From: Syntrophomonadaceae bacterium
Lineage (GTDB): Bacteria; Bacillota; Syntrophomonadia; Syntrophomonadales; DTU052
Direction: 5' to 3'
Length of the DNA: 38,379 nt
NCBI GenBank assembly: GCA_012728655.1
Contig: JAAYEQ010000060.1
Span: 1-38,379, forward strand
The notes under the pieces were generated by a model. That model was given only the letters and a program-made list of their open reading frames with translations. It was not told where the DNA came from and did no database searches. Positions 1-38,379 of the stretch are shown one piece after another (the stretch's first letter is position 1; the number at the start of each line of letters is the position of its first letter). A program made the translations under genes and the position numbers.

Positions 1-35
1 CGGTTACCGCCTTCAATAACCAGGGTGTCTCGCAT
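1..35 (-). CDS. murA: UDP-N-acetylglucosamine 1-carboxyvinyltransferase, first codons only
   Basis: Only the first 11 codons are inside the window; they read MRDTLVIEGGN. This matches the usual MurA N-terminus, where a LVI-x-GGN stretch opens the first domain. MurA performs the first committed step of peptidoglycan synthesis, transferring enolpyruvate to UDP-GlcNAc. A strong GAGGAGG ribosome binding site lies 7 nt before the ATG. It follows the peptidase-MA gene by about 27 nt on the same strand and is probably co-transcribed with it. The call rests on a very short stretch and needs the sequence to the left of the window. Confidence 0.7.
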   Translation of the reverse strand, partial: MRDTLVIEGGN

Positions 36-62
36 TGACTAACCTCCTCGCCCATGGTGTGT

Positions 63-932
63 CTAGGCAGCAGTTCTTGACTGGTGCCCGGCAAGAAACT
101 CTTTTTCAAAAATATCAAAAGGTTGTCCGGTAGCTTTCCCAAAAGATTGCTGCAGGCCATAACCCTGCCCCAGGTACTGGAGAATCCGAAAAACCGTGTC
201 CTCACCATATTCAGCAGCAATCAACTCAACGGCCTGCAAGCTCTGCCCGTAAGCCAATCCCGGGTCCAACTCGTCGAATTCCTGTTCCAGAGCAGCAAAA
301 GTACAGTATCCCACTGATCCATCATACTTGACCGGGTTATATAATTCAAATCCGGTAATCTTTTTCTCCACATACTGAGCAATACCCTCTGTGTACCAGC
401 GAGGGTAGTTGCCCAGGGTGATGTAATCTACCAACAGGTGCGCAAATTCATGGGCCATTGGGCCTTCTCTAATAAATGTTTGCCTTTTATCACCCTCGGT
501 AATCCACTCGTCCGGGTTCAGGATGCGAATTGTACCGCGCCAGTACACCCCCATCGCTTTTTCCGTCTTATCCCAACCAAATGTTTCGGCGAGGCTGTTG
601 GAATCAGGGTACAGAATTATCACAGTCGTGGCCGGCGGTTCATAATTGAACATCCGAGTTACCGGTTCGTATATTTCTTCCGCGGCTTCGGCAACAATGG
701 CCGCGTTTTCGAGATCGCCTTCATCGTATTTTATAGAAAAATGTTCGGTATCCAATTGCTCATAGTTCCTGGTAAGCAAAAGAGTTTTTCCCACAAACAT
801 GAATCGAGAACTGTTAAACACCGCTTGTCTGGGATTGCCGAGCCGGAGCCAGTACAACAAAGTAACTGCCAATATAGCAATCACCAGCCCCCAAAGAGGC
901 CGGATGTCCAAAAAAGCTTTCTCTCCCAACAA
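63..932 (-). CDS. Membrane-anchored peptidase MA-like zinc metallohydrolase
   Basis: This 289-residue protein has one N-terminal membrane segment at about residues 12-29 and an extracytoplasmic metallopeptidase domain. The zinc motif HEFAH is at 161-165 and a downstream glutamate in the WYTEGIA segment (E182) is the likely third ligand, the gluzincin pattern of the peptidase MA family. The substrate is unknown; a place between an envelope M23 protein and murA suggests work at the cell surface. The start is a TTG six bases after GGAGGGG. A TATAAT-like -10 at 959-964 has no good -35 partner, so a private promoter is uncertain. Confidence 0.8.
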   Translation of the reverse strand: MLGEKAFLDIRPLWGLVIAILAVTLLYWLRLGNPRQAVFNSSRFMFVGKTLLLTRNYEQLDTEHFSIKYDEGDLENAAIVAEAAEEIYEPVTRMFNYEPPATTVIILYPDSNSLAETFGWDKTEKAMGVYWRGTIRILNPDEWITEGDKRQTFIREGPMAHEFAHLLVDYITLGNYPRWYTEGIAQYVEKKITGFELYNPVKYDGSVGYCTFAALEQEFDELDPGLAYGQSLQAVELIAAEYGEDTVFRILQYLGQGYGLQQSFGKATGQPFDIFEKEFLAGHQSRTAA

Positions 933-1062
933 AAATAGCCCCTCCTTCCCCGAATCATATTATACTATCAGGGCTTGGCTATAGGGGCGTCCAATTTATG
1001 GCAATCCGGTTCGAGTTATTGTGCCCGGTATGGCCGCAATGGACTCGAAGCAATCCGGAATA

Positions 1063-2424
1063 CTAGTCAAGATACCTCAAGGGGTTCTGGAAAGAACCTC
1101 TGCTTATAACCTCAAAGTGGAGGTGTGAACCCGTGCTCCTGCCCGTAGACCCCACCCGGGCTATTACCTCTCCTCTGGAGACCGTCTGGCCTACCTTAAC
1201 CAGTATGCTGGAACAATGAGCGTACCTGGTTGTAAGTCCATTGCCGTGGTCAATGGCAACCATGAGCCCATATGTACCCTGACGTCCCGCAAATGTCACG
1301 GTGCCTCCGGCGGCCGCACGAATGGGATCCCCGATCTTGCCATCAATATCTATTCCCGTGTGCGAACCACTCCGTGCACCGTAACCTGAGGTAATTCTTC
1401 TGCCGGATACCGGCCAACTCAGCCCCCCGACATGCGAGCCTCCGCGCGAAGCGGTCATGGTGTAACTGGTACGGGTCCCGGTAACTACAATCCTGTCAAC
1501 CGGTTCCCGCGTTATTACCTCGGCCAGGATTTTGGTTTCAACAACACGGCCGTTCTTCCTAACCTCGCTATAAGTAATTTCTTTCTCTCCGTTCTGGCCC
1601 GGTTGTTTGACCTGAGTTGAAGAAACCGAATTGCTGGTAGTTATCCTGGTTGTATAGGGAATAACCTCGGTCTTTTTGCCTTCAACCACAGCTTCAACAG
1701 TAATCAAAGGATTACTGGAGCTAATAAGCAGTTTTTGGTTGGGCTTTAATTTGTCTGACTTGAGGTTGTTCAGTGCCATGATATTTGCAACCCGGGTATC
1801 GTGTTTCCGCGCTATCAACCACAGCGAATCGCCATCCTTAACTGTGTACTCGATTGGAGTGGTGTCGCCGGTCTCCAAGCGTTTCAAAGCCTCGCCAGGC
1901 TCCAATACCTCGCGAGCCGGGAAAACTCCGGTCTCAACTTCAACCTTTTCGGCAAACGCGACTTTGACTATCTTCTCGTTTTCACCGCAATTGCAGAAGT
2001 TAGCCTTTAAGTCGGCCAGGACCTTGTCGGCGGTGTCCTTGTTGGCAACACACACAACCGGCTTGCCGTCGACCTTGATCTGAGCCGCCGAGGTTTGTAA
2101 TGGAAGTGATTCCTCAAGTATCTTCTTTATCTCGGACTGGCTGGCGATTTCACTCTTTGGAACCAAAGCCAGGCGATACTGAGGACGAGATGCGAGGGTT
2201 ACTTTGTTTCCAATTCTCTTTTCTTCGCGGGCTATTATTTTAGCGATGGTATCTTCAACTTGAGATTTGTCTTTGGCGGTGAATACAACTTTGTTGTTAA
2301 TCTCTACGACAGTTGCTTTGGTTTTTTGCTCGGATATGATATTAAAAGCCAAATATGTAAGGATACATACCAGCCCCGTTACAATGGGGACCAGAAATCT
2401 CTTATCTTTCAATTTTGCCTCCAT
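1063..2424 (-). CDS. LysM-G5-M23 cell-wall endopeptidase family protein
   Basis: The 453-residue protein starts with a membrane anchor (about 11-30), followed by an uncharacterised region to 185, a LysM domain (about 191-236), a G5-like region (about 243-317) and a C-terminal M23/LytM domain (about 350-450). The M23 zinc residues are visible: H355 and D359 in HTGID, and the HLH motif at 434-436. M23 enzymes cut peptidoglycan cross-bridges, and LysM and G5 domains bind wall glycans, so a surface wall hydrolase or scaffold is likely. It lies upstream of the peptidase-MA and murA genes, separated by 130 bp. Similar architectures occur in Clostridia envelope and sporulation proteins; the exact role is not readable. 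Confidence 0.88.
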   Translation of the reverse strand: MEAKLKDKRFLVPIVTGLVCILTYLAFNIISEQKTKATVVEINNKVVFTAKDKSQVEDTIAKIIAREEKRIGNKVTLASRPQYRLALVPKSEIASQSEIKKILEESLPLQTSAAQIKVDGKPVVCVANKDTADKVLADLKANFCNCGENEKIVKVAFAEKVEVETGVFPAREVLEPGEALKRLETGDTTPIEYTVKDGDSLWLIARKHDTRVANIMALNNLKSDKLKPNQKLLISSSNPLITVEAVVEGKKTEVIPYTTRITTSNSVSSTQVKQPGQNGEKEITYSEVRKNGRVVETKILAEVITREPVDRIVVTGTRTSYTMTASRGGSHVGGLSWPVSGRRITSGYGARSGSHTGIDIDGKIGDPIRAAAGGTVTFAGRQGTYGLMVAIDHGNGLTTRYAHCSSILVKVGQTVSRGEVIARVGSTGRSTGSHLHFEVISRGSFQNPLRYLD

Positions 2425-2510
2425 AAAATACCCTTTCTATAAGATATCCTTCACTGCCTTAATTTGAGAATCATAACCAATAAATTCTTCGGGGTAGGAG
2501 CTTATTCCTG

Positions 2511-3041
2511 CTAATAAAAAAAATAAATTAACCCCATCCCGGCCAGAGCCGCCGAAATCGTGGCGGCAGCCACGTTCCACCGCCGTGAATAGAAAAAAAC
2601 AAAAGCCAGCAAGCCGGTTATCATGGTGGGTGCATCAACCACGGCACTGTGCATCATCCTCAACCCGGTGGCGAAAATAATACCGATGACCGCCGCGGTT
2701 ATCCCTTTCAAAATCCCCTGTAATGCAGGGCTTCCCAGATAAGGCCTGACATACCGGTCCGCCAGATAAGCTATTAACAGGGCGGGAGTTACAACGCCCA
2801 AAACCGCCGCCACTCCGTATCCTATCGATCCCATATGCAAGCCGACCAGGGTGGCGGTATTGGTGGCGAAGGTTCCAGGAACCGTCTGGGCTACGGCGAT
2901 GATATTGAACATCTCTTCATGGGACAGCCAATTATTGCGATCGACTATATCCATGAAAAAGAGAGGGATCATCATGTACCCGCCGCCGAAGCCGAGCAGG
3001 CCGATTTTAAGAAACTGGAGGTATAGTTTCACAAAAAGCAT
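2511..3041 (-). CDS. Chromate transporter family protein, second half-subunit
   Basis: This is a 176-residue membrane protein of the CHR (chromate ion transporter) family in its short, single-domain form. The conserved FGGGYMMIPLF segment near the N-terminus and a PGTFATNTATLVG stretch are family marks. The ORF is open further upstream, but the ATG at 3041 follows GGAGG by 7 nt and overlaps the stop of the preceding gene as TAATG, so that start is preferred. Short CHR proteins are usually encoded as adjacent pairs that work together, as here. Chromate efflux has been shown for only some members; the natural substrate here is unknown. Confidence 0.88.
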   Translation of the reverse strand: MLFVKLYLQFLKIGLLGFGGGYMMIPLFFMDIVDRNNWLSHEEMFNIIAVAQTVPGTFATNTATLVGLHMGSIGYGVAAVLGVVTPALLIAYLADRYVRPYLGSPALQGILKGITAAVIGIIFATGLRMMHSAVVDAPTMITGLLAFVFFYSRRWNVAAATISAALAGMGLIYFFY

Positions 3042-3553
3042 TATCCTGCCTCCGGTGTTGAAAGGAATATATACCCCAAAACTCCGGCCCCCAGAAGTAT
3101 GATGACCGGGCTTATCTGGAACCGATAGAACAGAAGCATGGCCGCGATCCCTACCAGAAGGTTTCTGTAACCCTTCCATGAACGGTTTCCCAGATTGACT
3201 GCCATCCCCAGAACGATTCCCACCACGGCCGCCTTCAAGGCGGTGGTGGCGATATCCAGCCATGAGGTTTCAGCCGCCAGCACGAGCAGGACGAACAGGC
3301 CGCTGGCACATATAACGCCGGGAACGGTCACTCCCAGAACGCCGGCCAGTGCTCCCTTCCAGCCTCCCATACGATAGCCGATAATGGCGGCGGCATTGAT
3401 ACCCATGGCGCCGGGAAAGCTCTGGGCGACAGCCATTATCTGCAGGAATTCGTCGCTGTCGGCTCCGAGCTCGCGACGGGCGATCTCCTCCAGATAGGGG
3501 AGCATGCTGATACCGCCTCCCAGAGCCAGAAACCCCGCCTTTAAAAACGGCAA
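3041..3553 (-). CDS. Chromate transporter family protein, first half-subunit
   Basis: This is the partner short CHR-family membrane protein, with an FLALGGGISMLPYLEE segment and a PGAMGINAAAIIGYRMGG motif. From the TTG at 3553 it has 170 residues, which misses a few residues of the usual first helix. The in-frame sequence is open upstream through IKSYLPFL. The only good ribosome binding site, GGAGGG at the end of the SCIFF maturase gene, sits 8 nt before an ATT at 3565. An ATT start is therefore possible. The stop overlaps the next start (TAATG), which suggests translational coupling of the two halves. Confidence 0.83.
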   Translation of the reverse strand: MPFLKAGFLALGGGISMLPYLEEIARRELGADSDEFLQIMAVAQSFPGAMGINAAAIIGYRMGGWKGALAGVLGVTVPGVICASGLFVLLVLAAETSWLDIATTALKAAVVGIVLGMAVNLGNRSWKGYRNLLVGIAAMLLFYRFQISPVIILLGAGVLGYIFLSTPEAG

Positions 3554-3569
3554 GTAAGACTTAATAGCT

Positions 3570-4940
3570 TTAACCCTCCATTCTTCTGGCAGCCATATAA
3601 AATGAACACTCCAGACGTTTCTGGTGCATCAGGCAGGCCAGCCGGTGAGGAACCGAAATGTTTCCATTCCGGAAATAGGCCAGGGCGTGACAGCCGCCTC
3701 CACAGTGGAACCTGGCCCAACAGTTGCGGCACTCCTTTTGACTCAGAGTATTGCCCGCAAATCTCCGGCGCACCGAATCATCAACTATTCCTTCCCTGAC
3801 ATTGCCCATTTTAAACTCGGGTATGCCGATGAATTGGTGGCAGGGAAAGATGTCTCCTTCCGGAGTCACCGCCAGGTATTCAATCCCGGCACCGCATCCG
3901 GTTAATCTTTTGGCCAAACACGGCCCGTTAAAATCCAGATTGAAATGGAAGAAATTGAGCTGTCGGCCCTCCTTCTCATGAGCGAGAATTATTTCCGCCA
4001 GTTCTTCATACTGGGCGGCAATCTGCGGCAGGTGTTCTTCGGTTAGGGCAATGCCCGGTTCGCCTCCGGTTACCGGTTCCAAGGAAATATTTTCGAAACC
4101 GAGGCTTGCCAGGTGCAGAAAATCCTCGGTGAAATCCAGATTCTGGGCGGTAAAAGTTCCTCTTATATAATAACTGACCGGATGTGATGCCACCATCGCC
4201 TGAATCCGCGGTACAATCCGCCGGTAAGTTCCTCCCCCGTCGGGAAGGATTCGCATGCGGTCATTAACCTGAGGGCGACCATCCAGACTGAGGATAACGC
4301 CGATCCCCTCGGCTGCCAGGTAATCCCGCACCTGCTCGCCAAGACTCAGAGCATTGGTGGTCAGGGTGAAACTTATTTGTTTCCCCGCTTGTGAAGCACG
4401 GTCCCGGCCATATTGAACCGTGGCCCTGACAACATCCATATTAAGCAGGGGCTCTCCTCCAAAAAAGTCGAGTTCCAGATTCTTTCTCGGACCACTGCTT
4501 TCGATAAGGAAATCAACCGCCTGCCGGGCCACCTCCATATTCATTAATCCCTGGAATTGCCCGAAGCTTCCCTGTTGAGCGAAACAGTATCGACAACGCA
4601 TATTGCAGAGGTGGGCCACATTAAGGCAGATGGATTTGGGAAAGAAACTGCCGTAATCGAAGTCAACCTCCGCCTCTTCGGTGAAAATACTTCCGGCGTG
4701 AAAGGCCTCTTCAATCTCTTTTCCGATTTCCTCTGCTACCTCGGGTGAGTAAGCGGCCGCGGTCCGGCTCAGGGCCAGGTCCCAATCACCTTGATTCCCG
4801 ATTAGCTCCTGAACAAAATAAAAGGTCTGGTCGTCCAGGACATGAACGGCACCTGAGTTGACATCAAGCAAGACGTTAAGGTCTTTCATGCGAAACCGGT
4901 GAATATTGGCCGCAAAGTTATAATGGCGTAAATCGATCAC
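3570..4940 (-). CDS. SCIFF peptide radical SAM maturase (thioether-forming)
   Basis: This 456-residue enzyme is a radical SAM protein with the cluster motif C112-x3-C116-x2-C119. A C-terminal SPASM-like region is rich in cysteines (CGAG, PCHQ, CRNCW, HCGGGC, LAC, LEC), which would hold auxiliary 4Fe-4S clusters. Homologues such as CteB bind the SCIFF precursor through an N-terminal recognition domain and form thioether links from Cys to a partner residue. The precursor gene lies just upstream at 5097-5234, which makes the assignment strong. The start is a GTG at 4940, 7 nt after GGAGG. A perfect 10-bp hairpin separates precursor and enzyme genes. Confidence 0.93.
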   Translation of the reverse strand: MIDLRHYNFAANIHRFRMKDLNVLLDVNSGAVHVLDDQTFYFVQELIGNQGDWDLALSRTAAAYSPEVAEEIGKEIEEAFHAGSIFTEEAEVDFDYGSFFPKSICLNVAHLCNMRCRYCFAQQGSFGQFQGLMNMEVARQAVDFLIESSGPRKNLELDFFGGEPLLNMDVVRATVQYGRDRASQAGKQISFTLTTNALSLGEQVRDYLAAEGIGVILSLDGRPQVNDRMRILPDGGGTYRRIVPRIQAMVASHPVSYYIRGTFTAQNLDFTEDFLHLASLGFENISLEPVTGGEPGIALTEEHLPQIAAQYEELAEIILAHEKEGRQLNFFHFNLDFNGPCLAKRLTGCGAGIEYLAVTPEGDIFPCHQFIGIPEFKMGNVREGIVDDSVRRRFAGNTLSQKECRNCWARFHCGGGCHALAYFRNGNISVPHRLACLMHQKRLECSFYMAARRMEG

Positions 4941-4963
4941 GATCAGACCTCCATAAGGATTGA

Positions 4964-4990
4964 AGGCCCTACCATCTGCAGGTAGGGCCT
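4964..4990 (-). other. Perfect inverted repeat between SCIFF precursor and maturase genes
   Basis: A 10-bp perfect stem (arms AGGCCCTACC and GGTAGGGCCT) with a 7-nt loop lies between the precursor stop and the maturase ribosome binding site. There is no strong U-run on the minus strand after it. It may act as a leaky attenuator or an RNA-stabilising hairpin that sets the peptide-to-enzyme ratio; this role is inferred from position. Confidence 0.6.
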
Positions 4991-5096
4991 ATATCTCCAA
5001 TATAAATATATAAATTAAGTAATTATTCACGCCAAACGGATTTCTCAAGGATACTCGGACTGTTTGCAACTGCAAGCAAAAGGCTTTCGATGCCGG

Positions 5097-5234
5097 TTAT
5101 TTTCTGCAGACCTGATTGCCAACTGTGCATGAGGTCTTGCAGGCGGACTGACATGACGCCTGACACTCTCTGCAATTAGTATCTTTTCCGGTTTTCAGGT
5201 TGGGTTGGATTATTGTCTTTAGGTGTTTGCCCAT
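5097..5234 (-). CDS. SCIFF six-cysteine ranthipeptide precursor
   Basis: This is a small gene of 45 codons. The product has six cysteines at positions 21, 24, 28, 32, 36 and 43 in the segment running from NCREC through QSACKTSC to TVGNQVC, the hallmark of the SCIFF (six Cys in forty-five) family. The N-terminal twenty residues act as leader, and the Cys region is where the adjacent radical SAM maturase makes thioether bridges. The ribosome binding site GAGGAGAG is about 8 nt before the ATG. The gene follows tRNA-Gly by only 51 nt with no clear promoter or terminator between them. The final function of SCIFF peptides is not established. Confidence 0.95.
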   Translation of the reverse strand: MGKHLKTIIQPNLKTGKDTNCRECQASCQSACKTSCTVGNQVCRK

Positions 5235-5285
5235 TTCTTCACTCTCCTCGAAACCGTTCGAAATTGAGCTGCCGAAACATAAAAA

Positions 5286-5360
5286 TGGAGCGGGAAAAGG
5301 GATTCGAACCCTCGACCCTCGGCTTGGGAAGCCGATGCTCTACCACTGAGCTACTCCCGC
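5286..5360 (-). tRNA. tRNA-Gly (CCC)
   Basis: The minus strand folds as a tRNA of 75 nt with encoded CCA. The acceptor arms are GCGGGAG and a matching 3' strand, the anticodon loop is TTCCCAA within a TCGGC/GCCGA stem, and the T loop is GTTCGAATC. The anticodon is CCC. It is the last tRNA of a three-gene cluster. Confidence 0.95.
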
Positions 5361-5367
5361 ACATGTA

Positions 5368-5444
5368 TGGTGCCTCAGGGCGGACTCGAACCGCCGGCAC
5401 GCGGATTTTCAGTCCGCTGCTCTACCAGCTGAGCTACCGAGGCA
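5368..5444 (-). tRNA. tRNA-Phe (GAA)
   Basis: The minus strand folds as a 77-nt tRNA with CCA encoded. The acceptor is TGCCTCG, and the anticodon loop CTGAAAA between GCGGA and TCCGC gives anticodon GAA. It sits 7 nt upstream of tRNA-Gly. Confidence 0.95.
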
Positions 5445-5468
5445 GGTATAAAGCCATCCATCTGACAA

Positions 5469-5545
5469 TGGTGGGCGATGAGGGATTCGAACCCCCGACC
5501 TCTTGCATGTGAGGCAAGCGCTCTAACCTGCTGAGCTAATCGCCC
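5469..5545 (-). tRNA. tRNA-Val (CAC)
   Basis: The minus strand folds as a 77-nt tRNA with CCA encoded. The acceptor is GGGCGAT/ATCGCCC, and the anticodon loop CTCACAT between CTTGC and GCAAG gives anticodon CAC. It is the first gene after the tRNA promoter. Confidence 0.95.
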
Positions 5546-5559
5546 CGCTGGCGAAGAAT

Positions 5560-5588
5560 ATCATACTAAATCGTCGCCGTTTTGTCAA
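5560..5588 (-). promoter_or_regulatory. Sigma-70/SigA promoter of the tRNA-Val-Phe-Gly cluster
   Basis: On the minus strand a TTGACA (5583-5588) is separated by 17 bp from TATGAT (5560-5565), an almost consensus housekeeping promoter. Transcription would begin about 8 nt upstream of the tRNA-Val 5' end, and the -35 sits just past the purA stop. With no terminator visible after tRNA-Gly, it may also drive the SCIFF precursor gene. Confidence 0.85.
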
Positions 5589-5590
5589 TG

Positions 5591-6877
5591 TTACGCGGGC
5601 GCGAAGACGTCTCTGGTTACCATGGTTTGGGACCTGCCCGGGCCTACCGCCAACAGACAGTGATTAACCCCGCATAACTCGACCATTTTATTTACGTATT
5701 CCTGTGCTTTCAGCGGGAGGTCTTCAAAACGCCGAATCCCGGCAATATCCTGCTGCCAACCATCCATCTCAATATATACCGGCTCACACTCCCGCAGTAC
5801 TTCCAGGCTCTCAGGAAATTCATGTATAATTTGGCCCCGGTACCGATAGGCCGTACAGATTTTAACCTTCTCAAAGGAATCGAGCACATCCAGTTTGGTA
5901 ATGGCGATGTCGGTTAAACCGTTAATTCTCACCGCATATCTTAGAATAACCGCATCCAGCCACCCACAACGTCGCGGCCTGCCTGTGGTGGTGCCGAATT
6001 CATCCCCCCGCTGCCGCATGAGTTCACCGGTCTCATCTAACAATTCAGTGGGGAAAGGCCCCTCTCCCACCCTGGTGGTATAGGCCTTTACCACGCCTAC
6101 CACTCGATTAATCTTGGTAGGTCCAACTCCGGCTCCTACACAGGCACCTCCGGAAACCGGATGAGACGAGGTTACATAAGGATAGGTCCCGTGATCGATA
6201 TCCAAAAGGGTCCCCTGGGCCCCTTCGAACAACACCTTTTTGCCTTCGTCGATAGCCCGGTTGACCAGGAGCGAGGTATCTGTTACCATCGGCCGCAGCC
6301 GTTCGCCGTAATAGCGGAACTCATCCAGGAGTTCCTGGTAAACGAAGGTCGGACTCCCGTATATCTTTTCCAGAATACGGTTTTTCTCCTCTACAACAGC
6401 CTTAAGCCGCTGGGGAAACAGATCTTTATCCAAAAGGTCGATCACCCGGAATCCGGTACGGCTGATTTTATCAGTATAAACCGGTCCTATTCCCCGCTTG
6501 GTGGTACCAATCCTGCGGCTTCCGTTTTCCTGAAGCGAATCCAGCTTTTTGTGATAGGGCATAACAATATGCGCCCGGCTGCTGATTTTTAGATTTTTAA
6601 CATCTATCCCCTTCTTGGTCAGACTGTCTATCTCCTGTAACAGGATAACCGGATCCAGTGCCACCCCGTTGCCGATCACCGACACCTTATCCGGATATAG
6701 AATTCCCGAAGGAATCAGGTGAAGTTGAAACTTTTCTTTTCCTACTACGACTGTATGTCCAGCATTGCTGCCTCCCTGATACCGGACAATATAATCGGCT
6801 TTTTCTGCCAGGAAGTCGGTAATCTTACCTTTTCCTTCATCACCCCATTGGGCACCCACCAAAACAACTGTTGACAT
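5591..6877 (-). CDS. purA: Adenylosuccinate synthetase
   Basis: The 428-residue protein has the family N-terminus with the GTP-binding loop GAQWGDEGKGK, and further marks such as NAGHTV, GTTKRGIGP, GAQGTLLDIDHGTYPYVTSS and TTTGRPRRCGW. It condenses IMP with aspartate using GTP, the first step from IMP to AMP, in the cytoplasm. The length fits the bacterial family. A GGAGG site is about 6 nt before the ATG, and a plausible promoter lies at 6920-6949. The gene follows rplI directly; the replicative helicase gene dnaB, often found here in Firmicutes, is absent. Confidence 0.98.
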   Translation of the reverse strand: MSTVVLVGAQWGDEGKGKITDFLAEKADYIVRYQGGSNAGHTVVVGKEKFQLHLIPSGILYPDKVSVIGNGVALDPVILLQEIDSLTKKGIDVKNLKISSRAHIVMPYHKKLDSLQENGSRRIGTTKRGIGPVYTDKISRTGFRVIDLLDKDLFPQRLKAVVEEKNRILEKIYGSPTFVYQELLDEFRYYGERLRPMVTDTSLLVNRAIDEGKKVLFEGAQGTLLDIDHGTYPYVTSSHPVSGGACVGAGVGPTKINRVVGVVKAYTTRVGEGPFPTELLDETGELMRQRGDEFGTTTGRPRRCGWLDAVILRYAVRINGLTDIAITKLDVLDSFEKVKICTAYRYRGQIIHEFPESLEVLRECEPVYIEMDGWQQDIAGIRRFEDLPLKAQEYVNKMVELCGVNHCLLAVGPGRSQTMVTRDVFAPA

Positions 6878-6919
6878 GGATCCACCTCCTGTGGATGGCC
6901 TCGACCGAAGTCACTCCTA

Positions 6920-6949
6920 ATCTTATCAATTTTAGTCGGCTAAAGTCAA
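6920..6949 (-). promoter_or_regulatory. Probable promoter of purA
   Basis: On the minus strand TTGACT (6944-6949) and TAAGAT (6920-6925) are separated by 18 bp, placed about 45 nt before the purA start and after the rplI stop. No purine riboswitch or PurR-like box was recognised in the short leader. Confidence 0.6.
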
Positions 6950-6971
6950 CGAAGCCGCCCTTCCGGAATGA

Positions 6972-7418
6972 TTACTCCTCTTCCACCCTTACTTTTACGT
7001 CGGCGACGGCTTTCTGGTGCAGCTTTATCCGCACCGGATATTCGCCCAGTTGCTTTATTGGTTCTTTCAAATCAATGCGCTTTTTATCAATATCCACCTT
7101 ATACCGGCTCTTTATAGCATCTGCGATCTCCTTGGAGGTAACCGCACCAAACAGTTTTCCGCTATCACCGCACCTGGCCTTAACCACTACCGTTTGACCG
7201 TCAATCTGTTCCTTTATCTGCTGGGCTATCTGCTCTTCCTTTTTTCTTTTCTTTTCCAACTGCCGGTTTTTCTGTTCAAGTTCATGTAAACGAGCATCCG
7301 ATGCTTCTATCGCCATATTCTTGGGAATCAAATAGTTGCGGGCGTAACCGTCCGATACATTTACCACATCACCCTGTTTCCCCAACTTGGGCACATCAGT
7401 CGTAAGGATAACTTTCAT
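6972..7418 (-). CDS. rplI: 50S ribosomal protein L9
   Basis: The 148-residue protein begins with MKVILTTDVPKLGKQGDVV and the conserved NYLIPKNMA segment that binds 23S rRNA. A long charged connecting helix (about 45-75) and the C-terminal domain follow. The length is normal. Its ATG overlaps the stop of the upstream YybS-like gene as ATGA, which implies coupled translation. This neighbourhood (rpsF, ssb, rpsR, yybS, rplI) is conserved in Firmicutes. Confidence 0.97.
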   Translation of the reverse strand: MKVILTTDVPKLGKQGDVVNVSDGYARNYLIPKNMAIEASDARLHELEQKNRQLEKKRKKEEQIAQQIKEQIDGQTVVVKARCGDSGKLFGAVTSKEIADAIKSRYKVDIDKKRIDLKEPIKQLGEYPVRIKLHQKAVADVKVRVEEE

Positions 7419-8377
7419 GTCGGACTCCCCCTTTTTCCATCCAGATTTCGATAATCTATCAAAGGATCAAAGATACCCAGCACAGTTATGAACATGCACG
7501 CCTGCACGGGAAGAAATATGATCACTACGGCGATAATCGCCAGCGTCCAGGACCGGAGTCGCCAGTTTTTGAGGATGTAGAATACCAGGCTCAGGCCAAA
7601 ATAAAAAGCAATAGGAGTCATCAGGAAAAGAAGGTTGGCCCCTATCCGGTTGAGCAGAGCCTGGTTCCAGTGATCGCCCACCAACCAGAAGACCAAACCC
7701 GCAATTATGACCCAATCAAGCTCCCAGGCCATGCGCTGCATACTGAACGGCGGATATGGCAACAATTCACGGCGCTGGAGAAAAAACTTGCCGATAACGA
7801 TCCCCAACAATACCCTTGCCCACTCCTCAAGGATATACAAACCCGGACGCAACTTGGCCAGGCTTTGGAGGAAACCGTTAATATACTCCTTGAGGACGGA
7901 TTGGGTAAGCCCCTGAGCCTCATAGTATTCACCCAGTCCGGAAGCCTCCAAAGTGGGCAGGAAGATGTAATTGAAGTAATCGACAAACGAGGTCTCAATA
8001 AAATGCATGCTCAATTGAGCGCCCTGGAGATAAAACTGATTAAGCCAAAACAGTCCAAACCCGATTGCACCTGCGGAAAAACCGGCAATCAGCGCTTTAC
8101 CCAATGAAAAATAGCGAGTAACCAAATAACCCGCCGTACAACCTGGAATTACTGACAGTAGGATAAAACCAAGTGCCTCCGATTCAAGTGCCAGTACCGC
8201 AGCAAGGCCAACAACCAGGGCGATTACTAACAGGAATCCGGGCCCTCGCCTGCCGGACAGCGTTAAAACGGATATCGCCAATATACTATACAGGCCGCTC
8301 CACTGGGATGCGAATTTCAAACCCACCCCAATGCTCAGAGCAGCCAGAAAAACCAGAATCTCAAAAGCGTGGTTCAC
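7415..8377 (-). CDS. YybS family (DUF2232) membrane protein
   Basis: This is a hydrophobic protein of 320 residues with about eight predicted membrane segments and no catalytic motif I can see. It fits the DUF2232/YybS family by composition, length and its fixed place just before rplI. I place the start at the GTG at 8377 rather than the longer ORF start at 8428. That GTG overlaps the upstream stop as GTGA, and GGAGAG lies 9 nt before it. Some family members look like S-components of ECF transporters, but no substrate can be read here. The GdpP phosphodiesterase gene that often follows yybS is absent. Confidence 0.75.
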   Translation of the reverse strand: MNHAFEILVFLAALSIGVGLKFASQWSGLYSILAISVLTLSGRRGPGFLLVIALVVGLAAVLALESEALGFILLSVIPGCTAGYLVTRYFSLGKALIAGFSAGAIGFGLFWLNQFYLQGAQLSMHFIETSFVDYFNYIFLPTLEASGLGEYYEAQGLTQSVLKEYINGFLQSLAKLRPGLYILEEWARVLLGIVIGKFFLQRRELLPYPPFSMQRMAWELDWVIIAGLVFWLVGDHWNQALLNRIGANLLFLMTPIAFYFGLSLVFYILKNWRLRSWTLAIIAVVIIFLPVQACMFITVLGIFDPLIDYRNLDGKRGSPT

Positions 8378-8697
8378 TTCTTCTTGCTCTCCAAATAAGC
8401 CAACAAAGCGGAAAGATCCCCATACCACTTTTCAACTTCATGTGCTTCGTTAATACTTAGTTTAAGCGTGCTCTCCACTTTAAAATCGATATACTGGAAA
8501 TTTACTCCCACTCGTTTTCCCAAAATGTAAGTGGTAATAATTATGGTGGCCAGGCAATCACTGATCGCTTCATCGCCTGCCTTGAGCAGGCTTTTTAATA
8601 AAGCGGCTACCGATTCAACCAACTCTGCTTTCAGCCACTCGATGGTCCTTAAATTTTTCGCAATATCCACCTGGGCTTTCGTGTTCAGAATATCCAC
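8374..8697 (-). CDS. MazG-like family protein
   Basis: This 107-residue, mostly helical protein resembles the small MazG-like family found between rpsR and yybS in Clostridia. It has an acidic/amphipathic helix pattern (AELVESVAALLKSLLKAGDEAISDCLA) and a terminal ESKKK. MazG-type proteins hydrolyse nucleoside triphosphates through EExxE-type helices; a complete motif is not obvious here, so catalysis is doubtful. The start is a GTG with an upstream GAGGAG. Its stop overlaps the next start (GTGA). The 120-bp leader before it contains a row of hairpins. Confidence 0.7.
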   Translation of the reverse strand: MDILNTKAQVDIAKNLRTIEWLKAELVESVAALLKSLLKAGDEAISDCLATIIITTYILGKRVGVNFQYIDFKVESTLKLSINEAHEVEKWYGDLSALLAYLESKKK

Positions 8698-8726
8698 CCC
8701 CGTAAGCTGTCTCCTCTTATTTCTCT

Positions 8727-8808
8727 AACCTCGGGAGGTTTTCCTTCCGAACACGGTGTTGTCACCAATCCGTGACAACATAAACCGCAAGATCCTCGAT
8801 CCTGCGGT
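8727..8808 (-). repeat. Array of three stem-loops between rpsR and the MazG-like gene
   Basis: Three inverted repeats occur in a row: 8784-8808 (11-bp stem with one G-U pair and a GAG loop), 8758-8779 (perfect 8-bp stem GTTGTCAC/GTGACAAC with a 6-nt loop), and 8727-8740 (AACCT/AGGTT with a 4-nt loop). None is followed by a clear U-run. They fill most of the gap and may be an mRNA processing or stability element. Confidence 0.65.
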
Positions 8809-8816
8809 CTTCCTGA

Positions 8817-9041
8817 TTATTCTGATGTAAAGGGAAGCAGTGCGATATTTCGAGCTCTCTTGATTGCCGTCGTGATCTGCCTCTGGTGATGTGCACAGTT
8901 TCCGGTGATCCTGCGAGGCAAAATCTTTCCCTTTTCAGTAATGTACCTCCGCAAGCGGGGTACGTCCTTGTAATCAATGTACTCTATCTTCTCCGTGCAA
9001 AAACTGCAGGGGCGTCTTTTTTTCTTGCGTTCTTTTTTCAA
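8817..9041 (-). CDS. rpsR: 30S ribosomal protein S18
   Basis: The 74-residue protein has the S18 signature [26 protein letters not shown] and then CAHHQRQIT. The CSFC and NCAHH pairs near its ends suggest the zinc-binding form of S18. S18 binds 16S rRNA together with S6. The start is TTG, 7 nt after GGGAGG. It is the third gene of the rpsF-ssb-rpsR unit. Confidence 0.97.
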
Positions 9042-9053
9042 GCTTACACCTCC

Positions 9054-9485
9054 CTAGAACGGTATATCATCATCTTCTGCCAGATCTACTCCGCCGGGAT
9101 CGACTTCCCTGCCCAGCGAATCCCAGTCGTCACTTTCCTGAATTCGCTCGGCCCCTCCGGTGCCAGGAGCTCGGTCCAGAAATCTGACGGTATCGGCAAG
9201 TACCTCAACGACTTTTCGTTTCTGCCCCTCCTGGTTTTCATAGGTCCTGGTCTGAAGTCGACCTTCCACGGCTACCAGACGGCCCTTCGTCATATATGTG
9301 GCCACATTTTCCGCCAGCTGTCTCCAGGCAACAATGTCGATATAATCAACTGGCCTTTCGCCCGCTTGATTGGTATAGGGTCGGTTAACGGCAATGCTGA
9401 AGGTACATACTCCAATCCCGTTGGCAGTGTACCTCAGTTCAGGATCCCTGGTGAGGCGTCCAATCAAGATAACCCGATTAATCAT
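9054..9485 (-). CDS. ssb: Single-stranded DNA-binding protein
   Basis: The 143-residue protein has an OB-fold with MINRVILIGRLTRDPELRYT, then AVNRPY and DIVAWRQLAENVATYMTKG. It ends in the acidic tail DDDIPF that recruits replication and repair partners. It coats single-stranded DNA as a tetramer. It lies between rpsF and rpsR, the standard Firmicutes arrangement, with gaps of only about 12 nt on either side. Confidence 0.97.
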   Translation of the reverse strand: MINRVILIGRLTRDPELRYTANGIGVCTFSIAVNRPYTNQAGERPVDYIDIVAWRQLAENVATYMTKGRLVAVEGRLQTRTYENQEGQKRKVVEVLADTVRFLDRAPGTGGAERIQESDDWDSLGREVDPGGVDLAEDDDIPF

Positions 9486-9497
9486 CCTGTCCTCCCC

Positions 9498-9785
9498 CTA
9501 TTCTTCCTTGCGAACGATCATGTGGCGCAGGAACCCGTCGCTGATCTTCAACACCCTGTCCAACTCATTCACAGTCTCAGCCGTCCCTTTGAAATGGGTC
9601 AGCATATAAAGCCCTTCGCGGAAATCCTTGATTTCATAAGCGAGTCTTCTCCTGCCCCATACGTCAAAGTTCACCAGTTCACCTTGGGTTTGAGCAATGA
9701 TATCGGCAACCTTGCTTTTGGCCGCCTCTACCTCCTCGGAGGACAACTCCGGACTCAAGATGAACATCAATTCGTATGAACGCAT
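9498..9785 (-). CDS. rpsF: 30S ribosomal protein S6
   Basis: The 95-residue protein begins MRSYELMFILSPELSSEE and contains GRRRLAYEIKDFREGLYMLTHF, both typical of S6. S6 pairs with S18 on the small subunit platform. It is the first gene of the rpsF-ssb-rpsR operon, with a strong GGAGGAGG ribosome binding site. The 5' leader contains a predicted S6:S18 binding element (9798-9838) downstream of a good promoter. Confidence 0.97.
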   Translation of the reverse strand: MRSYELMFILSPELSSEEVEAAKSKVADIIAQTQGELVNFDVWGRRRLAYEIKDFREGLYMLTHFKGTAETVNELDRVLKISDGFLRHMIVRKEE

Positions 9786-9797
9786 CTTGTCACCTCC

Positions 9798-9838
9798 TCC
9801 CTACGGACTAAGGCCCCAGGCATAACCTGGAGCAGGGA
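9798..9838 (-). promoter_or_regulatory. Probable S6:S18-binding autoregulatory leader
   Basis: The leader folds into an outer stem TCCCT/AGGGA and an inner hairpin CCAGG-TTATG-CCTGG. The 3' side carries an unpaired stretch that includes CCG (within TTAGTCCGT). A CCG in a bulge flanked by a stem and a hairpin is the known S6:S18 recognition motif, which copies the 16S rRNA site. The outer stem runs into the ribosome binding site, so binding could block translation. The assignment rests on hand folding. Confidence 0.68.
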
Positions 9839-9847
9839 TACTTTTTC

Positions 9848-9876
9848 AGTATAACAATCGCCGTGCTAATTGGCAA
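9848..9876 (-). promoter_or_regulatory. Promoter of the rpsF-ssb-rpsR operon
   Basis: On the minus strand TTGCCA (9871-9876) and TATACT (9848-9853) are separated by exactly 17 bp. The predicted start is about 9841, just before the S6:S18 leader. Confidence 0.82.
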
Positions 9877-9878
9877 GA

Positions 9879-10094
9879 TTACAGTTGTCCTCTGATCAAG
9901 AGGTTGGTTAGGTCGGTTATCGGCTTTTCAATAATAAGGTCCTGGTTGTAAAGACCTTTTAATATAGCAATCTTATCGCCATTCGCGGTAGTTTTAAATC
10001 CAATAATGCAGAACATCATCTTGTCATTCAGGGATGCTACTTTAACCAGGTCCCCTTCCCGAAATCTGTGGTCGGTAACGTCCCTGACGGTCAC
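9879..10094 (-). CDS. Small conserved-looking hypothetical protein (71 aa)
   Basis: I do not recognise the family. The predicted soluble protein has 71 residues, with a small beta-rich core (EGDLVKVASLNDKMMFCIIGFK) ending in NLLIRGQL. The ORF is open to an ATG at 10151, but that start has no ribosome binding site and overlaps the upstream gene. The GTG at 10094 follows GGAGGAG by 7 nt and is preferred. It sits between a DUF951 gene and the rpsF promoter, whose -35 lies just before its stop. Confidence 0.55.
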   Translation of the reverse strand: MTVRDVTDHRFREGDLVKVASLNDKMMFCIIGFKTTANGDKIAILKGLYNQDLIIEKPITDLTNLLIRGQL

Positions 10095-10140
10095 AGCATC
10101 TCTCCTCCCCCAAGGATCTCCTGTAACAATTATATGTGGG

Positions 10141-10356
10141 TTAACCGTCATTTTGTGAACCGTCCGGGCTGCTTTTGACCACCCGGGTCATACTCTTCTC
10201 AAATTTCGGACGAGGCATCATTACCTGGTGTCCACAACCACAGCACCGGATCTTTATGTCCGCCCCCATCCTGGTAACCTCCCACTCCCAGCTGCCACAG
10301 GGGTGCTTTTTTTTCATCCTGACAATGTCGCCCAGATTGAATTTTTTTATCTCCAC
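10141..10356 (-). CDS. DUF951 family protein
   Basis: This 71-residue basic protein matches the DUF951 family, with NLGDIVRMKKKHPCGSWEWEV followed by IRCCGCGHQVMMPRPKFEKSM. Cysteines at HPCG, RCCGCG give a probable small metal-binding or nucleic-acid-binding fold, but no function is established. The start is GTG with GAGGAGG upstream. DUF951 genes commonly lie a little upstream of rpsF in Firmicutes, as here. The 145-bp gap between this gene and yedF holds no gene I can support. Confidence 0.82.
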   Translation of the reverse strand: MEIKKFNLGDIVRMKKKHPCGSWEWEVTRMGADIKIRCCGCGHQVMMPRPKFEKSMTRVVKSSPDGSQNDG

Positions 10357-10501
10357 CTCGGCTCCTCCTCATAAGCCCCGGAAAGACCACACAGGGGACA
10401 ATTGCAATTCCTTTTCTTCCAGAGCTCTTCCCGACCTCTCAGCTATTCATCACCAGCACCGGGATAGCAACAATTCTGTTCCTCCCGGACCCAAAGAGAC
10501 G

Positions 10502-11074
10502 TTAAATCGTAATCACTTTGTCGGCGGCCGCCACCCGTTCCATGATGGAATACATATTGGTTACCTGCCCGACCAGCAGTTGGTTCCTGAGCTGGAAATG
10601 ATCAAGACAGGTCCCGCAGGACAATATCTCCACCCCTGACTGCTCCAATTCCAAGAGGTGATCCAGGACCTCGGAACCCTGCGAGGTTAAAGCCACCCCG
10701 CTGTTAATGAAAATGATGGTTGATATCGTATCCTTCATCTGGGTCATGGTATAAATAAAGCTCTTCATCAGGATCTTCCCCAATGCATCGTCTCCGCGCC
10801 CGACATACTGGCTGGTAACAAGTATAACTCCCTGCATGAATTTTTGCTGATCCGTCCGGCCGGCGCTTTTTTCAATATGAATATGATAGTCATTACCATG
10901 CTGCTCTACTTCAACCGTGTAGCCCATACCCTGGGCCAGTCGGCTGATATTCTCCACCGCAGTCTCATTATCCACCACCGCAGTAACCGGTCCCCCGGCT
11001 TCCAGGGCTTTCCTGGTCAGAATTACCGGTTCAGGACAGGAGAGCCCGCGGGCGTCAACGTGGCCCTGCATCAC
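10502..11074 (-). CDS. yedF: Selenium metabolism protein YedF (TusA-like plus DsrE-like)
   Basis: The 190-residue protein has an N-terminal TusA-like domain with the sulfur/selenium-carrier motif CPEP (about residues 13-16). The C-terminal DsrE-like part contains SCGTCLDHF. The family is found next to selD and is thought to carry or present reduced selenium, though the reaction is unproven. Its start overlaps the selD stop: GTG at 11074 or ATG at 11071 are both possible. The tight coupling to selD supports a role in selenium delivery. Confidence 0.9.
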   Translation of the reverse strand: MMQGHVDARGLSCPEPVILTRKALEAGGPVTAVVDNETAVENISRLAQGMGYTVEVEQHGNDYHIHIEKSAGRTDQQKFMQGVILVTSQYVGRGDDALGKILMKSFIYTMTQMKDTISTIIFINSGVALTSQGSEVLDHLLELEQSGVEILSCGTCLDHFQLRNQLLVGQVTNMYSIMERVAAADKVITI

Positions 11075-12126
11075 CCATCACCCCTTGACACTTTTATGTA
11101 TCCTGTGCCGCCGCCTGTCACTCGCCCGACCATAGTGAGTTCAACCGATCTGCTGCGGGCCAGTTGCTCCAGGTCATGTCTCTTGGCGGCATCAACCGCC
11201 ATTAAAAGACCTCCGGAGGTTTCCGGGGAATACATGAGATCCAGACGGGTGGGTTCAACCTCTCTTGACACCTCTACCCGTCCCTGCAGGTAATCCCGGT
11301 TGGCATAAGCCCCGCCGGGAATAAGTCCCATGGCCGCCAGCTCCTCCACCCCGTTCAGAAGCGGCAGGCAATCCGCCCACAGTTCGATGTGCACCCGGCT
11401 GCCCGCAGCCATTTCCATGGTATGGCCGAGCAAACCGAACCCGGTTATGTCGGTGGCCGCGTTTACCCCTACTTCCATCATGACCTCCCGGGCGGCCTTG
11501 TTCAGTTTGGTCATCGAACGAACCGCCTCCTGTATGAGTTGGGCCGGCGCCATTTCCCCTTTGATGGCGGTGGTTACTATACCGGTTCCCAGGGGTTTGG
11601 TTAGATAAAGGTAATCCCCTACCCTGGCCCCCCGGTTGGACACCACCTTCCGGGGATCGATAATTCCGGTAACAGAGAGGCCGTACTTGGGTTCCTGATC
11701 ATCCACCGAGTGCCCCCCGACCAGCACTGCCCCGGCTTCCTCGATCTTCGAAACCCCTCCTTTGATAATCTCCTGGAGGATGGAAATATCGAGACAATCC
11801 GGAAAGCAGACAATATTCATGGCGGTCAACGGCTCTCCTCCCATAGCGTATACATCGCTTAAGGCGTTGGCTGCGGCTATCTGTCCAAACAGATAAGGAT
11901 CATCCACCATGGGGGTAAAGAAATCGACGGTTTGAATCAGGGCCGTATTTTCCGAAAGCTTAAAAACTCCGGCGTCGTCGGCACCCTCAAACCCTACCAA
12001 CAGCCTGGGGTCCGACCGCAGTTGTATCGCATTCAACACCTGGCTCAGGGTCCCCGGACCCAGTTTGGCCGCTCAACCGGAAGCCCTGACCATCTGGGTC
12101 AATCTGATCTGCTCCCCGGCCATCAT
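11071..12126 (-). CDS. selD: Selenide, water dikinase; selenocysteine-containing (TGA at 12073-12075)
   Basis: SelD makes selenophosphate from selenide and ATP, the selenium donor for tRNA-Sec. The reading frame must be extended past an in-frame TGA. From ATG 12126 the protein reads LTQMVRASG, then TGA, then AAKLGPGTL, which is the usual active-site segment with Sec18 followed by Lys21. The full length is 351 residues; a call starting at GTG 12039 would lose the active site. Later parts show DDAGVF, DFFTPMVDDPYLFG, ANALSDVYAMGG and TDITGFGLLGH. A run of G before the double ATG serves as ribosome binding site. It is placed 14 nt after the M18 peptidase gene and overlaps yedF. Confidence 0.95.
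12048..12061 (-). promoter_or_regulatory. Candidate bacterial SECIS hairpin in selD
   Basis: Eleven nucleotides after the TGA codon the message forms GGGTC-CGGG-GACCC, a 5-bp stem with a G-rich loop inside the coding sequence. Bacterial SelB recognises a short hairpin with exposed G in this distance range from UGA. The flanking bases may extend the stem. Confidence 0.7.
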
Positions 12127-12139
12127 ACTCCCCCCCAAT

Positions 12140-13516
12140 CTATTTAAACTCCTGCATAAATACCCTGTAAGCCTTGTAGGCCGCGTAAATATCCGATTTG
12201 GCCGCTACCTCGAAGGGCGAATGCATCCCCAGCAAGGCCGGCCCGCAGTCCACAACTTCCATCCCGTAGCGGGACAGCAGGTAGGCCACGGTTCCGCCGC
12301 CGCCCTGGTCAACCTTGCCCAATTCCCCAACCTGCCAGGTAACACCGTGGTCGTCAAAAAGCCTGCGGATCCGGGCCAGGTATTCAGGATTGGCATCGTT
12401 GGACTCCACTTTGCCCCTGGAGCCGGTATATTTGGTCAGGGCTACTCCCTGTCCAATAATGGAGGAGTTCCTCATGTCAAAAGCCCCTTCATAATTGGGA
12501 TCCAGAGCTCCATTCACATCGGCTGAGAGAGCATAGGAATTTCGCAAGGCCTGCATGACCTGATAGTAGTCGGCACTGCCCCTCTTGTTCATCAGGTCAA
12601 TCACAGCATTCTCCAGCAGAAAGGAACGCAGTCCGGTATTGCCGACGCTGCCAATCTCCTCTTTGTCGGCAAAAACGCAAATAGCGGTACGGGCGGGCAT
12701 GCCGACATCCAGCAGCGCCCGGAAAGATGTAAATACACAAACCCGGTCATCCTGACCGTAACCCCCGATGAGGCTGCGGTCAAACCCGATCTCCCGGGCC
12801 TTCATCGCCGGTACCATCTGAATCTCGGCGCTGGAAAAATCGTCATCCTCAATATTGTATCTCTCCTGCAAAACCTTTCTAATCGCCGCTTTTATCTTAT
12901 CCTTTTCCGGCCCTGATTCCAGAGGGAGGCTCCCCACCAGGATGTTCAGGTCCTCGCCGGTAATCCCTTCGCTCATCTTTTTCTCCATTTGATCCTTGGC
13001 CAGGTGGATCAAGAGGTCGGTTATCGTGAACACCGGGTCATCCTCGTCTTCCCCGATATTAATCTCAATCTTCTCCCCGCTCTTTTTGACTACTATGCCA
13101 TGCATGGATAGGGGCAGGGCCGTCCATTGGTATTTCTTGATGCCTCCGTAGTAGTGGGTCTTAAAGAGAGCCGCCCCGGCGTCCTCGTACAGGGGAACCG
13201 GCTTGAGGTCCAGTCGCGGGGTATCGGTATGGGAGGCGACAATGTTAAAACCTTCGATAAAAGGTCTCTCCCCGATCACCGCCGCCACCGCCGCCTTACC
13301 TTTATGATCAATGAACACCCGCTGTCCGGGTCGCAGTTCATTCAGGTCCTTCAGGTCCACAAAGTTTTTTTTCTGCAGCTTTTCCTTCAAATATGACACC
13401 GTCTCGCGCTCCGTCTTGGCCCGATTGAGGAATTTGATATACTCTCGACCCAAAGCTTCCATCTCTTGCCTTTCGCTTTCCGAAGCCAACAACCACGCGT
13501 TTCTTTCTCTTTCCAC
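12140..13516 (-). CDS. M18 family aminopeptidase
   Basis: The 458-residue protein is a dinuclear zinc aminopeptidase of family M18. Metal-ligand regions are seen in NIVASHTDTPRLDLK, FADKEEIGSVG and LLGMHSPFEVAAKSD, and the segment GGGGTVAYLLSRYGMEVVDCG matches the family. M18 enzymes remove N-terminal residues from peptides in the cytoplasm as large oligomers. It lies directly upstream of selD, which may share its transcript; no biochemical link to selenium is implied by the sequence. Confidence 0.93.
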   Translation of the reverse strand: MERERNAWLLASESERQEMEALGREYIKFLNRAKTERETVSYLKEKLQKKNFVDLKDLNELRPGQRVFIDHKGKAAVAAVIGERPFIEGFNIVASHTDTPRLDLKPVPLYEDAGAALFKTHYYGGIKKYQWTALPLSMHGIVVKKSGEKIEINIGEDEDDPVFTITDLLIHLAKDQMEKKMSEGITGEDLNILVGSLPLESGPEKDKIKAAIRKVLQERYNIEDDDFSSAEIQMVPAMKAREIGFDRSLIGGYGQDDRVCVFTSFRALLDVGMPARTAICVFADKEEIGSVGNTGLRSFLLENAVIDLMNKRGSADYYQVMQALRNSYALSADVNGALDPNYEGAFDMRNSSIIGQGVALTKYTGSRGKVESNDANPEYLARIRRLFDDHGVTWQVGELGKVDQGGGGTVAYLLSRYGMEVVDCGPALLGMHSPFEVAAKSDIYAAYKAYRVFMQEFK

Positions 13517-13530
13517 GTAAAATACCTCCT

Positions 13531-14181
13531 TTAAGTTAACGGTTCCGATGGGATACCAGTTATTTTCCCCATAAATTCGAATATGCCTTGCAGATAAGGA
13601 AGCATCAAGGAATCATCAAGGCTGTTCATTATATCCACAGCCGGCGGAAACCCGGTATCGGCCAGGGAACGCATTGGGGGTAGGGCCAGGCCGGCCACAA
13701 TCGAAAGCACCAGGATTATTTTCAAGGCTTCAAAAGCCGCTCCGCCGATGCGGTTGCCTGTCCCCAGTATGCCCCAGCCGAATAACATGGACAGGAGGTG
13801 CCATACCAGAGCCGACAGGCGGGAAACCAGGAACAGGAGCAGTATGAACACCAGCGCAGCTACTATCAGACGGGCGACATGGTATATCAGTCCCTGATAG
13901 GCATAAAAACCGGAATTTAATAGGGTGGAAGTCATACCCTGCTGGTTGTCGAATACGGGGATTGGCAGTCGTTCGGCCAGGAATTGAGCCACATAAGTAA
14001 TAAGTGAGTAGTTGTTCTGAAGATAGTCGGTAACCGGTTCCCAGTAGAAGATGGCGGCCGCAATCCCCAGTACCAGTGAGGCGATGCTCCCAATACTGGC
14101 GATTAATCCGCGGCGAAAGCCCACCACAACCCCGTAAAGAACGAGGGCCACCAGAACACAGTCCAGAACAAGGGTCGGCAT
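13531..14181 (-). CDS. CvpA family membrane protein
   Basis: The 216-residue protein has about four membrane segments and starts with the family pattern LDCVLVALVLYGVVVGFRRGLI. It also has the GNRIGGAAFEALKIILVL segment seen in the C-terminal part of CvpA-like proteins. Members were linked to colicin V production and to envelope or division functions, but the mechanism is unclear. A good promoter and its leader lie upstream (14266-14294), and the M18 gene follows after 14 nt. Confidence 0.82.
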   Translation of the reverse strand: MPTLVLDCVLVALVLYGVVVGFRRGLIASIGSIASLVLGIAAAIFYWEPVTDYLQNNYSLITYVAQFLAERLPIPVFDNQQGMTSTLLNSGFYAYQGLIYHVARLIVAALVFILLLFLVSRLSALVWHLLSMLFGWGILGTGNRIGGAAFEALKIILVLSIVAGLALPPMRSLADTGFPPAVDIMNSLDDSLMLPYLQGIFEFMGKITGIPSEPLT

Positions 14182-14265
14182 ACTCTCTCCTTTAACTCAT
14201 GGTTTAACCCTTGCGGCCGAATTACTCCGGCCCGGATTGAGCTTAAACCTTCGGCTATTAGCGGA

Positions 14266-14294
14266 ATTATACCATGTGCATTGTTAAAGTACAA
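14266..14294 (-). promoter_or_regulatory. Promoter for the cvpA-M18-selD-yedF unit
   Basis: On the minus strand TTGTAC (14289-14294) and TATAAT (14266-14271) are separated by 17 bp, with a TG just before the -10 (extended -10). It overlaps the U-run of the upstream terminator. Short gaps downstream suggest that it also drives selD and yedF. Confidence 0.82.
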
Positions 14295-14346
14295 AAATGG
14301 CACTTTCATCCCGGAATGAGTTCCCGGGTTTTCTCGCGCCATTTTT
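14293..14346 (-). terminator. Two-tier stem-loop terminator after the rubredoxin fusion gene
   Basis: An outer 9-bp perfect stem (AAAAATGGC/GCCATTTTT) encloses an inner CCCGG/CCGGG hairpin. The 3' arm ends in a T-run on the minus strand, and the mirror arrangement also gives a T-run on the plus strand. It would stop transcription from the rubredoxin fusion gene before the cvpA promoter. Confidence 0.7.
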
Positions 14347-14424
14347 ATGAAATGCAACCGGGGGCCGAACTGATTAGCCGGCCCTGACTGTATTTGTTCA
14401 CTACTTTATAACTTTATATTAGTA

Positions 14425-15096
14425 TTAATGGCGGCCCGGTATATGACTCCCATCACAAAATGGCGGATTGCAGGTTTTGCCGCAACGACATAATACAAAT
14501 CGGTCTGCCTCCGCGATGAGTTCTCCGCCGGGACCAAACACCTGGTTGGGGCCCTCGACAATGAGGGGACCATCTCTAATTACCCGTATCCTCCCGGCCT
14601 TGGACATATCAGTCGTATAATCCTTCGAGCCCGGCCCCCGGGCGAGAGCGGGGTCTACGGAAGAACCTTCCGGCAGACTGTACTGCAATGCTCGACTGGG
14701 ACACTTGTCGATGGTGCGGATGATTTCTTCGGCACTCGCGCCGTTAACATTAACCCAGGGTCTCTTTGAGGTATCAAAAACCTCCGGCAATCCACCCCAG
14801 CATTTGCCGGCATGAGAGCACATCTTGGGATTCCAGTAAACAACGATATCCTTATTCCTGTACTCCTTTACCGTGACCGGCGCTTTGTCACCGGATTGAG
14901 GCACCGCGGTCTCCACCTTGGTAAACATCTCCCGGCCGGCTCCGCAAACCGGGCATGTCCAATCGGGAGGAAGTTCTTCAAAAGGCGTTGAAGCCGGGAT
15001 ACCGCGCTCAGGGTCTCCGACCGCCGGGTCATAAACATACCCGCATACCAAACACTGGTAAGCCCGGTTTCTTTCTGTACCGTTGGTTGTTCCCAT
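14425..15096 (-). CDS. Rubredoxin / 4Fe-4S (Fer4_19) / CDGSH three-domain iron-sulfur protein
   Basis: Three redox modules follow each other in one 223-residue chain. A complete rubredoxin domain has C15-x2-C18 ([10 protein letters not shown]) and C48-x2-C51 (CPVCGAG). A divergent mono-cluster 4Fe-4S domain of the Fer4_19/YjdI type has [17 protein letters not shown] and DKCPSRAL, with cysteines near 93, 99 and 132. A C-terminal CDGSH 2Fe-2S domain has C203, C205, C214 and H218 in [16 protein letters not shown]. The last two domains often occur together; the rubredoxin addition is unusual. The start is set at the ATG 7 nt after GGAGG; ATG at 15114 is an alternative adding six residues. A cytoplasmic electron-transfer role is inferred. 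Confidence 0.9.
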
Positions 15097-15233
15097 CCCC
15101 ATACCTCCAAACATTCAAACCTGGGACTACCGATTTAACGATAAGCCAAACTCGGCGTAATCCATTTACATCATAATCTTACCATATACTGTCTCGAATT
15201 AGTCTAAAAATATCATTGTCAAACCCTGGATAT

Positions 15234-15269
15234 GAAAAAGCCCCCTTCGCCGTTTTAAAACGAAGGAGG
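15234..15269 (-). terminator. Intrinsic terminator downstream of tRNA-Sec
   Basis: On the minus strand CCTCCTTCG pairs with CGAAGGGGG (9 bp with one G-T) around a loop with TTTTAAAA, and CTTTTTC follows. It ends the tRNA-Sec transcript about 130 nt after the tRNA, before the rubredoxin fusion gene. Confidence 0.85.
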
Positions 15270-15399
15270 TTACTCGTTGCGTTGAGCAGACCACAACGAG
15301 AATAACGCGTTACCTTCATTAATTATCGTATTCCTGACCTTAATTGCGCTTTCCAGTTTTCACCCCTGCTCTTGGAGTGCAAGGCCTAAATACTTAAAT
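15270..15399 (-). other. tRNA-Sec trailer region with a stem-loop
   Basis: The 130 nt between the tRNA-Sec CCA and the terminator contain a 7-bp stem (CTCGTTG/CAACGAG at 15273-15300) with a 14-nt loop, directly followed by the terminator hairpin. No credible ORF with a ribosome binding site was found. It could be only a trailer removed during tRNA maturation, or a small RNA. Confidence 0.45.
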
Positions 15400-15498
15400 T
15401 GGCGGAAGCGTGTGGGAATCGAACCCACCCACCGCAGGGCCACTGCGGCGCAAACTGGATTTGAAGTCCAGGCGACCCACCAGGACCGATCCGCTTCC
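15400..15498 (-). tRNA. selC: tRNA-Sec (UCA)
   Basis: The minus strand encodes a 99-nt selenocysteine tRNA with CCA. It begins GGAAGCGG and ends CGCTTCCGCCA. The anticodon stem-loop TGGACTTCAAATCCA presents TCA, and a long variable arm has a 6-bp stem (CCGCAG/CTGCGG). The T arm is GTGGG-TTCGATT-CCCAC. The first seven acceptor pairs are perfect; the eighth, normally paired in bacterial tRNA-Sec, appears as G opposite A. It lies downstream of the CBS-ACT gene within the same region as selA, selB and selD. Confidence 0.97.
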
Positions 15499-15542
15499 CC
15501 ATGTTTATCCCGCATTGAGATATCTTATACAGTCCAAAGTAT

Positions 15543-15571
15543 ATATTAACGAATTATCGTATGGAAGGCAA
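15543..15571 (-). promoter_or_regulatory. Possible promoter of tRNA-Sec
   Basis: On the minus strand TTGCCT (15566-15571) and TAATAT (15543-15548) are spaced 17 bp apart, just after the CBS-ACT stop. Transcription would start about 38 nt before the mature tRNA 5' end. Overlapping alternative -10 candidates (TATACT, TATAAG) exist nearby. Confidence 0.5.
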
Positions 15572-15576
15572 ACAAG

Positions 15577-16224
15577 TCATTGCTCAACGATTACATCCAG
15601 GATCTTGAAGCCATAATGGCGCAGGGATACCACCGCTTCGTCGGCTTCAGTGGTGTCGAGGCGCAGTATCAGGTCATATAAACCCCGCTCTTTCTCCACC
15701 AGGACAATGTTTTCAATGCTTATGCCGTGTTGAGCAATAATCCCGGTTACAGCAGCAACTGCTCCCACCCGCTCGTCAACCTCCATATCGATGCGGGTAC
15801 CCGGCCGGTTGACTCCCAGTATATCTATAAAGGCATCGAATATATTGGTCTCAGTTATTATGCCCACCAGTTCACCATTTTCCAGTACGGGTATCCCCCC
15901 GATCTGGTGCTCGCGCATCAGCACCGCGGCTTTTTCAATGTTGGCATCAGCATCGATGGTAATAACCTCCATGTTTTTCGGGAGAATATCCTTGATCTTC
16001 GTTTTGGCCAACAGATAGTTCAACTCAAAAATACTCAAACTGGTGGCGGATGACGGCGAAACTCTATTTAGATCCTTTATCGTCACGATACCCACCAGCT
16101 TGTTCTTGGACATAACAGGCAGCCTCCGTACTCGACGCTCCTGCATCAGCTGGAACGCATCAGCGATGGAGGTATCCGGGGTTACAATGGCCAGATCCCG
16201 ACTCATCCTCTCCCTGACTTTCAT
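15577..16224 (-). CDS. CBS-CBS-ACT domain protein (AcuB-like)
   Basis: The 215-residue protein has two CBS motifs (about residues 1-60 and 75-135, with VRRLPVM and GGIPVLENGELVGIIT) and a C-terminal ACT domain (about 140-213). CBS pairs bind adenosyl nucleotides and ACT domains bind amino acids, so it is a probable cytoplasmic sensor. AcuB-type proteins in Firmicutes have this order and often sit beside branched-chain amino acid transporter genes. Here it follows a livF-type ATPase gene by about 11 nt, which fits a regulatory link. Its target cannot be read. Confidence 0.85.
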   Translation of the reverse strand: MKVRERMSRDLAIVTPDTSIADAFQLMQERRVRRLPVMSKNKLVGIVTIKDLNRVSPSSATSLSIFELNYLLAKTKIKDILPKNMEVITIDADANIEKAAVLMREHQIGGIPVLENGELVGIITETNIFDAFIDILGVNRPGTRIDMEVDERVGAVAAVTGIIAQHGISIENIVLVEKERGLYDLILRLDTTEADEAVVSLRHYGFKILDVIVEQ

Positions 16225-16235
16225 ATACCTTCCCC

Positions 16236-16940
16236 CTAACCGCCCAAATAGGCTTTTTTCACCTGGTCGCTCTCCAACATCTCCTTGGCGTCACCTTCCA
16301 AAACGACTCTCCCGGTCTCGAGCACATAGGCCTTGTCAGCTATCGATAAGGCCATGCGTGCATTCTGTTCAACCAGGAGAATCGTGGTGCCGTTGGCGTT
16401 GATATCCTTTATTATCTCAAAGATCTCCCGCACCAGCAGGGGAGCCAATCCCATCGAGGGCTCATCCAACAGCATCAGCACCGGCCGGGCCATTAACGCT
16501 CGGCCGATGGCCAACATCTGCTGTTCACCCCCGCTCAGGGTGCCGGCCAATTGTTTGCGCCGCTCCTTGAGCCGGGGAAACCTTTTGAATACGTTCTCAA
16601 GATCCCGAGCAATACCGTCTTTATCTTTTCGCCGATAAGCACCCATCTCCAGGTTTTCCATAACCGTCATGGCAGGAAATACCCGTCTGCCTTCCGGCAC
16701 CTGGGATATGCCCAGGGCCACGATATCCTGGGCGGGACGCGACGTTATATCCTGGCCCTTGAAGCGGATGGTCCCGGATCGAGGACGAAGGAGGCCGGAT
16801 ATGGTCTTCAGGGTTGTGGTCTTTCCGGCTCCGTTGGCACCAATCAGGCTCACAATGCTTCCTTCTTCTACACTTAACGAAACATTTTTGAGGGCGTGAA
16901 TGGGCCCGTAGTAAACATTGACGTTTTCCATCTGTAACAA
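16236..16940 (-). CDS. livF: Branched-chain amino acid-type ABC transporter ATPase (LivF family)
   Basis: The 234-residue ATPase has Walker A GANGAGKTT, signature LSGGEQQ, and Walker B LMLLDEPSMGLAP, with the LivF-type N-terminus ENVNVYYGPIHALK. LivF energises uptake of branched-chain amino acids or related solutes together with LivG and membrane proteins LivH and LivM. None of these partners is in the window: the upstream gene is selB and the downstream one is the CBS-ACT protein. The start is probably the TTG at 16940, 8 nt after GGAGG. The 175 bp between it and selB holds no convincing gene or livG remnant. Confidence 0.9.
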   Translation of the reverse strand: MLQMENVNVYYGPIHALKNVSLSVEEGSIVSLIGANGAGKTTTLKTISGLLRPRSGTIRFKGQDITSRPAQDIVALGISQVPEGRRVFPAMTVMENLEMGAYRRKDKDGIARDLENVFKRFPRLKERRKQLAGTLSGGEQQMLAIGRALMARPVLMLLDEPSMGLAPLLVREIFEIIKDINANGTTILLVEQNARMALSIADKAYVLETGRVVLEGDAKEMLESDQVKKAYLGG

Positions 16941-17115
16941 AGTGTTTGCCTCCTCTCCTCAGGCCATCGCGCAATCCCGAGCCCCGTCAGACTCATGCTG
17001 CACGGTTTATTGATACAGGCGGCCATAACCGGCAGTTTTGGCCCGTTACAGTAATTTCCTCTGCTGCCCGGTCAATATCCATACATATGCACCTGTTGGC
17101 AGGAACCTGGCGGCA

Positions 17116-19029
17116 TCAGCGTGTTATCCTTATCCGGTTGTCACCAATCCTCTTGGTATATTTAATCCGATCAAAGTATTCCAAGAGAGGTAGGGTAAAC
17201 TTCCTTGAAGTCTCCCATATGTCACGGGCTTCGGCCAGTGACAGCTCTTTCTTTTGGTCAAAGTGCTCGTTTAATCGGCTCCAGGCGAGATCTACCCCCA
17301 AACGAGAATAGTAGACGCCCTCGGCTACCTTGACTATCTGTCCGGATTCCTCCAAATAAGCAATTATCTCTGCAGAATCGTGGGGGGAATCGGCTATTTC
17401 CTCCAGAATCTCTTTCAGTCCGGGCGGCGCCAGGGGATTCTTATTCAGCATTTCCATAACCTTCTCAATAGCCTTCTTGGCATCCTGGTCGGGCGTAGTC
17501 GGAGCGCCGGGAAGCCTGACGTGTTTGGAATCAGCCGATAACACTCCTTTGGCCTCCAAAAGGCTGATCAGGGCATTAAAAACTTTGACCGGGTACTGTT
17601 TGAAGTAGCGGCTGCGCAGTTCTTCCCGGGGGAAACCGGGTCTTAAGGGATACTTTTTGTGCCAATCTTCCAGCATGCTGTTGATGGTCCGGATACTGTG
17701 ATGGATTCCCAAATTGCTGAGGTAGAAGTCCTGGTTCTCAACCTTTAAATGTTCGATTAATCCCTGTTCACGCAGCATGTTTAAAATATCCCGGGTCTCG
17801 ACGGGATCATAACCGATTGCCGCCGCCAGGTCTTCAACTGAGATTATCCGCTCCGGGTGTTTGTTTAATTCCTGCAGGACGACCTCCTCCGGTAGGCCCC
17901 CTTCCTTGACCGCCATCTCCTCCAGGACTGCCTCGTTAAAACGTTTCTGTTTCGAAGGGTGAGGATCAATCACCACTCCACCCCCAATGGTCGTTACGGG
18001 CGAGTAAAAACGGATAACAAAACGATCTCCCCTTGCACAAACCACCGGCTCTTCCATCACTATCTGCACGTATCCATGTTCTCCCGGTTGGAGTTCGTCA
18101 TGATCCAGCAGCACCACCCGGCCCAGGCACTCATCAGTTCCCAGGTGAAACCTCACCCGAGCCCAGTTTTTCAGGGGACGAGGACTGCTCTTCAACAGGC
18201 GCAGATTACCGCTTATACGGTAGGTAGGCCTCAGAAATCCCGGTGCAGCCAGAACATCTCCCCGATGGATATTCGAAGTGTCTACTCCCTGCAGGTTCAC
18301 CGCCACCCTTTGACCGGCCAAAGCTTCCTCCACCTTCTGGTTGTGTACGTGCAGGGTTCTAACCCGCACCGGAATTCCCTGGGGAAGGATCTCCAGGCTG
18401 TCGTTGAGGCGGATGCGCCCTGACCAGAGAGTTCCAGTTACTACCGTACCGAAACCGGTCATAGTAAAAACCCGATCAATGGGCAGGCGAACCGGGCCCA
18501 GCGCCGATTTCTCCTGCACCCGAGCGGAATGTTCCTCGATCAATTTGAGCAGTTCCGGGATGCCCTCTCCTGTCGTCGAGGAAACGGCAATAATCGGCCA
18601 CTCTTTTAGCTCCGTATCCGCCAGGTATTCTTTGACATCATCCTCCACCATCATCAGCCATTCCTCATCCACCAGGTCCTTTTTGGTGATCACTACAATT
18701 CCCTGGTTGATGCCCAGCAGCCGAATGATGTCCATATGTTCTCTGGTTTGAGGCATTATGCCCTCATCGGCCGCAACCACCAGGAGCACCAGGTCCATCC
18801 CGAAAGCTCCCGCCAACATCTGGCGCACGAACCTTTCATGTCCGGGAACATCCACGATGCCGGCCCGCTGACCGCCGGGAAGGGTTAAAGGTGCAAATCC
18901 CAGTTCAATGGATATGCCTCGTTTCTTTTCTTCTTTTAACCGGTCGGTATCAACCCCGGTCATAGCCCGTACCAGGGCGGTTTTGCCATGGTCTATGTGA
19001 CCTGCAGTTCCGATGATTACTCTCTTCAT
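17116..19029 (-). CDS. selB: Selenocysteine-specific elongation factor SelB
   Basis: The 637-residue protein has an EF-Tu-like GTPase domain with [13 protein letters not shown] at about 7-19, [12 protein letters not shown] and TKKD. Two beta-barrel domains follow. The C-terminal half carries winged-helix repeats that bind the SECIS hairpin. SelB brings Sec-tRNA-Sec to UGA codons followed by the hairpin. The length is normal for bacteria. Its ATG overlaps the selA stop (TAATG), which suggests coupled synthesis. It fits with the tRNA-Sec downstream and with the Sec codon in selD. Confidence 0.98.
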
Positions 19030-20426
19030 TAAAGAGCCTCCAGAGCGCGGCGCAGCAGTCCCGGAATCAAATCCGCTTCTCCCGCCTGCAGGGTTCTAAC
19101 ACTTATAATAATGGCACCTTCCTTAATTCTGGGCAATAAAGCCGGTTCAAGAGTACGCAGCCTGTAGACCAACCGCCCGGGATCGAAGCCCAGGGCAATC
19201 TCGACCCCATAACCGGGCAATTCCTGGAGCGGGTAGGCCCCGCCCCCCACCTTGTCCTTTAATTCAATAACCCTCACATCGAGCTGCCCGTCCCAATCCT
19301 GCAGTTCCTCTCTGATTGCCCGGCACAACCCGTCGGCCGTAACTTCCAAATCGGCAGGATCCCGGGTCAGCATATGCAAAACCGGGATCTTGTTTTGAGG
19401 CTCACCGCTCAGGTAACCTCCCAGGACCGCCTCCAAACCGCTGATGGTCAGCTTATCCACTCGTAAAGCCCGCAATAGGTGGTTACGCTTCATGGCATCG
19501 ATCAGGTGTTTTTTGCCCACAATGATTCCGGCCTGGGGACCTCCCAGGAGCTTATCTCCGCTGAAGGTGACCAGATCAACCCCTTCCTTTATGCACTCCT
19601 GAACGGTGGGCTCAGCCTCAAGTCCCCAGGGAGAAAGATCGACAAGACAACCGCTCCCCAGGTCCTGGACCACGGGCAACTCCAACCTGCATCCCAGGCC
19701 AACCAACTCCCTCAGGGGTATCTCATGGGTAAATCCTACAATGCGGTAGTTCGAGGTATGAACCGCCAGAAGCAGGGCGGTATCAGGGGACACAGCCTGT
19801 TCGAAATCCGAAAGGTAGGTTTTATTGGTGGTTCCGACCTCTACCAGTTTGGCTCCGCTCAGGGCCATAATTTCCGGGATGCGAAAAGAGCCGCCAATTT
19901 CCACCAACTGGCCCCGGGAAACAATAACCTCCCGCCCCTTGGCCAGGGTATTGAGGACCAGCAGAACGGCCGCCGCGTTGTTATTAACTACCAATGCTGC
20001 CTCGGCTCCGGTGAGGCTGACAATCATCGATTCCAGATGCTGGTAACGCGATCCGCGTTTCCCCTCTTCCAAATCCATTTCCAGATTGCAGTAGCCCTGA
20101 GCCAAACCTGCAATATGCTCCGCCGTTTCGAGAGAAAGCGGAGCTCGTCCCAGGTTGGTATGCAAGACCACCCCGGTAGCATTAATGACCTTTTTTAAGC
20201 TGCCCTGGTGCAGGGTGTTCAGCCGATGGACAACTTCCACCACCACTCGTTCCCGAGCTTCGTCCCGGGTTAATCGGATGCCGGAACCCATGATTTCAGC
20301 CCTCAGGACGTCCAATTCATCACGCACCGCTTGAACTATCAGATGGCGGGCATATACCTTTTCAAGGCTTTGAATCCTTGAGTCCTTGAGCACCTCATCC
20401 ACCGATGGCAGGTTTTTAAGTTCCAA
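19029..20426 (-). CDS. selA: L-seryl-tRNA(Sec) selenium transferase
   Basis: The 465-residue PLP enzyme converts Ser-tRNA-Sec to Sec-tRNA-Sec with selenophosphate. Family marks include INATGVVLHTNLGRAPLS, LVVNNNAAAVLL and SGDKLLGGPQAG, in which K292 is the likely PLP lysine. The start is TTG, 7 nt after GGGGGG. Only three bases separate it from the transporter gene upstream, and its stop overlaps selB, so the three probably form one transcript. Confidence 0.98.
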   Translation of the reverse strand: MELKNLPSVDEVLKDSRIQSLEKVYARHLIVQAVRDELDVLRAEIMGSGIRLTRDEARERVVVEVVHRLNTLHQGSLKKVINATGVVLHTNLGRAPLSLETAEHIAGLAQGYCNLEMDLEEGKRGSRYQHLESMIVSLTGAEAALVVNNNAAAVLLVLNTLAKGREVIVSRGQLVEIGGSFRIPEIMALSGAKLVEVGTTNKTYLSDFEQAVSPDTALLLAVHTSNYRIVGFTHEIPLRELVGLGCRLELPVVQDLGSGCLVDLSPWGLEAEPTVQECIKEGVDLVTFSGDKLLGGPQAGIIVGKKHLIDAMKRNHLLRALRVDKLTISGLEAVLGGYLSGEPQNKIPVLHMLTRDPADLEVTADGLCRAIREELQDWDGQLDVRVIELKDKVGGGAYPLQELPGYGVEIALGFDPGRLVYRLRTLEPALLPRIKEGAIIISVRTLQAGEADLIPGLLRRALEAL

Positions 20427-20429
20427 CGG

Positions 20430-21527
20430 CTAACCCCCCTTCCGCAGCCGGGCTACTATCCTATATAGACCGCGGGATACGGATTTTATCAAATCAAGCA
20501 TAGACTTATAAACCAGGACAACCAGTATTACTATCCCCAGAATTCCCAGAAGAGGGTACACCGTCCCCACCAGGAATGCAAAGCTCTGGAATGCCAGGGG
20601 TAAGGCCATGGTCACGGTAATGAACAGGCACAGGTTGTAATTGAGGTCGCTGAATTCGCTGAACCTCTGGGCAAAGCCATAGGTGTTGGCAATAGCCGTT
20701 GTCAGAATTCCTATCCATAGCACCGCCATGTATACCGTTTTGGTGTGAGCTGATATGCTGCCGGCCACAAACAGCATTGGGATCTCATAATGCACGATTG
20801 CCGGCATACTCGGCAACAACGCATAATAGCAAACCAGAGCTACCAGCCCCAGCAGCAATCCCCCGACAAACGCTCCCCGGACCCCTTCCCCCAAGGAGGT
20901 AACAGCCTGATATTCTGCCAGAACTACCATGGCCAGACTGAAATTGTAGGCCACATACAGCAAGCTGGCCAGGAGCCAATTCCCTACACTGGGGTTTATG
21001 AGGTGGTCCGGCATAGCGCTGGATGGACTGATTCCCTCTCCGAAGATCGCAGCATAGCCTGCTACAGATAATAATAGCAAAAACTTCAACGGGACCAAAA
21101 GGTTAAAGGAGCTTATCATCCCCTTTCGTCCCGCGAGCAAAAACACCAGCACAGCGATGTAAGCCAGCATTATTCCGAAAGTCTTTGATTGATTGATGTG
21201 TTCATAAAACACGGCTCCGCTGGCAGCAAACATGGTACAGATACCCAGAAACAAAAAAACAGCGAGGAGGGAATCGATAATACCGCTGTACCGCTTTCCA
21301 AAAAGACTTTTCAATACCGACTGGTAGTGGTCCAGATGATGGGCATGTACCCAGGACATAAGCAAGCCTCCGGAAAACGCAAACAGGACTCCGGCCACAA
21401 TTACCCCCCAGGTCCCCGGAATACCATAGTACACAAAGAACTGCACCAACTCCTGCCCCGAGGCGAATCCGGCACCAATAACGGCCCCCATGTATCCCAA
21501 GGCTACTGCCAAATCGTTTCTTTTCAT
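20430..21527 (-). CDS. YkvI family LeuT-fold membrane transporter
   Basis: The 365-residue protein has about ten membrane segments. It opens with a GYMGAVIGAGFASGQEL segment, where an unwound first helix binds solute in LeuT-fold transporters. It matches the YkvI family in length and pattern. The substrate is unknown. It is the first gene of a likely operon with selA and selB, which makes it worth testing whether it moves a selenium compound or serine-like amino acid; the link may be chance. Divergent yyaC begins 113 bp away. Confidence 0.8.
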   Translation of the reverse strand: MKRNDLAVALGYMGAVIGAGFASGQELVQFFVYYGIPGTWGVIVAGVLFAFSGGLLMSWVHAHHLDHYQSVLKSLFGKRYSGIIDSLLAVFLFLGICTMFAASGAVFYEHINQSKTFGIMLAYIAVLVFLLAGRKGMISSFNLLVPLKFLLLLSVAGYAAIFGEGISPSSAMPDHLINPSVGNWLLASLLYVAYNFSLAMVVLAEYQAVTSLGEGVRGAFVGGLLLGLVALVCYYALLPSMPAIVHYEIPMLFVAGSISAHTKTVYMAVLWIGILTTAIANTYGFAQRFSEFSDLNYNLCLFITVTMALPLAFQSFAFLVGTVYPLLGILGIVILVVLVYKSMLDLIKSVSRGLYRIVARLRKGG

Positions 21528-21639
21528 GCTTTACCCCCTGAGATCATTTATATCGGGGGGCCGTCCCTATAATGCGGTATAAAAACATTTTTTGGAGTTA
21601 AAACTAGAATCCAAAGACTAACGGAGGGTAATAGAGGAA

Positions 21640-22197
21640 TTGTTTCCATATACAGCCACCAAGGTCGCTTCTGTATCCGTCCATTATGAAGATCCTTTCG
21701 GTTCACGCAAAATACATCAATCAATCATCCAGTTAACAACGTCTCTCAATCCCCAGAATCGAGACCTCGTAGTGTTGTGCATTGGAACGGACAGGTCGAC
21801 GGGAGACTCTCTTGGTCCGCTGGTAGGAACAAGATTGACCCAACTAAAAAACGGGGGCTTTGATGTGGTCGGCACCCTGGATAAACCCGTTCATGCGGTT
21901 AACCTGGTGGAGGTAATAGAGGACATTAACACCAAACACCGTAATCCTTTTATCATTGCGGTCGATGCCTGTCTGGGCAAAGCTGACCGGGTAGGATACA
22001 TCAATGTCAAACCGGGGGTTCTCTTTCCGGGTACCGCCTTGAAAAAATCTCTGCCGGCCGTCGGAGACCTTCACATTTCAGGTATTGTTAATGTCGGCGG
22101 ATTCCTGGAGCACCTGGTTCTCCAGAATACCCGGCTGAATCTGGTTTTCAAAATGGCCGAGGTGATCGCACGTGGCCTGGCAGGTCTTAGTCGGTAG
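21640..22197 (+). CDS. yyaC: Spore protein YyaC family
   Basis: The 185-residue protein has the CIGTDRSTGDSLGPLVG motif, IIAVDACLG and HISGIVNVGGFLEHLVLQNTRL, all typical of YyaC. These proteins are related in fold to hydrogenase-maturation peptidases and are found in spore-forming Firmicutes, where they are annotated as spore proteases. The start is TTG at 21640, with GGAGGG and AGAGGA upstream. It is one of three plus-strand genes here and supports an endospore-forming host. No sporulation sigma promoter was identified with confidence. Confidence 0.88.
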   Translation: MFPYTATKVASVSVHYEDPFGSRKIHQSIIQLTTSLNPQNRDLVVLCIGTDRSTGDSLGPLVGTRLTQLKNGGFDVVGTLDKPVHAVNLVEVIEDINTKHRNPFIIAVDACLGKADRVGYINVKPGVLFPGTALKKSLPAVGDLHISGIVNVGGFLEHLVLQNTRLNLVFKMAEVIARGLAGLSR

Positions 22198-22315
22198 GAT
22201 GGCGTCACTGACATCTTGACAACAGACAGCCGGCCCATGTGTCGATGTGGCCTTTCTTATATAACTATAACAAGCTGCATCAGGATGCGGGATTCAAGTT
22301 TTGTTGGAAGTATAA

Positions 22316-22726
22316 TCAGTAATCCGCTGCCGAATACAGTTTGGTTAAATTGTCCAGGGGTTTTGTTGTCTCCTCGTCCATCAGCATCTTGCAATTACCC
22401 TGAATTATTCCGCCTTCTTCCACCACCAGGGTCTTGCACTGCACACCGCCTTTGATTTTGCCGGTAGGTGTTATCTCCAGGCGGCCTTCGGCAACAATTG
22501 TACCTTCCACCGTGCCTGAAACCAGGATGTTGGCTACAAGGATATCACCTTTTATGCTGCCTTTGTCGCCCAGAACAAGGTCGCCCTTGATTTTCACCTG
22601 ACCTTCCACCTCGCCGTCAATGCGGACGGAACCCTCAGAATTGAAATCTCCTTTAAACAACACATTCTCACTGATTATGGTATCGATGTTTTCATATGGG
22701 GCTTTCTTGTTCTTTCCTTTCAGCAT
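22316..22726 (-). CDS. Bactofilin family polymer-forming protein
   Basis: The 136-residue protein from ATG 22726 has the bactofilin beta-helix pattern of repeated short strands: SEGSVRIDGEVEGQVKIKG, SIKGDILVANILVSGTVEG and RLEITPTGKIKGGVQCKTL. Bactofilins assemble into cytoskeletal filaments that localise wall enzymes. The longer ORF extends to 22852, but its extra N-terminus overlaps the M23 gene and lacks family pattern; AGGGGAGG lies 11 nt before the chosen ATG. The neighbour is an M23 peptidase, a pairing known from bactofilin-controlled wall shaping. Confidence 0.88.
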   Translation of the reverse strand: MLKGKNKKAPYENIDTIISENVLFKGDFNSEGSVRIDGEVEGQVKIKGDLVLGDKGSIKGDILVANILVSGTVEGTIVAEGRLEITPTGKIKGGVQCKTLVVEEGGIIQGNCKMLMDEETTKPLDNLTKLYSAADY

Positions 22727-22751
22727 AGCAGAATAAACCTCCCCTATGTGT

Positions 22752-23657
22752 TTACGGCAAGTAGAGGAGCGGGTCCACCGGTTTGCCGTTCTTTTCAATG
22801 GTGAAGTGCACGTGGGGACCGGTGCTGCGACCGGAACTGCCCACCTTTGCAATTACACTGCCTTTGGTAACTCGATCACCTTTCTTGACCAAATTAGTTG
22901 AGTTGTGAGCATAACTGGTAACCACCCCGTTCCCGTGGCTTATCTTGACTATTCGTCCCCAACCGGGAACCCGATTGGACTGAATAACTACTCCGTCAGC
23001 AGCCGCACGAATTTCGGTACCATACGGGGCCGCAATATCCAACCCATCGTGAAACTCACGGCTGCGGCCGAAAGGGGATTGACGGTAGCCAAAAGTTGAC
23101 GTTATTCTGCCTACCACCGGCCAGTAGTTGGGAATTGCTTTAAGTTGGTCAATATTGGTTTGAGCATGGTTGAGCAATTGAAGGATTTCCATCTCCTGCT
23201 CATCCATGAGATACTGCAGGTTGGATATTTCTGCTGAAATCTCTCTCAGATCTCTGGTCCCGCCTGTTCTGGAGTTCCGGTCTACGCCGCCTCGCGAAGG
23301 AGTCGCAGTCGGGGTCAACGAAGACGACACCCCCACCAGTTTGCGCACCTGCTCCTGCCTTTCCTCAATACGTTCCCGCTGTTTCTCCATTTCCAGCAGC
23401 TTGTTGTTTAGCTCCATAACCTGCTGTTGCTGCTGCTCATGCTGTGATTTTATGCGTTTAGCCTCACTAACCGCCTGGCGTCCCTGATAGATGTTCACGC
23501 CGGCCAGTACCAACAAGAACGACAGGAAGGCAACAGCCATAATCGCCCCCTTGATTTGTCTATAAGTAAGGGATAACCTTTTCGCCCGGTTTCCCGAATT
23601 GGGAATCAAAATAATGGTCAGTTTCTCATTCTTATGTTTTTTCTTGCCGTTTCTCAC
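22752..23657 (-). CDS. M23 family peptidase with N-terminal coiled coil
   Basis: The 301-residue protein has a basic cytoplasmic N-terminus ending in KLTIILIPNSG, one membrane segment, a coiled coil rich in Q, E and K, and a C-terminal LytM domain. The zinc motifs are HDGLD and HVHF. It likely trims peptidoglycan at the outer membrane face. I prefer the GTG at 23657, preceded by AGGGGG, over ATG 23705, which lacks a ribosome binding site and overlaps the upstream gene by 74 nt. It is transcribed with the bactofilin downstream, suggesting joint control of cell or spore shape. Confidence 0.88.
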   Translation of the reverse strand: MRNGKKKHKNEKLTIILIPNSGNRAKRLSLTYRQIKGAIMAVAFLSFLLVLAGVNIYQGRQAVSEAKRIKSQHEQQQQQVMELNNKLLEMEKQRERIEERQEQVRKLVGVSSSLTPTATPSRGGVDRNSRTGGTRDLREISAEISNLQYLMDEQEMEILQLLNHAQTNIDQLKAIPNYWPVVGRITSTFGYRQSPFGRSREFHDGLDIAAPYGTEIRAAADGVVIQSNRVPGWGRIVKISHGNGVVTSYAHNSTNLVKKGDRVTKGSVIAKVGSSGRSTGPHVHFTIEKNGKPVDPLLYLP

Positions 23658-24162
23658 GGGGGGTCCCCCTGTTCCTGGCGATGTTGATGGCCTGTAGTTC
23701 TTCATTGCTTAACGGATGGTCGGAGGTAAAGGCTTGTACTTCTTTGGCATAAATAAGCGTCTCCGAACGACCATAGATACCCGAGATAACCAACCCTGAA
23801 CCCTTACGGTTAAGCAGAGCCACAGAAAAGGAAAGATTCCCGCCAACGTCAGGAAAGGCATTGTATCGATGTACGGCAACCCGGTCAATATTTTCCGGCA
23901 ACTGCGCCTCGATGTCGGCCACTCGGTCTTCAATGACCTGCAGCCGCTTTAAGTTTTTTTCCTGTTTGCTTAGCATTTGCTGTAATATTGATTCCAGATT
24001 CCCCTTATCATACGATTCCATAAGGGTGGAATAAAATTTGAGCAGTTCCTTGTTGGCTTTGTCCCTGCGCCAAAATATTATACAGAGAACAATAACAACA
24101 ATGATCAAGGCCAGATGCAATAGAATAATGTAATCATTAATCAGGGGAATCAATTCCTTCAA
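23632..24162 (-). CDS. DUF4446 family membrane protein
   Basis: The 176-residue protein has one N-terminal membrane segment (about 13-31), a helical/coiled-coil stretch with KNLKRLQVIEDRVADIEAQL, and a C-terminal domain beginning VAVHRYNAFPDVGGNLSFSVALL, which is the DUF4446 hallmark. Its function is unknown. The start is TTG, 7 nt after GGAGG. Its 3' end overlaps the M23 gene by about 26 nt, so DUF4446, M23 and bactofilin probably form an operon. DUF4446 is often close to parAB in Firmicutes, as here. Confidence 0.85.
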   Translation of the reverse strand: MKELIPLINDYIILLHLALIIVVIVLCIIFWRRDKANKELLKFYSTLMESYDKGNLESILQQMLSKQEKNLKRLQVIEDRVADIEAQLPENIDRVAVHRYNAFPDVGGNLSFSVALLNRKGSGLVISGIYGRSETLIYAKEVQAFTSDHPLSNEELQAINIARNRGTPREKRQEKT

Positions 24163-24257
24163 GGTATTGCCTCCTAACGCTTATCTTTAATAATAACAAT
24201 GTTATCAGGGTCCGCTCAACAGTTTAATAAAACAAGACAAAAAAGGAGGGTAAGGGA

Positions 24258-25427
24258 TTGAATATACTATATTTCGACTGTTTTTCCGGGGTCAGCGGGG
24301 ACATGCTTTTGGGCGCGCTTGCGGCCCTAGGTGCTGATCTGTCCCTGGTGGAAAAGGAGCTAAATCAAATTCTGCCGCAACCGGTGGCACTGCAAGTCAA
24401 ACCGGTAGTAGTCCTGGGTATCGCGGCATCGGACGTCACGGTAGTAAACGCCACCTCAGCAGCCTTTACCGGAATCGATGAGCTCAAGAGTATTCTGGAA
24501 CACAGTCACCTGGCGGATGATGAAAAAGCAGCAGCCCTAAAGATTTTCACCCGATTGGCCGCAAGTGAGGCCCGGGTACACGGGGTCCCAATTGAAAAAG
24601 TGCATTTTCACGAACTGGGAACGGTTGATACCCTGGTTGATGTTATCGGTTTTCTCCTGGCTTTGCGGCAGTTGAATGTAAAAACGTTGTACTGTTCACC
24701 CCTGCCCATGCCGCGGGGGTTTTTGAATATGGCCCACGGTAAGTATCCGCTCCCGGCACCGGCTACGTTGGAACTTGTTAAAGGGTTACCCTGCTACGGA
24801 GTCGATGCCGATATCGAACTTGTAACTCCAACCGGTGCAGCCATCCTCGGCGCCTTGTGTCAGGGTTTCGGGGCTTTCCCTTCCATGACCATACGTGAGG
24901 TGGGTTATGGAGCCGGAAAGAGCAGGCGTTCTGACGTACCTAACCTGTTGAGAGCGGTCCTGGGAACCGAAGCGCAAACCCAGCTAAAGGATGAAGTAAT
25001 CGCGGTTATCGAAACCAATATCGACGATATGAGTCCCGAATACTTTTCCTATCTGTTTGAAAGGTTTTACGAAATGGAAGGGGCTCTCGACCTGTCGGTA
25101 CAGAGCATTGTTATGAAAAAAAACCGGCCCGGGTTTCAGGTAACCTGCCTGGTGCGACCTGATTGTATTCGCTCCTTCGCCGAACTGTTGCTGACAGAAA
25201 CTAGCACCCTGGGTGTTCGCTACCGTCTGGAGAGCAGGCTGGTTCAGCCCTGGCATATGGAGGAAGTAACGACACCCTGGGGCACGGCGGCGGTTAAGGT
25301 TTGGAAAACCCGGGATGGCTCGATTCGCATTGCCCCTGAATACGAATCATGCAGGGCGCTGGCGGTTCGTGCCGGCCTTCCCCTGTATCAGGTAGTTAAC
25401 CAGATTATCAGCACATATAATCGGTGA
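24258..25427 (+). CDS. larC: Nickel pincer cofactor biosynthesis protein LarC
   Basis: The 389-residue protein starts MNILYFDCFSGVSGDMLLGAL and has VHFHELGTVDTLVDVIGF, the LarC (formerly DUF111) pattern, and ETNIDDMSPEYFSYLFE later. LarC inserts nickel into the pincer cofactor made by LarB and LarE for LarA-type racemases. In some lactobacilli larC needs a frameshift; here both parts are in one uninterrupted frame. The start is TTG, 7 nt after GGAGGG. No larA, larB or larE is in the window, so partners must be elsewhere. Confidence 0.93.
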   Translation: MNILYFDCFSGVSGDMLLGALAALGADLSLVEKELNQILPQPVALQVKPVVVLGIAASDVTVVNATSAAFTGIDELKSILEHSHLADDEKAAALKIFTRLAASEARVHGVPIEKVHFHELGTVDTLVDVIGFLLALRQLNVKTLYCSPLPMPRGFLNMAHGKYPLPAPATLELVKGLPCYGVDADIELVTPTGAAILGALCQGFGAFPSMTIREVGYGAGKSRRSDVPNLLRAVLGTEAQTQLKDEVIAVIETNIDDMSPEYFSYLFERFYEMEGALDLSVQSIVMKKNRPGFQVTCLVRPDCIRSFAELLLTETSTLGVRYRLESRLVQPWHMEEVTTPWGTAAVKVWKTRDGSIRIAPEYESCRALAVRAGLPLYQVVNQIISTYNR

Positions 25428-25489
25428 CATTGCATTCCTGAAAATCGGGAACGGCATGCGATTTGGCGACAACGCGCCAAGATGTCAAA

Positions 25490-25525
25490 AGAAAAGCCCC
25501 GGAAACACGGTTCCTGAAGGCTAAC
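25490..25525 (-). terminator. Terminator of the cysteine desulfurase gene
   Basis: On the minus strand, just after the stop at 25537, an imperfect hairpin (AGCC/GGCT with an inner GGAAC/GTTTCC) is followed by TTTTCTTTT. The convergent larC gene ends 60 bp to the left, so it may also separate the two units. Confidence 0.6.
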
Positions 25526-25536
25526 GATCGGCATCT

Positions 25537-26682
25537 TTAATACTCGCGGATTATCTCATACAGTGCCGAGATTAATTGGTCAACCTCTTCATGGGTATTG
25601 AAAATGGAGAAACTAACCCGAACCAGGCCTTGTTCCAGCGTGCCCAGGGTTTTGTGCGCCAACGGAGCACAATGAAGACCGGTCCTAACCGCTATCCCGT
25701 ATACCTGATCAAGTATCAACCCAACATCGGAGGAATCAATCCCCTCTATATTAAAGCTGACTACCCCAACCCTGTCTTCCGGGTCCGGTGGGCCATAAAT
25801 ATTGATCCGGCTTATAGCTTCTATTTCTTCCATCAGATGCCGGGTTAGTTCCCGTTCATGAGCGGCTATTTTCTCCAAACCTGTTTCCCGGACGAATTCA
25901 ATTCCGGCTCCCAGGCCCGCAATGCCTACCGTATTCAGGGTTCCCGCTTCGTAACGATCGGGGATAATGTTCGGCATCTCCAGGTTTTCCGATTGGCTGC
26001 CGGTGCCTCCGTATTTGCGGGGCTCCAGCTCAATACCCGGACCCAAATACAGGACCCCGACTCCCGGGGGACCATACAACCCTTTATGACCGGGAAATGC
26101 CAACATGTCCGCCTCTGCTTGGAGCACGTTGACCGGTACTACGCCGGCAGTCTGTGAAGCATCAACCAGGAATCGGATGCCGGCTTTTCTGCACATTCTA
26201 CCTATTTCGACTATGGGCATGATCCCGCCGGTGACGTTTGAAGCATGCAAGATCGCTACCATCCGGGTGTTCTTTTTAATCGCGCGGGCAACATCCTCAG
26301 GGGTAATCATACCCCATTGGTCGGCCTCGACCACCCCCAATTCCACCCCGGTGCGCTTTAAATAATAGGCAGCCCTGGCTACCGCATTGTGCTCCATGCT
26401 GGTAATAACCAGGTGATCACCGGGGCGCAGCCCTCCGAGCAGGGCGAGGTTGAGCGCTTCGGTCGCACTGGATGTGAAAATGATTTCTTCGGGTTTACCG
26501 GCACCTATAAACCTGCATATCTGGTCTCGAACCTCAAGAACCATCCTCCCGGCTTCCAATGCCATCTGGTGGCCTCCGCGTCCGGGATTCGCTGAACAGC
26601 GCTGCAAGAAATCTGCCATCGTCTGCAGTACCCGAGGCGGTTTGGGGTAGCTGGTGGCGGCATTGTCAAAGTAAATAACCAC
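25537..26682 (-). CDS. Class V aminotransferase, cysteine desulfurase family (EF2568 type)
   Basis: The 381-residue PLP protein begins VIYFDNAATSYPKPP, has FPGHKGLYGPPGVGVLY with the PLP lysine, and VRTGLHCAPLAHKTLGT with the catalytic cysteine. This pattern is that of the EF2568-type cysteine desulfurase family, distinct from IscS and SufS. Such proteins often co-occur with selD and yedF and are proposed to supply sulfur or selenium. The ORF is open to 26709, but the GTG at 26682 lies 9 nt after GGGAGG and gives the family-length N-terminus. It stands alone between the parS region and convergent larC. Confidence 0.9.
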   Translation of the reverse strand: MVIYFDNAATSYPKPPRVLQTMADFLQRCSANPGRGGHQMALEAGRMVLEVRDQICRFIGAGKPEEIIFTSSATEALNLALLGGLRPGDHLVITSMEHNAVARAAYYLKRTGVELGVVEADQWGMITPEDVARAIKKNTRMVAILHASNVTGGIMPIVEIGRMCRKAGIRFLVDASQTAGVVPVNVLQAEADMLAFPGHKGLYGPPGVGVLYLGPGIELEPRKYGGTGSQSENLEMPNIIPDRYEAGTLNTVGIAGLGAGIEFVRETGLEKIAAHERELTRHLMEEIEAISRINIYGPPDPEDRVGVVSFNIEGIDSSDVGLILDQVYGIAVRTGLHCAPLAHKTLGTLEQGLVRVSFSIFNTHEEVDQLISALYEIIREY

Positions 26683-26830
26683 AATCTTTATCCTCCCATG
26701 CATCCGCACTTGTTTTCAAATCACGTACGATTAAAAAATCAGGCCGTCATTCAATGATGCTTTTGGTCATACACAGTTGGCACATTCTGAAATCAGCCTC
26801 GAATCCTTTATATGATAGTAGCATTTCCCG

Positions 26831-26846
26831 TGTTTCACGTGAAACA
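26831..26846. promoter_or_regulatory. parS centromere site 1
   Basis: The sequence TGTTTCACGTGAAACA is an exact 16-bp match to the ParB-binding palindrome of bacterial chromosomes. The parB gene lies nearby. Confidence 0.95.
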
Positions 26847-27580
26847 ATTCAACCCTCCAAATCTCGCGGAACGGTAATGTTATATCCTCGTATAAAATCG
26901 CCATAATCGGCAAAGTCAACCTTGATAATCTTTCGAAACGTTCAATTTTCCGGCGTAAGTATTTATAATTATCCTTTCTGCAATAGCATATGATTCTAAC
27001 GGATGCGGGTAATTTAAGTCAACGCCTCAGCTACGGAACCGTTGGTTACCTGCGCGTGAATGAAAATGGCCGTCGGAGGAGGTTGGAGTTGATACGTCGA
27101 TTCCTATTCCGGAGCTACAATACTAAGCTCGGTTTCACGAAAACCGAAAACACTATCCGGGACACAAAACATCATTAAGGGGTTAAACCCATACTTTTTA
27201 ACAACGGATGTCCGGTAAAGTTCCAGGCAGGCTGCCACTGGTCTCAATACTTGAAATCAAGAAGAGGTAAGCAGGACATGGATCAGATCATACATCAATT
27301 GAACCCAAGCTTCTTGAACAATGAAAACTTACGTTGAATCGTCTCTTCTTCTGAAATAGGAAAAGTGTTTGCCGCCTATCGGTCTGGGTTTGAATTGTCT
27401 GCAGGTTTGTCTTCCGTATTATTGTTGGATTGAAGTTGTTTTTTACTGCAATCGGCCGGGAATTGCCGCTCGTGCCTGATACGTCTGAGGTTGGGGAGTA
27501 ACGCTCTCCATTAATAATTACTGTTTTGGCTCTCCAAAACCCGTCGGTTCATGGAGCTTCTAAGCCCACCAGATTCAAAA

Positions 27581-27596
27581 AGTTTCACGTGAAACA
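27581..27596. promoter_or_regulatory. parS centromere site 2
   Basis: AGTTTCACGTGAAACA differs from the 16-bp parS consensus only in its first base. It lies 4 bp downstream of the parB stop. Confidence 0.92.
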
Positions 27597-27600
27597 TTCT

Positions 27601-28437
27601 TTACAGCAGCCCCAAAACCTCCATTATCCGGTTAAGTTCCTCATCATCGTTAAAATGTACCTCTATTTTCCCTCCCTTTTTCTGTTTGATCACCTTTACC
27701 CGGGTGTTCAGCAATTCTTCAAACTTGTGTTCAACCATGAGGAGGTTGGGATCCTTCTTTTTTCCATCACCCTTACTGGTTGTTCGTTCCCTGGCGCCCG
27801 CATCTTCAGTATCCCTAACGGTCATTCCCTGCTGTATAATCTTTTGGGCAAGGGCCACCTGTTGTTCTGTCTCTTTAAGGGCAAGAATTGCTCGAGCATG
27901 GCCGGCGGTGAGTTGACCTGTCTTTACCAATTCCTTTACTTCCGCAGGCAGGTTTAGCAATCGAACGGTATTGGCTACATAGGCACGGCTTTTTCCTATT
28001 TTGCGGGCCAGTTCCTCCTGAGTGTAGCCAAACCGGTCCATCATCTCCCGATACGCGGCGGCCTCGTCAACGGGGTTGAGGTTTTCCCGCTGCAGGTTTT
28101 CAATCAATGCCGCCTCCCATGTCTCGGGTTCCTCCATTTCCCTTATGACCACCGGCACCTTCTTCAATCCGGCCAGTACCGCAGCTCGCAGACGGCGTTC
28201 TCCAGCGACCAATTCATATTTCCCGTTATCAAGCGGGCGTACCAGCAAGGGCTGGAGAACCCCATGCTGTCTTATAGAATCTGCCATTTCCTTAATGGTT
28301 TCGTCATTAAACACCTGGCGTGGTTGATTATCTCTAACTACTATTTCCTCCAGGCTGATTTCGTTACCGGGTTCGCCCAGGCTCTCACCGCTTGAAAACA
28401 GAGCATCCAAACCCTTCCCCAAAACACGTTTACTCAC
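27601..28437 (-). CDS. parB: Chromosome-partitioning protein ParB (Spo0J)
   Basis: The 278-residue protein starts SKRVLGKGLDALF, then has the CTPase region with GERRLRAAVLAGLKKVPVVIRE and ENLQRENLNPVDEAAAY, and the helix-turn-helix region (YTQEELARKIGKSRAYVANTVRLLNLP). It binds parS and slides as a clamp to load condensin near the origin. The GTG at 28437 overlaps the parA stop and gives the family N-terminus; the longer ORF to 28533 is rejected. Two parS sites lie just downstream. Confidence 0.97.
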   Translation of the reverse strand: MSKRVLGKGLDALFSSGESLGEPGNEISLEEIVVRDNQPRQVFNDETIKEMADSIRQHGVLQPLLVRPLDNGKYELVAGERRLRAAVLAGLKKVPVVIREMEEPETWEAALIENLQRENLNPVDEAAAYREMMDRFGYTQEELARKIGKSRAYVANTVRLLNLPAEVKELVKTGQLTAGHARAILALKETEQQVALAQKIIQQGMTVRDTEDAGARERTTSKGDGKKKDPNLLMVEHKFEELLNTRVKVIKQKKGGKIEVHFNDDEELNRIMEVLGLL

Positions 28438-29194
28438 GTTCCAACACTTCCCTGGCCAATTCTTGGTATACCTCCGCTCCCTTTGATTTTGGATCGTATA
28501 ATACGATGGGCTTACCGAAACTGGGAGCCTCACTTAATCGAACATTCCGCGGTATTATTGTTCGGTACAGTTCTTTTTTGAAATGACGTTTTACTTCGTC
28601 AACTACCTGTATTGACAAATTGGTGCGGCCATCGAACATGGTTAAAAGAATGCCCTCGATTTTCAATTCCGGGTTCAGCCTTCTCCTGATTAAGAATATG
28701 GTGTGCATGAGTTGGCTTAACCCCTCAAGCGCATAGTATTCGCACTGGATAGGAATCAAAACAGAATCGGCGGCGCACAGGGCATTGACGGTGGCAAGTC
28801 CCAGAGACGGGGGGCAGTCAATGATTATGTAGTCATAATTATCGTGCAGGGGGTCGATTTTTTCCTTTAAGCGGGTTTCCCGCTTTTCCAATGTCGCCAG
28901 CTCCACCTCGGCACCAGCCAACTGTATGGTAGCGGGAATCAAATCAAGATTACGAATGCCGGTATGAATTATCGCTTCCTGTGGGTCAACCCCTCTTATA
29001 AGTATATCGTAAATGCATGTTTTCAACCGGGACCGGTCTACGCCCAATCCGCTGCTGCAGTTGCCCTGGGGATCAATATCAACCAGCAGTACGCGTTTTC
29101 CCAACATTGCCAGACAGCAACCGAGATTTATCGCGGTGGTGGTCTTACCAACGCCCCCTTTTTGATTGGCAACCGCCATCACTTTCGCCGCCAT
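28430..29194 (-). CDS. parA: Chromosome-partitioning ATPase ParA (Soj)
   Basis: The 254-residue protein has the deviant Walker A NQKGGVGKTTTAINLG, VDIDPQGNCSSGLG and YIIIDCPPSLG. It is a nucleoid-binding ATPase that works with ParB in origin segregation and, in sporeformers, affects DnaA activity. The start has AGAGGTG a few bases before the ATG. The 3' end overlaps parB, so the pair is translationally coupled. Confidence 0.98.
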   Translation of the reverse strand: MAAKVMAVANQKGGVGKTTTAINLGCCLAMLGKRVLLVDIDPQGNCSSGLGVDRSRLKTCIYDILIRGVDPQEAIIHTGIRNLDLIPATIQLAGAEVELATLEKRETRLKEKIDPLHDNYDYIIIDCPPSLGLATVNALCAADSVLIPIQCEYYALEGLSQLMHTIFLIRRRLNPELKIEGILLTMFDGRTNLSIQVVDEVKRHFKKELYRTIIPRNVRLSEAPSFGKPIVLYDPKSKGAEVYQELAREVLERE

Positions 29195-29572
29195 CGTGCA
29201 CCTCTTTATTGGTCCTTTAATTTCATAATTCTATTCCCCGATTACTTCTCCTTCCAAAACTAAACCATATTCTTCATCATGAATCAACGATAAAGCTCCG
29301 GAATAGCTCTCTGCTGGTCCCTACGCATATCTTTTTAGGTTATTCTTATTCAGTGCCATTATATAAATAAACCTTACTAACCCAGTTTGGTGACATTGTT
29401 CGACATTTATTGACTCCTGCCTTTTACTCTTTTCTGCTGTCCGGGGACTCCATTGTTTTCCCATCGCAATTTTCGAGCTTCATTCACCAAGCCAAACATT
29501 TTGCTGGCGTTTTCCCTGGGAATTGTTGCATAATGATTAGCAAATAGCTTAACTGGGGAAGGAGTATACCAC
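29195..29572. other. 378-bp divergent intergenic region between parA and the chemoreceptor gene
   Basis: No gene is supported here. It should carry the promoters for parA (minus) and the chemoreceptor (plus), but I found no strong -35/-10 pair. A GGAAGGAG ribosome binding site for the chemoreceptor lies at its right end. Confidence 0.55.
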
Positions 29573-31894
29573 ATGATAAAGACTTTGCGCGGCAGGATTC
29601 TCTTATCTGCTGGTATTGCTCTATTGTGTATGCAGCTGGTGCTTGTCGCCGTCCTCCTATGGTTTGGGGATGTTGAGCGTGACCTCCTGGGATCTTTGGA
29701 ACGCGAACGGCTCTCCAACCTAATTCCCGCAATAGATTACGCCTTGGAGGAACAGTTAAAAACCGCCCGAATTGCGGCGGAGAGTGTAGTCGGAAACCCG
29801 GAGCTTTTACAAGCGCTTGCCGCCGGGGATCGGGATCGGTTACTGGAATTATGTCTTCCTATATATGAGGGCATAAGCAATGTTTTTTACGTATCTCAGT
29901 TCGGCTTCGTTGATGAAAACCTGCATTCATTTTTACTGCTGCACAACCCCGAGCAGTTTGGAGATGATATGTCCAATCGCCCCGCTTTAAACAAAGCCCG
30001 TGACACGGGTCAACCTGTTGTCGGGCTGGAGGAAGGTTCAACCGGCTTTGGTTTCAGGGCTGTAATCCCATTATTCGACGACCAGGATCAGTTTATCGGT
30101 GCGTTTGAGTACGGTTTTGATTTGGGAGATAAGTTTGTTAAAGCCCTGCGACGGCTTACTAATGCCGAAATCTTTTTGTACAAGCTTGACGCAAGTGAAA
30201 GCACTCTGCTTGCAGGATCCTTGGCTGAAGATGAGTTCCCAGTTGAGTCCACCACAATCGAACAAGCCGTGAACACTCGTAACCCTTATAAAGTATATAC
30301 GGACCGGGGAGGGGTTGTTGTCTATCCTCTGGTCGACATAAACGGTGAAGCTCATGGGTTTATCAAGTCGGTACAAATCAGCAATATTGTAACCACGATG
30401 AACCAGGCCTTGTCCCGAGCATTAATCCTGTCCATGATACCCTGGCTTCTGTGTTTGCTTGTTATCTTCGTGGGGGTAACCCGGAGTCTGCGTCCCCTTA
30501 AAACGGTGGTTGATGGGCTGGAACGGATGAAACTGCAGGGGTTTTCCTCCAGTCTCCCCGTCGCATCTACGGGCTATGAGATCGGCAAAGTACTAAATTC
30601 ATTGCAGGAACTTTCAGATATGCTGAACAGAGACATGCAAGCCTCGCAGGAAAGAAGCCTCGAATCAGCCAAATCGCTTGCCAAACTGAGCAGCGAAGTC
30701 GAGACCGCGAAAGAAGCTGTTTCTTCGGTGGTAGTTACTGCGGACAACTTCTCCGAGAAGTTTAATCAGGTTGTAGAAAGCACACGTCAGGCTTCGGCCG
30801 CCTTGAATGATATAGCCAAAGGCACCGAGGACATTGCCGTCTCAGCCGGCTCCGCAGCCGAGAGCAGCAATCAAACCAATCAGAAAGCTTTGGAAACCAG
30901 CGATAAAGCCAACCGTGTAAGTATCGATATAAACCGTATGATTCAGGCCAGCCAGGAGGCTGTTGAAAAAGTAGCCACCATGCAAAACCTGTCCAACGAG
31001 ATCGGTACCATATTGGAAGTAATAATGGCGGTAGCGGAAGAAACCAATCTTTTGGCCTTAAATGCTGCTATTGAGGCGGCTCGAGCCGGTGACCAGGGTC
31101 GCGGATTTGCCGTGGTGGCCGAGGAGATCAGAAAGCTGTCAGAAAATACCAAGGAATCCACCCATTCCATCGGAACCCTGATCGACCATATCAGCACCAG
31201 CACCAACCATGTTGTCGCCGCCATTCACAATATTGATGAAGCGACCAGTTCCAGCGCCAAACTGATCAACGAAATCTTGAACGATATTCATGATATGGCC
31301 TACAAGATTGGAGAAATCAATACCCAGATTGAAAATATCGCGGCCGCTTCCCAGGAGCAAACTGCAGCCACCCAGGAGATATCGGCGTCAATGAGCGAAA
31401 TTGAAGAATTCGGCCTGTTGGCTTTGGATGCGCTGCAGAGCTTGGAAGCAAGAATCCGGCAGTTGCAAGAGTTTATACAGCACACCGAAGATACGCTAAT
31501 CGAGACCAGGGACATTTCTCAACGCTGGAGCTATTACGAGTTGAGACATAATCTTAACCAACGTCGCGCCGAACACGAAGCCTGGGTGGCCCGGGCGCGT
31601 CGATTCGAGTCTGTAGAATTTGACCCGACCAAGTGCAAATTCGGCCAGTTCTACTACAACTATCGCCCCAACCATCCGAAACTGCTTGAGGTATACCGCA
31701 AATTCGAGGAACCACATCGCCGGCTTCATCAGGCGGGTCACCGCGCCATTACTCTGCACCAGGCCGGTCATTTGGAGGAGGCGGCAGAAGCCATGCAGGC
31801 TGTGGAGGTCGAATACCAGAATATCAAGGCGGTCTTTGAAGAGTTCTATCAGGTTATGGAACAGCTATTCCTGGAGGGTACGTACATTTTCTAA
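29573..31894 (+). CDS. Methyl-accepting chemotaxis protein with C-terminal zinc-binding CZB domain
   Basis: The 773-residue receptor has a membrane segment at about 8-31, an extracytoplasmic sensor region (about 35-275) that looks Cache-like, and a second membrane segment near 281-305. A long signalling coiled coil follows, with its tip [28 protein letters not shown] at about 488-515. After the signalling domain it continues into a CZB domain: H in AEHEAW (about 667), C in [10 protein letters not shown] (about 686), and H residues in [11 protein letters not shown] (about 712-720), the pattern of zinc-bound sensors. It may thus sense both an outside ligand and cytoplasmic zinc or redox state. 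It stands alone, inverted relative to the conserved block around it. Confidence 0.93.
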
Positions 31895-31895
31895 A

Positions 31896-31935
31896 AGAAG
31901 GTGAGCAGGATTACGACCTTCTCTCTTTCCCTTGA
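31896..31935 (+). terminator. Probable terminator of the chemoreceptor gene
   Basis: Directly after the stop, AGAAGGT pairs with ACCTTCT (7 bp, 13-nt loop) and a pyrimidine-rich CTCTTTCCCTT follows. The T-run is interrupted, so the strength is uncertain. Confidence 0.5.
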
Positions 31936-32077
31936 TTCCGCACGGAACAAGTTCATATTTTTCTTTTTAAATTCATGGAAGTTGGCCCTCATTAACAGGA
32001 CCCCAATGCGAACCCATAGTTAAAGCGTCGTTATTTCTTTTTAATTAACGGCCGTACTTCCATTCGCTACCGTTTTC

Positions 32078-32713
32078 TTATAACGGCCTCTTTTTGGCCA
32101 ATCCACCTCTCCGGGGATACTGGGGAGGACTTTCTTTCACCTTTTTCACCACAACAATGAATCTCTTTTTGCCCCCAATTTCATAATCCGCTACCTGTAT
32201 TACTTCTCCGCCCAATATCTCCAGGGCCCTTTGGCTCTTTTCTATCTCCTCGCCGGCCCTGATCCCTTTCCAGGCTGCCAGCAGCCCGTTTACCCTGAGG
32301 ACCGGGATCCCCCACTCCAGTATTACCGGCAATTCAGCCACCGCACGACAGGTGACCATATCAAAACAGCCTCGGAAATCGCTGTTTTTCCCAAGTTCCT
32401 CGATACGGGCCCTGATCACTTCCGCATTTTTCAAACCCAACTTTAAAACGAGGTCCTTCAAGAACATGCTTTTCTTTAAGTCTGATTCCACCAGGACAAA
32501 GTTGCTTCCCGGTTCGCTGATTGCCAGGGGAATAGCCGGGAAGCCCTGGCCGCTGCCAATATCCAAAATCCGGAGTCCCTTCAGGTCGATAACATTTCTC
32601 AAATACTCGCTGTCCTCAACATGTTCCCTTATTTCCTCTTCCGTGGCCTGCCGGCTGATCAGATTTTGCTTCTTGTTTTCTTCCAGCAGTTCCCGTATAT
32701 AATCATTGATCAT
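32078..32713 (-). CDS. rsmG: 16S rRNA (guanine-N7) methyltransferase RsmG
   Basis: The 211-residue protein has the SAM-binding motif [19 protein letters not shown], then [14 protein letters not shown] and [16 protein letters not shown], all typical of RsmG (GidB). It methylates G527 of 16S rRNA. It overlaps the mnmG 3' end by about 11 nt, the usual arrangement in this block. The C-terminal tail is slightly extended and basic ([14 protein letters not shown]). Confidence 0.96.
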
Positions 32714-34604
32714 GGTTTTCTCGGCCTTGCCTTCTCAGTTTCTCCAGGTGTATCAGCAATACATTGATATCGGCCGGTGTTACCCCTGAGATCCGGGATG
32801 CCTGTCCCACCGATGAGGGTTTAATCCGCATCAATTTATACTTTCCTTCCTGGGAAAGACCCGTAATCTCATTGTAATTTAAATCCTCTGAAAGTTTCTT
32901 ATCCTCCAGGGTCTCAAACCTTCGTACCTGCTCGTTCTGCTTCTTGATGTACCCTTCATACTTGCACTGAATCTCGACCTGTTCCAAAACCTCTTCATCA
33001 TAGGCGTTTTCCAGCTCGCCGCTGTTAATGATATCCTCCAGGGATATCTCCGGCCGCCGCAGGAGCTGCCATAGGCTGGTATTGTTCCGCAGTTCCTTGG
33101 TTCCCTTCTCCTTTAGCATCATATTTATTGCCCTGTTATCGGGGGTAACCGCCGTATCATTCAAGATTTTAATTAATTCTTCCATTTCCTTTTTCTTCTT
33201 TTCCACCTGGGCGTACCTGGCCTCACTTGCCAATCCCAGTTTGTATCCCTTCTCGGTCAGGCGCAGGTCGGCATTATCCTGCCTCAGAATCAAGCGGTAC
33301 TCCGCAGAAGAGGTTAGCAACCGGTAGGGTTCGTCAATGCCTTTGGTTACCAGGTCATCAATCAGAACTCCGATATAGGCCTCACTGCGTTTCAGAATAA
33401 AGGGTTCCTTTTCCTTAACGAACAATGCCGCATTTATTCCCGCAATCAAGCCTTGAGCCGCCGCTTCTTCATACCCGGAAGTACCGTTAATCTGACCGGC
33501 GGTAAACAATCCCTTTACTCCCTTGCATTCCAGGGTCAGCTTTAGCTGGGACGGTATGACGTAATCGTATTCAATAGCGTAGCCGGTCCTGATGATGCGC
33601 GCATTTTCCAACCCCGCAATGCTGTGCAGAACCTCATACTGTATGTCCTCGGGTAAGCTGGTGTTCATGCCCTGTACATAGAATTCATTAACCCGCTTGC
33701 CCTCCGGTTCCAAAAATATCTGATGTGAATCCTTATCCGCAAACCTTACCACCTTATCCTCAAACGACGGGCAATGCCTGGGCCCTATTCCCTTGATTAC
33801 CCCGGAATAGAGCGGAGAACGGTGGAGATTATCCAGCACAATATTGTGGGTAGTCCGGTTGCTGTGGGTTAACCAGCAAGATATCTGCGGCTTTAAAACC
33901 CGGGGACTCATATAGGAAAACTTCAGGATCCGATTGTCACCCGGCTGTTCTATCATCTTGGAAAAGTCCAGGGTGCGGCCGTCAACCCGGGGAGGGGTCC
34001 CGGTTTTAAACCGTCCCATGACCAAGCCCAGGTCCTTGAGGCTATCCGACAATCTCCTCGCCGGAAACTGCCCGTTGGGCGCACCCTCATAGGTCAGCTC
34101 CCCGATTATTATCCTGGATTTGAGATAAGTACCCGTGGTCACAACCAGGCTCCTGGTCCCAAACCTGGCCCCGGTGCGGGTAATAACTCCTGAAACGGCT
34201 CCGTTTTTGGTCTCGATCTCTTCAACTTCTGCCTGAACCACTTCAAGGTTTTCCTGTTTCAACAATGTTGCGGTCATTTCTTCCTGGTATTCTCTCTTGT
34301 CGGCCTGGGCGCGAAGAGCCCTCACCGCCGCTCCCTTTCCGGTGTTAAGCATCCGCATTTGAATACTCGCCTTATCGATGTTCAGTCCCATTTCTCCGCC
34401 CAGGGCATCAATCTCCCTGACCAACTGGGCCTTGGCCGGTCCGCCGATAGAAGGGTTGCAGGGCATCAAAGCAATATTGTCCATACTAAGAGTGATAAGC
34501 AGGGTGGAGCAACCCATGCGCGCCGCCGCCAGCGCGGCTTCGCAACCCGCATGTCCTGCCCCTACAACGATCACATCAAAATCACCGGCTCGGTAGTATT
34601 TCAT
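32703..34604 (-). CDS. mnmG: tRNA uridine-5-carboxymethylaminomethyl modification enzyme MnmG
   Basis: The 633-residue FAD enzyme has the dinucleotide-binding motif [44 protein letters not shown] and [20 protein letters not shown]. With MnmE it modifies the wobble uridine of certain tRNAs. The length is as expected. It lies 9 nt after mnmE, so both partners are made from one message. Confidence 0.98.
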
Positions 34605-34613
34605 CTTCTCCCC

Positions 34614-35999
34614 CTATTTGCCTATGCAGAAGTCAGCAAATATTCGTTCCATAACATCGGTCCGGATGGCTTTTCCGGTAATCTCCTCGATCCATGATAC
34701 CGCTCCCCAAGTATCTACAGCGATACCATCAATCGGTTGTCTATTCTTAACCCCGGCAATAGCATCCCGCACGTGCTCAAGAGCGGCTTCTATCGCCCGC
34801 TCCTGCCTGAGATTGGTCATTATCTCCATCTCTCGTTCCGCTTCGCCCAGGTCTGTCTTGCCGATAATCAATTCTTCCAGCGCCGATTCCAGTTCTTCAA
34901 TTCCGGTTTCCTCCAGGGCCGATATTTCAACTGTTTGAACCCCGGAAAACATATTTCTTACCTCTTCGGCACTCAAGCAGCGGTCCTGGATGTCGGTCTT
35001 ATTAATAACCACCAACCGGCGCTTGTCTTCGATCTGCTTCATAATCTCCAGGTCCTCATCCTGAATCCCGGTCGATGCATCAACCACAAACACCACAATA
35101 TCAGCTTCTGCCAGGGCCGCTCGGGTTTTTTCCACCCCGATACTCTCGATTACATCCTGGGTTTCTCGAATTCCCGCAGTATCGGTTACCCAAACAGGAA
35201 TACCTCTAATGTAAATGAGATCCTCGATCAGGTCACGGGTGGTCCCCGGTAGTTCCGTAACAATAGCCTTCTCCTTTTGGGCCAACACATTCAGCAAGCT
35301 GGATTTACCGACATTCGGTTTGCCTGCGATTACCACCCTTACTCCATCTCTATATACCCGGGCTCGTTTACTGCCTGCCGCCAGCTTCTGCAGTCTGTCT
35401 TCAATCACCTGCAGGCGTTCTTCAATCTCCTGCCAGTTTGGTTCACCCACCTCTTCCGGAAAGTCTATGCTGCCTTCGAGTCGAGAGTTTACAAATATCA
35501 GTTCATCCTCCACCTGTTGCAGGGTTCTGCTCAAGACCCCGGTAAGGTTGCGGGTGGAAAGAGCCAGCGCCTTCTCGCTTCTGGCTCTGATTATCTCTAT
35601 GACCGCCTCGGCCTGAACCATATCAAGTCGACCGTTTAAGAACGCCCTTTTGGTAAACTCGCCCGGTTCGGCCAGCCTGGCCCCCGCATTTATAACCAGT
35701 TCCAGGCACTTTCGGGTTGCTACGGCCCCTCCATGGCAGTTAATCTCTACCACGTTCTCTCCGGTGTAACTACGGGGGGCATCCATCCTGCTGACCAGCA
35801 CTTCATCAACAAGCGTTCCATTTTCATCCCGTATATAACCCAAATTCAGCGAATGGCTTCTAAACTCCCGGATTTTTTTTCCTGATCGGGACAAGAATAT
35901 CTTGTCAACAATCTCGGGTGCAGACTCGCCGCTTACCCTAATGACAGCAATACCCCCCTCTCCCGGGGGCGTTGATATGGCAGCTATACAATCACCCAC
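34614..35999 (-). CDS. mnmE: tRNA modification GTPase MnmE
   Basis: The 461-residue protein has an N-terminal tetrahydrofolate-binding domain (GEGGIAVIRVSG, CHGG), a GTPase domain with GKPNVGKSSLLN, ELPGTTRD and DTAGIRE, and the C-terminal CIGK with the conserved cysteine. It acts with MnmG on tRNA wobble uridines. The start is GTG, 7 nt after GGAGG. A terminator-like hairpin sits between it and jag. Confidence 0.98.
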   Translation of the reverse strand: MGDCIAAISTPPGEGGIAVIRVSGESAPEIVDKIFLSRSGKKIREFRSHSLNLGYIRDENGTLVDEVLVSRMDAPRSYTGENVVEINCHGGAVATRKCLELVINAGARLAEPGEFTKRAFLNGRLDMVQAEAVIEIIRARSEKALALSTRNLTGVLSRTLQQVEDELIFVNSRLEGSIDFPEEVGEPNWQEIEERLQVIEDRLQKLAAGSKRARVYRDGVRVVIAGKPNVGKSSLLNVLAQKEKAIVTELPGTTRDLIEDLIYIRGIPVWVTDTAGIRETQDVIESIGVEKTRAALAEADIVVFVVDASTGIQDEDLEIMKQIEDKRRLVVINKTDIQDRCLSAEEVRNMFSGVQTVEISALEETGIEELESALEELIIGKTDLGEAEREMEIMTNLRQERAIEAALEHVRDAIAGVKNRQPIDGIAVDTWGAVSWIEEITGKAIRTDVMERIFADFCIGK

Positions 36000-36011
36000 T
36001 GTAATTCCTCC

Positions 36012-36035
36012 AAAAGAAAAAGGCCTTTCGGCCTT
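36012..36035 (-). terminator. Terminator or attenuator between jag and mnmE
   Basis: On the minus strand AAGGCC-GAAA-GGCCTT (6-bp stem) is followed by TTTCTTTT, right after the jag stop. Because mnmE begins only 13 nt downstream and lacks a clear promoter of its own, the hairpin may only reduce read-through. Confidence 0.65.
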
Positions 36036-36657
36036 ATTTTTTCAACGATATTACAACTTTTCGATTGGGCTCCTCCCCCTGGCTATACGTCACTATCTCG
36101 GGATCTCCTTGTAAGGCCGTGTGCACAACTCTTCTCTCATGTGGCCCCATGGGCCTCATTACCACACTGCGTTTTGTTCGCTTAACCCTCTCGGATAGAC
36201 TGACCGCAAGGCTCTTGAGCGACTCCTCCCTTCGCATTCGATAATCCTCAACATCGAGTACAATCCTTACCCTTTCATCAAGTACCTTGTTCACCATCAT
36301 ACCGAGAATAAACTGGACTGCGTTTAACGTTTCCCCTTTGCGTCCGATCAGCAAACCCATGTCTTTCCCGGTGATGTTAATCCTTACTACACCGTCCTTC
36401 ATCTCAACCGACTGGATCTCATAACTGATATCCATCGTGTCCAATAGGGCCCTTAGTTTCTCTTCTGCCACCTTCTCAGGCTTGTTTTTCAGCTCCACTC
36501 TTACCACCGCCGGTTTGCTGCCGATTATGCCTAATATTCCCCGGCTTGGTTCTTCCAACACCTCGATTACCACATCTTCCAGGCCTACACCCAATTCCTC
36601 CAACGCCAGTTGTATAGCCTCATCTACGCTTTTTCCTTTTTTTTCGAGACTTAGCAT
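36034..36657 (-). CDS. jag: RNA-binding protein Jag (SpoIIIJ-associated; KhpB)
   Basis: The 207-residue protein has a Jag-N domain (GKSVDEAIQLALEELG and RGILGIIGSKPA), a KH domain with GLLIGRKGETLNAVQFI, and an R3H domain with MRPMGPHERRVVHTAL. It binds RNA and is encoded beside yidC across Firmicutes. The ATG at 36657 lies 8 nt after GGAGG; the longer ORF to 36711 lacks support. It overlaps the yidC end by about 38 nt. Confidence 0.95.
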   Translation of the reverse strand: MLSLEKKGKSVDEAIQLALEELGVGLEDVVIEVLEEPSRGILGIIGSKPAVVRVELKNKPEKVAEEKLRALLDTMDISYEIQSVEMKDGVVRINITGKDMGLLIGRKGETLNAVQFILGMMVNKVLDERVRIVLDVEDYRMRREESLKSLAVSLSERVKRTKRSVVMRPMGPHERRVVHTALQGDPEIVTYSQGEEPNRKVVISLKK

Positions 36658-37423
36658 GAGCGTTTCCTCCTTTTTCCTGAACGGCTTCAGGAGCCGAATC
36701 ACTCCCGGCATCCTCGCTCTTTACGCCTCTGCTGTCCGCGATTGCCACCTGTCCTCCCGCAGCGCCCGATACTGCCAATTCAGGCCTGTTTCTGTAATTC
36801 ACATAAAGCTGTTGCAGAATGTTGAGCAAATTGAAGGTCACCCAGTAAATCGCCAGCCCGGCTGCAAATTTCATTGCTATCCAGCCGATAAATAGGGGCA
36901 TTACCACCATCATGGTTTTCTGGGTAGGATCGTTGGCGTCAACGGTGCTTATCCTCTGCTGCAAATAGGTAGTCACAGCCGTCAGTATCGGCAATATGTA
37001 GTAGGGATCAGGCAACGAAATATTCGGCATCCATAAGAATGCCGCATGTGCCGGCACCACGTAATCAAAATTTATCAGGGCTTGATAGAAGGCAATAAGG
37101 ATTGGCATCTGTATAAGCAAGGGCAGGCACCCGCCAAAAGGATTGACTCCATGTTCCCGGTAAAGCTTCAGGGTTTCAGCCTGCATCTTTTCGGGGTTAT
37201 CCCTGTACTTTACCTGCAATTCCTTTAACTTGGGCTGAATTGCCTGCAATCCCCGCATCGATTTCATCTGGGAATGGGTCAAGGGATAGAGAATGATCTT
37301 GATTATAATGGTAATAAGTATAATAGCCAGACCGTAGTTGGCCAGGCCTGCCATATCAGTTATGCGATAGCAAAACTGAATCAGCTCGCTGAATCCGGTA
37401 ACAATAGACTGCCACAAACCCAA
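36620..37423 (-). CDS. yidC: Membrane protein insertase YidC/SpoIIIJ
   Basis: The 267-residue protein is the short YidC form with about five membrane segments and the conserved LYPLTHSQMKSMRGLQAIQPKLKELQ and NPFGGCLPLLIQMPI regions. A basic C-terminal tail (KSRKKRKKRR) is expected for ribosome contact. It inserts proteins into the cytoplasmic membrane. There is no lipoprotein signal as in Bacillus SpoIIIJ. The start is TTG, about 6 nt after GGAGG. It follows yidD by about 15 nt. Confidence 0.96.
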   Translation of the reverse strand: MGLWQSIVTGFSELIQFCYRITDMAGLANYGLAIILITIIIKIILYPLTHSQMKSMRGLQAIQPKLKELQVKYRDNPEKMQAETLKLYREHGVNPFGGCLPLLIQMPILIAFYQALINFDYVVPAHAAFLWMPNISLPDPYYILPILTAVTTYLQQRISTVDANDPTQKTMMVVMPLFIGWIAMKFAAGLAIYWVTFNLLNILQQLYVNYRNRPELAVSGAAGGQVAIADSRGVKSEDAGSDSAPEAVQEKGGNAHAKSRKKRKKRR

Positions 37424-37438
37424 CCTTCACCTCCCGCA

Positions 37439-37645
37439 TTATGGAACCGGGTCATAACCACCTTCATTGAAAGGATGACAGCGTAAAATCCTTTTGATGC
37501 TCAGCAAGCTTCCTTTAACTGTCCCGTACTTTTTTAACGCATCGACTGCATACTGTGAACATGTCGGGACGAAACGGCAATGAGGCGGATAGAGCCGACT
37601 TATCATCTGATATATCCTTATCATTTTAATAAGTACTCTTGACAC
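37439..37645 (-). CDS. yidD: Membrane protein insertion efficiency factor YidD
   Basis: The 68-residue protein has the YidD pattern [32 protein letters not shown] with [17 protein letters not shown] at the end. It is a small amphipathic membrane-associated protein that helps YidC insertion. The start is GTG, just after the rnpA stop. Its place between rnpA and yidC is conserved. Confidence 0.95.
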
Positions 37646-37647
37646 CT

Positions 37648-37980
37648 TTAGAGACCCAACCTTTTCAGCAGTTGCTGACCCTCTTCTACGATCTGTTTAA
37701 AATTGGCGCTATTGATACCGGTCCGAGCGATCAACACCACATCAAAGCCCTGGCTTAGCCCTCTATCCGTTTTCCTGATAAACTCCCGCAATCGCCGCCT
37801 TGCCAGATTACGACGCACTGCGTTGCCTACCTTTTTGCTGGTTACTATCCCATATCTGTTTTCGTTAAGCCCGTTTTTTACCGCATATACGACCATGAAC
37901 TGTCCTACCCTTTTTTTGCCCGTGCGAAAAGCATAGCTGAATTCGCTTTTCTTACGGAGGGTCCTGTCCGTCCCCGGCAT
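37648..37980 (-). CDS. rnpA: Ribonuclease P protein component
   Basis: The 110-residue basic protein has [17 protein letters not shown]-like N-terminal sequence ([15 protein letters not shown]), [24 protein letters not shown] and DVVLIARTG. These are the RnpA RNA-binding signature and fold. It assists the RNase P RNA in tRNA 5' maturation. It follows rpmH with a hairpin between, the universal order. GAGG lies 6 nt before the ATG. Confidence 0.97.
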
Positions 37981-38000
37981 ATCAAACCTCTTTTAGAAAA

Positions 38001-38023
38001 TTAAGGCCGACTAACGGCCTTAA
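38001..38023 (-). terminator. Hairpin between rpmH and rnpA (attenuator-like)
   Basis: A perfect 8-bp stem (TTAAGGCC/GGCCTTAA, 7-nt loop) includes the rpmH stop codon and is followed on the minus strand by TTTTC. It may lower rnpA expression relative to rpmH, which is needed in much larger amount. Confidence 0.6.
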
Positions 38024-38154
38024 GCGCATAACCTGACTCGTCCTTTTTTCCTCCTGCGGCTTAATACCTTCCTGCCGCTGGCGGTAGACATCCTTTTCAA
38101 GAATCCGTGTATCCTCTTTCTTTTCCTCTTTTTCGGCTGATATGTTCTCTTCAT
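38020..38154 (-). CDS. rpmH: 50S ribosomal protein L34
   Basis: The 44-codon gene reads [20 protein letters not shown], then [19 protein letters not shown] and RVRLCA, an ordinary bacterial L34. It lies directly upstream of rnpA in the universal order. It is overlapped on the same strand by a longer open frame (37982-38344) in another phase, which is a shadow. GGGAGGG lies about 12 nt before the ATG, a little far. A consensus promoter is 42 nt upstream. Confidence 0.96.
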
Positions 38155-38195
38155 TTGAAGGATTTTCCCTCCCTCGGATTTCCAATGCATCTTTC

Positions 38196-38224
38196 ATTAT
38201 ATTTTTACCGCTGAACGATGTCAA
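38196..38224 (-). promoter_or_regulatory. Consensus promoter of the rpmH-rnpA operon
   Basis: On the minus strand TTGACA (38219-38224) and TATAAT (38196-38201) are separated by 17 bp, a perfect SigA match. Between it and the window end I see no complete gene and no clear DnaA box; dnaA and oriC are expected farther right. Confidence 0.92.
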
Positions 38225-38379
38225 GGAAGCGCCTTTTTTGGTCCCTGTCAAGATTAAGTGGGTAAACTCCCGCATAGTTTTTTCCAACCTCAAGCAATTA
38301 GATAACTGGCTGAGGTTAATGGCCGCAGAACGTATTTGACCCACATTTGGCCCGATGATGGTCCTTCCAGCAGTGGCAA

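Follow-up and report, generated by a model that had tools for sequence, protein, structure and literature searches.

The question raised by this locus is whether an apparently truncated selD gene on the minus strand is in fact an intact selenoprotein gene whose start is concealed by an in-frame stop codon. In the window, i.e. the whole stretch of 38,379 nucleotides analysed here, a mechanical list of open reading frames offers a shortened SelD-like protein that starts at GTG 12039. Translation of the window, on the other hand, gives a full-length SelD frame at 12126-11071 on the minus strand, with one in-frame TGA. The best explanation, to which we assign a probability of roughly 97%, is that this selD, of which no other copy was found in the genome, is an intact selenoprotein gene in which the UGA at codon 18 is read as selenocysteine (Sec) in the active site. 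The original prediction had also read the gene as a Sec-type selD, and this reading was supported by the family matches, the alignment with a catalytic Cys, the presence of TGA in relatives, a SECIS-type hairpin, the Sec machinery and other Sec-type genes in the genome. The features of the locus are listed in Table 1.

Table 1. Coordinates of selD and of the associated features within the window
Feature	Position	Strand	Basis or remark
selD, selenide, water dikinase (selenophosphate synthetase)	11071..12126	-	351 aa, predicted Sec at residue 18
In-frame TGA, codon 18, U-A-A-K	12073..12075	-	Catalytic position, predicted selenocysteine
Predicted SECIS apical hairpin GGGUC-CGGG-GACCC	12048..12061	-	Geometry, energy, silent-base covariation
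Mechanical ORF from GTG 12039	11071..12039	-	322 aa, without residue 18; mis-start of selD
yedF	10502..11071	-	TIGR03527, 213.5 bits (cut-off 110)
Aminopeptidase, directly upstream of selD	12140..13516	-	NF002600, 682.6 bits (cut-off 529)
selC, tRNA-Sec, anticodon TCA	15400..15498	-	ARAGORN; RF01852, 72.7 bits
selB, Sec-specific elongation factor	17116..19029	-	TIGR00475, 383.4 bits (cut-off 242.25)
selA, seryl-tRNA(Sec) selenium transferase	19029..20426	-	TIGR00474, 574 bits (cut-off 267.9)
Cysteine desulfurase family protein	25537..26709	-	TIGR01977, 483.3 bits (cut-off 377)

Read on the minus strand from the ATG at 12126, the gene begins MMAGEQIRLTQMVRASG-TGA-AAKLGPGTLSQV... and ends with a TGA stop at 11073-11071. 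The residues around codon 18 are LTQMVRASG-TGA-AAKLGPGTL, and no further stop was found inside the frame when 12126-11071 was translated; the in-frame TGA at 12075-12073 and the coordinates that had been predicted for the gene were correct. The read-through protein matched the SelD model TIGR00476 with 394.1 bits (cut-off 125) over positions 1-309 of the 311 in the profile, and NF002098 with 342.5 bits (cut-off 299). When it was aligned to Cys-type SelD, as the original prediction had proposed, with residue 18 entered as C in place of U, residue 18 fell on the Cys and Lys21 on the Lys of the solved structures PDB 2yye and 3u0o (SGCAAK / AGCGCK). The sequence U18-A-A-K21 agrees with UxxK, the form in which a passage of a 2026 review gives the Sec motif of the SelD family (PMC13188914). 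A scan of both strands of the window for TGA codons inside long frames (open for 15 or more codons before the TGA and 100 or more after it, or for 100 and 40 codons, respectively) returned 28 places. Judged by eye, only at 12075 does reading through the TGA give a recognised protein back its missing start; given the length thresholds, the scan could miss a Sec codon close to the C-terminus of a short protein.

An in-frame TGA could also result from an error in sequencing or from a nonsense mutation in a Cys-type selD. The window is a single contig in a draft assembly of 79, and Cys-type SelD is described as common elsewhere in the part of the literature considered here (PMC4561486), both of which would favour such an explanation. 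However, the remaining selD frame is open and scores above the SelD cut-offs, and relatives keep the TGA. A protein search found SelD in 59 of the 63 genomes of the same order, and codon 18 was TGA in all 57 of those in which it could be read, with Cys at this codon absent from every one of these 57; in the other two (G012 and G057) the contigs do not cover codon 18. If only the best match is taken, TGA is found in 55/59 genomes and at 58/63 loci, some genomes having two loci; in G011 (L054) and G007 (L060) codon 18 was read from a second piece, and it was TGA in both. The three other genomes of the same genus all have TGA at codon 18 (79-90% identity). Since the codon is TGA in 57/57 readable genomes of the order, it is not a read error, and the explanation by error or nonsense mutation was rejected as highly improbable.

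The same codon was examined on contigs of named genomes, where 55 SelD loci gave 53 TGA and two Cys codons, in a set that was recruited by similarity to a Sec-type query, shares some contigs with the order set and does not amount to a census. The loci closest to that of the window are on a Bacillota MAG contig (L064, 90%) and on two Syntrophothermus sp. MAG contigs (L065, 89%; L066, 79%), so that the window comes from a close relative of Syntrophothermus, a genus that NCBI assigns to Syntrophomonadaceae. The two Cys-type loci, with TGT (L097) and TGC (L101), are both more distant, and as they have Cys there, Sec is not obligatory in the SelD family. Within the order, two divergent Sec-type SelD copies were also seen, L058 in G038 (44% identity) and L055 in G051 (53%); G051 has two SelD matches, with TGA in both. 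Transfer or assembly contamination are possible origins of these divergent copies.

A second alternative is that GTG 12039 is the true start and that the gene encodes a shortened, non-catalytic SelD-like protein. This is the result of the mechanical ORF list, and a 322-aa product of this kind would lose the active site, as had been anticipated for a gene call from 12039. Against it, relatives retain the block TQMVRASG-U-AAKLGPGTL, located upstream of 12039, in the same reading frame, and in alignments with solved SelD structures this block corresponds to the N-terminal loop. Furthermore, the genome contains selA, selB, tRNA-Sec and additional genes of the Sec type, so that a working SelD is needed, and this is the sole selD found in it. 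We rejected this start as very unlikely on the basis of the conserved upstream block and its alignment with solved SelD; the ORF at 11071-12039 is a mis-start and not the actual selD gene.

The statement that this is the sole selD rests on a search of the organism's own genome (79-contig draft assembly, 96% complete), in which a single match and no second selD was found; a second intact copy elsewhere, with this one decayed, was one of the two findings named in the original prediction as speaking against a Sec-type selD here. Other Sec-type genes were recognised in the same genome. The formate dehydrogenase alpha subunit FdhA on contig 44 has TGA in ARL-U-HSVT and scores over its cut-off (927 bits). 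On contig 16 (L130), FlpD has TGA in LVSG-U-HPGDCHY at nt 1678, and beside it an HdrA-like gene, seen as a fragment for which the best models were not reached at full cut-off, has TGA at nt 74 in DCSA-U-ISTPKM. A tRNA selenouridine synthase was also found over its cut-off (351.2 bits). The genome therefore carries several genes of the Sec type, with FdhA, FlpD and the HdrA-like gene among them, and, as it also encodes a selenouridine synthase, selenophosphate has two or more uses in this organism. A Sec-type formate dehydrogenase is mentioned in a portion of Syntrophothermus-related literature (PMC13422317). Two further frames, L125 (G000 contig 30) and L126 (G003 contig 177), are FdhA-like with a profile match only from position 224 and a TGA near the start, with the same layout of frames around them in both genomes; they look like half of an FdhA gene without the Sec region.

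For UGA to be read as Sec in bacteria, a SECIS hairpin would be expected shortly after it. The published geometry, as given in a section of PMC13188914, is a stem of 4-16 bp, a loop of 3-9 nt with G in the first two loop bases, a UGA-to-loop distance of 16-37 nt and a free energy no higher than -7.5 kcal/mol. The predicted hairpin in selD has a 5-bp stem and the loop CGGG, with the stem starting 11 nt and the loop 16 nt after the UGA, and lies within the published limits on stem length, loop size, loop G and spacing. Its energy is -6.6 kcal/mol bare and -7.8 kcal/mol with flanking bases, on either side of the published limit of -7.5. A hairpin within the SECIS geometry was present in 109/109 Sec-type rows (100 of them distinct), compared with a mean of 64.6/109 in shuffled sequences (51-74; 50 base shuffles), and as shuffles reach this mean, geometry alone discriminates weakly. 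In free folding, four stretches around the UGA were no more stable than their shuffled versions (z 0.52, -0.78, -0.12 and 0.27), and minimum-energy folds of 34 bases or more add or prefer pairs other than those of the hairpin. In a mutual-information ranking of the 100 distinct rows the hairpin pairs were not on top, with hand-listed pairs that are one base out of register here; L115, which contains N, was excluded from this ranking and from the hairpin counts over all loci.

Silent-base covariation is better evidence for the predicted SECIS element than hairpin geometry, as judged from the aligned sequences. Across the relatives in the order set, the Gly codon of KIGP/KLGP/KMGP has a silent third base that tracks its pairing partner in the hairpin. 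This third base is T in 26/29 rows when the later codon starts with AC (Thr), the three exceptions all being G; it is G in 16/16 rows when that codon starts with GC (Ala) and A in 2/2 rows when it starts with GT (Val), and one Gly row has T with a later codon starting with GA. The Thr codon (ACC) moves the register of the stem by one base relative to the Ala and Val codons (GCC/GTC), and in all three main classes the silent Gly base fits the stem. The order set comprised 56 of the 63 loci, with two duplicates and L054, L056, L057, L060 and L061, where the best match ends before residue 18, taken out, and 48 of the 56 rows were used for the Gly test after exclusion of eight without a GGN codon at the site.

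In these 48 rows the mean stem length was 5.58, compared with a shuffled mean of 4.99, and 0/2000 shuffles reached 5.58, in a test that was designed after the pattern was seen and so was not blind. The shuffles preserve protein sequence and base composition but ignore how the rows are related, and the test was therefore rerun on collapsed sets. The observed mean stem was reached by 0/2000 shuffles when the order set was collapsed to 31 rows (27 used) and by 19/2000 when it was collapsed to 9 rows (7 used). With all loci, 0/2000 shuffles reached it in each of the sets of 100 rows (84 used), 62 rows (50 used) and 26 rows (18 used). The remaining alternative, that TGA is reassigned genome-wide to another residue and is not recoded to Sec here, was rejected as the least probable of all, with no point found in its support and with selD and selB themselves ending in TGA, the sole TCA-anticodon tRNA within the window being tRNA-Sec and a SECIS-type hairpin following the TGA.

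The original prediction had placed selD next to selA, selB, yedF and tRNA-Sec. This is true of yedF, the ATG of which overlaps the selD stop by one base (TGATG), whereas the distances from the selD start to tRNA-Sec, selB and selA, all upstream of it, are about 3.3, 5.0 and 6.9 kb. Other genes lie between these and selD, and all of these Sec genes are on the same strand as selD. In the genomes of the same family (L002-L006), yedF begins at most 11 bases from the end of the selD match in 5/5 cases. At the order loci it was detected in 11/63, at L055 on the opposite strand, and because most loci have about 1.5 kb of flank and a plain tblastn search was used, its absence is weak evidence. The aminopeptidase lies upstream of selD at 54/63 order loci; six of the nine loci without it have fewer than 200 bases upstream, and the other three (L031, L055 and L058) have flank yet lack it.

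The cysteine desulfurase family protein in the window reached 348.8 bits with the model for the selenocysteine lyase SclA, below the cut-off of 525, and we only infer that it may act as a selenium supplier. Between its gene and a gene at 27601-28533 there is a stretch of about 0.8 kb (26710-27525) in which neither strand has an ORF of at least 80 aa. Just downstream of tRNA-Sec, a single protein (14425-15114, minus strand) carries rubredoxin, divergent 4Fe-4S mono-cluster and CDGSH iron-sulfur domains in series, and is also present in L064 (90%) and L065 (86%). Elsewhere in the window (3570-4940 and 5097-5234, minus strand), a SCIFF ranthipeptide (TIGR03973, 65.9 bits) and a radical SAM maturase (TIGR03974, 509.8 bits), both above cut-off, form a known pair.

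SelD was listed among 25 known bacterial selenoprotein families, with FdhA and SelD as the most widespread, in the portion of Zhang 2006 drawn on here (PMC1794560), which also names SelD as one of the selenoproteins that Syntrophomonas wolfei has; the relatives from the order with TGA at codon 18 include Syntrophomonas contigs. The original prediction's remark that the Sec-containing type of SelD is not new agrees with these excerpts. The selD of the window shares with known Sec-type SelD (TIGR00476; listed for S. wolfei in the same excerpts) the family, the catalytic position and UxxK, and also the downstream hairpin and the genomic Sec machinery; the only differences found were ordinary sequence divergence and the local gene order, with yedF overlapping the selD stop. 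PDB 3u0o and 2yye belong to the same SelD family and are alignable over about 330 residues, but have Cys where the SelD of the window has a predicted Sec. A genomic link between YedF and SelD has been published, and YedF function is described as unknown in a passage of that source (PMC5322559); here YedF (TIGR03527) is encoded by a separate gene directly downstream of selD and scores above cut-off. The selD of the window is thus an ordinary Sec-type SelD of an already known type, and the reasoning is not new either.

With UGA read as Sec, expression of selD would proceed by the established pathway. The ribosome would start at ATG 12126 and meet the UGA at codon 18, where SelB and Sec-tRNA(Sec), guided by the SECIS hairpin just downstream, would insert selenocysteine. 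The Sec18-x-x-Lys21 loop would then contribute to the synthesis of selenophosphate from selenide and ATP, as pathway knowledge suggests, and the selenophosphate would be passed to Sec-tRNA by SelA and to modified tRNA by the selenouridine synthase. As the selenophosphate made by SelD feeds Sec-tRNA synthesis, SelD depends on its own product, which is a known curiosity and not new. This circle is presumably kept going by inherited SelD or selenophosphate.

There is also a slight possibility that the UGA at codon 18 gates expression of selD and yedF according to selenium supply, so that selenium use would limit itself as in a switch. When Sec-tRNA is short, ribosomes would end at codon 18, and SelD and YedF could both be lowered, given the one-base overlap between the stop of selD and the start of yedF. 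The UGA and this overlap are observed, and coupling between the two genes is hypothetical.

To summarise, the UGA at codon 18 is most probably read as selenocysteine in an intact selD. In the Sec-type SelD set of the order, the predicted SECIS stem shifts register by one base with the amino acid that it must encode. The value of the finding is mainly for annotation, because the mechanical ORF from GTG 12039 loses the active site, and a gene call from there would give databases a SelD without its catalytic residue. The start of selD belongs at 12126, with codon 18 marked as Sec.
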